A stretch of DNA of 64,000 nt from Maricaulis salignorans (GTDB taxonomy: Bacteria > Pseudomonadota > Alphaproteobacteria > Caulobacterales > Maricaulaceae): NCBI RefSeq assembly GCF_900103475.1, contig NZ_FNHG01000004.1:62001-126000 (forward strand). The letters run 5' to 3'. Positions 1 through 64,000 of the stretch are shown here, one piece after another. Positions within the stretch are counted from its first letter, which is position 1. Every line of letters begins with the position of its first letter. The translations under genes and the position numbers were made by a program. The notes under the pieces are model-generated. The model did not search any database. It was not told where the DNA came from and saw only the letters and a program-made list of their open reading frames with translations.

Positions 1-248
1 CAAAAAGTATGGATCTGGAAATCGGCATGTCATTCCCCCGAGTGGTCAATCAACACTCTGATGCGCCAGGACCGCAGATCGGATGCAAATGGCGGTCACC
101 ACGCGGCCGGGGCCCGATGGTTTCGACCGTGCCGGGGAAAGCATCCATCGCCAGAAAATGCTGTGCAGTCCAGCCTGTAGCCTGGCTTCTCTCTCCGCCG
201 AAACGGGTTAGACTGGACGCCTCCCGATCATCCAGCCCTGGATCACTC

Positions 249-1037
249 ATGACCCTCACTATCGCAACCTGGAACGTCAATTCCATCAAGGCCCGCCTGG
301 CCAATGCGCTCGACTGGCTGGCCGAGGCCAAGCCGGACATTGTCTGCCTGCAGGAGATCAAGACGGTCGATGAGGGCTTCCCGCGCGAGGAGATCGAACG
401 GCTCGGCTATAACATCATCACCCATGGCCAGAAGAGCTATAACGGCGTCGCCATCCTGTCGAAATTCCCGATCGAGGAGGCCCTGCCCGGCCTGCCCGGC
501 GATGAGGAAGACGAGCAGGCGCGCTATCTCGAGGCGGTCATCTCGGCACCGAATGGCCCGATCCGCGTCGCCTCGATCTATCTGCCCAATGGCAATCCGG
601 CACCGGGTCCCAAATATGATTACAAACTGGCCTGGATGGACCGTCTCGCCCGCCACGCCGAAACCCTGCTCAAGCTGGAAGAACCACTGGTCCTGGCCGG
701 CGATTACAATGTCATCCCGCGCGACAGCGATTGCTGGGATGCGGAAGTCTGGGAGATGGACGCCCTCGCCCTGCCGCAAAGCCGCGCCGCCTTCGACCGC
801 CTCAAATGGCTCGGCCTGACCGAGGCCTTTGAACAGCTCGATGGCCGCGCCCACCAGTATACATTCTATGATTACCAGGCCGGCCGCTGGAACAAGGGCC
901 AAGGCATCCGCATCGACCACCTGCTGTGCTCACCACAGGCCGCGGATCATCTGGAAAGCATCGATATCCACAAGGCCACGCGCGGCGAACCCAAGGCGTC
1001 GGATCATATTCCGATCGTCGGGACGTTTTCGCTCTAG
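249..1037 (+). CDS. xthA: Exonuclease III family AP endonuclease
   Basis: Base-excision-repair nuclease that cuts DNA at abasic sites and trims blocked 3' ends. The 262-residue product has the family's normal length and its metal-site motifs in order: WNVNSIKAR at the N-terminus, LQEIK with the catalytic Glu at about 36, GDYNVIP with Asp152/Asn154, RIDHLL, and the terminal SDHIPI Asp-His pair. The frame stays open upstream almost to the window edge, but similarity starts only at MTLTIATWN, so the ATG at 249 is chosen. It stands alone and converges on the DUF3137 gene 9 bases away. The family is firm; preference for AP sites over 3' exonuclease work is inferred. Bases 1-248 show no gene. Confidence 0.93.
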   Translation: MTLTIATWNVNSIKARLANALDWLAEAKPDIVCLQEIKTVDEGFPREEIERLGYNIITHGQKSYNGVAILSKFPIEEALPGLPGDEEDEQARYLEAVISAPNGPIRVASIYLPNGNPAPGPKYDYKLAWMDRLARHAETLLKLEEPLVLAGDYNVIPRDSDCWDAEVWEMDALALPQSRAAFDRLKWLGLTEAFEQLDGRAHQYTFYDYQAGRWNKGQGIRIDHLLCSPQAADHLESIDIHKATRGEPKASDHIPIVGTFSL

Positions 1038-1046
1038 GCTCAGGCT

Positions 1047-2003
1047 TCAGCCGCCCTCGCCCAGCTCGGGCGGTTTGACCAGGTTTTCGATGATGTCGAT
1101 CACCCGGGTGAGATCATCGATGATGGTCTTGATACGGGCCTCGTCGGCGAGGGGCTTGAACATCGAGCCGGCCTCGAACTGATTGCCGGTCTCGGCCGCG
1201 ATCAGCAGCTCGCCCTCGCCGCTATGCTCGTCAAAGGCGGCGCGGACATTCTTGCCCTTGAGCGCCTTTTCCAGCCGGACCAGGCGTTCCATGAAGGCCG
1301 GGTCGAGCATGTAGCGCGCCAGCACCTGATCGGTGCCATAGACCTCGAAGGCCTTCTCAAATTCTGGATCGACCAGGGCGACGCGTTCGAGCTTTTTCGA
1401 GCCGAAGGAGCGGCCCAGCGCTGCGAGCCCGTTGAAGATGCCGGCATCGCGCGTGATCACGGTGACGCCCTCGACCTTGCGCGGGAAATTGATGCGGATC
1501 AGCACACCGCGGAAGACCGTGACCCAGTGGGTCGATTTGCCGGAGCGGCGGCGCTCCTCGAGATGGGCTTCATAGAGCTCGAAATCACAGCCCAGCCGTT
1601 CGCCCGAAAAATGGTCCTCGAAACGGCAGCGCGTATAGGAGGGCAACAGGCCATAGGCGCGGAAGGTTGCGAAGCGTGCCGGCTCGGACGGCGCGAGGGC
1701 GTAGTTGAGCTGGCAGACCTCGGCGATCTTGGTGTTGAGCTCGGCCTTGATTGTTTTGCGCAGGCGTTCCATCCGCCGGCCGCCGATCAGCATTCCCGCG
1801 ACCAGGCCGAAGAAGGTCCCGATCAGCGGGAACATGAATTCCGGTTCGCGGGTATAGAAATACACGCCGGCGGCAAGGCCGATCAGCGACATGCCCGCAG
1901 TCCAGGCGATGAAGCGCGAGACGCTGGCCTTGCGCTCGGCTTCAAGCGACGCCAACCATGGCTCCAGCGTCTCGCGCCAGAGCCCCTGAAATGCTTCGTT
2001 CAT
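1047..2003 (-). CDS. DUF3137 domain membrane protein
   Basis: A 318-residue protein of the DUF3137 family, function unknown. Two hydrophobic segments (about residues 31-50 and 55-74) form an N-terminal hairpin. The rest is a soluble domain carrying the family signature FEDHFSGER (about residue 128) and FELYEAHLEE, followed by a stretch of beta-rich sequence. A strong Shine-Dalgarno run (GGGGGGA) precedes the ATG. It lies 30 bases downstream of valS on the same strand and is probably the last gene of the popZ-valS transcript. Nothing in the sequence suggests a catalytic role. Confidence 0.8.
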   Translation of the reverse strand: MNEAFQGLWRETLEPWLASLEAERKASVSRFIAWTAGMSLIGLAAGVYFYTREPEFMFPLIGTFFGLVAGMLIGGRRMERLRKTIKAELNTKIAEVCQLNYALAPSEPARFATFRAYGLLPSYTRCRFEDHFSGERLGCDFELYEAHLEERRRSGKSTHWVTVFRGVLIRINFPRKVEGVTVITRDAGIFNGLAALGRSFGSKKLERVALVDPEFEKAFEVYGTDQVLARYMLDPAFMERLVRLEKALKGKNVRAAFDEHSGEGELLIAAETGNQFEAGSMFKPLADEARIKTIIDDLTRVIDIIENLVKPPELGEGG

Positions 2004-2033
2004 GCCGTCCCCCCCGGTAACGCCGCGACCCGG

Positions 2034-4829
<2,796 letters not shown>

Positions 4830-4845
4830 CATGGGGCGCATGAAT

Positions 4846-4877
4846 AAAGGGCACCGACTATTCAGTCGATGCCCTTT
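4846..4877 (-). terminator. 14-bp hairpin between popZ and valS
   Basis: Two 14-base arms (4846-4859 and 4864-4877) pair perfectly apart from one G-T wobble, around a four-base loop. The stem follows the popZ stop by 26 bases and ends only 5-17 bases before the valS start. On the minus strand the stem is followed by just TTTATT, so it is a weak intrinsic terminator at best. It could equally be a processing or attenuation element in the valS leader. The structure is seen; its role is inferred. Confidence 0.6.
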
Positions 4878-4903
4878 AATGAATTCTGCTCTGCCCCGTG
4901 CAG

Positions 4904-5527
4904 TTAGCGACGGCGGCGCGCCACCCGGTCGATCTCGGCCTGGACCTTTTCATCGACAATACCGGGCAGATTGGTGTCGAGCCATTCCTTCAGCATCGGA
5001 CGCAAAAGTGCGCGGACCACGCCTTCCAGCGTGCGACCTTCCTCGTCCGAGATCCGGATGGTATCGGCCAGCGAATGAAACGAGCCCATCGCAGCAGAGG
5101 CTGCCGGTTCGCTCATCAGCGCGTCTTCGATCTCGGTCTCGACCGAATCAAAATCCATTACCGGTTCGGGCTCTGGCTCGGGCTCGGCTTCCGGTTCGGG
5201 CGCGATTTCCTCGGCGACGATTTCAAAATCATCCTCGCGGTCGACAATCATCAGATCATCATCACCGACAATCGGATCCGTGCCGCCCTCGGGCTCATCG
5301 ATGCGGTCGGTCAGCTCGAGCACATCACCGGCATCATCATCGCCCGCATCGCCGAATATATCGTCGATCGCGCCCTGATCATTGCCGTCCGCCTCGGGTT
5401 CGGGCTCCGGCGCTGCCGCAGCAGCCGGTTCGGCCTCGGCCGGGGCGTCGTCTTCATTGATGATCCGTCGAATCGAGGAGAGGATCTCCTCCATTGATGG
5501 CTCGTTGTCGGTGGCTTGTTCTGCCAT
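4904..5527 (-). CDS. popZ: PopZ-family polar organising protein (DUF2497)
   Basis: A 207-residue protein with the layout of PopZ, the cell-pole scaffold that anchors ParB-origin complexes and recruits cell-cycle regulators in Caulobacter and relatives. The N-terminal helix contains the signature [15 protein letters not shown] (residues 9-23). A long, disordered, strongly acidic Glu/Pro/Ala linker follows (about 28-140). The C-terminal multimerisation region has the conserved pattern [19 protein letters not shown] (about 172-190) and ends in a basic tail. It lies upstream of valS, an arrangement I recall from Caulobacter. The family is firm; polar function here is inferred from orthology. Confidence 0.88.
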
Positions 5528-5618
5528 GGTCGCGCACGTCCCTAACCGGTCGTTTCTCGTATCAGGCGAATAAACCGGGCGCAGCCCTGCCTGTCCAGCC
5601 CAAGAATCTCTAATCAGG

Positions 5619-7001
5619 CTAATTCCAGGGTGTTAAATCAAAGTTAGGGAAGCCCGAACCTTCCGGCTCGCCTGCCACATCATAGATTTCAACATTGAGC
5701 CCCATCCGATCGGCGGACAGCAGTCCCATGGCCTGGAGCAGGCGATAGCCCGCGACGTAGGAATCACGTTCCGCGGTCACCAAAAGCAGCCGCGAGGCCA
5801 GCAATTCCTGTTCAGCATCAAGCACATCAAGCGTTGTTCTCAAGCCGACATAGGCTTCCTGCTCGACACCATCGAGCGCGATCTCATTGGCTCGGACCGC
5901 CTGACGGCTCGACTCGATCACCGCCTGGGAGGTGATGTAGGCATTCCACGTATTCGTGACGCCTTCAGTGACCTGACGACGCGCCAGCAAGGTCTGCTGC
6001 CGGGTCTGGTCCTCCTGGGCGATAGCGGCACGCACGCGTGACCGATTCAACCCACCGGTGAAAAGCGGCACCGAAACCTGACCGACGATCGAGGTCGAAT
6101 CACGCTCGTCACCGGCATAGGAGGCATCGCGCGAACCGGATGCGGAGGCCGACAGCGTCACCTGCGGGCGCAGCGAGCTACGCGCCATCCGGATCGAATG
6201 GCTGGCGGCCTGCTCGCCATACTGGGCGGCCAGCAATTGCGGGCTGAAGCGATAGGCGGTCTCGGCGGCATCAGCGAGATTGTCCGGCAATTCAGGCAGT
6301 GCCGGCGGATCCTGCAATGTCGCCGGCGGCTGACCGGTCATGCGCTCATAGGCGGCACGGCTGGTCGCCAACTGGGACTGGGCGGAGGACAATTGAGCCT
6401 GGGCACCCGACAGGCGCGCCTCGGCCTGGGCCACATCCGTACGGGTGATCTCGCCGACCTCGAAACGATCACGGGCCGCCTGAAGGTGCTGGGCCAGCAC
6501 ATCGGCATTGCTACGGCGAATATTCACCACTTCGGAATCGCGCCGCACATCCATGAAGGCGGTAATTGCATCGACCAGAACGGTTTGCTCGACCGACCGA
6601 AGGGATTCGCGGCCGGCATAGATCAGCGCCGTCGCCTGGTCGACCGCACCGCCATTATAGCCGCCGCGATAGATCGATTGGCTGGCGGTCAGCGAATAAT
6701 TCTTCGGGGTGGAATCGCTCTCCGAGCTCCCGGCCAGCGGAGAGCCTGCGCCACTGACCGACTCGCTCTGCTGGGCGCTGATCGACGCGGAGGCCGAAAC
6801 TTGTGGCAAATAACCGGCCCGCGCCTGGATGCGCCCCTCATCGGTGGCGCGCAATCGCGCGCGCTCAGCCTGCAAGGTCGGGTTGGAGTTATAGGCCAGC
6901 GCCAGACTCTCTTCGAGACTCTGCGCCTGCGCCGCCGCTCCCATCGCCAGGAGCGATACGCAACCGGTCGCCGCCATTGCCCACAATTTCAAACGCGTCA
7001 T
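5619..7001 (-). CDS. tolC: TolC family outer-membrane efflux/secretion channel
   Basis: Outer-membrane channel of type I secretion and RND/ABC efflux systems. After an N-terminal signal peptide (hydrophobic to about residue 26, ending AQAQS) come the two TolC/OEP repeats, rich in long Ala/Gln/Ser heptads such as ARLSGAQAQLSSAQ and ANEIALDGVEQEAYVGLRT (the second repeat carries the usual VGxRTxxDVLDAE pattern). The 460-residue length is normal. The ATG at 7001 has a good AGAGGG site eight bases ahead, better than the TTG two codons upstream. No periplasmic adaptor or inner-membrane pump is adjacent, so its partners are encoded elsewhere. A TTGTAATGT motif and a palindrome lie about 110-130 bases upstream. 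Confidence 0.9.
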   Translation of the reverse strand: MTRLKLWAMAATGCVSLLAMGAAAQAQSLEESLALAYNSNPTLQAERARLRATDEGRIQARAGYLPQVSASASISAQQSESVSGAGSPLAGSSESDSTPKNYSLTASQSIYRGGYNGGAVDQATALIYAGRESLRSVEQTVLVDAITAFMDVRRDSEVVNIRRSNADVLAQHLQAARDRFEVGEITRTDVAQAEARLSGAQAQLSSAQSQLATSRAAYERMTGQPPATLQDPPALPELPDNLADAAETAYRFSPQLLAAQYGEQAASHSIRMARSSLRPQVTLSASASGSRDASYAGDERDSTSIVGQVSVPLFTGGLNRSRVRAAIAQEDQTRQQTLLARRQVTEGVTNTWNAYITSQAVIESSRQAVRANEIALDGVEQEAYVGLRTTLDVLDAEQELLASRLLLVTAERDSYVAGYRLLQAMGLLSADRMGLNVEIYDVAGEPEGSGFPNFDLTPWN

Positions 7002-7111
7002 CTGCAAATCCCTCTACCGGCAGCAAGCCAATATCACCTCGGCACTGCCATCATAACGCGTCGTGCGCGAGAGGCCAGCACCACTCTTGTCGCAGCCATA
7101 TAGGCATTGCC

Positions 7112-7134
7112 ACATTACAATTGAACAGTGTTCA
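7112..7134 (-). promoter_or_regulatory. Candidate tolC operator: TTGTAATGT plus palindrome
   Basis: On the minus strand the tolC upstream region contains TTGTAATGT (complement of 7112-7120) next to a perfect 13-base palindrome TGAACAGTGTTCA (7122-7134). The same nonamer occurs twice in tandem upstream of degP. Binding by an OmpR-family regulator is inferred from this sharing; no promoter hexamers could be fixed with confidence. Confidence 0.35.
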
Positions 7135-7226
7135 CCGTGATACTTCCGTAATACCGGCCCTATTACCGTGTTTAACGGCCTGCACCGGGAAATCCGTCGC
7201 CCGAATGCAACACTTGCTGCAGCGCG

Positions 7227-7880
7227 CTAGAGCGAGAAGCCCGGTTCCAGCGCAAAGCCTGGCAAAAGCCTGGCCGTCGCATCAAACACGACGCGCTCGC
7301 CAATCCCCGCCGCCGAACGGGTGAAGACGGTCGCTTTGCCGACCGGCCCCTTGCGAATGATCGCCACCAGACGTCCGCCCGGCGCGAGCTGGTCGAACCA
7401 GGCCGCCGGCACTTCACTGATCGAGCCATTGACGAAGATCACATCGAACGGCCCCTGCTTCGGCACGCCAAGCTTGGGATCACCGGCAATCACGACAGCA
7501 TTGTCGGCATCAACCTTCGTCAGGAGATCGCTCGCCCGCGCCAGACCGTCCTCATCATCATCGAGACCGACAACGGTTTCAGCCATGTGCGAGAGAATCG
7601 CGGTCGAATAGCCGCGGCCGCAGGCGATATCGAGCACGAGTTCATCAGGTTCGATGGCGGCGGCTTGAATCAGTTTCGCCAGATCGCGTGGCCGCATCAT
7701 CGTGCGCCGGTCACCGGTCGCGACTTCGGAGTCCGCATAGGCCAGGGCAATGCGGGCGCGCGGCGTAAACAAATGCCGTGGCACAGCCATGAAAGCCGCA
7801 ATCAGTCGGCGATCGGTGACGTCGGCCGGACGAATCTGGCAATCCACCATTTGTTTGCGGGCCTGATCAAGTTCGTTCAC
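7227..7880 (-). CDS. Protein-L-isoaspartate methyltransferase-like protein
   Basis: SAM-dependent methyltransferase of the PCMT family, whose members methylate isoaspartyl residues in damaged proteins. The SAM-binding motif I appears as LVLDIACGRGYSTAIL (about residues 80-95), preceded by the family's RPRDLAKLIQAA region. The C-terminal part holds GRLVAIIRKGP. The motif-I region is close to true PIMT, but this subgroup beside tolC is shorter at the C-terminus, so the methyl acceptor is uncertain. The longer open frame would begin at 7997; the GTG at 7880 has a GGGAG site seven bases ahead and starts at the conserved NELDQARKQMVDCQIRP. It is transcribed towards tolC with a 225-base gap. Confidence 0.75.
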   Translation of the reverse strand: MNELDQARKQMVDCQIRPADVTDRRLIAAFMAVPRHLFTPRARIALAYADSEVATGDRRTMMRPRDLAKLIQAAAIEPDELVLDIACGRGYSTAILSHMAETVVGLDDDEDGLARASDLLTKVDADNAVVIAGDPKLGVPKQGPFDVIFVNGSISEVPAAWFDQLAPGGRLVAIIRKGPVGKATVFTRSAAGIGERVVFDATARLLPGFALEPGFSL

Positions 7881-8066
7881 GGCTTTCTCCCTGCCTGGGT
7901 CCGGCGGTGCACCGGTACTGCCGCTGATATATCCCGGCGCGGGCGAGACGGGCAAGCACTGTGCTGCGTGCGCGTCATTTGGTAGCCGCACTGACAAGTT
8001 TCACCTGGCCATGCCCTCGCCGATTGCCCCCGGCGCGCGGCACGTTTATAGCTCCCAACAGAAGCT

Positions 8067-8140
8067 GGCACCGTGGCGGAGTGGTTACGCAGCGGATTGC
8101 AAATCCGTCCACCCCGGTTCGATTCCGGGCGGTGCCTCCA
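8067..8140 (+). tRNA. tRNA-Cys (GCA)
   Basis: A 74-base cloverleaf with acceptor stem GGCACCG/CGGTGCC, D-loop AGTGGTTA, anticodon loop TTGCAAA (anticodon GCA at 8099-8101), TTCGATT T-loop and an encoded CCA end. Confidence 0.97.
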
Positions 8141-8226
8141 AAGCTTCTACCCGCTTCCAGACATCCTGTTTTCCCTGGACCGCCAGATTTCCCTGGATCG
8201 GCAGGCCCGGCCCATGCCGGCCCCGA

Positions 8227-8583
8227 TCAAGGCTCTGAACGCACCACACCTGCGGCATCGGCTATCCCGGCCTTCTCAAGCTCGATATCGAGCCGCCCGG
8301 TGAGGAACATCACATACATCCGGAAATCCCCGATCAGAGACCAGAGCGGATAGGTGAAGGTCGCCGGCTTGTTACGCTCGACGAAGGCATGGCTGATCCA
8401 GGCGAAGAAATATCCTGCCACAGGAACGGCCAGCAAGGCCCACCAGGTCTGCGTCAGCACGGCGCCCACCAAGACCAGCACCGCCAGGGTCGAACCGACA
8501 TAATGCCAGTGCCGCGTCGCCGGCCTCGCATGCTCGCGCAGATAATAGGGCCAGAATGATTCGAAATTCTGATGTTCCCGCAT
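8227..8583 (-). CDS. DUF962/Mpo1-like membrane protein
   Basis: A 118-residue membrane protein of the DUF962 family. Yeast Mpo1 of this family is an iron-dependent dioxygenase in 2-hydroxy fatty acid alpha-oxidation. The conserved N-terminus EHQNFESFWPYYLREH, the HWHYVG histidines before the first membrane span, and SHAFVERNKPATF after the second span are visible. Two further hydrophobic stretches follow. The ATG at 8583 has a GGGGAG site eight bases ahead, so 13 codons of the longer frame are dropped. It is monocistronic. Enzymatic activity in bacteria is inferred from the family only. Confidence 0.8.
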   Translation of the reverse strand: MREHQNFESFWPYYLREHARPATRHWHYVGSTLAVLVLVGAVLTQTWWALLAVPVAGYFFAWISHAFVERNKPATFTYPLWSLIGDFRMYVMFLTGRLDIELEKAGIADAAGVVRSEP

Positions 8584-8752
8584 GTGATTCTCCCCGGAAT
8601 TGCCGTCACAGACCCTTATCACAGCCGGCCGGCCGAGCGGAAACCCGCTGCGTCATGGATAATTTGCACATAACGCAATAGGCCATATTTCCATGTATCG
8701 ATTAGGATTTCAGCAATCACACTAAACCAAATGCCAAATTTTGCCGCCAGAA

Positions 8753-8767
8753 TTAACCTGTTCTTAA
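8753..8767 (+). promoter_or_regulatory. Perfect CtrA-type box TTAA-N7-TTAA
   Basis: TTAACCTGTTCTTAA matches the alphaproteobacterial CtrA consensus (TTAA, seven bases, TTAA) exactly. With roughly 37 % A+T a perfect match is expected about 0.1 times in 64 kb, so chance is possible but unlikely. It lies in the gene-free stretch 8584-8964, about 25 bases ahead of the candidate small RNA and about 170 bases upstream of the divergent DUF962 gene. Which transcript it controls is inferred. Confidence 0.5.
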
Positions 8768-8789
8768 GGGATTTTGGGCGATTTTGCTC

Positions 8790-8863
8790 CTGTCTTCCCG
8801 TGAAGACACCCCACCATCCACCCAATGCCTTTTCGGGAGCCCAGACGGCTCCCGATTTTTTTT
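8790..8863 (+). ncRNA. Candidate small RNA downstream of a CtrA box
   Basis: The gene-free stretch 8584-8964 ends a + strand transcript with a strong intrinsic terminator although no + strand gene lies between tRNA-Cys and that terminator. A plausible RNA of about 72 bases would start near 8790. It would carry a 5' hairpin (GTCTTC 8792-8797 with GAAGAC 8802-8807), an unpaired C/A-rich linker (8808-8833, with ACCCCACC and CCACCC) and the terminator hairpin. The perfect CtrA box at 8753 sits about where an activator of this promoter would bind. C-rich single strands can pair with Shine-Dalgarno sequences. Start site and function are inferred; no frame of coding quality is present. Confidence 0.45.
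8834..8863 (+). terminator. Intrinsic terminator of the candidate small RNA
   Basis: A perfect 8-bp stem CGGGAGCC/GGCTCCCG (8834-8841 and 8847-8854) with a five-base loop is followed by ATTTTTTTT. The opposite strand has no T-run, so it terminates + strand transcription only. It also shields tRNA-Asn from upstream read-through. Confidence 0.85.
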
Positions 8864-8945
8864 GCCTGCGAATAGCAGAGCAATTGCAGAACTCTGGCAG
8901 CAACGCGCTTGCCACCTCCGCAAAAGCTCTGATATACGCGCCGTC

Positions 8946-9053
8946 TCGCTTGCGAGAGAGATGTTCCCCGGTAGCTCAGTTGGTAGAGCAAGCGGCTGTT
9001 AACCGCTTTGTCGCTGGTTCGAGTCCGGCCCGGGGAGCCACTCTCGCAAGCGA
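8946..9053. repeat. 13-bp inverted repeat bracketing tRNA-Asn
   Basis: TCGCTTGCGAGAG (8946-8958) is the exact reverse complement of CTCTCGCAAGCGA (9041-9053). The right arm begins at the base after the encoded CCA and the left arm ends six bases before the mature 5' end. The precursor would therefore form a 13-bp helix extending the acceptor stem. A processing role is inferred. Confidence 0.8.
8965..9040 (+). tRNA. tRNA-Asn (GTT)
   Basis: A 76-base cloverleaf with acceptor stem TCCCCGG/CCGGGGA, D-loop AGTTGGTAGA, anticodon GTT at 8998-9000, T-loop TTCGAGT and an encoded CCA end. It is bracketed by a perfect inverted repeat. Confidence 0.97.
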
Positions 9054-9063
9054 CTATATCCCC

Positions 9064-9801
9064 TCACTCCCCTGTCCGCGCCTCGAGCCGCCCGTCAAAC
9101 GCACGCGCCGCCTCGAAGAAGCGCTTGCGCAGCGATGCGGCATAAGGGTTGAGCTGCTCGATCGCCTGGAACAGGTCATCACTGTCATTGCGCACCAGAT
9201 CCGTCGCCTGGCGCAGCAGATCATAGCTTTTGGTGGTGTAGGGCGGTGGCGGGATATCCAGTTCAGCGATCACGCGCGAGACCAGATGGGTGAGCGCCTG
9301 CACATTCGCCATGGCGCGGTCATGCGTGTCCGGGTCGGACAGATGCACCTCCAGCCCCAGTCCCTCGCACAGCGCCGCGACCGGCGCGGCATCAACCCCG
9401 GTATCCGGACACAGCACGATGGACTGCCCGGCCAGGCCTTTCGCCGCGCTCTGTGGCCCGAACAGCGGATGCGTGCCGATAATGCGCACGTGCGCGGGCA
9501 GCCATGCGCGCATCGCCCGCATCGGCTCGACCTTGACCGAAGCGACATCGAGCACCAGCGCCCCCTCGGGCAGGAAGGGCGCGATATCCTGGCAGGTCTG
9601 CTCCAGCGCCTGCACCGGCACGGCCAGCACCACAACCGGGCATGCGGCCGCCGCCTCAAGGCGCACCCGAACAAGACCGGGCAGCTCCGCGGCCTGTGGA
9701 TCATGGCCAAGCAAGTCGAAATGCGGCGCCAGATGCCCGGCGGCGAATCGGCCAAACGCCCCCAGCCCGATCATGCCGATCTGTTTGCGGTCTTCAGCCA
9801 A
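9064..9801 (-). CDS. tyrA: Prephenate/arogenate dehydrogenase-like protein
   Basis: NAD(P)-dependent dehydrogenase of tyrosine biosynthesis. The Rossmann motif GMIGLGAFGRF begins at about residue 9. It is followed by the TyrA signature around residues 85-115 (VLDVASVK, then IGTHPLFGP with the catalytic-region histidine). At 245 residues it is shorter than most TyrA proteins (about 280-310), with a reduced C-terminal dimerisation domain, so a specialised or arogenate-type enzyme is possible. The start is TTG with a strong GAGGGG site ten bases upstream; no in-frame ATG fits. It lies 73 bases downstream of the SET-domain gene, perhaps co-transcribed, although no functional link is evident. Confidence 0.78.
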   Translation of the reverse strand: MAEDRKQIGMIGLGAFGRFAAGHLAPHFDLLGHDPQAAELPGLVRVRLEAAAACPVVVLAVPVQALEQTCQDIAPFLPEGALVLDVASVKVEPMRAMRAWLPAHVRIIGTHPLFGPQSAAKGLAGQSIVLCPDTGVDAAPVAALCEGLGLEVHLSDPDTHDRAMANVQALTHLVSRVIAELDIPPPPYTTKSYDLLRQATDLVRNDSDDLFQAIEQLNPYAASLRKRFFEAARAFDGRLEARTGE

Positions 9802-9874
9802 TCTGCATTCCCCTCAACTGCCAGCGCGATTGAACGGGATTTCCGGCACCGCGGCCAGCGCGATTGCCTGCGCC

Positions 9875-10549
9875 TCAGATATGGTGCGTTGTCGCCCCGC
9901 AATTGCAGGCGAAGCCACCGACAATCTCGCCCTCATTCTCGATATAGTCGAAATTCACTTCCGAGCCGGCGCGAATCGCCTGCCGGGCACGCAATAGGGG
10001 CCGTGCCGGATCGGCAGCGTCGATGACGCTGTTGGCCTCACAGCAATGATTGATATAGCGCAGATAGCCGGTGGGTTCGCAGTGGACATCATCGGTAATG
10101 CGCGCGGAATGTGGCGTCTGGACGCTCGTCATCTCGCCGCGGATAACGGTAATCACATCGCCCGCCGCCAGATCGCGCTGCGCGAACACGCCATGCCCAT
10201 GGATCGCACTGGTCTGGATCGCGACGCGGGCATCATATTCCGCCATGAAGGCCGCCGGAGCCCCCGCAGCATCGCCAAGCCCGACACGGCGGCCGGACAG
10301 GACGAGTTCCCCCTCGCCGCGCTCAATCACCCGAAGGTCAAGGATTGCAGTGGCAGCGCCAACCGCGCCCAGTTCGGCAATGAAGCCGTCTTCATTGCCA
10401 CTGCGGCTGCGCAAATGGGTCGTAACTCCACCCGCGCCCAGCCCTGTGACCTGCCCCATCCACACATCGCCCTGACGGCGAAGCTCGATCCATTCAAACA
10501 CACGACCGCTATCACCCGGATAACTGGCCAGGAACTCACCAACACGCAC
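9875..10549 (-). CDS. SET domain protein, putative lysine methyltransferase
   Basis: A 224-residue protein whose C-terminal half is a SET domain. Visible motifs are HGHGVFAQRDLAAGDVI (SAM-binding entry, about residues 117-133), YINHCCEAN (the NHxCxPN-like motif, about 165), EVNFDY (about 200) and a post-SET-like CNCG near the end. The N-terminal 100 residues match no family I recognise. Bacterial SET proteins are scattered and their targets mostly unknown. The GTG start has an AGGAG site seven bases ahead. It could methylate a ribosomal or DNA-binding protein, but that is speculation. Confidence 0.75.
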   Translation of the reverse strand: MRVGEFLASYPGDSGRVFEWIELRRQGDVWMGQVTGLGAGGVTTHLRSRSGNEDGFIAELGAVGAATAILDLRVIERGEGELVLSGRRVGLGDAAGAPAAFMAEYDARVAIQTSAIHGHGVFAQRDLAAGDVITVIRGEMTSVQTPHSARITDDVHCEPTGYLRYINHCCEANSVIDAADPARPLLRARQAIRAGSEVNFDYIENEGEIVGGFACNCGATTHHI

Positions 10550-10635
10550 AACACCACTCCTATGGAACGAAGCGCAAACTTGGCACAGCCCTAACGTGCG
10601 GAAAAGTGCGGCGGAGACACGGTTCGAAAAAAGAG

Positions 10636-12513
10636 TCAGGGGGCGTCGATGGCCGCCGCGGAATCACCCGCCTCGCTCTGGCGTTTCCACATCCGCGCAT
10701 AGAGCCCGTCGCGGTCGAGCAGCTCGGCATGTGTCCCGGACTCCGCAATGCGTCCGGCATCCATCACATAGATGCGGTCCGCATTGGCGATAGTCGACAG
10801 GCGGTGGGCGACGGCAATCGTGGTCCGCCCCCTCGCCGCCTCGGCCAGCGCTGCCTGCACTTCCTTTTCAGTCTCGCTATCGAGCGCAGAGGTGGCTTCA
10901 TCGAGCACCAGCACGGCGGGGTTTTTCAGGATGGCCCGTGCCACACCGACCCGCTGTTTCTCGCCGCCCGACAATTTCAGACCACGCTCGCCGACCCGCG
11001 TCGCCAGACCTTCGGGCAACGCGCGGACGAAATCGCCGAGCTGTGCCCGCTCCAGCGCATCAAGAATATCGGCCTCGCTGGCCTCCGGCCGGCCATAAAT
11101 GACATTGGCGCGCAGCGTGTCGTTGAACAGGACCACATCCTGGGGCACCAGGCCGAGCGCGTCGCGCAGGCTCTCCTGGGTGACATGCGTCAGATCCTGG
11201 CCGTCGATCAGCACCCGGCCCGCCGCCGGATCATAGAAGCGGAAGAGCAGCCGCAGGATGGTCGATTTACCGGCACCGGACGGCCCGCACAGGCCGACAA
11301 AGCTGCCCGGCGCCACATCCAGGCTGACCCCATCGATCGAGCGTGCACGACCATCATGCGCGAAGCCGACCGTATCGAAGCGCACCGCGCCGCCCTGGAG
11401 CTGCAAGGGCCGGGCGTCCGGCGCATCGGCGACATCCGGTTTAAGCGCCAGCGTATCGAACAGGCGCTCCATATCGACCGCGCTCTGCTTGATCTCGCGA
11501 TAGGCCCAGCCCAGGATGTTGAGCGGCTGATAGATACTCATCAGCATCAGCGTCACGGCCGCGACATCGCCGGGCTGCAACGCTCCGTTCCAGGCCTTCC
11601 AGCCAGCGACCAGAGCCATGGCCAGCAGGCCGCCATTCATCACCAGCGCCTGGCCGGCATTGAGCACGGCGAGCGAGGATTGTGACCTGGCCGCGGCCTT
11701 CGCATAGCGCTGCATCACATCATCATAGGCGTCGGTCTCGCGGCGTTCGGCGGCGAAGGCCTTGACGGTCTCGAAATTGATCAGGCTGTCGACAGCGCGG
11801 GCATTGGCTTCATTATCGGCGTTATTCATGTCGCGCCGGATCTTGACCCGCCAATCGGTCACCGACCAGGTCATCGCCATGTAGATGCCGACCGTGGCCA
11901 GCGCGATGACGGCAAACTCCCAGCCATATCGCAGGCTCAGCACGCCCGCCGCGAGCACCAGTTCGAGCAAGGTCGGTGCGATATTGAAGATCAGGAAACG
12001 CATCAGGAAATCGACCGCGCGGGCACCGCGATCAATGATCCGGTTGAGCGCGCCGGTTCGCTTCATCTGATGAAAGCCGATCGACAGGCCCTGGACATGG
12101 CCGAAGGCCCGCACCGAGGTCAGACGCTGGGCGTCCTGGCTGACCGGAGCAAACATCGCATCGCGCAATTGCGGCGCCCCGACCGACAGGAAACGGGCCA
12201 CGGCATAGGCGATAAAGGCAAAGGCGAATCCGGCCGCCGCGCCGCCGCTCATCCAGCCGATCACCACGCCAGGCTCGGCCGCGGGCGGCTCGTGCGCGGC
12301 AATGGCATTGATCGCATCGCCAAAGAAGACGGGAGCATAGACGGCAAACAGTTTGGCGATCACGGTCAGCACCAGCGCCACAACCATGCGGAAGCGCCAG
12401 CGCGCCATTTCCGGCGAGGCGAGCAGCCCAAACAGGCGCGCCATGGCCGGGCCGAGCCCGCCATCGGTGGATTTTATGGAATCGTCGTGGGGATCGGGGC
12501 TTGAGGGTCTCAT
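10636..12513 (-). CDS. ATM1-type ABC exporter (fused permease-ATPase)
   Basis: Half-transporter of the ATM1/HMT1 family, which exports glutathione-linked iron-sulfur or heavy-metal compounds. About six membrane helices fill residues 45-345, including the characteristic GALNRIIDRGARAVDFL coupling-helix region. The C-terminal ATPase has Walker A GPSGAGKST (about 410), the signature LSGGEKQR, Walker B VLVLDEATSALD and the H-loop AHRLST. The roughly 625-residue length is typical. A GTG three codons upstream (12522) is the alternative start; neither has a strong ribosome site. The neighbouring LysM gene is 84 bases upstream on the same strand. Substrate is inferred from the family. Confidence 0.88.
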   Translation of the reverse strand: MRPSSPDPHDDSIKSTDGGLGPAMARLFGLLASPEMARWRFRMVVALVLTVIAKLFAVYAPVFFGDAINAIAAHEPPAAEPGVVIGWMSGGAAAGFAFAFIAYAVARFLSVGAPQLRDAMFAPVSQDAQRLTSVRAFGHVQGLSIGFHQMKRTGALNRIIDRGARAVDFLMRFLIFNIAPTLLELVLAAGVLSLRYGWEFAVIALATVGIYMAMTWSVTDWRVKIRRDMNNADNEANARAVDSLINFETVKAFAAERRETDAYDDVMQRYAKAAARSQSSLAVLNAGQALVMNGGLLAMALVAGWKAWNGALQPGDVAAVTLMLMSIYQPLNILGWAYREIKQSAVDMERLFDTLALKPDVADAPDARPLQLQGGAVRFDTVGFAHDGRARSIDGVSLDVAPGSFVGLCGPSGAGKSTILRLLFRFYDPAAGRVLIDGQDLTHVTQESLRDALGLVPQDVVLFNDTLRANVIYGRPEASEADILDALERAQLGDFVRALPEGLATRVGERGLKLSGGEKQRVGVARAILKNPAVLVLDEATSALDSETEKEVQAALAEAARGRTTIAVAHRLSTIANADRIYVMDAGRIAESGTHAELLDRDGLYARMWKRQSEAGDSAAAIDAP

Positions 12514-12597
12514 CGCGTCCACAGATAGGGCGCGCAGACCTCAAGCGCCAGTGCCGTGCCCGACACGGCCAGCATCACGGCAAGCGGAAGGGTGCGA

Positions 12598-13578
12598 TCA
12601 CCCCTCGTCCGGTGCCTGCAATACCTGGCCGGGATAGATCAGATCGGGATCGCGGATCTGGCTGCGATTGGCCTCATAGATCACCGTGTATTGCACACCG
12701 CGGCCATAGAGCTGACGCGCCAGCCGCCACAGCGAATTGCCCGGCTGCACGATCACCGAATCCGGACCCAGATTGAGGTCTTCGGCAGCGACGCGTTCAA
12801 ATGGCAGGGCGATCACGGCGGTGACATTGCCGTCGGCATCAAGCTGGTCGACCTGGAGGTCATAGCGGCCCGGCGCCAGCAAGGCACCGGCCTGCAGCGT
12901 CCAGCGGCCATCAGCACCGGCGGTAACCGATCCGACCAGGGCGCCATTGGCGAAAATGCGCACGGTCGAACCCGCTTCGGCCCGGCCGGCAAAGATCACA
13001 GCACCGGTCTCGTCATAATCAACGGTTTCCAGCACCAGGCTGCCCATTTCCGAATCAGCACAGGACGGACATTGCCAGACACGGCTCGCCTCGCCGGGAC
13101 GTCCGACGACGACCAGCGGTGTCGCGCCACGCGATTCGGGGATCGAGACGAGCACGACCTGTTCCGAGCGCAATTCGCGGCCATCGCTGACCTGCATCAC
13201 CAGTCCAAGCTCGATCGCTCCGGACGGCAGGGGCTCATTGAGGATAATTACCCATTCACCGCGATCATTGACCGTCTCGCGGGCGATTTCATCGCCATTG
13301 GCGAGCACGATGATCGCTGCGCCGGGCTCACCACGACCGGCAATGACCGCCGTTCCGACCGGCGCCACGCGCACAATATCGAAAACGGGGGCCGCCAGCA
13401 GGCTGGCCGTTTCCGCATCGGAAACCGGAGGGGCTCCCGCGGTCACGGCGCTGTCAGGGCGGGTTGGCGATTGTGCAGGGCCACTCAGGGAAGGCCTGTA
13501 CAGAATGAAGGCCAGCGCGGCGGCGATCGCCAGCGCAGCCAGTGCCGCAGCAATGATAAACGACCGCGTGGCGGTCAT
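12598..13578 (-). CDS. Membrane-anchored LysM domain protein
   Basis: A 326-residue envelope protein. One N-terminal membrane helix (about residues 7-27) anchors it. Repeated beta-rich modules follow (GEPGAAIIVLANGDEIA and GRAEAGSTVRIFANGALVG resemble each other, as in bacterial Ig-like repeats). The C-terminus is a LysM peptidoglycan-binding domain (VQPGNSLWRLARQLYG, then IYEANRSQIRDPDLIYPGQ). It probably binds the cell wall from the periplasm. The ATG has a good AGGAG site. It lies upstream of the ABC exporter on the same strand and diverges from the LOG gene. Confidence 0.82.
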   Translation of the reverse strand: MTATRSFIIAAALAALAIAAALAFILYRPSLSGPAQSPTRPDSAVTAGAPPVSDAETASLLAAPVFDIVRVAPVGTAVIAGRGEPGAAIIVLANGDEIARETVNDRGEWVIILNEPLPSGAIELGLVMQVSDGRELRSEQVVLVSIPESRGATPLVVVGRPGEASRVWQCPSCADSEMGSLVLETVDYDETGAVIFAGRAEAGSTVRIFANGALVGSVTAGADGRWTLQAGALLAPGRYDLQVDQLDADGNVTAVIALPFERVAAEDLNLGPDSVIVQPGNSLWRLARQLYGRGVQYTVIYEANRSQIRDPDLIYPGQVLQAPDEG

Positions 13579-13712
13579 GTCCGCTCTCCTGTTTCAAATC
13601 GGCCCGGGGCGACGCTGCTATCGATCATGAATTCACCTGATGCAATCCTCGCGCCGCCGGGCCAAGGCGAATACCATCACCATTAAGCAAATCAAACAAG
13701 GGCGATGCTTCG

Positions 13713-14276
13713 ATGGCGAAACTAAGGTCGATTGGTGTCTTTTGCGGATCACGTCTTGGTGAACGCGAAAGCTATCAGGACGCGGCCGAGGCGGTCGGAC
13801 GGGCGATCGCCCGCGCCGGCGCGCGGCTGGTCTATGGCGGCGGCGATGTCGGGCTGATGGGCGTGGCGGCCTCCACCGCCGCAGCCGAGCACGGCACCGT
13901 GCTGGGCGTGATCCCCGGCTTCCTGATTGCCCGCGAAGGCCATCTCGACGGGGTCGATGTCCGCATCGTCGAAACCATGTCGGAGCGCAAGGTCCAGCTG
14001 ATCGACGAGTCCGACGCCTTCATCATCCTGCCTGGCGGCACCGGCACGCTGGAAGAAGTGTTCGACGTCATCTCGCGCCAACAGCTCGACCTGCACGACA
14101 AGCCTGTCGTCTTCCTCAATGTCGACGGTTTCTGGGAGCCGCTGGTGGCGCTGATCCGGCACACGATCGACCAGGGCTTTACGCCGCCCTCCCTGGGCGA
14201 ACATATCCGGCTGGAAGACGATGCGGCGCGTGCCGTGGCCCACATCCTCACCACGCTCGACGCCGCGAAGGCCTAA
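13713..14276 (+). CDS. LOG family nucleotide phosphoribohydrolase
   Basis: A 187-residue member of the LOG (Lonely Guy) family, which hydrolyses nucleoside 5'-monophosphates (cytokinin riboside monophosphate in plants, AMP-like substrates in bacteria) to the base and ribose 5-phosphate. The fold's markers are present: VFCGSRLGE near the N-terminus, YGGGDVGLMG (about 42-51) and the catalytic PGGTGTLEE (about 109-117), preceded by MSERK. Length and motif spacing match. It stands alone, convergent with the XRE regulator gene, whose stop codon overlaps its end by four bases. Confidence 0.88.
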   Translation: MAKLRSIGVFCGSRLGERESYQDAAEAVGRAIARAGARLVYGGGDVGLMGVAASTAAAEHGTVLGVIPGFLIAREGHLDGVDVRIVETMSERKVQLIDESDAFIILPGGTGTLEEVFDVISRQQLDLHDKPVVFLNVDGFWEPLVALIRHTIDQGFTPPSLGEHIRLEDDAARAVAHILTTLDAAKA

Positions 14277-14476
14277 TCGGCCTCTCCCACCGGATCGAAC
14301 ACATCCTCGATGCGCATCTCGAAAGCGCCCGCCAGGGCAAAGGCCAGGGTGAGCGAGGGATCATGCTTGCCGGTCTCGACGGCATTGATCGCCTGACGCG
14401 ACACGCCGACACGCTCGGCCAGCTCGGCCTGGCTCCAGCGGCGCTCGGCGCGCAGGACTCGAAGACGATTTCTCAT
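14273..14476 (-). CDS. XRE-family transcriptional regulator
   Basis: A 67-residue single-domain Cro/C1 helix-turn-helix protein. The DNA-binding helices read SQAELAERVGVSRQAINAVE (residues 15-34), followed by the conserved GKHDPSLTLAFALA. The C-terminal tail FEMRIEDVFDP is typical of small stand-alone XRE regulators paired with a membrane protein. Its ATG overlaps the stop of the upstream 4-TM gene (ATGA), so the two are translationally coupled. It probably represses its own operon at the palindrome 15034-15068; that is inferred from position and symmetry. Confidence 0.88.
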   Translation of the reverse strand: MRNRLRVLRAERRWSQAELAERVGVSRQAINAVETGKHDPSLTLAFALAGAFEMRIEDVFDPVGEAD

Positions 14477-14859
14477 GCGTAGCGCCAGCGCAGGATGCAG
14501 CCAACGAGACCGGACAGACCGACCATCACCGGCAGGACCCAGACCAGGGAGATGGACGGCAGATCAACCGCACCCTCGACGAAGCCATAGGCGAAGCAGG
14601 CAAAGCCCGTCAGCAGGGCCGAGATGAGCATGGATTCCGAGATGATGCGGCGTTTGAACTCGTCGCGCGAGTGGTAGAAGACCATCACCGCATGCAGGCC
14701 ATACAGCCCCGGCAGAACCGGCAGCAAGGCCAGGCCGCCGCGCCAGAGCGGGGCCAGTTCATAAGTGTTCAGCACAGAGACAGAAGCGAAAAGCAAGGCG
14801 GTATAGCCCAGCATCGCGCCGCCGAAATGGACGAGATAGCGTCGGACAGCCGGTTCCAT
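14473..14859 (-). CDS. Small four-helix membrane protein, unknown function
   Basis: A 128-residue protein with four predicted membrane spans (about residues 9-29, 36-56, 76-95 and 102-122) and a charged loop, YHSRDEFKRRIISES, between spans two and three. I do not recognise the family with certainty. Small membrane proteins coupled to an XRE regulator are common, and this one overlaps the regulator by four bases. The ATG at 14859 has a GGGAG site, which lies inside the end of the upstream 53-codon frame. The longer frame to 14916 is rejected because its extension reads that frame's coding bases. Confidence 0.78.
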   Translation of the reverse strand: MEPAVRRYLVHFGGAMLGYTALLFASVSVLNTYELAPLWRGGLALLPVLPGLYGLHAVMVFYHSRDEFKRRIISESMLISALLTGFACFAYGFVEGAVDLPSISLVWVLPVMVGLSGLVGCILRWRYA

Positions 14860-14860
14860 T

Positions 14861-15022
14861 CTACTCTCCCTGCCCGGTGGATGTGACAGCGGCCGCCTCG
14901 CCCGGCGACGCGTCATCGGGCTGACGCACCGCGGAAACCGCGACGATGATCGCGACCAGCGGGCCGATCAGGGCGAGCAACCAGGCGCGCAATTTGGGGG
15001 AGTGCAGTCGATTGAGATGCAT
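14861..15022 (-). CDS. 53-residue single-span membrane peptide
   Basis: A short frame starting at ATG 15022 with a GAGG site six bases upstream and ending in TAG at 14861, one base before the next gene's ATG. Translation gives a basic N-terminus (residues 1-13), a single hydrophobic helix (AWLLALIGPLVAIIVAVSAV, residues 13-32) and an acidic Ala/Glu-rich tail. It sits directly behind the palindromic operator and a TTGACA -35 box, so it is the first gene of the operon. Support is from position, ribosome site, coupling and a sensible membrane peptide. The function is unknown; N-in topology follows the positive-inside rule. Confidence 0.6.
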   Translation of the reverse strand: MHLNRLHSPKLRAWLLALIGPLVAIIVAVSAVRQPDDASPGEAAAVTSTGQGE

Positions 15023-15033
15023 GTTCGCCTCTA

Positions 15034-15102
15034 TCAGGTATCAATGACTAATTGTCATGCATACCTGACACTCACACCGCCTCATGTCAAGTTGTCCTGA
15101 CA
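15034..15102 (-). promoter_or_regulatory. Palindromic operator and promoter of the XRE operon
   Basis: TCAGGTAT (15034-15041) and ATACCTGA (15061-15068) are exact reverse complements, and ATGAC/GTCAT (15044-15048, 15054-15058) nest inside them: 13 matched pairs in a 35-base palindrome. On the minus strand a perfect -35 hexamer TTGACA lies at 15090-15085, which places the -10 region at the outer half-site. A second inverted pair, TGTCA/TGACA, spans 15085-15102. Repression by the operon's own XRE protein is the simplest reading but is inferred. Confidence 0.6.
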
Positions 15103-15122
15103 AAATGACGCGCAGATGAGAC

Positions 15123-15150
15123 AAAAAGGCCCCGCGCAATGCGCAGGGCC
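15123..15150 (-). terminator. Intrinsic terminator of gltX
   Basis: On the minus strand a 10-bp GC-rich stem (15141-15150 with 15128-15137, one T-G wobble) and a three-base loop are followed by TTTTTGT. It lies 30 bases beyond the gltX stop and separates it from the XRE operon. Confidence 0.85.
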
Positions 15151-15179
15151 TCCTCGAAAACGAAGTGGACAGCCTCGCC

Positions 15180-16523
15180 CTAGGCGGTTTCGCCCTTGAG
15201 CCGGGCGATCGCCCGCTCGCGCCCGATCAATGGCAGCATCACCGCCATCTCCGGCCCGTGGGCTTCGCCGGTCAATGCCAGGCGCAGCGGCATGAACAGC
15301 CCCTTGCCCTTGCGGCCGGTCGCCTCTTTGAGCGCCGTCGTCCAGGCGCCCCAGCTGGTCCCGTCGAGATCGCCAGCCGGCAGCATCTCGGCCGCGGTCG
15401 CAGCGAATTCGGCATCCTCGTCGGCAATCACCGGCGTCACCGGCCCGGAGACCAGGGCGGCCAGCGCCTTGGCGTCGGAGAGGCGTTCGAGATTGGAGCG
15501 CACCCCGTTCCAGAAAGCTTCGCCGCCATCAGCGCCCATGGCGGCGAGACGGTCTTTCACCTCGGCATAGGGTTTGGCGTGCAGCAATTTGGCATTGATA
15601 CGCTTGAGGTCTTCCGGATCGAAGCGGGCAGGCGAGCGCGACAGCTTGCCCAGATCAAAGCCCTCGAGCAGCCCCTCGACCGTCTCGAAAGCATCGACCG
15701 GATCGGACGTGCCCAGCTTGGCCAGCAGCGAGATCACCGCCATCGGCTCATAGCCCTCGACATCGCGGATATCGGAAATGCCGAGCGAGCCGATCCGTTT
15801 CGACAGCTTGCCGCCATCAGCCCCGACCAGCAAAGCCTGGTGGCCGAAGATCGGCGCGGCGCTGCCCAGCGCCTCGAAAATCTCGATCTGGGCGCCGGAA
15901 TTCGTCGTGTGATCCTCGCCGCGGATAATGTGGGTGATCTTGGCGTCGATATCATCGACCACGCTCGGCAGCGTATAAAGATAGCTGCCATCCTCGCGGA
16001 TCAGGATCGGGTCGGACAGGGAGGTCGTCTCGATCGAGACATGACCGCGAACCATATCCTCCCAGACCACCGGATTGCCCGACAGCTTGAAGCGCCAATG
16101 CGGCCGGCGTCCTTCCGCTTCAAGGGCGGCCTTCTGCGCATCGGTGAGTTCCAGTGCCGCACGGTCATAAACCGGCGGACGGCCATTCTTCATCTGCAGC
16201 TTGCGTTTGCGGTCCAGCTCATCGCCGGTCTCATAGCAGGGATAGAGCAGCCCGTCGGCGCGCAGCCTGGCGGCGGCGGCCTCGTAAAGGTCAAAGCGCT
16301 CGGACTGTTTGAACGTCTCGTCCCAGGAAATCCCCAGCCAGGTCAGGTCCTCACGGATCCCGTCCTCATAGGCCTTGGTCGAACGCTCGGTATCGGTATC
16401 GTCGATCCGCAACAAAAACGTCCCGCCCGCCTTTTTCGCGAACAGATAGTTGAAGATCGCGGTGCGAACATTGCCGACATGGAGCTTGCCGGTCGGACTG
16501 GGAGCAAAACGGACTTTGGTCAT
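15180..16523 (-). CDS. gltX: Glutamyl-tRNA synthetase
   Basis: Class I synthetase that charges tRNA-Glu, and in many alphaproteobacteria also tRNA-Gln for later amidation by GatCAB. The N-terminus holds the HIGH-type motif APSPTGKLHVGN (residues 7-18). The KMSKS equivalent is KLSKR (about 240), preceded by the ATP-site GADGG. IDDTDTERS lies at about 41-49. The anticodon-binding domain occupies the C-terminal third. At 447 residues it is short of typical bacterial GluRS (about 470). Alphaproteobacteria often carry two paralogues, and which specificity this one has cannot be told from the sequence. It ends at a strong terminator. Confidence 0.93.
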   Translation of the reverse strand: MTKVRFAPSPTGKLHVGNVRTAIFNYLFAKKAGGTFLLRIDDTDTERSTKAYEDGIREDLTWLGISWDETFKQSERFDLYEAAAARLRADGLLYPCYETGDELDRKRKLQMKNGRPPVYDRAALELTDAQKAALEAEGRRPHWRFKLSGNPVVWEDMVRGHVSIETTSLSDPILIREDGSYLYTLPSVVDDIDAKITHIIRGEDHTTNSGAQIEIFEALGSAAPIFGHQALLVGADGGKLSKRIGSLGISDIRDVEGYEPMAVISLLAKLGTSDPVDAFETVEGLLEGFDLGKLSRSPARFDPEDLKRINAKLLHAKPYAEVKDRLAAMGADGGEAFWNGVRSNLERLSDAKALAALVSGPVTPVIADEDAEFAATAAEMLPAGDLDGTSWGAWTTALKEATGRKGKGLFMPLRLALTGEAHGPEMAVMLPLIGRERAIARLKGETA

Positions 16524-16591
16524 GGGAAAACGCCTGCCTGAAGTTGAGGCGGTGGCTTAGCGCTGTCGCGGGGTTGGGGCAAGCGGGGGTG

Positions 16592-17020
16592 TCAATATGG
16601 GGGGCGGGGACGGCCGGCGAGGAGCCAGTAGGTGAGGCCGGAAATGCCTGCGACAGACGCGATCAAGAATGGAAGCCAGCCGACCGGCTGATCGCCATTT
16701 CCGGCGACCAGCAAGGTAGTGAGCGCGAACGAAATACCTGCCGGTACCGCCGCATCGGCGATCCCGCGGCGCCAACCGAACAATCGCACCAGATTCACCA
16801 GCACTATGGCCGGGATCGCTGTCAGCACCAGCGTGTAGATGATCACCGCGAGCGCCAACACGAGGCCAGCAGAAAAGTGGCCGCTTCCGTAAATCGTTGC
16901 GTCACTGATCATTATGGGAACAGCAAAGGGCGCGCTGAGTGACAGTCCCCCGACGAGACAGGCCAGCAACCAGGCTAGAACCGCTCGCGCACGCCTTTCC
17001 TTCTCGAAACTAACAGTCAT
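16592..17020 (-). CDS. Four-helix membrane protein, unknown function
   Basis: A 142-residue hydrophobic protein with four likely membrane spans (about residues 13-35, 50-74, 92-110 and 115-135). Short basic segments follow the first Met and the second span (FGWRRG). I do not recognise a family. The ATG at 17020 has an AGGGGG run six bases upstream, so eight codons of the longer frame are omitted. It lies 68 bases upstream of gltX on the same strand and just downstream of the palindrome nest. Confidence 0.6.
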   Translation of the reverse strand: MTVSFEKERRARAVLAWLLACLVGGLSLSAPFAVPIMISDATIYGSGHFSAGLVLALAVIIYTLVLTAIPAIVLVNLVRLFGWRRGIADAAVPAGISFALTTLLVAGNGDQPVGWLPFLIASVAGISGLTYWLLAGRPRPPY

Positions 17021-17245
17021 CCCGGCCCCCTGCGTGACGGCCAATCATGACGCGCCCGATCAGACCGTCCACCAAAATCTTACGGGTCGCATGCCATCCG
17101 CGAGTCCACGGCATGGCCACCGCGCGCCCTGCCGAGCCACGACACGCCTCCCGCTGGTGAGGCGGCGCTTCCAGATCAGCTCGTCAGGGTTTCGCCCGGC
17201 CCCGACCGGGCAGAACTCACCCTAACCCCCTTGCCAAGCAAGGGC

Positions 17246-17327
17246 GCCAGACTGGAATTGACAGGTCAAGGGTCCTGACCGCGCAGCGGCGCCTGCGGCG
17301 CCCTTGACCTGTCAATTCCAGTCTGGC
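17246..17327. repeat. 27-bp perfect inverted repeat (palindrome 1)
   Basis: Arms 17246-17272 and 17301-17327 are exact reverse complements around a 28-base spacer. Each arm is itself built of small palindromes (CCAGACTGG and TTGACAGGTCAA). A competing 10-bp pairing exists between 17239-17248 and 17297-17306, overlapping the main arms. The spacer has its own CGCAG/CTGCG pair. Confidence 0.9.
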
Positions 17328-17478
17328 CGGATCCCGGCATGGGTTTCAGGGCGGGGTGTGGGCCGGGTGGACATGCTCATTCGCCCAAGACAAAAGCTGG
17401 AGAGTTGGCCCCCATCCGTTCGACCCAGCGCCCACAAACGAAATGCGAAGCCGTCACCAGCTCCGTCGCCTTCGGCGA

Positions 17479-17560
17479 CACCTCTTCCATCAAGGAAGAG
17501 GAGGGAGATCATCGAAGCGGGTCAGATCAAACGCCCTCCTCTTCCTTGATGGAAGAGGTG
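17479..17560. repeat. 27-bp perfect inverted repeat (palindrome 2)
   Basis: Arms 17479-17505 and 17534-17560 are exact reverse complements around a 28-base spacer, the same geometry as palindrome 1 with unrelated sequence. Each arm contains the 8-bp hairpin CCTCTTCC/GGAAGAGG. Confidence 0.9.
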
Positions 17561-17634
17561 GCCGCGAAGCGGTCGGAGCTGGTGAGGATGACGGGCGCGA
17601 CGGTCGGCGGACATTCCCCCCTGCCAACAAACCA

Positions 17635-17786
17635 ACCGTCATCCCACGGCGCGCAAAGCGCGTCCGGGGGACCTCAGCGGTAACGCTGGCCATGAGTAAC
17701 AGCAGAGCCCGCCGACCCACCGGATCGCTGAGGTCCCCCGGACACTCAGCCGCGCAAAGCGCGCCCGAGCACCGTGGGATGACGGT
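17635..17786. repeat. Compound inverted repeat (palindrome 3)
   Basis: Outer arms of 15 bases (17635-17649 with 17772-17786) and inner arms of 18 bases (17662-17679 with 17726-17743) are perfect. Between them on both sides lies GCGCAAAGCGC, itself a small palindrome. The central spacer is 46 bases. Confidence 0.9.
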
Positions 17787-17858
17787 GGGGTTGGGTGTTT
17801 GGTGCTGATGATTGTTCCGCGCTGACGGGGCTTATCCAGCATGGCCGTCAAATATTTG

Positions 17859-17973
17859 CGTCACCCTGACGAAGGTCAGGGCCCAGTTCATCGAGCGGTA
17901 ACACATGGAAATCTGGCAACTATTCAATTCGCGTTGAGTCTGAAACTGGGTCCTGACCGTCGTCAGGATGACG
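17859..17973. repeat. 30-bp imperfect inverted repeat (palindrome 4)
   Basis: Arms 17859-17888 and 17944-17973 pair with three mismatches around a 55-base spacer. The left arm contains the perfect hairpin CCCTGAC-GAAG-GTCAGGG. The CCTGACGAAGGTCAGG core resembles dispersed intergenic repeats of alphaproteobacterial genomes as I remember them; not verified. Confidence 0.8.
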
Positions 17974-18355
17974 ACCTTTGACCCAAATTATCCCCCCCCC
18001 CCCACACCTGCGCTTATCCTCAACCCGTTCCGGTCGCACGGGAGGCACGAGCTCAGTCAGTCGCGGCGGTCGGGAGCGTGCAGCCTGTCCGGGTAGAGGG
18101 GTGACGGCCCGAACTCCGGCAGGGCGTCCAGAAGGTCTGACGGCACTAAACGACCGACCTGAGTACCTATCTGGATTGGAAACGGGGTGGAGACAGCCCG
18201 GGAAAACTGCACGTGTGGGACGGCTTCGACTGCCACACCAAACAAAATACATACTGGCGCCAGTTCGGCACTCGAAGGCGTCCCACACCCCTCCCATTTC
18301 GATGGGAAGCCCGCAAACCTCCAGCCGCTCGCGGCGTGGAGATTTTCGTGCAGGG

Positions 18356-20017
18356 TCAATCGGCGCGGAAGCGGTTGGTCATCGGATAGCGGCGGTCGCG
18401 GCCGAAATTCTTCGGGCCGATCTTGACGCCGGGCGGGGCCTGGCGGCGTTTGTATTCGGCGCGGTAGAGCAGGTTTTCGATCCGGCGCACGGTCTCCGCA
18501 TCATGGCCTTCGGCGACGAGATCGCGCGGCGCTTTTTCGTCCTCGATCAGGCCGTAGAGAATGGCGTCGAGAATGTCATAGGGCGGCAGGCTGTCCTGGT
18601 CGGTCTGGTCGGGACGCAGTTCGGCACTCGGGGCCTTGGTAATAATGCGCGGTGTGATCACCGCGCCCGCCGGGCCGAACCCGACGGGGTCGCGCGCCTC
18701 ATTGCGCCAGCGCGCCAGCTCATAGACCTCGGTCTTGTAGACATCCTTGAGGGCGTTGAAACCGCCATTCATATCGCCATAGAGGGTGGCGTAGCCGACG
18801 GCCATTTCCGACTTGTTGCCGGTCGACAGCACCATCGGTCCGAACTTGTTGGACAGGGCCATCAGAACGACGCCGCGAGCGCGCGACTGGATATTCTCCT
18901 CGGAAGCGTCAGGCTCGGTACCGGCAAAGGCCGGCGCCAGCACCTGGCCGAAACTGGCAATCGCAGGTTCGACATCGAAAATGTCATAGCGAATGCCGAG
19001 ACGCCGGGCACAATCCTTCGCGTCCTCAAGGCTCTCCGCGCTGGTATATTTCGACGGCAGCATCACCGCCCAGACCTTGTCGGCCCCCAGCGCATCAACG
19101 GCGATGGCGGCGCTGATGGCGCTGTCGATGCCGCCCGACATGCCCAGCACAATGCCCGGAAAGCCATTCTTGGTGACGTAATCGCCCAGGCCGCGGCACA
19201 TCGCCTGCCAGTCGGCCTCCAGTCCGGTGACAGGCCTGGCCTGCTGCCCACCTTCACTGGACCAGCCCGCCGCGCTGCGGGTCCAGCTGACCAGATCCAT
19301 CGCCTCCTCGAAGGCCGGCAGGCGCTGACATTCAACGCCATTGCTGCCAAGCGAGAAGCTGGCGCCGTCAAAAACGAGTTCGTCCTGACCACCGATCTGG
19401 TTGACGAAGATCAGCGCCTTGGGGCCAGTCCAGCGGTCAAACCAGCGGGCAAAGGCACCGCGGCGCTCCGCCTCGATCGTCCGGCGCCAGGGCGAGCCAT
19501 TGATCGAGATCATCATGTCGCAGCCCTGGGCGATCAGGGCATCGGGCACAGCCGCGCTCCAGATATCCTCGCACACCGGCAGGCCGAGCCGGATGCCACG
19601 CCAGGCGACAATGTCCGGCAGCGGGCCGGGCGCGAAGACACGCTTTTCGTCAAACACGGAGTAGTTGGGCAGGTCATGCTTGTAGCGCAGAGCCGACACC
19701 CGGCCTTCATCGAGCAAGGCCACGGCATTGTGCAACAGACCGTCCTGGCGCCAGGGCAGACCGATCAGGATGGCCGGGCCGTCAGCGGTCAGCGGTGCCA
19801 GGGATTCGAGCGCGCGCTGGCAGGCTTCGACAGTCGCCGGCTTGAGCACGAGATCCTCGGGCGGATAGCCGATCAGGAAAAGTTCGGGAAACACGATCAG
19901 ATCGGCGCCGCGAGCGCGGGCATCGGCATGGACGTCACGGGCCCGGGCCAGATTGCCGGCAACATCGCCAACCACCGGATTGAGCTGGGCCGAGAGGATC
20001 TTCACTGTCTGGGTCAT
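18356..20017 (-). CDS. nadE: Glutamine-dependent NAD+ synthetase
   Basis: Last step of NAD biosynthesis: amidates nicotinic acid adenine dinucleotide using glutamine and ATP. It is the two-domain form of about 553 residues. The N-terminal nitrilase-type glutaminase domain has the catalytic triad Glu45 (FPELFL), Lys113 (RYKHDLPNY) and Cys149 (LPVCEDIW). The C-terminal synthetase has the PP-loop SGGIDS (about 294-299), STGNKSE and the KAPSAELRPDQTDQ loop. The ATG at 20017 begins MTQTVKILSAQLNP, the usual start, so 12 upstream in-frame codons are dropped. The Gfo/Idh gene is 42 bases upstream on the same strand. Confidence 0.95.
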   Translation of the reverse strand: MTQTVKILSAQLNPVVGDVAGNLARARDVHADARARGADLIVFPELFLIGYPPEDLVLKPATVEACQRALESLAPLTADGPAILIGLPWRQDGLLHNAVALLDEGRVSALRYKHDLPNYSVFDEKRVFAPGPLPDIVAWRGIRLGLPVCEDIWSAAVPDALIAQGCDMMISINGSPWRRTIEAERRGAFARWFDRWTGPKALIFVNQIGGQDELVFDGASFSLGSNGVECQRLPAFEEAMDLVSWTRSAAGWSSEGGQQARPVTGLEADWQAMCRGLGDYVTKNGFPGIVLGMSGGIDSAISAAIAVDALGADKVWAVMLPSKYTSAESLEDAKDCARRLGIRYDIFDVEPAIASFGQVLAPAFAGTEPDASEENIQSRARGVVLMALSNKFGPMVLSTGNKSEMAVGYATLYGDMNGGFNALKDVYKTEVYELARWRNEARDPVGFGPAGAVITPRIITKAPSAELRPDQTDQDSLPPYDILDAILYGLIEDEKAPRDLVAEGHDAETVRRIENLLYRAEYKRRQAPPGVKIGPKNFGRDRRYPMTNRFRAD

Positions 20018-20059
20018 GGACCGCGATCTATCCCGCTGCGCCGCGTCCGGCAAGCACCG

Positions 20060-20986
20060 TCAGGATCCGTAGATCCGCGCCCCGTCAACAGCGCGTGCTG
20101 CATCAAGCGCCCGCAGGCCGGCAATGCCGGGCACGGCGACCGGTGCGCCATCGAGCACGGCAGCGATAAAGGCTTTCACATTGGCGCCGAGCGAATCGCG
20201 CGCCATGTCGGTATCGGCGAAGCCGGGATTGAGGTCGAACGGCGTCGTATTCTCGAAGCTCTTGGCGATGAAATCGACATCAACCACGCCCTCGGCGTAT
20301 TCGACCCGCATCTTGCGGTCGCGCTCATGATGCACCCGGCTCGAGCTCAGCTCGGCGACACAGCCATTTTCAAAGGTCAGCACGGCCTCGGCAATATCGG
20401 GGTGGCCGAAACGGCCCTTGTCGACCTTGCCCTCAACCTTGGTCACGGCGGCACCGGCCAGGGCAATCGCCAGATCAAGGTCATGGATCATCAGATCAAG
20501 CGTCACGGAAACATCGAGATTGCGCTCCGAGGGCGGCCCCATCCGGCGGGCGATGATGCGTTTCGGCGCGGAGGGTATCTGGAACAGGCCCATCGCGTTG
20601 AAGACGAAGCGTTCCTGGTGCCCGACCTGCAGCACACAGCCATGCGCGGCGGCGAGCGCGATCAGTTCGCGTGCTTCCTCAACCGAGGAGGCGACCGGCT
20701 TTTCCACCAGCACATGCCGGCCGGAGGCCAGGCTGGCAGCGGCCGCCTCGAAATGGTGGACGGCCGGGCTGGCGACCGTCAGGGCATCACAGGCGGCGAT
20801 CAGGGCGGCGAGCGTGTCGAAACTCCTGACACCATGCTTGGCGGCCAGCGCCCGGGCGCGCTCCAGGTCGGGATCGTAAATCCCGATGAGAACAGCGCGC
20901 TCGTCGGCGGCATATTTGGCGGCATGAAATCCACCGAACACGCCGGCGCCGACAACCCCTGCCCTGACAATCATGGAATCTGACAT
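20060..20986 (-). CDS. Gfo/Idh/MocA family oxidoreductase
   Basis: NAD(P)-dependent oxidoreductase of 308 residues. The N-terminal Rossmann domain begins GVVGAGVFGGFHA (about residue 11), and the family's EKPVASS motif with its catalytic-region lysine is near 95. GHQERF and the LMIHDLDLAI histidine motif follow in the C-terminal domain. Substrates in this family are usually sugars, inositols or UDP-sugar derivatives; no neighbour narrows the choice here. It precedes nadE on the same strand. The ATG at 20986 is preferred over 22 further upstream codons of low similarity. Confidence 0.85.
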   Translation of the reverse strand: MSDSMIVRAGVVGAGVFGGFHAAKYAADERAVLIGIYDPDLERARALAAKHGVRSFDTLAALIAACDALTVASPAVHHFEAAAASLASGRHVLVEKPVASSVEEARELIALAAAHGCVLQVGHQERFVFNAMGLFQIPSAPKRIIARRMGPPSERNLDVSVTLDLMIHDLDLAIALAGAAVTKVEGKVDKGRFGHPDIAEAVLTFENGCVAELSSSRVHHERDRKMRVEYAEGVVDVDFIAKSFENTTPFDLNPGFADTDMARDSLGANVKAFIAAVLDGAPVAVPGIAGLRALDAARAVDGARIYGS

Positions 20987-21123
20987 CTTCTCTACATTCC
21001 CTGGCAATATCGGCCGCAGGCCCATACCGACCCAATCGAGTACCGGCTCCATACAAGTGCGGGCCGGGCAATCAAGTCACAGTCACACACCCGCGCGGCG
21101 CCGAAACGCGCCATCGACGGGTC

Positions 21124-21627
21124 CTAATCCTCGTCGGCGAGCGCCTTGCTCATACGGTAATTGTGCAATTCTACGCCGCGAATCATCGGCTTCTGCGCCG
21201 CCTCGACCGTCCAGCCCTGACGCTCGAACAGGATGCGGGCACGGGCGCTGGCATCACTGTAGAGGCGCTCCATCCCGGTTTCGCGGGCATGGGCTTCCAG
21301 CCGGTCATACAGGAGTTGCGCCACGCCATGGCCGATATGCTCGGGATCGACAAAGGCCAGGTCGATATAGCCATCGCTCTTGACGCTCATGAAACCGATC
21401 ACCGCACCATCCAGTTCGGCGACGAACACGGCCTGCGGTGTCAGGCGCTTGTCCCAGGCCTCGACCTCCGGTGGAGCCGGTGCCCAGGCGGCGCGTTGTT
21501 CGGTGGAATATTCCGGCCCCGCCCCCTCGCGCACGGCACGGTAGAAGACGCGGGTCAGGGCAGCGATATCACTGCGTTCGCCGCGGCGCAGGACAATCCC
21601 GGCGGGGTGGTTTGACGTGGTCTGCAT
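21124..21627 (-). CDS. GNAT family N-acetyltransferase
   Basis: A 167-residue GCN5-related acyl-CoA transferase. The N-terminal strand IVLRRGERSDIAALTRVFYRAV is followed by VFVAELDGAVIGFMSV and IDLAFVDPEHIGHGVAQLLYDRLE, in which HIGHGVAQ is the acetyl-CoA pyrophosphate loop (Q/R-x-x-G-x-G/A equivalent). The C-terminal strand YSDASARARILFERQGW is typical of the YafP-like branch. The substrate is unknown. Monocistronic, divergent from the next membrane-protein gene. Confidence 0.82.
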   Translation of the reverse strand: MQTTSNHPAGIVLRRGERSDIAALTRVFYRAVREGAGPEYSTEQRAAWAPAPPEVEAWDKRLTPQAVFVAELDGAVIGFMSVKSDGYIDLAFVDPEHIGHGVAQLLYDRLEAHARETGMERLYSDASARARILFERQGWTVEAAQKPMIRGVELHNYRMSKALADED

Positions 21628-21672
21628 TGGCTTCAGCCTCCCCTACTTGCGGTCCGGCGTCCGCGCTCTACC

Positions 21673-22452
21673 ATGAAGCAAGGCCGGAGGGGATGGGTGG
21701 TGACAGACGAAAAGCGATCAAGGGAGACGGATTACCAGTTGGTCGATTCGATCACCGTGGCCGCATTCGATGTCGACGCGCGGATATTCCGCACGCTCTG
21801 GCACTCGATCGTGCGAACCCCGAAGGTCGCGCTTGCCGCGATCCAGGGCGATTATTCACGCTATATTTCGCCCATTCGGGTACTGGTTGCCCTGTTGGGC
21901 CTGCAGTTTGCCGCCGCCGCGATTTTCGGCGCACCCACGAGTGTGACAATTGAATCGCTCTCGGCGAACATGGACCCGGCGCGTCTGGTCGACTGGCTCA
22001 ATGGCCATGACGCGGCCAGTATCGACCGCGCCATCGAAGACAGTATGAGTCTGATGCTCTGGCCGATCATGATCGTGAGCTCCCTGCCCTATCTCATCCT
22101 GCTCAAACTCTACCGACCGTCCCTGACACTCTGGACGCATCTCTGCCTCTATCTCGTGCCGACCAATGCGAGCACAATCATCTTTATCCTCATGCTTCCC
22201 GCAGTCCTGTTTGCGGAGAGCATGGTGGGCATCGCCCTGATGGCAATGCTGGCCGCCTATTTCATACTCACCGGCTGGCTGATCGCGCGGTTCTATTCGC
22301 GCTCCATCCTCGGCACGGTGATGCGGATAGGCGGGCTGATCCTGCTCTCGCCCCTCACCTTCATCATCAGCGCCGCCAGCCAGTTCCTGGCGGCCAGCTG
22401 GATTCTGGACAACCAGTTCGGGCTCAGCCTGCTAGACCTGTTTCAACCATAA
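21673..22452 (+). CDS. Polytopic membrane protein, DUF3667-like
   Basis: A 259-residue protein with a soluble N-terminus (about 45 residues), then FRTLWHSIVRTPKVALAAIQGDYSRYISPIRVLVAL (split here only as a landmark: FRTLWHSIVRTP at 40, YISPIRVLVAL at 64), which recalls the DUF3667 pattern of a membrane-interface helix, a Tyr/Pro motif and a span. Four or five membrane helices follow (about 64-85, 126-150, 160-180, 185-210, 220-245). The function is unknown. A possible alternative start is the GTG at MKQGRRGWV+9. The CurA-like gene lies 21 bases downstream on the same strand. Confidence 0.6.
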   Translation: MKQGRRGWVVTDEKRSRETDYQLVDSITVAAFDVDARIFRTLWHSIVRTPKVALAAIQGDYSRYISPIRVLVALLGLQFAAAAIFGAPTSVTIESLSANMDPARLVDWLNGHDAASIDRAIEDSMSLMLWPIMIVSSLPYLILLKLYRPSLTLWTHLCLYLVPTNASTIIFILMLPAVLFAESMVGIALMAMLAAYFILTGWLIARFYSRSILGTVMRIGGLILLSPLTFIISAASQFLAASWILDNQFGLSLLDLFQP

Positions 22453-22473
22453 CTCTCGATAAGGACTCTCCCC

Positions 22474-23469
22474 ATGAAATCTCGTGAAATCCACCTCAAC
22501 GCCTATCTCAAGGGCGCGCCCAAAAAAGAGAATTACTCGGTTGTCGAAACCGAGCTGCCGGCTCCGGCCGAAGGCCAGGTGACGGTGCGCAATCTCTACA
22601 TCTCGGTCGACCCCTATATGCGGGGCCGGATGAGCGGCATCAAAACCTATATCGACCCGTTCAAACTGGGTGCTGTCATGGAAGGCGGCGCCGTCGGCGA
22701 AGTCGTCGAGAGCCGGTTTGAAGGGCTCAAGCCAGGCGATCACGTCATGTCGATGCTGGGCTGGCGCGAAGCCTATACCGCGTCGGGCAAGGCGGTTCAG
22801 AAGATCGATACCAGCCTGCTGCCACCGCAAGCCTTCCTCGGCATTGCCGGCCTGACCGGGTTGACCGCCTATGTCGGCATCCGCCGCATCATCGACCTCC
22901 AGGCTGGTGAGACCATGTGGATGTCGGCCGGCGCCGGCGCTGTCGGTTCCGCCGGCATCCAGTTCGCCAAGGCGATGGGGGCCAATGTCGTTGCCACCGC
23001 TGGCGGCCAGGAGAAGTGCGACTATCTCAAGACCATCGGGGCCGACCACGCCATTGACTACAAGGCGACGGACGACCTCACCGCGGCGATCCGTGCCGCC
23101 GTGCCCGAAGGCGTTGACGGCTATTTCGAGAATGTCGGCGGCACGCATTTTACCGCGGCCCTCAATACGCTCAAACAGTTCGGTCGCATGGCGGCCTGCG
23201 GCATGATTCAGCGTTATAATGACGCCGAGCCGGCCAGCATCACCGACAATCTGACTTTCATCGTCGGCAAATCGCTCAAGATCCAGGGCTTCATCGTCTC
23301 CAACCATCTCGATATCCAGCCCGAATTCATCAAGGATCTGAGCAATTGGATGATGGCGGGCAAGATTACGCCGGCCGAGACCATCATGGACGGGATCGAG
23401 AAAGCGCCGGAAGCCTTCACCGGCCTGTTCGCCGGTCTCAACAAGGGCAAGATGCTGGTCAAGATCTGA
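22474..23469 (+). CDS. NADP-dependent oxidoreductase, CurA-like MDR family
   Basis: A 331-residue zinc-independent medium-chain reductase, of the group that includes leukotriene B4 dehydrogenases and E. coli CurA, which reduce alkenals and enones with NADPH. Visible markers are SVDPYMRGRM (about 47-56), GIAGLTGLTAYVG (about 121-133), the nucleotide loop SAGAGAVGSAGIQFAK (about 151-166) and YFENVGG (about 215). The fold has no structural zinc cysteines. Substrate unknown; aldehyde detoxification is a family-level guess. Confidence 0.88.
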   Translation: MKSREIHLNAYLKGAPKKENYSVVETELPAPAEGQVTVRNLYISVDPYMRGRMSGIKTYIDPFKLGAVMEGGAVGEVVESRFEGLKPGDHVMSMLGWREAYTASGKAVQKIDTSLLPPQAFLGIAGLTGLTAYVGIRRIIDLQAGETMWMSAGAGAVGSAGIQFAKAMGANVVATAGGQEKCDYLKTIGADHAIDYKATDDLTAAIRAAVPEGVDGYFENVGGTHFTAALNTLKQFGRMAACGMIQRYNDAEPASITDNLTFIVGKSLKIQGFIVSNHLDIQPEFIKDLSNWMMAGKITPAETIMDGIEKAPEAFTGLFAGLNKGKMLVKI

Positions 23470-23579
23470 TCCTGACCCAGCACATCAACGCCGGATCGCG
23501 CATCCCCTCGACAAGACCCTGAGGCTCAACCAGCGGAGCTTCAGGGCCTTGCGAGGCATCGCACAGCAGCGTCGCTCGA

Positions 23580-23768
23580 TCAGCGCCGCGACAGTCTTCC
23601 CTGGACCCAGCCCCCGGCAATCGCCGCCAAGCCGGCAGCCCAGTCCGGGCCGACCCCGAAGCTCCCAGCCAGGAAATAGCTGCCCACAGCAGCCGCCAAA
23701 GCGAAGGGCAGCACGCGAATCGCCCGAATCGCGGCGGGCGTATTAGGGTCTGGTTCACCTTGAAACAT
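23580..23768 (-). CDS. Small membrane protein, unknown
   Basis: A 62-residue frame: an acidic start (MFQGEPDPNTP), a basic segment, then two short hydrophobic stretches (VLPFALAAAVGSYFLAG and AAGLAAIAGGWVQG) and the basic end GRLSRR. A GGAAGG site precedes the ATG at 23768. Composition and ribosome site look genuine, but no family is recognised. It lies between the CurA-like gene and the HU gene, opposite in strand to both. Confidence 0.45.
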   Translation of the reverse strand: MFQGEPDPNTPAAIRAIRVLPFALAAAVGSYFLAGSFGVGPDWAAGLAAIAGGWVQGRLSRR

Positions 23769-23973
23769 GCCTTCCAAGGCACGCAATTACGGGGCCGCAG
23801 GCCCTATTTCAGGGTTTTGCCTATAAAAATGCAGCGATTTCGGCCCGATTCACCTGTTGAGGCTTGCAAACAGCCTCGGTTGTTGGCCTTGTTGGCTGGT
23901 CAACGAACACGCGAAAAACCGGCTAGATGCGATGACCGTGTCGGCCGGAACGCGACAAACTGGGGGGAACCCT

Positions 23974-24240
23974 ATGAACAAGTCAGACCTCGCCAAAGCC
24001 GTCAGCGAAAAGACCGGCCTGTCCCGCACTCAAGCGGGCGACGCCGTCGACGCTGCGATCGATGCCATCATTGGTTCGGTCAAAGGCAATGACAGCGTCC
24101 AGCTTGCCGGTTTCGGCACGTTCCACGCCAAACATCGTGAAGCTCGTGAAGTGCGCAATCCGCGTACCGGCGAGAAGATGATGTCGAAGGCTCGCACCCA
24201 GGCGGCATTCCGTCCGGCTGCTGCCCTCAAAGATATCTAA
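23974..24240 (+). CDS. HU-family DNA-binding protein
   Basis: Histone-like protein of 88 residues that bends and compacts DNA as a dimer. The canonical sequence is evident: MNKSDLAKAVSEKTGLSR, the beta-arm entry FGTFHAKHREAREVRNPRTG with its conserved Arg and Pro, and the short C-terminal helix. A GGGGGG run precedes the ATG. The AT-rich leader contains a small hairpin (GAGGC/GCCTC). It is followed by a very strong terminator, as usual for a highly expressed gene. Confidence 0.95.
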   Translation: MNKSDLAKAVSEKTGLSRTQAGDAVDAAIDAIIGSVKGNDSVQLAGFGTFHAKHREAREVRNPRTGEKMMSKARTQAAFRPAAALKDI

Positions 24241-24265
24241 TCAGCGCTTCACAGCACTGATGAAA

Positions 24266-24300
24266 CGCCGCCCGAAGCAATTCGGGCGGCGTTTTTCTTT
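24266..24300 (+). terminator. Intrinsic terminator of the HU gene
   Basis: A perfect 11-bp stem CGCCGCCCGAA/TTCGGGCGGCG closed by a GCAA tetraloop, followed by TTTTTCTTT. It may also act on the opposite strand for the DAHP synthase operon (TTT only on that side). Confidence 0.93.
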
Positions 24301-24333
24301 GCGCGAGCAGGTGAGCCCCTGACGGGGCGGCAA

Positions 24334-25701
24334 TCAGGCCGCGTCGGTGTTCCGGCTGGTCCGGACCCGTTTGAGCGATTCCGAAATCCGGAAGGCCATG
24401 TCGAGCGCCTGCTCGGCATTCAGCCGCGGATCGCAATGGGTGTGGTAACGCGATGCCAGATCGGCCTCGGTGACCGCATTGGCGCCGCCCACACATTCGG
24501 TGACATTGCTGCCGGTCATCTCGATATGGACCCCGCCGGGATAGGCACCCTCGGCGTAGAGGACATCCATGAAGCCTTCGAGTTCGTTGAGGACACGCTC
24601 GAAATCGCGCGTCTTGTAGCCGCTCTCCGTCTTCATCGTATTGCCGTGCATCGGATCGCTTGACCAGACCACCTTGCGTCCGGCCCGCGTCACGGCGCGT
24701 GCCAGGGCCGGCAATTTCTCGCGCACATTATTGGCGCCCATCCGGGTAATCAGGACGAGACGGCCCGCCTCATTGGTCGGGTTGAGCGCATCGATCAGAG
24801 CGAGCAGATCATCGGGCTTCATGGTCGGGCCACATTTGACGCCGATCGGATTGGAAATACCGCGGGCATATTCAACATGCGCGCCATCGAGCTGACGCGT
24901 CCGCTCGCCGATCCACACCATATGGGCCGACGTCGCATACCATTGCCCGGAATTGGGATCGCGCCGTGTCAGCGCCTCCTCATAGGGCAGGTGCAGCGCT
25001 TCATGGCTGGTGAAGAAATCCACCGTCTCCAGCGAGGGGGCACTGTCGCGGCCGACGCCACAGGCCTTCATGAAGGCCAGCGCTTCGGAGATCCGGTTGG
25101 CGGTCTCGATATAGCGTTCATTCGCCGGGCTGTCCTTGACGTAATCGAGCGTCCACTGGTGCACATTATTCAGGTCGGCATAGCCGCCCGAAGCAAAGGC
25201 ACGCAGCAAATTCATCGTCGAGGCCGACTGGTCATAGGCACGGATCAAGCGCTGCGGGTCGGGCTGACGGCCCTCGGGCGTGAAGGCCATGTCATTGACG
25301 CTGTCGCCGCGATAACTCGGCAGGGAGACCCCGTCGATCGTCTCCATGTCGGCCGAGCGCGGCTTGGCAAACTGCCCGGCTATGCGGCCCAGTTTCACCA
25401 CAGGCTTGGAGGCGGCAAAGGTCAGCACGACCGCCATTTGCAGCAGGACACGGAAGGTGTCGCGCACGCCTTCGGTCGAGAACTCCTTGAAGCTCTCCGC
25501 ACAATCACCGCCCTGAAGCAGGAAGGCATTACCCGCAGAGACATCGGCCAGTTGGCGGCGCAGGCGCCGCGCTTCGCCGGCAAACACCAGCGCCGGACGA
25601 TTTCCAAGCTCGGCAATAGCGCGATCAAGCGCCGCCGGATCGGCATAATTGGGCATTTGTTCGACGCGTTTGGAACGCCATGAATTCGGGGACCAGCTCA
25701 T
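24334..25701 (-). CDS. Class II 3-deoxy-7-phosphoheptulonate synthase
   Basis: First enzyme of the shikimate pathway: condenses phosphoenolpyruvate and erythrose 4-phosphate to DAHP. It is the plant/actinobacterial class II type of 455 residues. Motifs seen are [11 protein letters not shown] (metal Cys, about 62-72), [53 protein letters not shown] and [12 protein letters not shown]. Its ATG lies one base beyond the gor stop, so it is the last gene of the glmU operon. Class II enzymes are common in alphaproteobacteria; aromatic feedback control is likely but not visible. Confidence 0.94.
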
Positions 25702-25702
25702 A

Positions 25703-27094
25703 TCACTCAGCAGCTTTCAATTCGGGTGGCGACCATTTTTCCTTCATGGTCACCAGTTCTTCGGCACTGGTCGGATGCACGGCACAAGTCATGTCGAACT
25801 GAGCCTTGGTCAAACCCGCCTTGACGGCAATGGCCGCCATCTGGATCATCTCCGGCGCATCCGGCCCGACAATATGCACGCCCAGAACCCGGTCTGTCTC
25901 CCCATCGACGACAAGTTTCATCAACATCCGGCTGGCATCATTGGTCAGCGAGATTTTCATGGGCCGGAAACTGGTCTTGTAAATGTCGACCTGCGCAAAG
26001 GCTTTGCGCGCATCGGCCTCTGAGAGGCCGACCGATCCAACCGGCGGCTGGGTGAAGACAGCAGAGGCGATGTCATTGTGATCATAGGCGGTTGGATTGC
26101 CGCCAAACACGGTAGCCGCAAAGGCCGCGCCCTCACGGATCGCGACCGGGGTCAGATTGACCCGGTTGGTGACATCACCCACCGCGTAAATATGCCCCAC
26201 GCTGGTCTGGGAGAAGGCATCGACCTTGATTGCGCCCTTGCCATCAAGTTCGACGCCGGCCTTGTCCAGCCCGAGCCCGACGACATGCGGATCACGGCCG
26301 ATTGCATACATCACCATATCGGCATCGACATGGCTGCCATTGGAAAGCTGCACCCGTTTCATGCCATCGCCGAGATCGGTGATTTTCTCGAACACGGCAT
26401 GGGTGATGACGCGAACGCCCGAGCGCACCAATTCCTCATGGACATGGCTGCGGACATCATCGTCAAAGCCGCGCAGCACGGTATCGCCGCGATAGACCTG
26501 GCAGACCTGCGAACCCATGCCGGCAAAGATCTGGGCGAATTCACAGGCGATATAGCCGCCGCCGGCGATCACGACATGCTTGGGCAGGGTTTCAAGATGA
26601 AAAGCCTCATTGGAGGAAACCCCCATCTCATGACCTTCAATATCGGTTGGCGCGAAGGGCGTCCCGCCGGTTGCGACCAGGATCTTGCCGGCGGTAATGG
26701 TCTTGCCGGATTTCACCAGACGCAGCGTATGGGCATCCTCGAATACCGCCCGATCCTCGATGATCTCAACGCCGGAATTGGACAGGTTGCGCCAGTAGAT
26801 CCCGGACAGGCGGTCGATCTCGGCATCCTTGGCCGCGATCAGTTTTTCCCAATCGAAGGTCGGCTTGCCGACGGACCATCCATAGCTCTCCGCCAGTTTG
26901 AACGTCTTGGCGAATTCACTGGCATAGACGAGGAACTTCTTCGGCACGCAACCGCGAATCACGCAGGTACCTCCGACCCGGTATTCCTCGGCAATCGCCA
27001 CCCTCGCCGCACCATACTGGCGCGCCATGCGTGCGGCGCGCACTCCGCCGGAACCGGCGCCGATGACGAAGAGGTCGTAATCATATTGGGTCAT
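25703..27094 (-). CDS. gor: Glutathione-disulfide reductase
   Basis: FAD-dependent NADPH reductase that regenerates glutathione. The FAD motif GAGSGG (residues 12-17), redox-active disulfide [13 protein letters not shown] (Cys44 and Cys49), NADPH motif GGGYIACE, and C-terminal catalytic histidine in [10 protein letters not shown] are all present. The NADPH loop [12 protein letters not shown] has the two arginines of the plant-type enzymes. The ATG at 27094 has an AGGAG site nine bases ahead; 30 upstream in-frame codons are not part of the family. It lies between the DUF2059 gene and the DAHP synthase. Confidence 0.93.
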
Positions 27095-27117
27095 CGGGAT
27101 TGTCTCCTGCTGCGACG

Positions 27118-27606
27118 TTATTCGATGGTGGCGAGGTATTCCTGGACTCTCGGCAAGGCGCGCTGGGCGACATCCGCGCCCCATTGCTGACCGGCAACGA
27201 CGGAGCGCTCCATCAAGGCCGGCATGCGTGCGAGCAGGACCTGGCCGAGTTCGGTCTCGTAGAATTCGATCGCCCCGAGCAGTTCCGCTTCGGTGAACTC
27301 GGTCGCATAGAGCATCACGATCAAGTCGGTCAGTTCGGTTTGGGATGCTTCAAATTCCTCAAGCAGAATTCGCACAACGGTATCGAGCTGCTCGTCGTTC
27401 AATTGCGGCGCGCTGGACTGGATTTGATCCCGCATTAACGGCGCCATTGAATCAATCATGCTTGAGGCAAGATCGACCGCACCGACCTGCTCGGCGAGTT
27501 GGCGGGCGAGCGCTTCGCGATCATCCGCCGCAGCCGGTGCTGCTAGCAGCAGGGCCGACGCCAGGAGACTCGCACTCAAAACGGACAAAAACTTCAGAAA
27601 CCCCAT
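27118..27606 (-). CDS. Secreted DUF2059 domain protein
   Basis: A 162-residue protein with a signal peptide (hydrophobic residues 5-26, cleavage near AAADD) and a helical DUF2059 domain. The family pattern is visible in LLEEFEASQTELTDLIVMLYATEFTEAELLGAIEFYETELGQ. The function is unknown; members are periplasmic. The ATG at 27606 has a GGGGGA site, and a GTG lies one codon before it. It sits between rpiA (12 bases upstream) and gor, within the operon. Confidence 0.85.
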   Translation of the reverse strand: MGFLKFLSVLSASLLASALLLAAPAAADDREALARQLAEQVGAVDLASSMIDSMAPLMRDQIQSSAPQLNDEQLDTVVRILLEEFEASQTELTDLIVMLYATEFTEAELLGAIEFYETELGQVLLARMPALMERSVVAGQQWGADVAQRALPRVQEYLATIE

Positions 27607-27618
27607 CACTATTTCCCC

Positions 27619-28320
27619 CTATAATTCCAGTACGCGTGCTTCAGTATCCTCGCCGACAATCACGACACGGGCGAGGCCGATGAACAGGCCATGCTCGACC
27701 ACGCCCGGGAGCGCCTTGAGCCGGTAGTCCACCATCGCTGCGTCCGGGATCGCGCCACAGGCACAATCGAGGATGTAATGGCCGCCATCGGTGACGAAGG
27801 GCTCCAGCCCGTCGCCCTTGCGGCGCAGCTGAACATCCGGCTTGGCGATGCCACAGGCGCGCAGCACGTCGTAAATCTGCTTGGCGGTGATGGAAAAGCC
27901 GAAACGGTCGACTTCAACCGGCAATGCAAACCGGCCCAGCCTGGAGACCAGCTTGCTCTCATCGATCACAACGATCATCAGATCAGACGCGTGGGCGATG
28001 ATCTTCTCGCGCAACAGGCAACCGCCACCGCCCTTGATGAGCTGGAAATGGCCGTCGACCTCGTCGGCGCCGTCAACGGTCACCGAGATATGATTGACAT
28101 GGTCGACATCAATCAGCGGCACGCCGACTTCCTGCGCCAGCTCTGCTGTCTGGTTTGACGTCGCCACCGCCTGGATGCGCAATCCATCCTTGATGCGCTC
28201 ACCGAGCAGGCGGACGAAGATCTCGGCCGTCGAGCCGGAGCCGAGCCCCAGCGTCATGCCGTCTTCGACGTAAGCCAATGCGGCAGCGGCGGCGAAGGTC
28301 TTCTGGCGATTGGCACTCAT
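27619..28320 (-). CDS. rpiA: Ribose-5-phosphate isomerase A
   Basis: Interconverts ribose 5-phosphate and ribulose 5-phosphate in the pentose phosphate pathway. The 233-residue product has the RpiA signatures LGLGSGSTAE (phosphate loop, about 24-33), SNQT, DGADEVD (catalytic Asp) and LIKGGGGCLLREKI (catalytic Glu and Lys region). Its ATG overlaps the gabD stop (ATGA), so the two genes are translationally coupled. Confidence 0.95.
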   Translation of the reverse strand: MSANRQKTFAAAAALAYVEDGMTLGLGSGSTAEIFVRLLGERIKDGLRIQAVATSNQTAELAQEVGVPLIDVDHVNHISVTVDGADEVDGHFQLIKGGGGCLLREKIIAHASDLMIVVIDESKLVSRLGRFALPVEVDRFGFSITAKQIYDVLRACGIAKPDVQLRRKGDGLEPFVTDGGHYILDCACGAIPDAAMVDYRLKALPGVVEHGLFIGLARVVIVGEDTEARVLEL

Positions 28321-29786
28321 GCCTCAACGCCTCCGAGCAGCACGTATTTGAGCTCGGAGAACTCCTCCACGCCCCACTTGCCACCTTCGCGGCCAATACC
28401 CGATTCCTTCATGCCGCCGAACGGTGTGGAAGCCGAGCCGACCATCGGCGCGTTGACGCCGATCATGCCGTAATCGAGCCCTTCAGTAATGCGATAAACG
28501 CGATTGACGTCCCGCGTATAAACATAGGCCGCAAGCCCATAGGGCGTGTCATTGGCGAGACGCAGGATCTCGTCCTCGGTATCGAGGCGATAGATTGAGG
28601 CGACCGGTCCAAAAATCTCGAAACAGGCCAGATCCATCGTCGGATTACCACCCTCGATCAGGGTCGGGGCGTAGAAAGCCCCCCCAAGCTCGTCGACCAG
28701 CGGCTTGCCACCGGTGACGATCCGCGCACCGCTCTCGCGGGCATTGCGCACCAGGGCATCGACCCGCGCGACAGCTTCATGGTGGATCAGCGGGCCGAGA
28801 TCGGATGTGCCGTCAAACCCGTCGCCGGGCTTGAGTTTGGAGACACGTGCCTCCAGCGCAGCAACGAAACGATCCGCGATACCGCTCTGCACGATGATAC
28901 GGTTGGCCGACACGCAGGTCTGACCGGAGACACGGAATTTCGAGGCGATGACGCCATCGGCCGCAGCCTCGATATCGGCGTCATCCATGACGATGAAGGG
29001 CGCATTGCCACCGAGTTCGAGCGCCACACGCTTCACACCATCAGCCGCCTGGCGCATCAGCAATTTGCCGACCGCCGTCGAGCCGGTGAAACCGATCATC
29101 TTGACTTCGGGCGCTCCGGTCATGACCGGTCCGAGCACCTGGGCATCGCCGCAAATGACATTGAACACGCCGTCGGGAATGCCGGCGCGCCGGGCCAGTT
29201 CAGCCAGCGCCAGGGCCGAGAGCGGCGTTTCCGGTGCCGGCTTGATGACCATGGTGCAACCGGCCGCCAGGGCCGGGGCGCATTTGCGCGTAATCATCGC
29301 ATTGGGGAAATTCCACGGCGTAATGCAAGCGACAACGCCGACCGGCTGGTGAATGGTCCAGCCGCGAGAATTCGGGAAAGGTGGCTGCATGGTCTCGCCA
29401 TGGATGCGCTTGGCTTCCTCGGCCGACCATTCAATGAAGGCGGCGCCATAAACCACTTCGCCCATCGCCTCGCGCTGGGTCTTGCCCATTTCCAGCGTGA
29501 TCAGTACGGCCAGATCGGCGGCATTCTCGAGGATCAGCTGGTGCCAGCGCATCAGGAGCTTGCTGCGCTCGAAGGGGGAGATTCGCTTCCAGGTCTCAAA
29601 GGCTGTCGCTGCGGCGGCGATCGCTGACCGGGCGCCGTCAGCACCGACATCGCCGATTTCGGCAATCATCTCATTATTGGCAGGATTGAGAATTGGCTTG
29701 GCGCCTTCGCCCTGGACCCATGCCCCATCAATGAAGGAGGCGGTCCGGTACAGCGTCTTGTCCTTCAGGCGGTCTGCAACACTCAT
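28317..29786 (-). CDS. gabD: NAD(P)-dependent succinate-semialdehyde dehydrogenase
   Basis: Aldehyde dehydrogenase of 489 residues that most resembles GabD, which oxidises succinate semialdehyde to succinate at the end of the GABA shunt. Catalytic elements are PWNFPNAMITRK, GFTGSTAVGK, the general base in LELGGNAPFIV (about 266) and the nucleophile in GQTCVSANR (Cys about 300). The C-terminal PFGGMKESGIGREGG matches GabD. It overlaps glmU and rpiA by four bases at each end. The exact aldehyde cannot be proven from sequence. Confidence 0.88.
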   Translation of the reverse strand: MSVADRLKDKTLYRTASFIDGAWVQGEGAKPILNPANNEMIAEIGDVGADGARSAIAAAATAFETWKRISPFERSKLLMRWHQLILENAADLAVLITLEMGKTQREAMGEVVYGAAFIEWSAEEAKRIHGETMQPPFPNSRGWTIHQPVGVVACITPWNFPNAMITRKCAPALAAGCTMVIKPAPETPLSALALAELARRAGIPDGVFNVICGDAQVLGPVMTGAPEVKMIGFTGSTAVGKLLMRQAADGVKRVALELGGNAPFIVMDDADIEAAADGVIASKFRVSGQTCVSANRIIVQSGIADRFVAALEARVSKLKPGDGFDGTSDLGPLIHHEAVARVDALVRNARESGARIVTGGKPLVDELGGAFYAPTLIEGGNPTMDLACFEIFGPVASIYRLDTEDEILRLANDTPYGLAAYVYTRDVNRVYRITEGLDYGMIGVNAPMVGSASTPFGGMKESGIGREGGKWGVEEFSELKYVLLGGVEA

Positions 29787-31141
29787 GAAGCCGTGTCCTT
29801 CTTGGCTTTGCGGGTCAATTTGGCGCGGCGGAAACGGGCCGCCCAGCCATCCTTGTTGGTCTGCTCTGCCCGGGCCAGGGCCAGGGCGTCAGCGGGGACG
29901 TCTTCAGTAATCACCCCGCCGGATCCGGTCATGGCACCCGAGCCGACCGTGACCGGGGCCACCAGGCTGGTATTGGAGCCAATAAAGGCGCCCTCACCGA
30001 TCACTGTGCGGTGTTTGCCGAAGCCGTCATAATTACAGGTAATCGTCCCGGCACCGACATTGGCACCGGCACCCACGCTGGCATCTCCTACATAGGAGAG
30101 GTGATTGACTTTCGCACCCTCTCCGAGCTGCGACTTTTTAATCTCGACGAAATTGCCCACCTTGGCCTTCACGCCGATTTCTGCGCCGGGACGAAGCCGC
30201 GCATAGGGGCCAATATGAGCGCCCTCGCCGATCGTCGCGCCCTCAATGTGGGAGAAAGCATGGATCACCGCATCCTCGCCAATCGTCACACCGGGTCCGA
30301 AAACGACATTCGGCTCGATGATCACGTCGCGCGCAATTTTGGTATCCCAGGAGAAGAACACGGTTTCCGGCGCAACCAGGGTGACACCGGCATTCATCGC
30401 CTCGCGGCGCATCCGTGCCTGCAGCGCCGTTTCGGCTTCGGCCAGGTCGATCCGCGAATTGACCCCGAGCACCTCATCGGCGCCCGCCCGCACCACAACG
30501 GCCTTCAGTCCGCGTGAGCGGGCCAGTCCGACGACATCGGTGAGATAGTATTCGCCATTGGCATTCTCATTTCCGACCTGTCCGAGCAAATCGAACAGGA
30601 GCGACGCTTCTGCGGCCAGCACACCGGAATTGACCAGGCCAATCGCCCGCTCCGCCTCGGAGGCGTCCTTGAATTCGACGATCCGGTCGAGATGCCCCTC
30701 ATCGTCGAGCACGAGGCGGCCATAGGCGGCCGGTTCTGCCGGTTCGAAGCCCAGAACGGCCACCGCCGCGCCGCTTTCCAGCGCCGCGAACACCCGCTCA
30801 ACCGTCTCCGGTTTGATCAATGGCGTGTCGGCATACAGCACGATCGCATCGCCCTTGAAATCCGCGAGCGCCTCGCGGGCTGCCAGCACGGCATGCCCTG
30901 TCCCCAGCGGCGGATCCTGCAAGGCCGTCGCCGACCCCAGCGCCTCGGCCGCATCACGCACCGCCGGCGAATGCGCGCCATAGACCGTCACCATCCGCCC
31001 GGCATCGCTACGCATCGCCAGGTCAATCGCCCAGTCCAGCATGGGCCGCCCACCGACTCCGTGAAGGACCTTGACCGTTTTGGACTTCATGCGCGTGCCT
31101 TGTCCGGCAGCCAGAATGACTGCAGCGCGGGATCGTGACAT
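29783..31141 (-). CDS. glmU: Bifunctional GlmU (UDP-GlcNAc synthesis)
   Basis: Makes UDP-N-acetylglucosamine for peptidoglycan and lipid A by acetylating glucosamine 1-phosphate and then uridylylating it. The N-terminal pyrophosphorylase starts AVILAAGQGTRMKS with the usual lysine about ten residues on. The C-terminal left-handed beta-helix shows hexapeptide repeats (IGEGAHIGPYARLRPGAEIG) and the acetyltransferase residues in VGAGTITCNYDG. The ATG at 31141 has a GAGG site and begins the family consensus. It heads the operon glmU-gabD-rpiA-DUF2059-gor-DAHP synthase and diverges from gph. Confidence 0.95.
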   Translation of the reverse strand: MSRSRAAVILAAGQGTRMKSKTVKVLHGVGGRPMLDWAIDLAMRSDAGRMVTVYGAHSPAVRDAAEALGSATALQDPPLGTGHAVLAAREALADFKGDAIVLYADTPLIKPETVERVFAALESGAAVAVLGFEPAEPAAYGRLVLDDEGHLDRIVEFKDASEAERAIGLVNSGVLAAEASLLFDLLGQVGNENANGEYYLTDVVGLARSRGLKAVVVRAGADEVLGVNSRIDLAEAETALQARMRREAMNAGVTLVAPETVFFSWDTKIARDVIIEPNVVFGPGVTIGEDAVIHAFSHIEGATIGEGAHIGPYARLRPGAEIGVKAKVGNFVEIKKSQLGEGAKVNHLSYVGDASVGAGANVGAGTITCNYDGFGKHRTVIGEGAFIGSNTSLVAPVTVGSGAMTGSGGVITEDVPADALALARAEQTNKDGWAARFRRAKLTRKAKKDTAS

Positions 31142-31185
31142 GGGGCTATCCTCTCGGACCGAAAGCGTGTTGGACATGTGTCAGG

Positions 31186-31212
31186 GCGCTATAGCCTATC
31201 GTGCGATAGCGC
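31186..31212. promoter_or_regulatory. Palindrome between divergent glmU and gph
   Basis: GCGCTAT (31186-31192) pairs with ATAGCGC (31206-31212), and an overlapping CTATCG/CGATAG pair (31196-31201, 31204-31209) offers an alternative. It lies in the 117-base gap between the two divergent starts, where a shared operator would be expected. No regulator is identified. Confidence 0.35.
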
Positions 31213-31258
31213 GTAACCATACAGCGTCGCAATCGCCAGCCTCAAAGAGCAAAATCAC

Positions 31259-31948
31259 ATGTCCGACCTTCTCGACCCCGACCTGTTTGGCCAAGCCTCG
31301 ATCGCCTTCGATCTCGACGGCACGCTCGTCGACACAGCGCCCGATCTCGTCCGGGCCCTCAACGCGACAATCCAGCCTGACGGCCTGACACCGGTACCCG
31401 TGGATGATCTGAGGGCATTGGTCGGGCGCGGCGCGCAGGCGCTGCTGGAGCGCGCCTATGCGCAACAGGGGCGGGTTTTATCGCCGGATGCGACGCCAGA
31501 CCTGGTGGCGCGATTCATTGATATCTACCAGGCCGATATCGCCGCCCACAGCCGGGTTTTCCCGCAGGTGGAGACGACGCTGGCGCGGCTGCAACGTGCT
31601 GGCGCCACTCTGTCGGTCTGCACCAACAAGCCGTCAGTCCTGTCGGATCTGCTGATCGCCGAGTTCAAGCTGACGGGCTATTTCGCCCGCATTATTGGCC
31701 CCGACCGCACCACAGCCAAAAAACCTGCTGCTGACCATGTCCACACAGCGCTCGGCACCGGCCATCGACGCGCCGCAATGGTCGGCGACAGCGCGCCGGA
31801 CGTCGACGCCGCGCGAGCTGCACGGGTGCCAAGCATAGTGCTTAGCTATGGCTATAGCGAAGCACCGGCCGGCTCCTTGGGAGCCGACCGGTTGCTGCAT
31901 GATTTTGGTGATATTCCGGGGGCGCTCGCCGATATCTGGCGAGCCTAG
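31259..31948 (+). CDS. gph: Phosphoglycolate phosphatase (HAD superfamily)
   Basis: HAD-IA hydrolase of 229 residues that most likely removes phosphate from 2-phosphoglycolate. HAD motif I is FDLDGTLVDT (about 17-26), motif II is SVCTNK with its Thr/Asn, motif III is the Lys in AKKPAADH and motif IV is MVGDSAPDVDAA. A helical cap domain lies between motifs I and II. It diverges from glmU with 117 bases between. Substrate assignment is by family; other small phosphate esters are possible. Confidence 0.88.
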   Translation: MSDLLDPDLFGQASIAFDLDGTLVDTAPDLVRALNATIQPDGLTPVPVDDLRALVGRGAQALLERAYAQQGRVLSPDATPDLVARFIDIYQADIAAHSRVFPQVETTLARLQRAGATLSVCTNKPSVLSDLLIAEFKLTGYFARIIGPDRTTAKKPAADHVHTALGTGHRRAAMVGDSAPDVDAARAARVPSIVLSYGYSEAPAGSLGADRLLHDFGDIPGALADIWRA

Positions 31949-31954
31949 TCGGGA

Positions 31955-32173
31955 TCAGGCGGAGCGACGCTCGCGACCGACATCATTGGCAGGCCGTGTT
32001 GGCATGCCATTGACCAGGTTCGACCGCACATCAGTGCGAGCGGAACGCATGGCAGGCATGAAGCCGGCTTCGACGAGATCGACATTCACGTCATAGCCGC
32101 GCTCGGCCCAGTAAGCTTCAATACGCGCTTTAAGACGGCGCGCGCCTTCCGGCGTGCACAGATCGTTATTCAT
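31955..32173 (-). CDS. Conserved small protein of alphaproteobacteria
   Basis: A 72-residue soluble protein. The core TPEGARRLKARIEAYW, then YDVNVDLVEAGF and AMRSARTDVRSNLVNGMP, belongs to a small family I remember as widespread in alphaproteobacteria and without known function. The ATG at 32173 has an ideal GGAGGT site eight bases ahead; the open frame runs 64 codons further upstream but loses similarity. The gene converges on gph with six bases between the stops. Confidence 0.8.
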   Translation of the reverse strand: MNNDLCTPEGARRLKARIEAYWAERGYDVNVDLVEAGFMPAMRSARTDVRSNLVNGMPTRPANDVGRERRSA

Positions 32174-32422
32174 GAACAATACCTCCAATACGACCGAAGC
32201 TTCCCTCGGCCGGGAATTGCGTCCAATCTGATGATAATAGTCGCCGATGCGCTGGATGCGCTTCCGGTTCGGGAGGGCTGATATAGGGATGACGCTTCCG
32301 TGACGAGGCAAAACTGATGTGTCAAGTTGTCGCACCCCGACTACCGGGCAGGTGCAGATCCGCATGCACGCAGAGTTGACCGCCCGTAAGCGCGTGCTTA
32401 TACGAGCGCTTTCCGGGATACC

Positions 32423-32497
32423 GGGCGATTAGCTCAGCGGGAGAGCACCTCGTTCACACCGAGGGGGTCACTGGTTCAATCCCAGTATCGCCCACCA
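32423..32497 (+). tRNA. tRNA-Val (CAC)
   Basis: A 75-base cloverleaf with acceptor stem GGGCGAT/ATCGCCC, D-loop AGCGGGAGA, anticodon stem CCTCG/CGAGG with loop TTCACAC (anticodon CAC at 32455-32457), T-loop TTCAATC and an encoded CCA. It reads the GUG codon. Confidence 0.96.
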
Positions 32498-32623
32498 TTT
32501 CCACCCTCCACCCCGTTCAAAACCTGCCCGACAGACCGCGCTCTGCGACGCGATTCTGTCATGGATAGCGCCACTCCAGGGTTGATGGGCATCCTCGCGG
32601 TCGGCCCCGGTGCGGACTTTACT

Positions 32624-32647
32624 TGCGAAACGTTCTCATAAATGAGA
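32624..32647 (+). promoter_or_regulatory. Candidate Fur operator of the iron-import operon
   Basis: TGCGAA-ACG-TTCTCA (32624-32638) is an inverted repeat with one mismatch. Its right half also pairs with the next hexamer as TCTCAT-AA-ATGAGA (32634-32647). Overlapping alternating hexamers of this kind are characteristic of Fur sites. It lies 33 bases upstream of the ferric-binding lipoprotein gene. Binding by Fur rather than another iron regulator is inferred. Confidence 0.5.
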
Positions 32648-32680
32648 CAGGGGAGGCTGAACAATCAGATTGGGTGCGAC

Positions 32681-33721
32681 ATGAAATCCGTGAAATTCCT
32701 CGCTCTGGGCGCCAGCATCGCATTGGCAGCCTGCTCTCAACCCGCTGCAACGGACGGTGACAGCGCCCGCGTCGTCAATGTCTACAGCGCGCGCCACTAT
32801 TCCAGCGACGACGCGATCTATGCGGCCTTCACCGAGCAGACCGGGATCACGGTCAATCTGGTAACCGCCAATGGCGACCAGCTGATCGAGCGCGTCCGCG
32901 CCGATGGAGAGCGCAGCCCGGCCGATGTCATCATCACTGTGGACGCGGCACGGCTCCACCGCGCCGAAGAAGCCGGCCTGTTCGCCCAGAGCGATTTCGG
33001 CGAGCTCGCGGCCAGCATCCCTGCAAATCTGATCGACCCGCAAGGTTACTGGGTCTCCCTCGCCAAGCGCGCCCGCGTCATTGCCTACTCCAACACACGC
33101 GTTCAGCCCGCCGAGATCGGGACCTATGAAGACCTCGCCGATCCGCGCTGGCAGGGTCGCATCTGCGTCCGCTCAAGCGGCAATGCCTATAATCAGTCCC
33201 TGCTCGCATCGATCGTCGCGCGCTCCGGCGAAGCGGCCGCTGAAGCCTGGGCCCAGGGCGTCGTCGACAACATGGCCCGCGCCCCCCAGGGCGGCGACAC
33301 AACCCAGCTTGAAGGTATCGCGGCGGGGGAGTGTGATTTGGCTATTGTGAATCATTACTATTACGCACTGATGGTGAATTCCGACGAGCCGGCCCGCCAG
33401 GCTGCGGCCGCCGGGGTTTCGCTGCTCTTCCCCAATCAGGACAGCGCCGGAGCCCATATCAATGTGTCCGGCGCCGGCGTCGCGGCGAATGCACCGCATC
33501 CGGACGAAGCGCGCGCGCTGATCGAATTCTTCTTCAGCCCCGACGCCCAGCGCATGTTCGCCGAAATGACCAATGAGATCCCGGTCATCGCCGATACGGC
33601 CTGGGCCAACCCGACGCTGGAGGCGATGCTCCCCTTCGTCGAGGATGAGCGCAATGTCTCCGAACTGGGCGACCATAATGCGACCGCCCAGCGCATTTTT
33701 GACCGGGTTGGCTGGCAATAG
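32681..33721 (+). CDS. Ferric-iron ABC transporter, substrate-binding lipoprotein
   Basis: FbpA/FutA-type periplasmic receptor of 346 residues. The signal is a lipoprotein one, with lipobox LAAC (Cys18), so the protein is membrane-anchored, as FutA receptors can be. The mature part begins VNVYSARHYSSDD, the family's opening strand, and contains the iron-ligand tyrosines in NHYYYALM (about 227). PGY-like and INVSGAGV segments follow. Start at the ATG before the lipoprotein signal; the longer frame adds 13 unlikely codons. It leads an operon with permease and ATPase and lies behind a Fur-like site. Confidence 0.92.
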   Translation: MKSVKFLALGASIALAACSQPAATDGDSARVVNVYSARHYSSDDAIYAAFTEQTGITVNLVTANGDQLIERVRADGERSPADVIITVDAARLHRAEEAGLFAQSDFGELAASIPANLIDPQGYWVSLAKRARVIAYSNTRVQPAEIGTYEDLADPRWQGRICVRSSGNAYNQSLLASIVARSGEAAAEAWAQGVVDNMARAPQGGDTTQLEGIAAGECDLAIVNHYYYALMVNSDEPARQAAAAGVSLLFPNQDSAGAHINVSGAGVAANAPHPDEARALIEFFFSPDAQRMFAEMTNEIPVIADTAWANPTLEAMLPFVEDERNVSELGDHNATAQRIFDRVGWQ

Positions 33722-33723
33722 CG

Positions 33724-35346
33724 GTGGCGGCAGCGGCCCGCCTAAACCGGTTCCGCGGCTGGCTGCCGGGCCGCACGCTCTCACTGGCCGTGCTGGCGGC
33801 AACGCTGTGCGCGGCACCGGTACTGGCCGTCGCCTGGATCGCGCTCACCGGTGAGACCGGCGATTATCTGCGCCACCTCGCCGGCACCCGCCTGCCGACC
33901 TACCTGGCCACCTCGGCAGCCGTCGCCCTCATCGCCGCTGCCGGGTCCGGACTGATCGGAACGGGGCTTGGCTGGCTGATGGCCCGCACGGACTTCTTCG
34001 GTCGCCGCACCCTCGGCTGGGTGCTGATCCTGCCGCTGGCCGTGCCCGCCTATGTCGCCGCCTATGCCTGGCTCGACCTCAGCCATGCCGGCGGCCCCCT
34101 GCAGGCGATGACGGGCGGCCTCTTCCCTACGATACGCGGCAGCTGGGGCGCGGGTCTGATGTTCGCCCTTGTCCTCTACCCCTATGTCTATCTGCTGGCC
34201 CGCAACGCCTTCGCCGCGCAATCCGCCGACGCCTACAACGCCGCGCGCACGCTCGGCGCAGGGCCGCTCCACGCCTTCTGGCGCACCTCCCTGCCCATGG
34301 CCCGCCCGGCGATTGCCGCCGGTCTGGCGCTGGTGGTGATGGAGAGCCTGGCCGATTATGGCACCGTCTCGCATCTCGGCGCACCGACCCTGTCGATCGG
34401 CCTGATCCGCGCCTGGAGCGGTGCCGGTTCGCTGGTCGATGCCGCCCGCCTGTCGCTGGTCCTGGTCCTGGTGGCGATCTTCATATTCGGGCTGGAACGC
34501 GCCCAGCGCAGCCGCGCCCGCAACATCAACGCCGCCGGGCGCCACAAGCCGGCGCCGCGACTGCCGCTGACCGGACTGACGGCGCTCGCCGCATTCCTCG
34601 CCTGCCTGCTGCCGCTTTTGCTGGGCATGATCATCCCGCTCGGACGGCTGGGCTGGCTGGCGCTACGGACCGAGGCCGCCAGCGGCCTCGCCGCCGCCAG
34701 CCTTCACAGCTTAACCCTGGCCGGCGTCACCGCCCTGATCGCCGCAGCGCTGGGACTGGGCACCGCCTATGCCCTGCGCAGCCGCACCACGATCGCGATT
34801 CTGGCCGCACGGGCCGCCGGCCTGGGTTATGCCGTCCCCGGCGCCGTGGCCGCCGTCGGCGTGATTGCGCTTCTCTCCGGCACCCAGGCCCTGATCGACC
34901 CGGCCTGGCGCGCCCTGACCGGCGAGGTCTTCCCCATCCTGCTCACCAGCACCGGCGCTGCCCTGGTCCTGGCCTATCTCTCGCGCTTTGCCGCGGCCGC
35001 GATCAGCCCGGCCGAGACCGCCCTGGCGCGCGTCACCCCGTCGCTCGACGGCGCAGCCCGAACGCTCGGCGCCACGCCCCGCCGCCGGGTCTGGCAGATC
35101 CACTGGCCGCTAATCGCCGCCGGGGTGACCTCGGCCGGTCTGCTGGTCTTCGTCGAGGTGCTCAAGGAATTGCCGGCGACCATGATCCTGCGGCCGTTCA
35201 ATTATGACACGCTGGCCATCATCGCCCATAATTTCGCCAGCGATGAGCGACTGGGCGAGGCCGCCCTGCCCTCGCTCCTGATCCCGCTGGTCGCCCTGCT
35301 TCCCATGATCTTTGTTGCCCGCTACCTATCGCGGCAGGATCGCTAG
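33724..35346 (+). CDS. Ferric-iron ABC transporter, permease
   Basis: FbpB-type permease of 540 residues with two homologous halves, each about six membrane spans. Both carry the cytoplasmic EAA-type loop that contacts the ATPase (AARTLGAGPLHAFWRTSLP at about 173 and AARTLGATPRRRVWQIHWP at about 443). ELPATMILRPFNYDTLA near the C-terminus is a hallmark of iron permeases of this group. The start is GTG, two bases after the receptor stop, implying coupling. Confidence 0.93.
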   Translation: MAAAARLNRFRGWLPGRTLSLAVLAATLCAAPVLAVAWIALTGETGDYLRHLAGTRLPTYLATSAAVALIAAAGSGLIGTGLGWLMARTDFFGRRTLGWVLILPLAVPAYVAAYAWLDLSHAGGPLQAMTGGLFPTIRGSWGAGLMFALVLYPYVYLLARNAFAAQSADAYNAARTLGAGPLHAFWRTSLPMARPAIAAGLALVVMESLADYGTVSHLGAPTLSIGLIRAWSGAGSLVDAARLSLVLVLVAIFIFGLERAQRSRARNINAAGRHKPAPRLPLTGLTALAAFLACLLPLLLGMIIPLGRLGWLALRTEAASGLAAASLHSLTLAGVTALIAAALGLGTAYALRSRTTIAILAARAAGLGYAVPGAVAAVGVIALLSGTQALIDPAWRALTGEVFPILLTSTGAALVLAYLSRFAAAAISPAETALARVTPSLDGAARTLGATPRRRVWQIHWPLIAAGVTSAGLLVFVEVLKELPATMILRPFNYDTLAIIAHNFASDERLGEAALPSLLIPLVALLPMIFVARYLSRQDR

Positions 35347-35368
35347 AATGCCGCCCGGGAGAGTCCGC

Positions 35369-36400
35369 ATGACGGACGCACAGACAGTGTTGAGCATTCG
35401 CGGTGCCGAGCATCACTACCGCGCCGACCATGCCGCGCTGGCGGGGGCTAATCTCGATCTGTATGCCGGCCGCATCACCGCCCTGCTCGGCCCCTCGGGG
35501 AGTGGCAAGTCCACCCTGTTGCGGGCCATCGCCGGTCTGGAACGCCTGGACACCGGCTCGATCCGCCTCGGTGACACCATCTGGAATAACGAACAGACCC
35601 ATCTGCCGCCGGAAGCGCGCCGGGTCGGCATGGTGTTCCAGGATTATGCCCTCTTCCCGCACATGACGGCGCTGGCGAATGTCGCTTTCGGGCTGTCGGG
35701 TGCCGACAAGAAGGCGCGCGCGCTGGCCCAGCTGGAAGCCGCCGAACTCGGCCATCGCGCGAAGGCCTATCCGCATGAGCTGTCCGGTGGTGAGCAACAA
35801 CGCGTCGCGCTCGCACGCGCCTTGGCCCCACAGCCCGCTGTCGTGCTGCTGGACGAGCCTTTCTCCGGCCTTGACCGCCGGCTACGTGGCGAACTGCGCG
35901 AGCGCACTGTGGACACGCTGAGAGCCGCCAGAACAACGGCGCTCATCGTCACCCATGATGCCGAGGAAGCCATGGCCGTGGCCGACGAGCTCGCCCTGAT
36001 GGATGCCGGGCGGATCATCCAGACCGGCGCCCCGGACGAGGTGTGGATGGAACCCGTCAGCGCCACCGCGGCGAAACTGCTCGGGGATGTCGAAATCATC
36101 GAAAGCCACATCAGCAACGGACAGGCCGCGACGCCATTCGGCGCTGTCGACGCCCCTGGTCTTGAAGCCGGACAGCGCGTCAATGTCCTGATCCGACCCC
36201 GCGCTTTCGTCCTGACACTTGCCGATCATGGCACCTTCACCATCACCCGCCGCCGCTCCGCCGGCCCGCACCTGACCTGTCGCTTCGCCGGGGACAGGGG
36301 CGAGTGGACGGCCCAGACACCCTCCCCCGCATCAATCGCCGTGGGCGACCGGGTGAATGTGGTGCTGGATCCGGTCTATGTGCGCGTTGTGGCCGTCTAG
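35369..36400 (+). CDS. Ferric-iron ABC transporter, ATP-binding protein
   Basis: FbpC-type ATPase of 343 residues that powers ferric import. Walker A GPSGSGKST (about 40-48), Q-loop VFQDYALFPHM, signature LSGGEQQRVALARAL, Walker B VVLLDEPFSGLD and H-loop VTHDAEEA are intact. A C-terminal TOBE-like regulatory domain (about 240-343) follows. The ATG at 35369 has a GGGAGA site and lies 22 bases after the permease stop. Two in-frame upstream ATGs lie nearer the permease end and lack ribosome sites. Confidence 0.93.
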   Translation: MTDAQTVLSIRGAEHHYRADHAALAGANLDLYAGRITALLGPSGSGKSTLLRAIAGLERLDTGSIRLGDTIWNNEQTHLPPEARRVGMVFQDYALFPHMTALANVAFGLSGADKKARALAQLEAAELGHRAKAYPHELSGGEQQRVALARALAPQPAVVLLDEPFSGLDRRLRGELRERTVDTLRAARTTALIVTHDAEEAMAVADELALMDAGRIIQTGAPDEVWMEPVSATAAKLLGDVEIIESHISNGQAATPFGAVDAPGLEAGQRVNVLIRPRAFVLTLADHGTFTITRRRSAGPHLTCRFAGDRGEWTAQTPSPASIAVGDRVNVVLDPVYVRVVAV

Positions 36401-36504
36401 CAGCGCCCGCACACCTCGCGCTACACAGCACTCTGCGCAATGACAATCGCCCCCACCGTAAGGCAGGGGCGACTTGAATCGGGATCGTGGGAGGTCGCCG
36501 GGGT

Positions 36505-37569
36505 TTACGCGAGTTTGGCGACGCGCTTTTCTTCAATGCGCTGACGGGCAATTTCGTCGGCGATCACATTGGACGGACGGCCCTCCTTGTCCGACTGATC
36601 GAGAATTTCGCCCAGCGTCTGCTCGAGACCGGTCAGCTTGCCCTGGACCCAGGCCGGATCGAAATCACCGGCGATCTCGCCCATGACATTGATGATCCCG
36701 CCCGCATTGAGCACATAATCAGGCGCATAGACGATGCCGCGCTTCATGATTTCGGCGCCCATGTCGCGGGTTGCCAGCTGGTTGTTGGCAGCACCGGCGA
36801 TGATCTTTGCCTTGATGCGGCCAATCGTGTCCGGATTGATGATGGAGCCCAGTGCGCATGGCGCGAAGACGTCAGCATCCTGGTCGTAGATTTCATCAAG
36901 CCCGACAATCGTCGCGCCGTATTCGGCCTTCAGACGCTCGAGCCCGTCGACATTGATATCGGTGATGATGAGCTTGGCGCCGGCCCTGGCCAAATGCCCG
37001 CTCAGATAGGAGCCGACATGGCCCGCCGCACCCTGGATCGCCACGGTGACACCGGACAGGTCGGTTTTGCCAAGCGCGCGCTCGATACATACTTTCATGC
37101 CGCGGAACACGCCTTCGGCGGTGACCGGTGACGGGTCGCCGGACGCGTCCTTGCCTTCCGGCAAGCCAACCACATGAGTGGTGAAGCGGCGCACAGCCAT
37201 CATGTCAGCCGGGCTTACACCGACATCCTCGGCGCTGATATATTCGCCATTCAGGCTTTCGACGGCACGACCAAAAGCTTCAAACAGCGCCACGCGATCA
37301 AAATCGCCCGCCGGCTTCATGATCACGCTCTTGCCGCCGCCGATCGGCAGGTCGGCCATGATATTCTTGTAGCTCATGCCCTGGGACAGGCGCAGCGCGT
37401 CATTCAGCGCCTCTGTCGATGAGGGATAGGTCCACATGCGGCATCCGCCGCAAGCCGGACCACTGGCCGTGGAGTGAACGCCGATAATGGCTTTCAACCC
37501 GGTCTGTTCGTCGGTGGCGAACAGGACTTTCTCGTGATTGTCAAAAGACGGGTGCTCGAAGACACTCAT
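36505..37569 (-). CDS. Leucine/glutamate-type amino-acid dehydrogenase
   Basis: NAD(P)-dependent Glu/Leu/Phe/Val dehydrogenase of 354 residues, closest in size and motifs to leucine (branched-chain) dehydrogenase; it oxidatively deaminates amino acids to 2-oxo acids. The catalytic lysines lie in GPACGGCRMW and LPIGGGKSVI (about 72-81). The Rossmann motif is VAIQGAAGHVGSYLSGHL (about 173), followed by GAANNQL. Hexameric glutamate dehydrogenases are about 100 residues longer, which favours leucine/valine specificity. Monocistronic. Confidence 0.88.
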   Translation of the reverse strand: MSVFEHPSFDNHEKVLFATDEQTGLKAIIGVHSTASGPACGGCRMWTYPSSTEALNDALRLSQGMSYKNIMADLPIGGGKSVIMKPAGDFDRVALFEAFGRAVESLNGEYISAEDVGVSPADMMAVRRFTTHVVGLPEGKDASGDPSPVTAEGVFRGMKVCIERALGKTDLSGVTVAIQGAAGHVGSYLSGHLARAGAKLIITDINVDGLERLKAEYGATIVGLDEIYDQDADVFAPCALGSIINPDTIGRIKAKIIAGAANNQLATRDMGAEIMKRGIVYAPDYVLNAGGIINVMGEIAGDFDPAWVQGKLTGLEQTLGEILDQSDKEGRPSNVIADEIARQRIEEKRVAKLA

Positions 37570-37679
37570 GAAGCGCAGACCCTTTTTCCATGGGCGCAGC
37601 GTGATCGCTGCAAAATTCGGCGCTCAAATACCCTTTCGCACCGCCAGTTACAAGCGCGAGAAAACATCGTGATCAGACG

Positions 37680-38300
37680 CTATTGTAACAATTCTTTTAT
37701 GCGGCACCGCAGCATTGGGAGAATTTTTGCCTCGAACCAGGGGTTTTTGCGCAACCAGGCACTATTCCGCCATGAGGGATGCGGTAAGGGGAGATAATCT
37801 GGTCCGAATGCCTCAGCCTCGCGCACTGTATCTGTCATGGTTTTTCGCACCTGCGAACCAAGGTGAAAACGCTGCGCATGCAGTCCGACCAGCAGGGTCA
37901 GCCGGACGTCGCCCAGCTGATCAAGCAGTTTTTTCTGCCAGAGCGGCGCGCATTCCTTGCGTGGCGGCAGGTCCGCGCCCGCCGCGTCGAGGCCGGGGAA
38001 ACAAAACCCCATCGGGGCAATGGCAATTCTTCCGGCATCATAGAAGACCGCCTCATCAACCCCCATCCAGTCGCGCAGGCGATCCCCGGAGGGGTCGGTG
38101 AAAGGTCGGCCGGAGGCCTGAACCCGCGTCCCCGGCGCCTGCCCGATGATCAAGATTCTGGCGCCAGGGGCAGCCTGTACGATGGGACGTGGTTCATGCG
38201 GCATGAAAGCGGCGCAGACACGACAGGCCCGTATCTCTCTCAGAAGCGGATCGAGATCAGACGCGGCCAATCCGATAGACCCCTTTGAAGGTCTCGGCAT
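37680..38300 (-). CDS. Uracil-DNA glycosylase superfamily protein
   Basis: A 206-residue protein of the uracil-DNA glycosylase fold. Motif 1 is IIGQAPGTRVQASGRPFTD (about 51-69) and motif 2 is LPHPSWRNSAW (about 172), in the positions of the catalytic and DNA-intercalation loops. A CRVC pair near residue 28 could belong to a 4Fe-4S site as in family 4/5 enzymes, but only this pair is obvious. Base specificity is uncertain. The ATG at 38300 overlaps the DUF3253 gene by 44 bases; a TTG at 38270 with an AAGGGG site would reduce this to 14. Confidence 0.78.
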   Translation of the reverse strand: MPRPSKGSIGLAASDLDPLLREIRACRVCAAFMPHEPRPIVQAAPGARILIIGQAPGTRVQASGRPFTDPSGDRLRDWMGVDEAVFYDAGRIAIAPMGFCFPGLDAAGADLPPRKECAPLWQKKLLDQLGDVRLTLLVGLHAQRFHLGSQVRKTMTDTVREAEAFGPDYLPLPHPSWRNSAWLRKNPWFEAKILPMLRCRIKELLQ

Positions 38301-38514
38301 CGGTGACGGGCTTGCCCTTGCGCAGGATCGCGACCTCGCCCTTTTGCATCAGCCGGATGGCCGCCTGGCGCACATGGCCAAAGCGTTTGTGCCAATTATC
38401 GGGATCGGCGGCGCGCGCGACATCCTCCGGAGCGATGGAACGCCCCTGGGGAGCGGCTTTCACCAATTGCAGGATAACGGCTTCGATCGGATCGTCGGAT
38501 GATGTATCGGTCAT
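38257..38514 (-). CDS. DUF3253 domain protein
   Basis: An 85-residue protein filling the DUF3253 family, a winged-helix-like fold of unknown function. The pattern IEAVILQLV, SIAPEDVARAADPDNW, VRQAAIRLMQKGEVAILRKGKPVD-type beta wing and GVYRIG ending is clear. It overlaps the start of the uracil-DNA glycosylase gene, so the two form an operon. It could bind DNA; that is inferred from fold resemblance. Confidence 0.85.
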   Translation of the reverse strand: MTDTSSDDPIEAVILQLVKAAPQGRSIAPEDVARAADPDNWHKRFGHVRQAAIRLMQKGEVAILRKGKPVTDAETFKGVYRIGRV

Positions 38515-38558
38515 GAACGTTGTCTATTCCAGCTTTCCCGCCATTGCCAGAGGCCGCC

Positions 38559-39281
38559 ATGCGCCGTGATCATCGCCCCTATTGGATGCACCATTTATGG
38601 GAGCGCTATGAGAATGCCTGGACACACCATTTCCTCGAACCGCATTTCGAGGCGCTGGGCAGCGACCCCAAGATTGTCCGCCCCTGGCATGTCGAGGTCT
38701 TTGGCCCCAATATCGTCGCTGGCGAAAAGCTGCACATCATCGCCAGCGCGGCCGATCCGGTCCGTCTGACCGTCTGGTCGCCACAGGACAGCCAGGGCCA
38801 GATCACTCTGGGCGACGGGGTCTTCATGGCCGGCGGCACGCGGCTTCTGGCCGCCGGCTCGATCGAGATTGGTGATGCCTGCCTGATCGCCCGCGAATCG
38901 GTCATCACCGATTGCGACTGGCACTCCCTGTATGACCGCGTCGATCCGGCCCCGCCCTCCAAGCCCGTCAAGCTGGGCAAGAATGTCTGGGTGGGCGACG
39001 GGGCTTTCATCGGGAAGGGCGTGACGATTGGCGATCATGCCGTGATCGGGGCGCGCGCCGTCATCACCAAGGATGTCGAACCCTATGCGGTGATGGCCGG
39101 CAATCCGGCCCGCCTCGTCAAACGGCTCGATCCGGAACTGCCAATGAAGACACGGCTCGACCTGCTGGGCGATCTCGACGGACTCGAGGCCTTTATGGAA
39201 AACGCCTATCGCGAGGCGCTGAAGAATAATTCCACCACGGGCTGGCTGAGCTCGAAACTCTGGCCACGCCGCGGCGTCTAG
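38559..39281 (+). CDS. Hexapeptide-repeat acyltransferase
   Basis: A 240-residue left-handed beta-helix protein of the acetyltransferase group (WbbJ/LpxA-like fold). Repeats run through ITLGDGVFMAGGTRLL, IEIGDACLIARESVI and VWVGDGAFIGKGVTIGDHAVIGARAVI, with the catalytic-type histidine in DWHSLY and the closing motif YAVMAGNPARLVKRL. The N-terminal 70 residues (YWMHHLWERYENAWTHHF) are specific to this subfamily. The ATG at 38559 has an AGAGG site; a TTG 13 codons upstream is less likely. Acyl group and acceptor are unknown. Confidence 0.82.
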   Translation: MRRDHRPYWMHHLWERYENAWTHHFLEPHFEALGSDPKIVRPWHVEVFGPNIVAGEKLHIIASAADPVRLTVWSPQDSQGQITLGDGVFMAGGTRLLAAGSIEIGDACLIARESVITDCDWHSLYDRVDPAPPSKPVKLGKNVWVGDGAFIGKGVTIGDHAVIGARAVITKDVEPYAVMAGNPARLVKRLDPELPMKTRLDLLGDLDGLEAFMENAYREALKNNSTTGWLSSKLWPRRGV

Positions 39282-40567
39282 CTGCCGAACAGGCCCATCG
39301 GGAAGACGCCGATCGCCGCCCCCGTCATCAAGGTCGCCAACGTGCCGGAGATCAGCGCTTTTGGTGCCAGGTTGAGAATATCCTCGCGCCGCGAGGGTGC
39401 GATGGCGACCAGGCCGCCGGTGAGAATTCCGACGCTGGCGAAATTGGCGAAACCGCACAGGGCATAGGTCATGATCAGGTTGGAGCGCGGGCTCAGGGCA
39501 TCGCCCAGCCGTGACAGCTGGTCATAGGCATAGATCTCGTTGAGCGCGGTCTTCAGCCCCATCAGGGAGCCCGCCGTCGTCGCCTCGGCCCAGGGAATGC
39601 CGGCCATCCAGACGATTGGTGCGAACAACCATCCCAGGATCCGGTCCGCGCTCAAGGGGGCGCCGTAGACATCAGGGAATAAGGCCAGCAGGACATTGGC
39701 CAGCGCCACCAGGGCGGTAAAGACCAGCAGCATGAAAATAATATTGAAATAGAGCCGCATCCCGTCCGAGACGCCGGTGGTCAGGGCATCCATCGAGGAA
39801 TTATAGATCGGAGCGGGAATCTTCTCCGCTTCCGCCGCCGCTTCCAGCTCGGCCGATTTCGGCTCGGCAGGCATCATCAACCGTGCCAGCAACACAGCCG
39901 CAGGCACGGAAATCAGCGAGGCGGTGAAGATATGCCCGGCGGCATTCTCGATCACGCCGGTCAGTTGGCTGACATACAGCGCCATCACCGAACCGGCGAC
40001 TGTGGCAAAACCAACCGTCATGATCAGAAAGAGGTCGGGCCGGCTCATCTGCGGCAGCCGCGGCCGGATCAGGACCGGGCTTTCCGTCATACCGAGGAAA
40101 ATATTCGCGGCCGCACCAAGACTGGCAGCGCCGGACAGGTTGAGCAGGCGCCGGAAGGCGAAGGCGAAGCCCTGCACGAGAACCTCGAGAATTCGCCAGC
40201 GCCACAGCAGCGCAGACAGCGCCGACAGCACGATCACCATCGGCAGGGCCTGAAACGCAAACAGAAAGAGGCTGCCCCCCTCCGGATCAACCACGAAGGG
40301 TGAAGGCGCTCCGGACAGATAGCCGAACACGAATTGCGCGCCCTCATTGGTCACGTCCTGCAACACCATGACGACGCCGGTCAGTGACTGCAGAAAGGCG
40401 CGAAACGGCGTGACGGAATAGAGGAGCCAGGCGATCAGCAATTGCATGCCGATCGAGCCGAGCAGCAACGGGACGGGGAAGCGCTGGCGAGGACCCAGGG
40501 CCCAAGCCAGACCGGCAAACACGAACAGGCCGGCAAAACTGCGCAATTGCAGCGTCATGTCTTCCAT
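39278..40567 (-). CDS. Concentrative nucleoside transporter (CNT/NupC family)
   Basis: Cation-coupled nucleoside uptake carrier of 429 residues. Family motifs are GYLSGAPSPF-type N-terminal loop, FQALPMVIVLSALSALLW, the substrate-binding GMTESPVLIRP (about 163) and NAAGHIFTASLISVPAA, then the C-terminal YALCGFANFASVGI. About ten membrane segments are visible. The ATG at 40567 has a GGGGGA site. It converges on the acyltransferase gene with a four-base overlap of stops. Confidence 0.92.
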   Translation of the reverse strand: MEDMTLQLRSFAGLFVFAGLAWALGPRQRFPVPLLLGSIGMQLLIAWLLYSVTPFRAFLQSLTGVVMVLQDVTNEGAQFVFGYLSGAPSPFVVDPEGGSLFLFAFQALPMVIVLSALSALLWRWRILEVLVQGFAFAFRRLLNLSGAASLGAAANIFLGMTESPVLIRPRLPQMSRPDLFLIMTVGFATVAGSVMALYVSQLTGVIENAAGHIFTASLISVPAAVLLARLMMPAEPKSAELEAAAEAEKIPAPIYNSSMDALTTGVSDGMRLYFNIIFMLLVFTALVALANVLLALFPDVYGAPLSADRILGWLFAPIVWMAGIPWAEATTAGSLMGLKTALNEIYAYDQLSRLGDALSPRSNLIMTYALCGFANFASVGILTGGLVAIAPSRREDILNLAPKALISGTLATLMTGAAIGVFPMGLFGS

Positions 40568-40662
40568 CTGATCCCCCGCAAAGCGCTGCTTCACCCTATT
40601 CCGCCCGGTCATGCGGCGGCAAGTACTTGCCTCAAACGCTGTGGCGCGAAATGCTGCTCGCC

Positions 40663-40875
40663 ATGAGCGCTGCCCCCATCAAGACCCCGTGCGTCAAAGT
40701 CTGTTTCGTCGACCCGGCGGCCGGGCTTTGCGTCGGCTGTTTTCGAACCATGGAAGAGCTTGGCCGCTGGACGAAATATTCCGATGCCGAACGCGAAGCG
40801 ATTCTCGCTGCCCTGCCCGGGCGCGAAGCGCATTATGCTGAGCAGCACCCCGGCTCAAAATCGACCTCAAGCTAG
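40663..40875 (+). CDS. DUF1289 domain protein
   Basis: A 70-residue protein with the cysteine-rich DUF1289 signature: TPCVKVCFVDPAAGLCVGCFRTMEELGRW (cysteines near residues 10, 14, 24 and 27). The four-cysteine arrangement suggests a bound metal or iron-sulfur centre, but the function is unknown. Upstream in-frame starts (40651 and a TTG at 40627) are possible. Divergent from the nucleoside transporter. Confidence 0.85.
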   Translation: MSAAPIKTPCVKVCFVDPAAGLCVGCFRTMEELGRWTKYSDAEREAILAALPGREAHYAEQHPGSKSTSS

Positions 40876-40910
40876 GAGTCCGGGCGGACGAGCCCGCATT
40901 TCAACCCGGG

Positions 40911-41729
40911 TCAGCCGCCCAGAACAGCTTCTTTCAGCAACATGCCACCGACCACGACAAGGCCGATCGCAAAGAAACGCTTCAGGGTCGCCGCCGGCAA
41001 ATCATGCGCCAGGCGGGCGCCGACCGGGGCGACGAAGAAGGCCGAGCCGGCGAGCAGGACGAAGGCCGGCAGATTCACATAGCCCAGCGAATAGGGCACG
41101 ATGTCGGCTCCCCAGCCATTGACGATATAGCCGACCGCGCCGGGCAGGCCGATCGCCACGCCAAAACCGGCGGCCGTCGCGACGGCCTTGTGGATCGACT
41201 TGCCGCAGAGCGTCATCAAGGTGACGCCGAATACGCCGCCGCCAATCCCCATCATCGCCGACATGATGCCGATCAGCCCGCCCAGTCCGGCCCGCGCCGG
41301 ACCGCCGGGGAGCTCATCGCGCAATTTCCAGTCCGGGCGTCCGAAGAAGAATTGCAGCGACAGCAACAGCGCCATGCCGCCAAACAGACCTGTCAGCACC
41401 CGTCCGGACACCTGATCGGCAATGACGGAGCCCAGCAGTGTACCGCCGACAATCCACGGCCCCCAGCTTCGCAACACCTGGAAATCCACCGCGCCGCGCT
41501 TGGCGTGGGCCGAAAGGCTGCGCATCGAGGTTGCGACGATCACGGCCAGCGAGGTGCCGACCGCAACATGCATGAGCTTGTCGTCCTGGTAGCCCAGCGC
41601 CGAGAGCGCGTAATACATGGCCGGCACCATCACGACGCCGCCGCCAATCCCGAACAGGCCGGCCACCAGGCCGGCAAAGGCGCCCGTCGCGGCCATGGCA
41701 GCGATCAGCACAAGCATATCCGTCATCAT
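40911..41729 (-). CDS. TSUP family permease (TauE/SafE-like)
   Basis: A membrane protein of 272 residues from the TSUP family, whose members move sulfite, sulfonates or similar organic anions. Two homologous halves each contain the glycine-rich motif GLFGIGGGVVMVPA (about 24-37) and MGIGGGVFGVTLM (about 160-172). About eight membrane helices are present. Its ATG overlaps the dusA stop in ATGATGA, so either of two ATGs (41729 or 41726) serves. The substrate is unknown. Confidence 0.88.
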   Translation of the reverse strand: MMTDMLVLIAAMAATGAFAGLVAGLFGIGGGVVMVPAMYYALSALGYQDDKLMHVAVGTSLAVIVATSMRSLSAHAKRGAVDFQVLRSWGPWIVGGTLLGSVIADQVSGRVLTGLFGGMALLLSLQFFFGRPDWKLRDELPGGPARAGLGGLIGIMSAMMGIGGGVFGVTLMTLCGKSIHKAVATAAGFGVAIGLPGAVGYIVNGWGADIVPYSLGYVNLPAFVLLAGSAFFVAPVGARLAHDLPAATLKRFFAIGLVVVGGMLLKEAVLGG

Positions 41730-42721
41730 GCGGCCTCATCTTGTTGCGGCACAGCGGCGCTGGCCTCGTCGAGCACGTCCAGCCCGGCGCCGGGCCGATT
41801 GGATTTCTCCGACAGGATACGCCGCCAATGGCGCGCGCCCGGCAAGCCTTGGAACAGGCCCAGTATGTGGCGCGTCATCGAATGCAGCGACACCCCCTCA
41901 TCGAGGCGGGCCTGCATATAGGGACGATAGGCGAGCAAGGCGTCATGGCGCGTCAGAATCGGGTCGGGCTGACCGAAAACCCGCGAATCCACCCGCGCCA
42001 GCACCCAGGGATCGTGATAGGCGGCGCGGCCAATCATGGCACCGTCAAGCCCGGCGCTTTCGGCGAGCGCCTGGTCGAGTGTTTCCAGCCCGCCATTGAG
42101 GATGATTTCCAGTTCCGGCCGGCGCTGTTTCAGCCGCCGCACCAAATCATAATCGAGCGGCGGGATGGTGCGGTTCTCTTTCGGGCTCAACCCTTTGAGC
42201 CAGGCCTTGCGGGCATGGACGGCAAAGCTCGTCACGCCGGCAGCCGAGACGGTATCGACAAAGCCGAACAGCGCGGTTTCCGGATCCTGGTCGTCAACAC
42301 CGATACGGCATTTCACCGTCACCGGGACATCGACCGCATCCTGCATCGCCTTGACGCAATCGGAGACCAGTTCGGGTTCCTGCATCAGGCAGGCACCAAA
42401 CCGGCCAGATTGGACCCGGTCCGAGGGGCAACCGATATTGAGATTGATCTCGGCATAGCCAAATCCGGCGCCGATCCGCGCTGCGCGGGCGAGGTCTTCG
42501 GGCACCGAGCCCCCGAGTTGCAGGGCGACCGGCTGCTCGACCGGATCGAAGCCGATAATCCGTTCCGGGTCGCCATGGATCAGCGCCTTGTCGACGGCCA
42601 TTTCCGTATACAGCAGGGCATGCCGGCTCAGGACACGGTGAAAGGCCCGGCAATGCCGGTCAGTCCAGTCCATCATGGGCGCCACGCTCAGGCGGCGGTC
42701 AGGCGTTCGATCAAGGCTCAT
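41726..42721 (-). CDS. dusA: tRNA-dihydrouridine(20/20a) synthase
   Basis: FMN-dependent reductase that converts uridines of the tRNA D-loop to dihydrouridine. The 331-residue product has VAPMMDWTDRHCR at the N-terminus, the catalytic-cysteine motif LNIGCPSDRVQSGRFGACLM, VKCRIGVDD, VHARKAWLKGLSPKENR (DusA-specific) and the FMN loop LNGGLET. The ATG at 42721 is preferred to one seven codons upstream. It is coupled to the downstream TSUP gene. Confidence 0.94.
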   Translation of the reverse strand: MSLDRTPDRRLSVAPMMDWTDRHCRAFHRVLSRHALLYTEMAVDKALIHGDPERIIGFDPVEQPVALQLGGSVPEDLARAARIGAGFGYAEINLNIGCPSDRVQSGRFGACLMQEPELVSDCVKAMQDAVDVPVTVKCRIGVDDQDPETALFGFVDTVSAAGVTSFAVHARKAWLKGLSPKENRTIPPLDYDLVRRLKQRRPELEIILNGGLETLDQALAESAGLDGAMIGRAAYHDPWVLARVDSRVFGQPDPILTRHDALLAYRPYMQARLDEGVSLHSMTRHILGLFQGLPGARHWRRILSEKSNRPGAGLDVLDEASAAVPQQDEAA

Positions 42722-42858
42722 GCCGCCACATAGCGCGCACACGCCAGCTGGGCAATTTGTGTCTTCCGCCCGGCGCCCGAAGATTCAAATGCAGTTCATC
42801 GGATTCACGCGGTTTCAACCCGCTTGTGCTTCTGTGGCACCGCCTGGAGGGATGAGTG

Positions 42859-43410
42859 ATGGCGAAAGCACTGTTTCACAAACACCAACGCGTCTATGTG
42901 GCGCCGGTCGGCACCTGGGCGATCGTCGAACATGTCAAACCGCATTGGGTGAAAGACGTCGAGGAGCCGGTCCGGATCTATTATGATTGCGGTCTCGGGC
43001 GCGATTTCACGACACATGAGCTGGCGGCCGAACAGGTCGAAACCGTCGACGGCGAGAATTGGCGCGTACTGCGTGCCAAAAATAAATGGCAAAGCATGGA
43101 AGAGTGTAGCCGGCACCCCTATCCCGGCACATTCCCGGTCGTTGTCACGGATCCCAAAGACTGGGGTGGCTGGCGTGTCCCGGCGGCGGAATATGATCGC
43201 GACCCGGTTCGGATCGAAGCCCAGGCGCGCCTCCTCAGTCGCAGCCCGGGATTGCTCGAACTGGCGGAGCAATTGATCCAGCTGGCCTCGGAAGACCCCG
43301 AACTGCCCAATGCCGTGACCGAACTGGCGCGCCGCGCCAATGACATCGTCCGTGAGGTCAATATAAAACCTGCGGCCGCCGCGCCGGTGAGCCCGCCTCA
43401 CCCAGCCTGA
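42859..43410 (+). CDS. Conserved protein of unknown function
   Basis: A soluble 183-residue protein. The N-terminal part is rich in aromatic residues and short strands (MAKALFHKHQRVYVAPVGTW, then VKPHWVKD, IYYDCGLGRDF, TTHEL). The C-terminal half is helical (LLELAEQLIQLASEDPELPNAVTEL). I do not recognise a domain; the composition suggests a conserved family of the same bacterial order. The ATG has a GGAGGG site eight bases ahead. It precedes the EAL-regulator-PleC cluster by 77 bases on the same strand. Confidence 0.75.
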   Translation: MAKALFHKHQRVYVAPVGTWAIVEHVKPHWVKDVEEPVRIYYDCGLGRDFTTHELAAEQVETVDGENWRVLRAKNKWQSMEECSRHPYPGTFPVVVTDPKDWGGWRVPAAEYDRDPVRIEAQARLLSRSPGLLELAEQLIQLASEDPELPNAVTELARRANDIVREVNIKPAAAAPVSPPHPA

Positions 43411-43424
43411 CCAGGCGGCGAGCT

Positions 43425-43439
43425 TTAACGCAACCCTAA
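43425..43439 (+). promoter_or_regulatory. One-mismatch CtrA-like box upstream of the EAL gene
   Basis: TTAACGCAACCCTAA fits TTAA-N7-TTAA with a single C for T. It lies 49 bases ahead of the EAL start. Single-mismatch matches are expected a few times per 64 kb by chance, so only its promoter position gives it weight. Confidence 0.25.
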
Positions 43440-43487
43440 TGAATTTGGCACAAGGTGAACTTTAGTCTTGAGGTAACCAGGCTCTAA

Positions 43488-45053
43488 ATGTCGCTGATCG
43501 AACAAAGAAACCGGTTCTTGTCATTCGCTTTCGCGGCGGCCGATATCCTGATCGAGACCGATCTGAACGGTTTGACCTGTTATGCCGCCGGCGCGACGGC
43601 GACACTGGGCGAGCCCAGTATCGAGAGCGGTGGCGTCGATTTTTCCCAACGCCTTGACCGGACGTCGCGCCCGATCGTGACAGCCTTGATGCGGAGTTTG
43701 AAACCAGGTCGCCGTGTCGGACCGGTACGGGTCGCTGTCGGGGGCCGTGAGGCCCAGTTGAGCGCCTGGCTGCTCGGCGATGACGACAGGATACGATGGG
43801 CGATGTCGTTTTCCGCCCTCAACGCACCCGCTGAGGTCGACCCACAAGCCTTTTCCCGGACAGCACAGGGCGCCATCGCGACGGCACGCGAATCCGGCGT
43901 TCCCATGACCATGTCGGTCCTGCAGATCGACGGCATCGAGGATATCAACCGGCTGATCGGCGCCAAGCGGGCCGATATGTTGCGTCAGGCCGTGACGGCC
44001 GAGTGCACCAATACTGTCGGCACGGGCGGTGTTGCCAAACAGGTCGACACGGCTCGCATCGCTCTTATTCACCCGGCCTCCGCCGATCTCAAAGCCCTTT
44101 GTGCCAGCATTGAGGAATTGCTTCAGGACAACACGCTTAAGAATACCCGCGTGCGCATCGATTCCATTCCCGACGCGCCGGAGCTTGAGCCGGAAATCGC
44201 CATCCAGGCCTTCCTTCATGCGGTCAACATGGCCGCCGACAGCGCCAATGTGCTCGATGTCCAGAGCCTGCAAAAGGTGGCCGCCGAAATGATGGAAGAC
44301 ACGCGCAGGCGGATGAATGAGATCCGCGCGACGATTGCCGGGCGCGTGATCGAACCGCATGCCCAGGCCATCGTCGAGCTCTCGACTGGCAAGGTCGCAC
44401 ACTACGAGCTTCTGCTTCGCCTGCCCGGCGGCCAGCCCGTTTCCGAAAGCGTCGGCTTCGCCGAAAGCACCGGCCTGATCTATGAGATCGATATGGCCAT
44501 GGTCGAAATCGCGGCCAATTTCCTGCGCGATGATTTCGATCGCCCGGCCCTGGCCGTCAATCTGTCGGGACGCTCGCTGGAAAACCCCGCCTGGGGCAAG
44601 AAATTCCTGCAAATGCTGGCCGATTTGCGGATCGACCGTCGGCGCCTTCATTTCGAGCTGACCGAAACCGCGACCGTCAAAAACGTCAAGGCCGCCAATG
44701 CGGTCATCCAGAAAATCCGCGAGCGCGGCCACCGGGTCTGCCTCGACGATTTCGGTGCCGGCGCTGCCGGTTTCCAGTACCTGCGCGACTTCCCGGCCGA
44801 CGTCGTCAAGATTGACGGTTCGTATATGCGCCACCAAAAGATGGACGAACGCGACACAGCCATACTCCAGGGCATGGTCTCCCTGTGCCAGTCGCTCAAG
44901 CTCGATACCGTTGCCGAAATGATCGAAACCGAGCAACGCGCCAAGCAAATGCAGGCGCTGGGTGTCACCTACGGTCAGGGTTACTATTTCGGTAAGCCTC
45001 TCCCGCTTAAGATGTTGTCAGATCCGCGGCGCCTCCCCTCGCGCGCCGCCTGA
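43488..45053 (+). CDS. EAL domain c-di-GMP phosphodiesterase with PAS-like N-terminus
   Basis: A 521-residue cytoplasmic protein. Residues 1-110 look PAS-like (AADILIETDLNGLTCYAAGA). Residues 140-230 resemble a degenerate GGDEF fold (MSVLQIDGIEDINRLIGAK) without a GGDEF motif. Residues 285-510 are an EAL domain that keeps the catalytic set: ELLLR (Glu307), NLSG (Asn358), FELTE (Glu390/393), the metal-site DDFGAG (Asp420/421), KIDG (Lys441), AEMIE (Glu477/480) and QGYYFGKP (Gln497). It is therefore probably an active phosphodiesterase hydrolysing c-di-GMP. The regulator gene follows after 18 bases, then the PleC-like kinase. Confidence 0.87.
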   Translation: MSLIEQRNRFLSFAFAAADILIETDLNGLTCYAAGATATLGEPSIESGGVDFSQRLDRTSRPIVTALMRSLKPGRRVGPVRVAVGGREAQLSAWLLGDDDRIRWAMSFSALNAPAEVDPQAFSRTAQGAIATARESGVPMTMSVLQIDGIEDINRLIGAKRADMLRQAVTAECTNTVGTGGVAKQVDTARIALIHPASADLKALCASIEELLQDNTLKNTRVRIDSIPDAPELEPEIAIQAFLHAVNMAADSANVLDVQSLQKVAAEMMEDTRRRMNEIRATIAGRVIEPHAQAIVELSTGKVAHYELLLRLPGGQPVSESVGFAESTGLIYEIDMAMVEIAANFLRDDFDRPALAVNLSGRSLENPAWGKKFLQMLADLRIDRRRLHFELTETATVKNVKAANAVIQKIRERGHRVCLDDFGAGAAGFQYLRDFPADVVKIDGSYMRHQKMDERDTAILQGMVSLCQSLKLDTVAEMIETEQRAKQMQALGVTYGQGYYFGKPLPLKMLSDPRRLPSRAA

Positions 45054-45071
45054 TGTGATAATAGGTAGATC

Positions 45072-45620
45072 ATGGCGGTAGACCTCAGCCGGTTGAAAGT
45101 CCTCATCGTTGACGACAACGGCTACATGCTGACGATCATGCGGACACTGCTGCACGGCTTCGGCATCAAGTCGATTTACGAATCCCGCGACCCGGCCGAT
45201 GCGTTCGACATGGTGCGTTCGGACGCCATCGACATCATCATAACCGATTATCAGATGGACATTCTGGACGGGCTCGATTTTGTGCGCCTGGTACGCACCG
45301 GCGATGACAGCCCCAATCCGATGGTTCCGATCGTCATGTTGAGCGCCTATTCCGAGCGCAGCCGCGTGAAGTCGGCCCGCGACGCAGGGGTGACAGAATT
45401 CTGCTGCAAGCCGGTCACCGCGCGCGACATGTTTGCCAAACTGACTTCCGTCATCAATGCGCCGCGCCCGTTCATCCGCAACAAGACCTATTTCGGACCC
45501 GACCGCCGGCGCGCTACCTCCGAACAGCACACTTATAACGGTCCAGACCGGCGTGCTGGCGCGAAGGCCGAGGCGGCGAAGGAAGGCGAGGGCTGCGAGG
45601 ACGGCATCGACGCAGCGTGA
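45072..45620 (+). CDS. CheY-like response regulator with arginine-rich tail
   Basis: A 182-residue single receiver protein. The phosphorylation pocket is complete: Asp14/Asp15, phospho-acceptor Asp59 (ITDYQMD), Ser91 and Lys113. After the receiver (about 128) a basic tail contains two copies of a Y-x-GPDRR element (residues 140-146 and 155-161; the first continues RR), then a Lys/Glu/Ala-rich end. No output domain is present. Arginine-rich tails on CheY-like proteins bind c-di-GMP in Caulobacter Cle proteins; whether this tail does so is inferred. It lies between the EAL gene and pleC. Confidence 0.9.
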   Translation: MAVDLSRLKVLIVDDNGYMLTIMRTLLHGFGIKSIYESRDPADAFDMVRSDAIDIIITDYQMDILDGLDFVRLVRTGDDSPNPMVPIVMLSAYSERSRVKSARDAGVTEFCCKPVTARDMFAKLTSVINAPRPFIRNKTYFGPDRRRATSEQHTYNGPDRRAGAKAEAAKEGEGCEDGIDAA

Positions 45621-45681
45621 CGGCGAGAATCACGAGGATCGGCAGTCGACAGAGCCTGCAAACGCAACGTAGTTTGGCGTC

Positions 45682-48333
45682 ATGATTCAGGACGCCACCC
45701 GCCCCGACAGCTCCCGCACGGACACCGCAGCATCGCGGACGCCGGCCCGGGCACAGGCTGCGCGCGCGCCCAAGCCCCGCCGCAATGGCGGCGCGGGATG
45801 GATCATCATCGCCATGGTGCTGTTTTCACTCGCCTATGGCGGCATACTTCTGGTCAAGATACAGCAGGAACGCGAAGCGCTCGTGAGCGAAGCGGAGCGG
45901 TCGCAGGCCAATGCTGCCGGCTATCTGGCCGAACGCGTGACCGGGCGGTTGGCCGAGGCGCGGTACGCCCTGTCGTTCGCCAGCACCGATCTGCGCAATA
46001 CCTCCATGCAGGACATCGAGACTGTTGCCCGGGCCCGATTGGCCACACTGGCGGAATCCGAGCTGATTGCGGAACTCGCGCTTCTGCTGCCTGACGGCCG
46101 CGTGCTCGCCTCGGGCGAAGCCGATAACGGTTTGCGCGAGATTGCCGGCACCGCCCTCGACACCCCATCCGGTTTCACGACCGAAATCACTGCCGCAGGC
46201 GAAGCCTTTCTGGTTCTCGCTGTTCCAGCCCAACTCAGCGACGGAACGGTGGGTGCCTATGTCGCACGCCTGCCGGCGCTCACCATCCTGCCCGACTGGG
46301 GCGAGGAGCGCGTTGTCGCCCTCGCCGACGGCGCCGGCGGCATGCTCGCGATCCGGCCCCGCATCACCGGTGCCCGCCCCGGCACGCCGCTCGCCGAGCG
46401 CTTTGGTCTGACGCACGCCTATATCAACCAGCTCGCCGCCGGTGGCGGTGGCGCCAGCTCACAGGCGCATTTCGGTGAAGAACAGGTGACCTTTGCCGTC
46501 GCGCCGATCAGCGGCACGGATCTGCACGTCTATGCACTCGGCGCGATGCGCATCAATCAGAATGCCTGGTATCGCACGCTGTTTTTCTACGGGCTGATGT
46601 TCATCGCCCCGATTTTTGTGGCGCTGGGACTGAGTGCGCTGGTCTTCATGCAGATGGGCCGCTTGCGTTCGACCCGTCAGCAGCTTGCCGACAATGAACA
46701 ACGCTTCCGTTTCGCCATCGAAGGTGCCCGCTGCGGCGTCTGGGACTGGAATCCCGAAGCTGACACTGTCTTCGTTACGGACTCCCTGGCGCGCATTCTC
46801 GGGCTCGGCGATGCGATGCAGTGCAGCGGCACTGAATTCCTCAAACTCTTCAGCCGTCCGGACCGCGACAAGCTGCGCGCCGCCATGCGCGGCGCGCCGA
46901 CAGGCGGCGAAGTCGACCTGGAAGTCCTGGCGGCCTCGGCCCCGGTCTGGCTGCAAATGCGCGGCGGCATCCTCAACGAGGCCGGCGACGCCACCAAGGC
47001 GCGCATTGTCGGTGTCGCAATCGACGTCACCGACCGCAAGGGCGCCCAGGCGCGCGTCGTCGCGGCCGAAACCCGCCTGCGTGCGGCGCTGGAATCAATG
47101 ACGGAATCCTTCGTGTTGTGGGATTCCCGCCAGCGCCTCGTCTTGTGGAACCGCAAATTCCGTGACCTGTTCAATTTCTCCGACGGCCGGCTCAAGCCCG
47201 GCATGTCCTATGGCGCTGTCGAGCAGGCCGCAGCCCTGGCTATCAAGGCCGTCCACGGCGATACCGACGGCACCGAGACCTATGAGATCGAATTGGCTGA
47301 TGGCCGCTGGCTGCACTATTCCGAGCGCGCCACCGCCGATGGCGGTCTGGTCAGCGTCGGCGCCGACATCACCGATCTCAAGCATCACGAAGCGGCGCTG
47401 ACCGAGAATGAGGCACAGCTGCGCAAGACCGTCGACGACGTCAAGCGCAGCCAGGCCCGCATTGCCGATCTGGCCAAGAAATATGAGGAAGAGAAAATCC
47501 GGGCCGAGGAAGCCAACCGCTCCAAGAGCGAATTCCTCGCCAATATGAGCCATGAGCTGCGCACACCGCTCAACGCCATCAACGGTTTCTCGGAAATCAT
47601 GTTGCGCGAAATGTTCGGTCCGATCGGCGACCAGCGCTATGTCGGCTATATGAAGGATATTCTCGGTTCGGGTCAGCACCTGCTCGCCCTGATCAATGAC
47701 ATCCTCGACATGTCCAAGATCGAAGCCGGCAAGATGCAGCTCCAGACCGAGCCGACAGATGCTGCCGACCTGGTCGAGCAATGTGTGCGCATCGTCCGCG
47801 GCCGCGCCGAAGAGAAACAATTACGTCTGCACGCCGATGTTTCGGACCTGCCGGAGATCGAGGTCGACCCGCGCGCCTTCAAACAGGTGATGATCAACCT
47901 GGTGTCCAACGCCGTGAAATTCACACCCGAGGGCGGCCGCGTCACCATTCGCGGCTTCATGTCAGGGCTTGGCGTTGCCTTCCAGGTCTCCGATACGGGC
48001 ATCGGTATCGCTGCCGATGACCTGCCGCGTCTCGGGCGCCCGTTCGAACAGATTGAAAGCCAGCACTCCAAGAGCCATCAGGGCTCCGGTCTTGGCCTGG
48101 CCCTGTCGAAATCCCTGATCGAACTGCATGGCGGCTCACTGTCGATCGACTCCCGGCTTGGCGAGGGCACCACGGTGAGCTTCGTACTGCCGATCACTCA
48201 GAACCAGCCACTCGAATCCGCCCCGGCTGCTGCCAGCCTGGCCGGGATTGAAGCGGCGCCGGCAAGCTTCGATGAAGTTGAGGATGAATTCGTCAGCGAG
48301 CCGGTCAAATCCCGGCTGATCGCCAACGAATAG
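45682..48333 (+). CDS. pleC: PleC-like hybrid-sensing histidine kinase/phosphatase
   Basis: An 883-residue membrane histidine kinase. Order of parts: basic cytoplasmic N-terminus, membrane span (about 40-60), periplasmic sensor (61-298), second span (about 299-324), two PAS domains (about 335-453 and 465-567), coiled linker, dimerisation domain with His624 in NMSHELRTPLNAI, and HATPase with N-box NLVSNAVKF, DTGIGI and GSGLGL. The stretch FSEIMLREMFGPIGDQRY after the H-box is that of the PleC/DivJ/PdhS kinases, and the periplasmic domain plus length fit PleC, which dephosphorylates DivK and controls pole development. The neighbourhood with glnE and degP recalls rhizobial pleC loci (from memory). 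Confidence 0.78.
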   Translation: MIQDATRPDSSRTDTAASRTPARAQAARAPKPRRNGGAGWIIIAMVLFSLAYGGILLVKIQQEREALVSEAERSQANAAGYLAERVTGRLAEARYALSFASTDLRNTSMQDIETVARARLATLAESELIAELALLLPDGRVLASGEADNGLREIAGTALDTPSGFTTEITAAGEAFLVLAVPAQLSDGTVGAYVARLPALTILPDWGEERVVALADGAGGMLAIRPRITGARPGTPLAERFGLTHAYINQLAAGGGGASSQAHFGEEQVTFAVAPISGTDLHVYALGAMRINQNAWYRTLFFYGLMFIAPIFVALGLSALVFMQMGRLRSTRQQLADNEQRFRFAIEGARCGVWDWNPEADTVFVTDSLARILGLGDAMQCSGTEFLKLFSRPDRDKLRAAMRGAPTGGEVDLEVLAASAPVWLQMRGGILNEAGDATKARIVGVAIDVTDRKGAQARVVAAETRLRAALESMTESFVLWDSRQRLVLWNRKFRDLFNFSDGRLKPGMSYGAVEQAAALAIKAVHGDTDGTETYEIELADGRWLHYSERATADGGLVSVGADITDLKHHEAALTENEAQLRKTVDDVKRSQARIADLAKKYEEEKIRAEEANRSKSEFLANMSHELRTPLNAINGFSEIMLREMFGPIGDQRYVGYMKDILGSGQHLLALINDILDMSKIEAGKMQLQTEPTDAADLVEQCVRIVRGRAEEKQLRLHADVSDLPEIEVDPRAFKQVMINLVSNAVKFTPEGGRVTIRGFMSGLGVAFQVSDTGIGIAADDLPRLGRPFEQIESQHSKSHQGSGLGLALSKSLIELHGGSLSIDSRLGEGTTVSFVLPITQNQPLESAPAAASLAGIEAAPASFDEVEDEFVSEPVKSRLIANE

Positions 48334-48342
48334 CCGAGCAGG

Positions 48343-48909
48343 TTATGGCCGGTCCGGTTCCGGGCGGTGCTCCGGTCCGGGACGGCGGCGTTCCCGGCGC
48401 GGCCCGTCACCGCGCGCCCGACGCTCGCGGAAACTGTTGCGGCGTCCGGCTTCAAGCGCTGCGGCGCGGACCTCCGGATCCAGCCCGGCGATAATCTCGA
48501 TCAGGGACGCTTCCATTCCGGCCTCAAAGCCAAGGCGGGTTTCCCGCACACGCTGGAGGGCAGCCTGGGCGGCAACCGGGTCGAAGGGCTCGGCGGCGAG
48601 CACCGCATCGGCTTCACGGCGGGCCTCGAACGCCTGGCGGCCAATGTCGCGCATCGTCTCCATATTCGCGCGCAGGCGCTGACCGGCCAGCTCGCGCTCG
48701 GCTTCCGGCAAGGCGCCAAGGAAACCGCGAACGTCAAAGCCCGACGACATCGCCCCGCCATGGCGCGATGGACCATGCATGCGGTCGCGCTCTGAATGGC
48801 TGCGCCAGGACGGACCGTCCGCGCTGCGATGGGCCAGGAAACCGATCAGGGCCCCGTTCAACAGAACGGAGACCAGAAGGGCGGCGATCCAGGGTGTGGG
48901 CGATCTCAT
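48343..48909 (-). CDS. Periplasmic heavy-metal-sensor-like protein
   Basis: A 188-residue protein with one N-terminal membrane helix (about 7-28) and a periplasmic helical domain (about 55-165) of the ZraP/CnrX/LTxxQ type: RGFLGALPEAERELAGQRLRAN, then arginine-rich helices with AFEARREADAVLAAEPFD. The C-terminus is very rich in Arg, Pro and His (ERRRPGPEHRPEPDRP), a potential metal-binding or disordered tail. Its ATG overlaps the anti-sigma stop by four bases. It probably completes a membrane sensor for the sigma factor; that is inferred from gene order. Confidence 0.75.
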   Translation of the reverse strand: MRSPTPWIAALLVSVLLNGALIGFLAHRSADGPSWRSHSERDRMHGPSRHGGAMSSGFDVRGFLGALPEAERELAGQRLRANMETMRDIGRQAFEARREADAVLAAEPFDPVAAQAALQRVRETRLGFEAGMEASLIEIIAGLDPEVRAAALEAGRRNSFRERRARGDGPRRERRRPGPEHRPEPDRP

Positions 48910-49307
48910 GCGTCTCCTCCCAGCCAATCCGCCCAGTCTTCATCCAGACCGGTGAAAGCATCGGCATAATAGGTCTCGACCTCATCGGCCGGTGTAATCA
49001 GGGCGCCACTGGAAAAGCCGAGCATGACGCCGATCACCAGGGCTGCAGCGGCAGCCACAGGGGCGCGCCAGTTCCAGACCGCGGGCTCCGGCAAGCTGCG
49101 CAGGATGCGGCGTTGCAGCAGCTCGCCCGGCTGGCGCTCGGCCTTGCCGAGCAGAGCGTCGAGTTCGGCTTCAGCCGCCAGCGCCGCCGCCAGTTGGGAC
49201 GGATGGCGCGCCGCAAAAGCCTCAGCCTGCGCGCGTTCGGCCGATGGCCAACGCTGCGGATTGGCGCCGTAGGCGCTCAGGATCTGGCGAAATCGCTCGT
49301 CTGTCAT
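48906..49307 (-). CDS. Putative single-span anti-sigma factor
   Basis: A 133-residue protein with a cytoplasmic N-terminus (MTDERFRQILSAYGANPQRWP, a pattern common next to ECF sigma genes), one membrane helix (about 82-104) and a short acidic periplasmic tail (EVETYYADAFTGLDEDWADW). No zinc-binding HxxxCxxC motif is visible, so it is not a ZAS-type anti-sigma factor. Its ATG overlaps the sigma stop by four bases, and it overlaps the sensor gene downstream. The role is inferred from position and topology. Confidence 0.7.
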   Translation of the reverse strand: MTDERFRQILSAYGANPQRWPSAERAQAEAFAARHPSQLAAALAAEAELDALLGKAERQPGELLQRRILRSLPEPAVWNWRAPVAAAAALVIGVMLGFSSGALITPADEVETYYADAFTGLDEDWADWLGGDA

Positions 49308-49969
49308 GGCTCTGTACCTGTCTGCGATGGCTGCGGGGCCCGATAGCCCGACATCAAGTCTTCGGCTTCCCCGATCAGAATGGATCGAAGATTGCGCCGC
49401 CCCCGCGCGAGCAGGGATTCAAGGGCATCAACACTGACCGACAGGATGTCAGCCGCATCGATATTGCTCAACTCCTGGAAATGCACGAGTTCCATCGCCT
49501 GCCTTTGCCGCTCGGGCAATTGCACCATGGCCTCGGCAATCCGGTTCTCAGTCTCGGCGCGCACCACCCGCCCCTCCTGGTCCAGGCCCGGATCGCGGCG
49601 ATCCGGCAAGGTTTCCGGCAGGGCTTCGCGATGCTTGCGGCGGCGATCATGGCAGAGATTGATCGCGATCCGGCTCATCCAGGTGGAGACCTGGGCACGG
49701 CCGGGCTGCCAGTTTGCGGCCGCTTTCCAGACGCGAATAAACGTCTCCTGGGCCACATCTTCCGCGGCGGCGGCGTCATTGAGCATGCGGGTCGCGAGAC
49801 CGATGATGCGCGGCAATCGCCGATTCATCAATTCGCCGGCGGCAGCGCGGTCGCCATCGGCAATCCGCGCCATCAGCGCTTCATCGGTCTCGCCAGCCGT
49901 CATGTCCGTCGCCATGTTGCGGGCACGGAAGACCGCCGGATCATTGGCGATCCGGGGTTCATTTGCCAT
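49304..49969 (-). CDS. ECF sigma factor (sigma-70 family)
   Basis: A 221-residue extracytoplasmic-function sigma factor. Region 2 is seen in AAEDVAQETFIRVWKAAANWQPG and STWMSRIAINLCHDRRRK; region 4 in LPERQRQAMELVHFQELSNIDAADILSVSVDALESLLARGRRNLR (landmarks only: LPERQRQAMEL and ESLLARGRRNL). The DExVQxTF/VxK core is canonical. Starts at 49969 or internally at 49915 are both possible; the open frame reaches 50026. It precedes the anti-sigma gene with a four-base overlap and follows the EF-hand gene. Confidence 0.88.
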   Translation of the reverse strand: MANEPRIANDPAVFRARNMATDMTAGETDEALMARIADGDRAAAGELMNRRLPRIIGLATRMLNDAAAAEDVAQETFIRVWKAAANWQPGRAQVSTWMSRIAINLCHDRRRKHREALPETLPDRRDPGLDQEGRVVRAETENRIAEAMVQLPERQRQAMELVHFQELSNIDAADILSVSVDALESLLARGRRNLRSILIGEAEDLMSGYRAPQPSQTGTEP

Positions 49970-49997
49970 TCCGTACCCGTCAAACATGGCAAAGGCA

Positions 49998-50633
49998 CTA
50001 GTTACGCCACCAGCGACGGCGATCATGGCGCGCGTCTGCGGCAGCGTCCAGCTCGGCAGGCGTGATCACGCCATCGCTGTCCTGGTCAAGGCGGTCAAAC
50101 CCGGGCCGTTCCATGGCCAGGAATTCGGCACGGGAAATCCGCTGATCATCATCGGTATCGGCCCGGTGCAAGCCCGCATCGCCCCGGCCACCACGACCGC
50201 CACGTCCGCCCCGTTCAGCGCGGTCACCGCGATCTCCGCGTTCGGCATGATCGCCGCGTTCGCCGCGATGCCCCCGGCGCATGGAGCGGCGCTCCTCGCC
50301 TTCGGGCTGGTCGGCGGCCTCCGCGGCACGCGCTTCATGCATGGCCCGCATCCGCTGGCGCACCGGCGACTGATCGGCCGCATCGAGATAGCCATCGCCA
50401 TTGCGATCCTTCCACTCGAACATCTCGGCCTGAAGGGCATCGACTTCAGCGCGGGTGACCGAGCCGTCGCCATTGGCATCGGCCAGGTGCAGCATCATCA
50501 TGCCGCCACCGTGTCCGCCGCCATGCCGGCCCGGACCGTCATGACCGCCACGACCGGGCTGGGCCTGCGCAACGGCACCGGCGACAAGCATGGCCGATCC
50601 GGCCAGCATCATTGTGAGAAATGGTTTTTTCAT
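49998..50633 (-). CDS. Secreted EF-hand protein with Arg/Gly-rich linker
   Basis: A 211-residue secreted protein. A signal peptide (about 1-26, ending AVAQAQ) is followed by a Gly/His-rich segment. Then come four EF-hand loops in two pairs: DANGDGSVTRAE, DRNGDGYLDAAD, DTDDDQRISRAE and DQDSDGVITPAE, each with the expected Asp/Asn ligands and a Glu/Asp at position 12. Between the pairs lies a low-complexity ERGDRGDRAERGGRGGRGG linker. It probably binds calcium in the periplasm or outside. The gene lies 28 bases upstream of the sigma gene and 74 after glnE. Confidence 0.85.
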   Translation of the reverse strand: MKKPFLTMMLAGSAMLVAGAVAQAQPGRGGHDGPGRHGGGHGGGMMMLHLADANGDGSVTRAEVDALQAEMFEWKDRNGDGYLDAADQSPVRQRMRAMHEARAAEAADQPEGEERRSMRRGHRGERGDHAERGDRGDRAERGGRGGRGGRGDAGLHRADTDDDQRISRAEFLAMERPGFDRLDQDSDGVITPAELDAAADARHDRRRWWRN

Positions 50634-50707
50634 CGGGGTAATCCTGTTTGTCAGCGTCCTCGCATGCCCCTTCAACGCAGACCGGCGGCAATTCCGTCGC
50701 GGCTTTC

Positions 50708-53581
50708 TCAGTGCAGTTCCAGATAACGCTCAAACAGGGCCCGCACCTGCAGACACCGGGCGTCGAGCGCTGCCCGCAGACCATCCATATCCTCGACCCT
50801 GGCCATCGCCACGAGGCTGCGGGTAAAGCCTGCGCTGGCACCCGCCGGATCAAATCCCGTCCCGTGCGTCGCGCGCAGTAATTGCGCCATGCCGAGATAG
50901 AGATGAACGGTCTCGGCGAGAAAAGCGGCATCATCCGCCGCAATCACCCCGGAGCGGGCCAGTGCGGCCAGTGCCGCTGCCGTGGAATGATGGATCACCT
51001 GCCCATCAGGCGCCGTAACCAGTTGCAGGGTCTGGACGATAAACTCGATGTCCTGCAACCCGCCGACGCGGCTCTTGATATCCCATTCGGTTTGGGCCGG
51101 CCGGGCGCCCTCGAGCCGCTGGCGCATTTCGCGCGCATCGGCGAGTACTTGCTCGCGCGGCCGCACCCGCGTCAGCGCCGCCTCGATCGCGGCAATCAGA
51201 TCATCATTGACCCCGCCATCACCAGCGATCACGCGCGCCCGGGTCAGCGCCATCAATTCCCAGGTCCAGGCCTCGTCAAAATAATACTGGCCGAAGCGCG
51301 CCAGCCGGACGGCCACGGGCCCCGCCTTGCCCGAGGGCCGCAATTGCATGTCGACCTCATAGAGATCGCCCTCCTCGGTCGGCGCGGACAGGGCACTGAT
51401 CAGGCGCTGGGCGAAGCGCGAGAACCAGGTCTGTGCGGTTTCGTCACCGTCATAGACGATCATCAGGTCGAGATCGGAATCGGCCGACAGTTCGCGCCCG
51501 CCCAGCTTGCCGAGGCCAAGCACGGCATAGCGGCCGGGCATGTCGCCCGAGCGGCGCGCCGTTTCGCGCTCGGCGGCCTGCGCCATGAACTCAACCGCCG
51601 CATCGGCGATCGAGGAATAGGCGGCACCGGCCGTCTGCGCGTCGGCCGTGCCGCGCACGATCTGGGTACCGACCCGGAAGCGCTCTTCGCGCACCAGACG
51701 ACGCGCCGCATTGAGCGCCGCCTCATAGGTGTCGCAGGCCGACAGCATCGCGCCCAGCCGGGTCCGGAAATCATCGGGCGGGTCCTGTACCAGCGGCACG
51801 GAGAAGCGGCTGTCCAGCATCACATCGAGCATGTCGGGCCGGCGCGCGAGATCGGCGGCCATACGCGGGGCAATAGTCAGGATCGAGATCAGATCCGCGG
51901 CCAGACCCGGCTCATTCATCAACAGGGAGAGCGGCTGCACGCCCATCGGCAAATTCTCGAAGAAGGCGGCAAAGCGGACAAAGGCCGCGTCCGGCTCGCC
52001 GGTGGCGGCCATGATGTCGACCAGCCGCGGCGCAATCTGCGCCAGCAGGGTCCGCGCTCGCGGGCTGCGTGCCGCCCTCACCTTGCCACCCGCCCAGCCA
52101 TTGAGCCGTTTCCAGACCTGGTCAGACTGCTGGAAACCGAGCGTGTCCAACGTGGCCAGCGTGTCCGGCGTTGGCTCGACCCCGGTCAGGATCAGGGTCC
52201 CGGCCTGCGAGGAGAGCGAGGCGTCATCCTCAAATTGGTCGGAGAAATGGCCATGGACCCGGCGCAGAAGCGCTTCAACCGCCGCGTCGAACGCGGCGAG
52301 ATCGCCATAGCCGGCCATCGCCGCGACATGGCGTCGATCGGCATCGCGCAGCGGCAGGGTCTGGCTCGGCTCGTCCTGGCGCATCTGGATCCGGTGTTCC
52401 CAGGCACGCAGGCTGCGATAGTCCTCGCTGAGCGATTGCAACGTCGCCGCATCCACCACACCGCGGGCCTCCAGCGCCGCCAGGGCCTTCAACGTCGCCG
52501 AAACGCGGACACTGGCGTCCCGGCCGCCAAACACGAGTTGCGGCACCTGGGCGAAGAATTCGATCTCGCGAATGCCGCCCCGTCCCAGCTTGAGGTCATG
52601 CCCGGCGGGCAGGATCTCGCCGCGCCGACCGACGGTCTGGATCTGGCGGGCCAGACCGCGAATATCCTCGATCGCGGCAAAATCCAGCGCCCGGCGCCAG
52701 ATGAAGGGCTGCATCTGGTCGAGATAGGCCTGAGCCACATCCGCATCACCGGCGCAGTAGCGCGCCTTGATCCAGGCCGCCCGTTCCCAGGTCTGGCCGA
52801 AGGACTCGTAATAATTCAGCGCCGCATCCGTCGACAAGACGACCGGGGTCGAACCCGGGTCGGGACGCAGCCGCAGATCGGTCCGGAAGACATAACCTTC
52901 GGCGGTGACATCCTGAAGCGTGCGCACAATCGCCTGCAGCAATCGCGGCAGACGCTGGCGCGGCTCCTGGTCCGCCGGCATGCGCAGCGCGTCGGCATCG
53001 AACAGCGCGACCAGATCGATATCGGACGAGTAATTGAGCTCGCCCGTGCCCATCTTGCCGAGCGCGAAGACGAAGAGGCCCGGCAGCGGATTGGCCGCGT
53101 CCTCCACCGGCAGGGCCCGCCCCGCAGCTGCGGCGAACCGGACATGGCCCAGCAGGGCGGCCTGCACCGCCGCATCGGCGAACCGGCTCACGGCGGCGGT
53201 GACGTCGGCGACATCCCAGCGCCCGGCCAGATCGGCGAGCGCGACAAGCAGATGCATATCCGCCTTGGCTCGGCGCAGGGCCGTATCGAGGCTGGCGATA
53301 TCAGGGCTTTCCGCCCCCGCAGCGATAACGTCGGCAATGGCCTTGTCCAGCCGGATCGCCGCGTCCTGCTGTGTACAGGCCGCCAGCCCCTCCGGGCGGC
53401 GCTGGGCCAGACGCCCCAGATAGGGGGCAGCAGCAAAGACACTGTCTAGAAATGGTCGCACGGTTGCGGTCGCGGCCTGCACATCGGCCGGCAGGCTCGC
53501 AAATACATGATCGCACTGGCCGGGACTGGAGCCGGGCAAGGGCGCAAGATCGCAATGAAGAAGTGGGAGCGCGTCAGACAT
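50708..53581 (-). CDS. glnE: Glutamine synthetase adenylyltransferase/deadenylase
   Basis: Bifunctional regulator of nitrogen assimilation that adenylylates and deadenylylates glutamine synthetase under PII control. The 957-residue protein has two nucleotidyltransferase domains: ALGKMGTGELNYSSDIDLVALFD near residue 172 (adenylyl-removing half) and GLGKLGGRELSADSDLDLMIVYD near 700 (adenylylating half). Each keeps the G-G/S-x9-D-x-D metal motif, and each is followed by its helical GlnE/GlnD-UT domain (for example GGLQDIEFIVQ). It follows the two-component kinase by 38 bases on the same strand. Confidence 0.95.
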   Translation of the reverse strand: MSDALPLLHCDLAPLPGSSPGQCDHVFASLPADVQAATATVRPFLDSVFAAAPYLGRLAQRRPEGLAACTQQDAAIRLDKAIADVIAAGAESPDIASLDTALRRAKADMHLLVALADLAGRWDVADVTAAVSRFADAAVQAALLGHVRFAAAAGRALPVEDAANPLPGLFVFALGKMGTGELNYSSDIDLVALFDADALRMPADQEPRQRLPRLLQAIVRTLQDVTAEGYVFRTDLRLRPDPGSTPVVLSTDAALNYYESFGQTWERAAWIKARYCAGDADVAQAYLDQMQPFIWRRALDFAAIEDIRGLARQIQTVGRRGEILPAGHDLKLGRGGIREIEFFAQVPQLVFGGRDASVRVSATLKALAALEARGVVDAATLQSLSEDYRSLRAWEHRIQMRQDEPSQTLPLRDADRRHVAAMAGYGDLAAFDAAVEALLRRVHGHFSDQFEDDASLSSQAGTLILTGVEPTPDTLATLDTLGFQQSDQVWKRLNGWAGGKVRAARSPRARTLLAQIAPRLVDIMAATGEPDAAFVRFAAFFENLPMGVQPLSLLMNEPGLAADLISILTIAPRMAADLARRPDMLDVMLDSRFSVPLVQDPPDDFRTRLGAMLSACDTYEAALNAARRLVREERFRVGTQIVRGTADAQTAGAAYSSIADAAVEFMAQAAERETARRSGDMPGRYAVLGLGKLGGRELSADSDLDLMIVYDGDETAQTWFSRFAQRLISALSAPTEEGDLYEVDMQLRPSGKAGPVAVRLARFGQYYFDEAWTWELMALTRARVIAGDGGVNDDLIAAIEAALTRVRPREQVLADAREMRQRLEGARPAQTEWDIKSRVGGLQDIEFIVQTLQLVTAPDGQVIHHSTAAALAALARSGVIAADDAAFLAETVHLYLGMAQLLRATHGTGFDPAGASAGFTRSLVAMARVEDMDGLRAALDARCLQVRALFERYLELH

Positions 53582-53619
53582 CGGCTCAAACTGGCGTGAT
53601 TGCCCGGCCGGGGGAAGCC

Positions 53620-55056
53620 CTAGGTCTTGCTCTCTTTTGCCGCGACAGGGAAGCTCAGCGAGGCCCGCAAGCCGGGGCCATGTTCACCATCGACAAGCCC
53701 GGGCCCCTCCTCGATCCGGAACAGGCCATTATGGATATCGCTGATCGCCTGGACCAGCGACAGGCCGAGCCCCGATCCCGGCAGCGTCCGTGAATTATCG
53801 AGCCGCACGAAGCGTTGGACCACGCGCTCGCGATCAGCCTCAGGCACGCCGGGGCCGGTATCGGTGACGGAGAATTCGATCAGGCCATCGGCCGTCTGGC
53901 GCAGGCGCAGCGCCACCGCACCGCCGGAAGGCGTATATTTGACGGCATTGTCGAGCAGGTTGGCGAGCGCCTGGGAGAGCAATCCGCGATCCCCCATCAT
54001 CCGCAGCCCCTGCTGGACTTCGCTGTCAAAGGACAGGCCCTCATCCTCGCAGACCGGCTGGTAGAGTTCGGCGAGGTCGATGGCGATTTCCGCCGGGTCG
54101 AGCCGCGACATGGCGCTGCGGCTCTCGCCCGCTTCCAGCCTCGACAAGCTGAGAATGGCGTTGAAAATTCCCAGCAATTCGTCGGTGTCGGCGACCGCGC
54201 GTTCCAATGCCTGCTCACGCGCCTCGATATCACCATCCTCGCGCAGGGCCTCGTCGAGCCGGTTGCGCATGCGCGTCAGCGGCGTGCGCAAATCATGGGC
54301 GATACTGTCGCCGGTATGGCGCATGCGATGCATCAGCGCTTCGACCCGGTCGAGCATGGCATTGAAGTTTTCCGACAATTCATCGAGCTCGTCGCCAGTG
54401 AAATTGCGCGGGGCGCGGCGTTTCAGGTCGCCCGCCTTGACGCTGCGCGCGACCGCATTGATGCCGTCCAGCCGGCGCACGAAACGGCGGCTGACGAAAA
54501 TACCCGCCGCCACGCCCAGCGCCAGGGCCAGCGCCGAGGCGGCCAGAATGGTATTGAGCATGCGGCCGACGAGGCGGTTCTCCTCATCGACATCGAGGCC
54601 GACAAACAGGCGATAACCACTGGGCAATTCGATAACGCGGCCACGGCCGGCCCGGTCATCCTTGTCGGTCTCGGTCGTGCCGCCGGCCGGAGGGCGCCGA
54701 TAGGTGAATTGCAGTCGCCCTTCATCATCGGGCTGGATGTCCGGCAAGCCGGACAGATTGCCCGACAGGGCGCGTCCCGATGGATGGACGAGAAGATAGA
54801 GATAATCGGCACCGCCACCGACCGTACGCTGCAGGATATAGCGGTTGATGTCGCGAATGCCGCCGACCTGGAAACGCGCTTCCAGCGCCTCCATCTCTTC
54901 AAGGATCGCATCATCGGCGCGCCGCATCATCATCCCGGCCGACGCCACATAGACGAAGGCCAGGATGACGAAACTCGACAGCGCAAACAGCCCGGCCGAC
55001 AGGAGGGTTTGCCGGAAAGCGGTTGTTCTGAGGAAGGCGGCGCCGCGATGACTCAC
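53620..55056 (-). CDS. Two-component sensor histidine kinase
   Basis: A 478-residue membrane kinase. Spans at about 17-40 and 168-188 flank a periplasmic domain of about 125 residues. A HAMP domain follows (190-245, FVRRLDGINAVARSVKAGD), then the H-box SIAHDLRTPLTRM with His254 and an HATPase with NLLDNAVKY, DTGPGV and GSGLGL. It lies six bases after the OmpR-type regulator gene and is certainly its partner. With degP upstream, an envelope-stress (Cpx-like) role is a reasonable inference. Stimulus unknown. Confidence 0.9.
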   Translation of the reverse strand: MSHRGAAFLRTTAFRQTLLSAGLFALSSFVILAFVYVASAGMMMRRADDAILEEMEALEARFQVGGIRDINRYILQRTVGGGADYLYLLVHPSGRALSGNLSGLPDIQPDDEGRLQFTYRRPPAGGTTETDKDDRAGRGRVIELPSGYRLFVGLDVDEENRLVGRMLNTILAASALALALGVAAGIFVSRRFVRRLDGINAVARSVKAGDLKRRAPRNFTGDELDELSENFNAMLDRVEALMHRMRHTGDSIAHDLRTPLTRMRNRLDEALREDGDIEAREQALERAVADTDELLGIFNAILSLSRLEAGESRSAMSRLDPAEIAIDLAELYQPVCEDEGLSFDSEVQQGLRMMGDRGLLSQALANLLDNAVKYTPSGGAVALRLRQTADGLIEFSVTDTGPGVPEADRERVVQRFVRLDNSRTLPGSGLGLSLVQAISDIHNGLFRIEEGPGLVDGEHGPGLRASLSFPVAAKESKT

Positions 55057-55062
55057 GGGCGA

Positions 55063-55734
55063 TCAGGCCTGCAAGCGATAGCCGGCCCCGCGCACCGTGT
55101 GCAGCAATGCACGCGGGAAGGGCTTGTCGATCTTTGAACGCAGGCGGGAAATATGGACATCGATCACATTGGTCTGGGGGTCGAAATGATAATCCCACAC
55201 CTTCTCCAGCAACATCGTCCGTGTCACCACCTGGCCGGAATGTTTCATCAGGAATTCCAGCAGGCGGAATTCGCGCGGCTGCAGCAGGATTTCCTCCTCG
55301 CCGCGCATCACCTTGCGGGCGAGAAGGTCCATTTCCAGATCGCCAACCACCAGCCGGGTCTTCACCGCATCGGGATCGCGCCGGCGGGCCAGCGCCTCGA
55401 CCCGGGCGAGCAATTCAGCGAAGGCATAGGGCTTGACCAGATAATCATCGCCGCCGGCCTTCAGCCCCTCGACGCGGTCATCGACCTCGCCGAGGGCTGA
55501 CAGGATCAGAACCGGGGTCCGGATATTGTCACCGCGCAGCGCGGCGACCATCGTCAAACCATCCATGCGCGGCATCATCCGGTCGACGACGAGCACGTCG
55601 TATTCGGCGGCGCGGGCCATCTCCAGCCCCTCTTCGCCGTCGGGGGCGTGATCGGCCACATGACCGGATTCACGCAATCCCTTGCGAATATAATTCGCCG
55701 CTTCGCGGTCGTCTTCGACAATCAGGATACGCAT
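55063..55734 (-). CDS. OmpR-family response regulator
   Basis: A 223-residue regulator. The receiver has Glu8/Asp9, phospho-acceptor Asp51 (VVDRMMPRMDG), the Thr/Ser switch region and Lys101 (YLVKPYAF). The winged-helix output domain (about 125-223) contains LLQPREFRLLEFLMKH and VIDVHISRLRSKID. The ATG at 55734 has GGAGG eight bases ahead, whereas the ATG two codons upstream is only two bases from it, so the inner ATG is chosen. It lies 16 bases after degP and before its kinase. Confidence 0.92.
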   Translation of the reverse strand: MRILIVEDDREAANYIRKGLRESGHVADHAPDGEEGLEMARAAEYDVLVVDRMMPRMDGLTMVAALRGDNIRTPVLILSALGEVDDRVEGLKAGGDDYLVKPYAFAELLARVEALARRRDPDAVKTRLVVGDLEMDLLARKVMRGEEEILLQPREFRLLEFLMKHSGQVVTRTMLLEKVWDYHFDPQTNVIDVHISRLRSKIDKPFPRALLHTVRGAGYRLQA

Positions 55735-55750
55735 GGACATGTCCTCCCGG

Positions 55751-57259
55751 TTATTCGGCTTCGCCAAGCTGGAGCGCGATATAGCGCTGACCAGCCTGGG
55801 TTTCGACGAGCAGGAGAATCGCATTGCGATTGCCAGCCCGGGCCGCGTTGATCGCGTCTCTCAACGCTTCGGTCGTGCCGACAGCGCGGCCGCCAGCTTC
55901 AAGAATGATATCGCCGCGCGACAGACCCTTGCGGGATGCTTCACCGCCCGGCTCCAGGCTTTCGATCACAAGACCGACCGTGCCGGCAGCCAGACCGCGG
56001 CCATCGCGCACTTCATCGCTCAATTCCGACAGGGTCATGCCGAAAATGTCGACACTCGCCTCGGCCTGCTCCCGGCTGGGCAGCTGGTTCAGCGTGGAGT
56101 CATCCGGGCGTTCACCCAGCTCGACGCGCAATGTACGTTCGCGGCCATCACGCAGGACGCGGAACCGTACATCGGTGCCCGACGAGAACTCGCCAATACG
56201 ACGGGTCAGGTCGCGTGAATTCTCGACGCTCTCATCATTGACCGCCAGCACGACATCCTCGCGCTCGAAGCCGGCCTGGTCGGCCGGGCCGCCCGCAACA
56301 ACCGAGCTGATGATCGCACCGGTGCTCTCTTCCAGCCCCATCGCGCTGGCGATATCCTCGGTGACATTCTGGATGCCGACGCCGAGCCAGCCGCGCGACA
56401 CATGGCCATTCTCACGCAAGGCAGCGACGACGCGTGCTGCGACATCGGACGGAATGGCAAAGCCGATCCCGACACTGCCGCCGGTGGGCGAGAAGATCTG
56501 CGAGTTTACGCCGACAACCTTGCCGTCAAGGCTGAAGGTCGGGCCGCCGGAATTACCGCGATTGATCGGGGCATCGATCTGCAGGAAATCATTATAGTTC
56601 GAATTGCCGATCTCGCGCCCGGTGGCTGAGATGATGCCGGCTGTCGCCGTGCCGCCGAGGCCGAAGGGATTACCGACCGCGACGACCCAGTCACCGACGC
56701 GATAATGCGGCTGATCCTCGAGCGTGACGAAGGGGAATTCGATCTCTTCATCGACCTTCAGCAGGGCCAGATCGGTCTGTGGATCGAGGCCGATCACGCG
56801 GGCGGGATAGGTTTCACCGCCAGCGGTGCCGATCGTGATCTCGGTGGCACCATCGACGACGTGATTATTGGTGACCAGATAGCCGTCAGCCGAAATGAAG
56901 AAGCCTGAACCGAGCGATTGGCGCGGCTGGGCGGCCTGTGGCCCGGCGCGGCCGCCAAACTGACGCTCCAGCCATTCGCGCATTTGCGGCGGCATATTGT
57001 CGAGATCAACACCGGCCGGTGCCTCGTCCGGTGTCGAGCTGGCCTGGATCGTCACGACAGCCGGGCTGACATGCTCGATCAGGTCGGCGAAGGACATCGG
57101 CGCGCCGGCCGGGATGGCGGCTGCGAAATTGGGTTCCGAAATCGCCTGCATGGCATGCGCCGGGGCGATGGATTGATTGAGCAGGGAGCCGGCAGCGAGC
57201 GCGGCAAGGACCAGAACGGAAACCCCGCCAAGGCGACGGATTTTGGAAACTGACAACAT
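55751..57259 (-). CDS. degP: DegP/HtrA-type periplasmic serine protease
   Basis: A 502-residue envelope protease and chaperone. A signal peptide (about 1-36) is followed by the trypsin-like domain with the catalytic triad His133 (TNNHVV), Asp163 (QTDLALLKV) and Ser237 (GNSGGP). Two PDZ domains complete it (about 300-385, GWLGVGIQNV; and 415-495, GLVIESLEPGGEA). The Gln-rich Q-linker region typical of DegP is short. It is the first gene of the degP-regulator-kinase-glnE series, and two copies of TTGTAATGT lie upstream. Confidence 0.94.
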   Translation of the reverse strand: MLSVSKIRRLGGVSVLVLAALAAGSLLNQSIAPAHAMQAISEPNFAAAIPAGAPMSFADLIEHVSPAVVTIQASSTPDEAPAGVDLDNMPPQMREWLERQFGGRAGPQAAQPRQSLGSGFFISADGYLVTNNHVVDGATEITIGTAGGETYPARVIGLDPQTDLALLKVDEEIEFPFVTLEDQPHYRVGDWVVAVGNPFGLGGTATAGIISATGREIGNSNYNDFLQIDAPINRGNSGGPTFSLDGKVVGVNSQIFSPTGGSVGIGFAIPSDVAARVVAALRENGHVSRGWLGVGIQNVTEDIASAMGLEESTGAIISSVVAGGPADQAGFEREDVVLAVNDESVENSRDLTRRIGEFSSGTDVRFRVLRDGRERTLRVELGERPDDSTLNQLPSREQAEASVDIFGMTLSELSDEVRDGRGLAAGTVGLVIESLEPGGEASRKGLSRGDIILEAGGRAVGTTEALRDAINAARAGNRNAILLLVETQAGQRYIALQLGEAE

Positions 57260-57331
57260 GGGTAAGACAGACCTTTCTTGTTCGAGCCGTCGCCAGATTA
57301 GGCAGGAAGAAGCTGACGGCGGCGTGTCTCA

Positions 57332-57352
57332 AACATTACAATAACATTACAA
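57332..57352 (-). promoter_or_regulatory. Tandem TTGTAATGTT repeats upstream of degP
   Basis: On the minus strand the sequence TTGTAATGTT occurs twice in direct repeat with an 11-base period (complement of 57343-57352 and 57332-57341), 73-93 bases before the degP ATG. Direct repeats spaced one helical turn apart are the usual site shape for OmpR-family regulators such as the one encoded next to degP. A single copy also occurs upstream of tolC. Confidence 0.5.
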
Positions 57353-57367
57353 ACGGTAACCAACCCG

Positions 57368-58603
57368 TCATGTTTCAGCGGCACCGTTTTCCTCGCGCGT
57401 CTGCACCAGGGCCGGCCCGTGCAGCGTCCGGTGCACCGGGCATTTATCGGCGATTTCCAGCAGGCGCTGGCGCTGGTCAGCGTCGAGATCGCCGTCCAGC
57501 CGGATGGCGCGGTCAAAGATGTCGACCTTGCCTTCATGGCCCTCAGCCTCGCCCTTGCGGTGGCGCACAGTGACCGTGACGCGGTCGAGCGGCAGGGATT
57601 TACGGGTCGCATACATGCGCAGCGTGATCGAGGTACAGCTGCCCAGCGCGGCATTGAGGAAACCATAGGGCCCCGGGCCGCGGTCGCCGCCACCGAGATC
57701 AGCCGGTTCGTCGGCGATCATGACATGCTTGCCGCTGACCACGTGATTGGCATAGGGCCCCTGCCCGGTTTCACGCACCACGACACCGCCCGCATCGGCC
57801 GCGGCCGGCGGTGAATCACGCCGTCCGTCTTGCACCTTGCCTGCACCGATATAGCGCTGCGCCCAGGCAGCAATCACATCAGCCGCATGGCGCGCATCCT
57901 CCGGATCGCTGAGCAGGTGATCGGCACCGTCGAGGTCGAGATAGCTGCGCGAATGCCGCGCGGCCCGGAAGAGTCGCGTCGCATTCTCGACGCCGACGAT
58001 ATTATCGGTCGGCGAGTGCGCGATCAGCAGGGCAGGCTTGAGCGCGGCGACGGCATCTTCCAGTGAATGGCCCTCGATATCCTCGAGAAACTGCTTGCGG
58101 ATGCAGAAGGGGCGCCCGCCCAGCATCACCTCGGCCTGCCCCTTGGCTTCGATCTCGGCAATGTCCGGGTGGAAGGCCTGGCGCACGTGCGACGCATCGG
58201 CCGGCGCGCCCAGCGTGGCAATCGCCCGCACCGACGGCAGCCGGGCTGCCGCCGCGATCACCGCCGCGCCGCCAAGGCTGTGGCCGACCATCAGGGCCGG
58301 CGCTTCATAGCGCTCGGCGAGAAAATCGCCGGCTTTCACCAGGTCCTGGATATTGGAGGAGAAGTTGGTATTGGCGAAATCACCCTCGGACTGCCCCAGC
58401 CCGGTGAAGTCAAATCTCAGGACCGCAAAGCCGGCCTGCGCCAGATGGCGGGAGACCCGGCTGGCGGCATGGATGTCCTTGGAGCAGGAGAAGCAATGCG
58501 CGAACAGCGCATAGGCGCGCGGCGTGCCGTCGGGGGTTTCGAGGCGTGCGGCGAGCGTCTCGCCAAGCGCCCCTGGAAATTCAACGCGTTCGGATCTGGC
58601 CAT
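57368..58603 (-). CDS. Alpha/beta hydrolase-OsmC fusion protein
   Basis: A 411-residue two-domain protein. Residues 1-255 are an alpha/beta hydrolase with nucleophile elbow GHSLGG (Ser109) and a late catalytic histidine in GADHLL. Residues 275-411 are an OsmC/Ohr-like domain whose two reactive cysteines are retained ([10 protein letters not shown] and DKCPVHRTL). OsmC proteins reduce organic peroxides with these cysteines. The fusion occurs in many proteobacteria. Hydrolysis of an ester-type peroxide product followed by reduction is conceivable but unproven. Monocistronic. Confidence 0.88.
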
Positions 58604-58658
58604 TATTCTCTCCCTGTCGTGTGAACAGAGATAGGGGCCACGGCCGGCAACGCCAAAC

Positions 58659-59147
58659 CTATTGCTGTGACGGCGCAGTCACGTCTGCTTGATCGGCCGG
58701 CCCGGCGGCCTCGTCGCCTTGCCAGACTCCTGCCTCGCGCAGGGCTTCAGCGACCTCCGGCGGCATATAGGTCTCATCATGCTTGGCCAGCACGGTTTCG
58801 GCCTGGAAAACGCCATCGCCGCGGAACCGGCCCTCGGCAATCACGCCCTGACCTTCCCGGAACAGGTCCGGCAATATGCCCGCATAAACGACGCGCACGG
58901 TCTCGACGCGGTCGGTGATGGCAAAGGCGGCGCCGTCGGTTGTGCCGGTGGTATCGATAGATTCCTCAAGCACCAGCCCGCCGACCCGCACCCGTTCGCC
59001 AGCCTCCGGCGGCGCGGCCGCGATCTCGCTCGGGCTGTAGAAGAAGACCACCGAATCGCGCAGCGCAAACAGGCCCAGCGCCACGGCAGCGGCGAGGACA
59101 AGCGCGGACAGGGCGATCGTGGCGAGACGGCGATTACGGTGACGCAT
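58659..59147 (-). CDS. ccmE: Cytochrome c maturation haem chaperone CcmE
   Basis: Periplasmic haem chaperone of cytochrome c biogenesis (system I), 162 residues. One N-terminal membrane anchor (about 8-28) precedes the OB-fold domain. The haem-binding motif is present as [12 protein letters not shown], with the covalent-haem His123 and Tyr127 (HxxxY). The family opening FFYSPSE follows the anchor. Its ATG shares one base with the stop of the DUF938 methyltransferase gene. The remaining ccm genes are not in this window. Confidence 0.94.
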
Positions 59148-59806
59148 CACAAAGGGCTCCGGCGGCGAAAGACGAGGGACAGATTATTGGCAGGCATTTC
59201 ATGTCGGTCCGGCGCGGCCCAGCCGGCGGCGGCGAACAGTGCCTCCACATCGCTTCGCGCCCGCACACCCCATTGGGCATTGCGCGATTTGAGCGAGCGG
59301 TCGAAATCAAGATTGGACGGCGCCGTCGCTGCACCCTCCAGATAGGGCCCATAGAGATAGACCAGGCTATCATCCCCGGCGATCAGCGTCCGGCTGGCTG
59401 CCGCAATCGCCTCGGCCACAGCCCAGGGCGCAATATGGATCACATTCAGGCAGACCAGGGCGTCAAAGCCGCCCAGGCCCGCATCCCAGCCAGGACGGGT
59501 CAGGTCGAGGTCGAGCGACGGGCGCATATTCGGCGCCATCTCGGCCGCCCAGGCGTTCTGGCTGGCGCGGGAGACGGCATCGGGGTCGCTGGGTTGCCAG
59601 CCGATGTCCGGCCGACGTTGACAGACCGACACGGCATGCTCGCCCGTTCCCGAACCGATCTCCAGCACGCGGGCGGACGGCGGCAGCAGGCCGGCCAGCA
59701 GATCGCCAATCGCGTCGCGATTGCGCGCAGCACTCGGCGAGAACAGCCGAGCTGCCTTGGCCTGGCGCGATTCGAGCGCGATCTCGGATGGGGATTGATC
59801 CGTCAT
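59147..59806 (-). CDS. DUF938 SAM-dependent methyltransferase
   Basis: A 219-residue Rossmann methyltransferase of the DUF938 family. The family opening FSPSAARNRDAIGDLL is followed by motif I VLEIGSGTGEHAVSV (about 47-61), the acidic loop QPSDPD and motif IV ALVCLNVIHIAPW. C-terminal LYGPYLEGA and SNLDFDRSLKSRNAQWGVR are also characteristic. Substrate unknown. It is translationally coupled to ccmE downstream (TGATG), although no role in haem maturation is known to me. Confidence 0.88.
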   Translation of the reverse strand: MTDQSPSEIALESRQAKAARLFSPSAARNRDAIGDLLAGLLPPSARVLEIGSGTGEHAVSVCQRRPDIGWQPSDPDAVSRASQNAWAAEMAPNMRPSLDLDLTRPGWDAGLGGFDALVCLNVIHIAPWAVAEAIAAASRTLIAGDDSLVYLYGPYLEGAATAPSNLDFDRSLKSRNAQWGVRARSDVEALFAAAGWAAPDRHEMPANNLSLVFRRRSPL

Positions 59807-59863
59807 GGGGGCGAATTAGGCGTGCCGGGCGAGGATGGCAAGCCTGGCTGTCGCGCCTGGACG

Positions 59864-61222
59864 CTATGCCGCGGCGGCGACACCCCGGCGGCGCAGCAAT
59901 TCCGCGGCCTCGCTACTACCGGCAGCGTCGAGCAGATCGGCAACAATGGCGAGACATTCCTCGGCGCTGACGCGGCTCTGACCCGAGCTGTCGGCCACCA
60001 GGTCGACCAGCATCTTGCCGGCGTCCTGCATGCGTCGCTCTGCCTGGTCATAGATGCGCTTCTGGGCACTGGCGATCGCCGCCGCATTGGCGTGTTCGCG
60101 GGCACGGTGGAGAAAATAGAGCAATCCGGTGGCGCGCTCGATAGCGGCGGTCGGCGGCAATTGCGCCGGGATGATACGGCCGCTCTTGCCACGGCGCGGT
60201 TCGGGCAGGCCGGCATCGAGCGCGAGCGGAATCTTCTCCATCACCTTCTCGACATTGGTCGAGGCCTCGGCCCGCAAGCCAAACAGGGAACGCCCCCAGC
60301 GGCCATCCTTGCGAATGCCGAATTCCTTCACCATGCCGGTCGAATAGCCGACATAGCGCGAGAACACCTGGAAATAGAGCTCGGCCTCCGCCCGGTCGGC
60401 CGGCGGATGTTTCAGCTTGGCCGAGAAATAGCCGGTATCGGCCAGGACCGTATCACCGATCGCCGCCAGCTCGGTTTTGGAGACCACCAGATCATCGCCG
60501 CGTCGTCCGATCTTCTCGACGACGCGGAATATCTGCCAGGGGGAGGTCAGCCGCCCCATCACCAGCAACAGGTACCAGACGGCGGATTCGGGCGCGTCTG
60601 CCATCAATTGCTCATGCTGGGCGCGGACCTGTTCGCACAGCTCCGGATCGAAGTCCTCGACGACGGCCGGGATATCCAGCATCACCGCCTCAATGCGCTC
60701 GCTGAATCTGAGCAGATCAATGGCGTCATGGAGCATGGAGCGGCAATCGGGACCGAAGCGCTTGTCCAGCGCCGTCATGTCCTTGGGCACCCGGTCGGCG
60801 CGGGCGACAGCCTCAGCCAGAGCGGCGGCTGCCCGGGCCCGGAAATCATGCCAGACTGGATCGCTGGCGGGCTTGCGGCACTTGCGGGCCTCCTCGACCA
60901 GATCCTTGGCAATCTGGCGTCCAAGCCAGCCCCACATCTTGCTGAGGTCATCGGGACTGAAACGGTATTTCGATGGCGGCACCGACGCCGGCTCGGCGGT
61001 CAGGGCGCGCAGGGGTTCAAACAGATAGGCCTTGGCGAGATCGCCCGCCGGTTCGGTCATCAGCGCTTCTAGTTCTTCAAAGACCTCAAGCAGCTCCCGG
61101 GATTGCGGATCTTCCGCCCCGGCCGCCTGCGCGGCCCCGTAGAGACCAGCGCGCATCCGCGACGGCATGCTGCGCCAGAGCGCCTCAAGCTTGGTCCGTT
61201 GGTTCGGCGAAAGGTTTGCCAT
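59864..61222 (-). CDS. Conserved unknown helical protein
   Basis: A 452-residue soluble, mostly helical protein that I cannot assign to a characterised family. Features: no signal peptide or membrane span; a FRARAAAALAEAVARAD stretch and KDMTALDKRFGPDCRSMLHDA in the middle; conserved-looking YFQVFSRYVGYSTGMVKEFG (about 283-302); an Ala/Glu-rich C-terminal helix. It may be restricted to this bacterial order. A one-mismatch CtrA-like box (TTAA-N7-TTAG, 61272-61286) lies about 50 bases upstream of its ATG. Monocistronic. Confidence 0.75.
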   Translation of the reverse strand: MANLSPNQRTKLEALWRSMPSRMRAGLYGAAQAAGAEDPQSRELLEVFEELEALMTEPAGDLAKAYLFEPLRALTAEPASVPPSKYRFSPDDLSKMWGWLGRQIAKDLVEEARKCRKPASDPVWHDFRARAAAALAEAVARADRVPKDMTALDKRFGPDCRSMLHDAIDLLRFSERIEAVMLDIPAVVEDFDPELCEQVRAQHEQLMADAPESAVWYLLLVMGRLTSPWQIFRVVEKIGRRGDDLVVSKTELAAIGDTVLADTGYFSAKLKHPPADRAEAELYFQVFSRYVGYSTGMVKEFGIRKDGRWGRSLFGLRAEASTNVEKVMEKIPLALDAGLPEPRRGKSGRIIPAQLPPTAAIERATGLLYFLHRAREHANAAAIASAQKRIYDQAERRMQDAGKMLVDLVADSSGQSRVSAEECLAIVADLLDAAGSSEAAELLRRRGVAAAA

Positions 61223-61282
61223 TCGTAAATACTGACCATGTTTAAGTAAGTCGAGTATTCAGCAGTTTGGGTTAACGGCGCT

Positions 61283-62662
61283 TTAGCGTGCTGTGGCTGG
61301 CAAAATCAGACGGACGCAGAGACCGCCAAGACTGGACCGAGACAGAATAACCTCGCCATCATAAGCCTTTGCGAGATCGGATACTATGGCGAGACCAAGT
61401 CCTGAGCCAGGTGCCTTTTCATCAAGACGAACCCCACGTTGCAGCGCGGCTTCACAACCGGCCTGATCGAGGCCCGGGCCATCGTCTTCGATCAGGAGTT
61501 CGAATCCCCGATCCGCGCCCGGGCGCGCCGTGGTCCGGACCCGGGAGCTCGCCCATTTACAGGCATTGTCCATCAGATTTCCGACCATTTCCTCGAGATC
61601 CTGACGCTCGCCGCGAAAATACAGGTCCTCGGCGAGATCGGTATCGATGCTGACACCGCGTCGCGCATAGATCTTGGTCAGGGTTCGGGCGAGATCGCTG
61701 ACAGTGGGGGCAACTTCGGTTCGCGCGCCGATCGCCTTGGCGTGAGCCGCCGCGCGGGCCCGGCGCAGATGATGGTCGACCTGTTCGGTCATGATCGCAG
61801 TCTGACGTCCGACCAGATCACCGAAACCACCGCCGGCCTCGCGCGCTTCATTGGTGAGAACGGCGATGGGAGTTTTCAGGGCATGCGCCAGATTGCCGAC
61901 ATGGGTGCGCGAGCGCTCGACCAGTTCCCGCGAGTGATCGAGCATGGCGTTGAGTTCATCGGCCAGCGGCTGCAGCTCGGTCGGAAACTGGCCATCGACC
62001 CGTTCGCTCCGCCCCTCGCGGACATCGGCAACGCTATTGCGCATGCGCAAGACCGGCGCCAACCCGATCCGGACCTGGAAGAAAACACCCGCCGCGATCG
62101 CCGCGGCGAAGCCAAGCAGCAAGACACCCGAGGTAATGGCGAAATTGCGCACATCGCGATCGGCGGGCCGGCGATCCTCACCGGCCATCATGATGACGAC
62201 ATCGTCGCGGTCCGGCAGCAGCACAGCCTGGGCAACCACGCGCAGGGGCTCACCGGCGGGCCCCTTGGCGCGTCCGGTGACAATTTGTCCTGGCGAGGCC
62301 TGGGCCCGGTTGCGCAGGCCCTGTGAGGCCGCGAGCGTTTCGTCCCACAGGGAGCGCGAGACGATGAGGATACTGTCCTCACCACTCTGCGCGGTATCGA
62401 CGATTTGCCAGTAACGACCTGAGAAAACACGGCCATAGGCGGGATCGGATGGACGCCGTGCCAGCGCGACCGCGCCCTCGGCGTCGGTCTCGGCCGCTGC
62501 GACCAGCGCGCCGACGATACTGGTCAGCCGGTCATCCAGCGTGCGGATGACCGAGCGTTGATAGAGCGTACTCAATGCGATCGCGCCAACCAGCAGCAAT
62601 GCCAGCGCCCAGGCCGCCGCGCCGGCGAACAGCCGGAAGGCAAGGGAGACGCGCGAGGTCAC
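61283..62662 (-). CDS. Two-component sensor histidine kinase (PhoQ/FeuQ-like)
   Basis: A 459-residue membrane kinase. Spans at about 11-32 and 175-197 flank a periplasmic domain of about 140 residues. HAMP follows (198-250), then an H-box of the PhoQ/FeuQ kind, VGNLAHALKTPIAVL, with His260. The HATPase has NLMDNACKW, DDGPGL and GSGLGL. The start is GTG overlapping the regulator stop (GTGA). The PepSY-regulator-kinase order suggests an envelope or cation signal, as in PhoPQ or FeuPQ; the stimulus is not known. Confidence 0.88.
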   Translation of the reverse strand: MTSRVSLAFRLFAGAAAWALALLLVGAIALSTLYQRSVIRTLDDRLTSIVGALVAAAETDAEGAVALARRPSDPAYGRVFSGRYWQIVDTAQSGEDSILIVSRSLWDETLAASQGLRNRAQASPGQIVTGRAKGPAGEPLRVVAQAVLLPDRDDVVIMMAGEDRRPADRDVRNFAITSGVLLLGFAAAIAAGVFFQVRIGLAPVLRMRNSVADVREGRSERVDGQFPTELQPLADELNAMLDHSRELVERSRTHVGNLAHALKTPIAVLTNEAREAGGGFGDLVGRQTAIMTEQVDHHLRRARAAAHAKAIGARTEVAPTVSDLARTLTKIYARRGVSIDTDLAEDLYFRGERQDLEEMVGNLMDNACKWASSRVRTTARPGADRGFELLIEDDGPGLDQAGCEAALQRGVRLDEKAPGSGLGLAIVSDLAKAYDGEVILSRSSLGGLCVRLILPATAR

Positions 62663-63336
62663 GAGACGGGTGGGGTCACCGGTTCGACCAGGCGATAACC
62701 GAGACCGCGAACCGTTTCGATCCGGTCCTGGCCGATTTTCTTGCGCAGACGACCGACAAAGACCTCGATCGTATTGCTGTCGCGGTCGAAATCCTGGTCA
62801 TAGATATGCTCGACCAGTTCAGTGCGCGAAATGACACGGTCCTGGTGGTGGGCGAGATAGCTCAGCATGCGGAATTCATGCGAGGTCACCTTCACCGGGC
62901 TGCCTTCAATGAAGACACGCGCGCCGCGCGTATCGATCGACAGGCCACCACATTCAATCGTCGAGGTCGAATGACCGGCCGCGCGCCGGGTCAAGGCCCG
63001 CAGCCGCGCCAGCAATTCCTCGGTATGGAAAGGCTTGGTCAGGTAATCATCGGCACCGGCGTCGAAGCCGGCGACTTTTTCGCTCCAGCGATCGCGCGCC
63101 GTCAGGATCAGGACCGGGAAATCGCGGCCATCACTGCGCCAGCGTTCCAGAACGCTCACACCATCCAGCTTGGGCAGGCCAAGATCGAGGACGACCACAT
63201 CATAGGGCTCGGTATCGCCAAGGAAATGACCGTCCTCGCCATCCAGGGCGGTATCGACGGCATAACCGGTATCCTCGAGCGCCCGGCAGAGCTGGCGATT
63301 GAGATCAGGATCATCTTCAATAATCAGAGCGCGCAT
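62659..63336 (-). CDS. OmpR-family response regulator (PhoP/FeuP-like)
   Basis: A 225-residue regulator. Receiver pocket Glu7/Asp8/Asp9, phospho-acceptor Asp51 (VVLDLGLPKLDG), Thr79 (LTAR) and Lys101 (YLTKPF) are intact. The winged-helix output domain has VTSHEFRMLSYLAHH and TIEVFVGRLRKKIG. Receiver and output sequences resemble the PhoP/FeuP branch. It overlaps its kinase gene and lies eight bases after the PepSY gene. Confidence 0.92.
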   Translation of the reverse strand: MRALIIEDDPDLNRQLCRALEDTGYAVDTALDGEDGHFLGDTEPYDVVVLDLGLPKLDGVSVLERWRSDGRDFPVLILTARDRWSEKVAGFDAGADDYLTKPFHTEELLARLRALTRRAAGHSTSTIECGGLSIDTRGARVFIEGSPVKVTSHEFRMLSYLAHHQDRVISRTELVEHIYDQDFDRDSNTIEVFVGRLRKKIGQDRIETVRGLGYRLVEPVTPPVS

Positions 63337-63344
63337 GATTTTTC

Positions 63345-63686
63345 CTATCGTTCCGACAGTATAGCGCCCGTGCGGGCGTCTGCCACTACATCGATCCGGC
63401 GGCCGTCGGCGGTCAGGATCTTGACGATATAGCGCGGCTGGTTGCCGCGCACGAGTTCAGCGTCAAGCACTTCCGCATTGGGGTAAAGCCGCCGCACATC
63501 GCCGATCACACGGATCGCCGGCACCAGATTGCCCTGCTCGCGCTGCACCCGGGCTTCGCCCGGCGTATAGCGATCACGCACATCGCGGCCCTGGGTCCAC
63601 TCCAGACTTTCGGCCTCGGCCTGCGTTACAGCCGGCACGCCGAGGGCGGTGAAGGCTGCAGCAATTATGATCAGTGTTCTCAACAT
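63345..63686 (-). CDS. Secreted PepSY domain protein
   Basis: A 113-residue protein with a signal peptide (about 1-24, ending TQAEAES) and a single PepSY domain: VIGDVRRLYPNAEVLDAELV, YIVKILTADGRRIDVVADARTGAIL. PepSY modules often regulate proteases or two-component kinases in the periplasm. As the first gene of the operon with the regulator and kinase it may modulate that sensor; this is inferred from gene order. Confidence 0.85.
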   Translation of the reverse strand: MLRTLIIIAAAFTALGVPAVTQAEAESLEWTQGRDVRDRYTPGEARVQREQGNLVPAIRVIGDVRRLYPNAEVLDAELVRGNQPRYIVKILTADGRRIDVVADARTGAILSER

Positions 63687-63756
63687 GGCACTCTATGTGA
63701 CGCAGCCGCCCTGAACCCGGGCTGAACGACTGCCTTATCCTGCACTCATCTTCGAA

Positions 63757-64000
63757 CTACAGGCCCTTGCGCGGATCATAGCCCGAAGCGGGCGTCCAGG
63801 TCTGCAAAAACGCACGCAGCGCCTCATCCTGTGCCGGCAGGGCGACGACGAGGCGGACGATCTGATCGCCGCGCTTGCCCTTGCCACTCGCAAAACCCTT
63901 GCCACGCAGCCGCAGCAGGCTGCCACTGCTCGAGCCCGGCGGCACTTGCAGAAAGACGGGCCCGTCTATGGTCGGCACCCGCACCTTGGCGCCGAGCACG
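63757..64000 (-). CDS. DnaJ/CbpA-type chaperone, C-terminal fragment
   Basis: Only the last 80 residues are inside the window; the gene continues past base 64000. The fragment VRVPTIDGPVFLQVPPGSSSGS, then LRLRGKGFASGKGKRGDQIVRLVV, is the second substrate-binding (C-terminal) domain of DnaJ-like co-chaperones. Whether the full protein has the zinc domain (DnaJ) or lacks it (CbpA/DjlA type) cannot be seen. The short LRAFLQTWTP ending favours a CbpA-like protein. Confidence 0.82.
   Translation of the reverse strand, partial: VLGAKVRVPTIDGPVFLQVPPGSSSGSLLRLRGKGFASGKGKRGDQIVRLVVALPAQDEALRAFLQTWTPASGYDPRKGL

Follow-up and report, generated by a model that had tools for sequence, protein, structure and literature searches.

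A probable CtrA-controlled small RNA gene ahead of tRNA-Asn in Maricaulis salignorans and its relatives

CtrA, as master regulator, governs the asymmetric cell cycle; to our knowledge, few small RNAs stand under its control. In a 64,000-nt stretch of Maricaulis salignorans DNA (the window), a perfect CtrA box, a short hairpin, a C-rich linker and an intrinsic terminator follow one another on the plus strand ahead of tRNA-Asn. This arrangement raises the question of whether they form one small RNA (sRNA) gene, and of how its RNA would act. Sequence comparison makes it very probable that the stretch is a genuine sRNA gene and that CtrA controls it.

Layout of the locus and its putative promoter

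The features of the locus, in positions of the window, were:

8067-8140, plus strand: tRNA-Cys, on the other side of the RNA from tRNA-Asn
8227-8622, minus strand: left-hand ORF, divergent from the RNA (ORF list of the window)
8753-8767, plus strand: CtrA box TTAA-N7-TTAA, TTAACCTGTTCTTAA, spanning the -35 position (-39 to -25 of the predicted start)
8780-8785, plus strand: -10-like hexamer GATTTT, with A at -11 and T at -7 (column conservation, 119 non-redundant loci)
8792-8863, plus strand: predicted small RNA of about 72 bases, from the first G of the hairpin to the T run
8792-8807, plus strand: 5' hairpin GTCTTC-CCGT-GAAGAC (folding, and pairing in 50 loci)
8808-8832, plus strand: single-stranded C-rich linker, the proposed pairing segment, with core ACCCCACCAT at 8808-8817
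8833-8863, plus strand: intrinsic terminator, stem TCGGGAGCC/GGCTCCCGA and T run (two-sided changes in 9/9 pairs)
8907-8938, plus strand: probable separate promoter of tRNA-Asn, CTTGCC-19 bases-TATACG (hexamer scan; weak, with long spacing)
8965-9040, plus strand: tRNA-Asn, the constant downstream neighbour of the RNA

The perfect box that an earlier note on this DNA had placed at 8753-8767 was found there; no other perfect match to TTAA-N7-TTAA occurs in the 64 kb. The note was right to call it rare and understated how rare: it had expected about 0.1 per window, and dinucleotide shuffles gave a mean of 0.01 (match in 1 of 100 shuffles). A plus-strand scan also gave four CtrA-like sites that deviate from the perfect box at one position; they lie at 5633, 27424, 43425 and 61272 of the window.

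The distance between box and RNA was fixed among relatives. A box with at most one mismatch began 38-40 bases 5' of the hairpin G in all of the first 30 relatives, and 37-42 bases 5' of the hairpin in 116/116 evaluable loci among the 117 named loci listed (no mismatch in 84, one in 32; a contig end cut the box of one). With loci chosen by BLAST or covariance model, it was at the expected place in 66/68, a count from which L181 was left out, its upstream side being cut by a contig end; the exceptions were L188, with a perfect box closer, at -34, and L200, with two mismatches. Random windows of the same loci reached one mismatch or fewer in about 0.2%. After removal of redundancy, 118/119 loci carried the box with at most one mismatch, and CtrA itself was present in 25/25 genomes searched. 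A conserved TTAA-N7-TTAA at the putative promoter is what would be expected of a member of the CtrA regulon.

Among the 119 non-redundant loci, and with the hairpin G counted as +1, position -11 was A in 87% and position -7 was T in 76% (the promoter count started from 218 loci, with 14 off-pattern loci, including L189, and 5 near an end left out). These are the two best-kept letters of the bacterial -10 hexamer, and the start was therefore placed at 8792, the first G of the hairpin. This start, the box at -39 to -25 and the terminator together thus delimit one unit of about 72 bases. The -10-like letters and the fixed-distance box, both comparative evidence, would give the sRNA gene a promoter of its own.

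Two further observations concern the upstream region. GANTC, the CcrM methylation motif, occurred between box and start in some lineages (e.g., L022, L023, L025, L116, L125), and was present in 32/119 non-redundant loci in the last 30 bases, versus 14 in the preceding 30 and 24 in the 40 before those. Positions 8692-8751, 5' of the box, had 73% mean identity and 19/60 invariant columns within Maricaulis, around ATAAACCAAAT; this conserved stretch may contain a second regulatory site.

Conservation, distribution and structure of the RNA

A blastn search with 8700-8900 matched 36/61 genomes (the window's own included), among them all 18 other Maricaulis genomes. Across the 19 Maricaulis genomes (window included), columns +1 to +50 from the hairpin G were all invariant (50/50), whereas the 58 bases past the terminator had no invariant column (0/58; 48% mean identity); the terminator loop had none either (0/5). 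Since the whole cassette is conserved in relatives, its occurrence is far beyond chance.

Covariance model R1 (17 loci) detected the RNA in 220/299 genomes of the order at E ≤ 0.01, and model R2 (66 loci) in 250/299 at E ≤ 1e-4, corresponding to 233/267 good genomes and 49/54 genera, with a single match in all but a few. Model R1 was built on alignment A2, with 17 of the 30 loci of alignment A1, which had misaligned some 5' hairpins; alignment A4 replaced A3, which held three weak reverse-strand matches, and the sources L084, L091 and L141 were also left out. Many of the 49/299 genomes of the order with no match at E ≤ 1e-4 belonged to one diverged family (f5), in which detected copies were also weak. 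Class-wide, 46/385 genomes had a match at E ≤ 0.01, and 18 at E ≤ 1e-8, of which four belonged to the order and the other 14 to six families beyond it. Most of the class-wide matches weaker than 1e-8 were taken for chance, including about 26 between 1e-5 and 0.01 that were treated so as a group, not one by one.

A pattern scan of named genomes gave at least 117 stretches. The 80 titled matches listed were all from alphaproteobacteria or labelled only Proteobacteria or Pseudomonadota, and included Phenylobacterium, Caulobacter, Hyphomonas, Hirschia, Glycocaulis, Woodsholea, Robiginitomaculum and Rhizomicrobium, the last belonging by taxonomy to the order Micropepsales. Against Rfam 15, only three tRNAs of the window reached the gathering threshold and the RNA matched no family; distant blastn against a plasmid collection, from which records near the window's genome were perhaps excluded, gave no match. 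Within the family to which the window belongs, copies L196, L198, L208 and L213 had diverged furthest, with an altered 5' stem (e.g., GTCTCC/GGGGAC) or an altered core (ACCCCAATTT in L213); all four kept the box with at most one mismatch despite the altered RNA.

The hairpin at 8792-8807, the C-rich linker and the terminator (CGGGAGCC...GGCTCCCG, then T to 8863) lay where the earlier note had drawn them. The strand from 8785 to 8870 folded at -26 kcal/mol versus a mean of -14.7 for shuffled sequences (z -4.26; 0/200 shuffles as good). Alignment A5, with 50 loci that came from BLAST or model searches, had 98.4% of its cells over the structure paired, although it was fitted to the covariance model, a bias toward the structure. 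The 5' hairpin had 99.0% of cells paired and two-sided changes in 2/6 pairs (e.g., G-C to A-U in five sequences); the terminator had 97.9% of cells paired and two-sided changes in all nine pairs. The covariation score was 0.66 versus 0.18 for shuffles, 0/500 of which were as high. Eleven pairs changed on both sides, a bare count reached by 88/500 shuffles; on the other four measures none reached the observed value. Most A4 loci came from a pattern that fixed the 5' stem, so A4 counts were uninformative on that stem and A5 gave the fairer pair count.

Over 140 distinct RNAs, the 14 linker bases examined had a mean unpaired probability of 0.96, and 137 of the RNAs exceeded 0.7. The core was far more constant than the stems, with variation between ACCC and ACCCC among lineages and only CCC in some Caulobacter copies; the length of the hairpin loop also differed between lineages. 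Stem and T run form an intrinsic terminator, as in sRNA genes, and the conserved structure would be that of a non-coding RNA. With eight T, the run is compatible with an Hfq-dependent sRNA. The conservation and covariation that the earlier note had asked for were thus found, with stem and linker kept in relatives. Its proposal that the stretch is an RNA gene in its own right, about 72 bases long and with a promoter of CtrA type, is supported, at the level of sequence, by the box counts, the -10-like element and the covarying terminator. Comparison among relatives accordingly supports the predicted gene, its borders, its structure, its fixed CtrA box and its -10-like element.

Proposed mode of action and rival explanations

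The locus is probably a free-standing, CtrA-controlled sRNA gene whose core, ACCCCACCAU, would pair in trans with mRNAs. CtrA bound at -39 to -25, across the -35 position, would control the sRNA promoter, most likely by activation. The transcript would run from about 8792, where the 5' hairpin has its first G, to the terminator at 8863, a length of about 72 bases, with its ends protected by these two structures. The unpaired linker would then pair through its core with mRNAs in trans, and a gene set would thereby be tuned while CtrA is active. Production of the RNA, CtrA binding and activation, linker-mRNA pairing and timing are all predictions here. Pairing in trans is the most likely mechanism by analogy, because other sRNAs that end in a terminator have a conserved single-stranded segment.

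Candidate targets were sought with the 11-base sequence complementary to the linker core, GGRTGGTGGGG, which occurred at 65 places in the 19 Maricaulis genomes versus 27 for the backward control; one place per genome is expected to be the RNA itself (G002 had only that one). No gene-start site recurring across the genus was found among the 30/65 places inspected. When 13 genomes were searched with two patterns tied to ATG, the first yielded 32 places versus 15 for the control (30 inspected) and the second 24 versus 7 (24 inspected). The excess speaks for sites close to ATG, but could be explained entirely by a ribosome-binding site upstream of the ATG, and no genus-wide target was found among the inspected places. 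As to recurrent ATG-tied places, three were antisense to tRNA genes and six of the second pattern (L328, L329, L343, L346, L347, L349) shared one sequence, presumably 23S rRNA. That shared stretch, in five Maricaulis genomes, bears ATGGTGGG, an 8-base complement of the core, and the complementarity could be due to chance. One pattern place was shared by genomes G011 and G012; there it lies close to the beginning of a frame for a membrane protein. In L298 and L302, from two Maricaulis genomes, the core-complementary TGGTGGGGT lay within the first dozen or so codons of a probable membrane-transporter frame.

Duplexes of the linker with Maricaulis leaders were predicted at -14.6 to -18.0 kcal/mol for ctrA and -16.4 to -20.4 kcal/mol for gcrA, no better than the background of 64 ORF starts of the window (median -18.0, best -30.7 kcal/mol). 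In other genera, with the Maricaulis linker used throughout, values extended to -24.8 (ctrA) and -23.4 kcal/mol (gcrA), inside the strong tail of the control. A gcrA value of -27.5 kcal/mol came from a row with a wrong start. Leader ends were guessed for both genes. For ctrA, L256 (one of 25 loci) was left out; for gcrA, the simple rule gave wrong starts in L274, L288 and L291, and L278 was off by two codons. Because the Maricaulis ctrA and gcrA leaders sit around the background median, they lend no support to a CcnA-like feedback on CtrA, which may exist all the same. The suggestion in the earlier note that the linker could pair with ribosome-binding sites thus gained no conserved target, and found these two leaders at background.

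The same target searches bear on an unlikely alternative, in which the RNA pairs with no mRNA and instead titrates an RNA-binding protein, for instance an enzyme of tRNA processing, through its core ACCCCACCAU, which resembles an encoded tRNA 3' end. That the core is much more constant than the stems would suit such a role, as would the outcome that no conserved complementary mRNA was found in the Maricaulis target searches, and the tRNA-Val of the window ends in GCCCACCATTT. The likeness covers only about eight letters and may be chance, however; some lineages have ACCC instead of ACCCC, and no protein is known to fit. The neighbouring genes speak to two further explanations. Were the element a leader or attenuator of tRNA-Asn, the box would drive a tRNA transcript and the terminator would set read-through. 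This agrees with the presence of tRNA-Asn downstream on the same strand within 1.5 kb in 107/117 named loci listed, or 107/108 evaluable ones (nine of the ten listed loci lacking it have less than 600 bases of contig left, and only L149 is truly without). The distance from RNA to tRNA-Asn varies from about 130 to more than 1200 bases, whereas that from box to RNA is fixed, and an invariant linker would be left unexplained. Promoter-like hexamers in the 60 bases before tRNA-Asn scored 7.87 on average (149 loci) versus 6.61 for shuffles; the tRNA therefore seems to have its own promoter, which suggests that it is served from there, and the leader explanation is very unlikely.

It is more improbable still that the box serves the left-hand gene and that the RNA-like element is merely a terminator. 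In the window this gene (8227-8622, minus strand) is near and divergent, but its family and orientation vary between lineages while box, -10-like element and RNA stay together. Because the left-hand protein gene differs in this way, the box was assigned to the RNA; moreover, an invariant hairpin and linker would not be expected of a mere terminator. Hardly credible at all is a small protein encoded by the stretch. ORFs do run across it, and one on the plus strand (8731-10026) crosses the RNA, continues through tRNA-Asn and runs antisense to a 245-aa minus-strand ORF (9064-9801). The start codon is not kept, however (AATGCC in Maricaulis, AACGCC or other letters elsewhere), the variable loop length and the change between ACCC and ACCCC would shift any frame, and conservation tracks the stems and the linker.

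Some details of the tRNA genes stand beside these comparisons. tRNA-Cys lay upstream within 1.5 kb in 57/117 named loci listed. Two tandem tRNA-Asn copies followed the RNA in L205 and L207 (two genomes of genus g28). The RNA core ACCCCACCAT (8808-8817) resembles an encoded tRNA 3' end, and the tRNA-Val of the window (32423-32497) ends in GCCCACCA, then T; this likeness would be a weak lead for protein titration.

For the free-standing sRNA gene, a wider and more tentative proposal, which we hold possible though short of probable, is that the RNA is an ancestral and nearly universal part of the CtrA circuit in the Caulobacter order and some neighbouring families, as its post-transcriptional arm. 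The RNA is as a rule single-copy per genome, with a CtrA box and a practically frozen single-stranded core. If the proposal is true, each cell cycle in these bacteria, Caulobacter among them, would see the RNA act on mRNAs that they have in common, or on a single common protein. With a near-invariant core and a fixed CtrA box across the order, a conserved post-transcriptional arm of the CtrA circuit becomes directly testable.

Relation to described RNAs

The Cuckoo / CcsR sRNAs of alphaproteobacteria are short, with a C-rich, anti-Shine-Dalgarno-like segment and the CCUCCUCCC motif. The present RNA is likewise short with a C-rich segment, here in a linker and not in a loop; CCUCCUCCC was absent from 8792-8863, and membership was rejected. 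ncS16 (RF02866, Burkholderia sRNA 16) has a CACCAU segment before its terminator, as the present RNA does. It was the best sub-threshold match on the RNA side (23.7 bits versus a threshold of 48, E = 0.015), and the RNA was not assigned to it.

GspR is a name that we take to denote an sRNA of Sinorhizobium meliloti. In the accessible parts of PMC4414408 and PMC5928217, EcpR1 and GspR of that species are trans-acting sRNAs on cell-cycle genes. By description they resemble the present RNA as alphaproteobacterial sRNAs tied to the cell cycle; they differ in belonging to the Rhizobiales, and CtrA regulation through a fixed box is not described in those parts of the two papers.

The closest RNA in concept is CcnA (CCNA_R0094) of Caulobacter crescentus, which, according to the available portions of PMC8959179 and PMC5988900, is a non-coding RNA with upstream CtrA boxes, and whose C-rich single-stranded part (CCCC, Loop A) is said to bind GGGG in leaders. 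Non-coding nature, an upstream CtrA box and a C-rich single-stranded part are common to both as far as these portions describe CcnA. The excerpt of PMC4287350 gives CcnA 182 bases and transcription from within the origin of replication; by these descriptions the present RNA, with about 72 bases before tRNA-Asn, was set apart from it. In further difference from CcnA, some Caulobacter copies of the present RNA have only CCC. Its predicted pairing with the Maricaulis leaders of ctrA and gcrA lay at background.

A literature search of accessible main texts, by sequence stretches and by topic, found no description of the RNA, for which a CCNA_R listing is possible. It was not named in PMC7595951, nor in the accessible parts of PMC11005374, PMC4117421 and PMC5172544. 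For a laboratory strain of Caulobacter crescentus, PMC7595951 and PMC4287350 mention Rend-seq, 5' RACE and CtrA ChIP-seq data. The present RNA was filed, from its sequence features, as a new sRNA gene of a known kind, very probably under CtrA. The part of PMC5988900 available tabulates 42 Caulobacter RNAs, and that of PMC4287350 has six non-coding RNAs among the starts that are bound by CtrA and regulated in the cell cycle; a Caulobacter homologue of the present RNA may be among these six.
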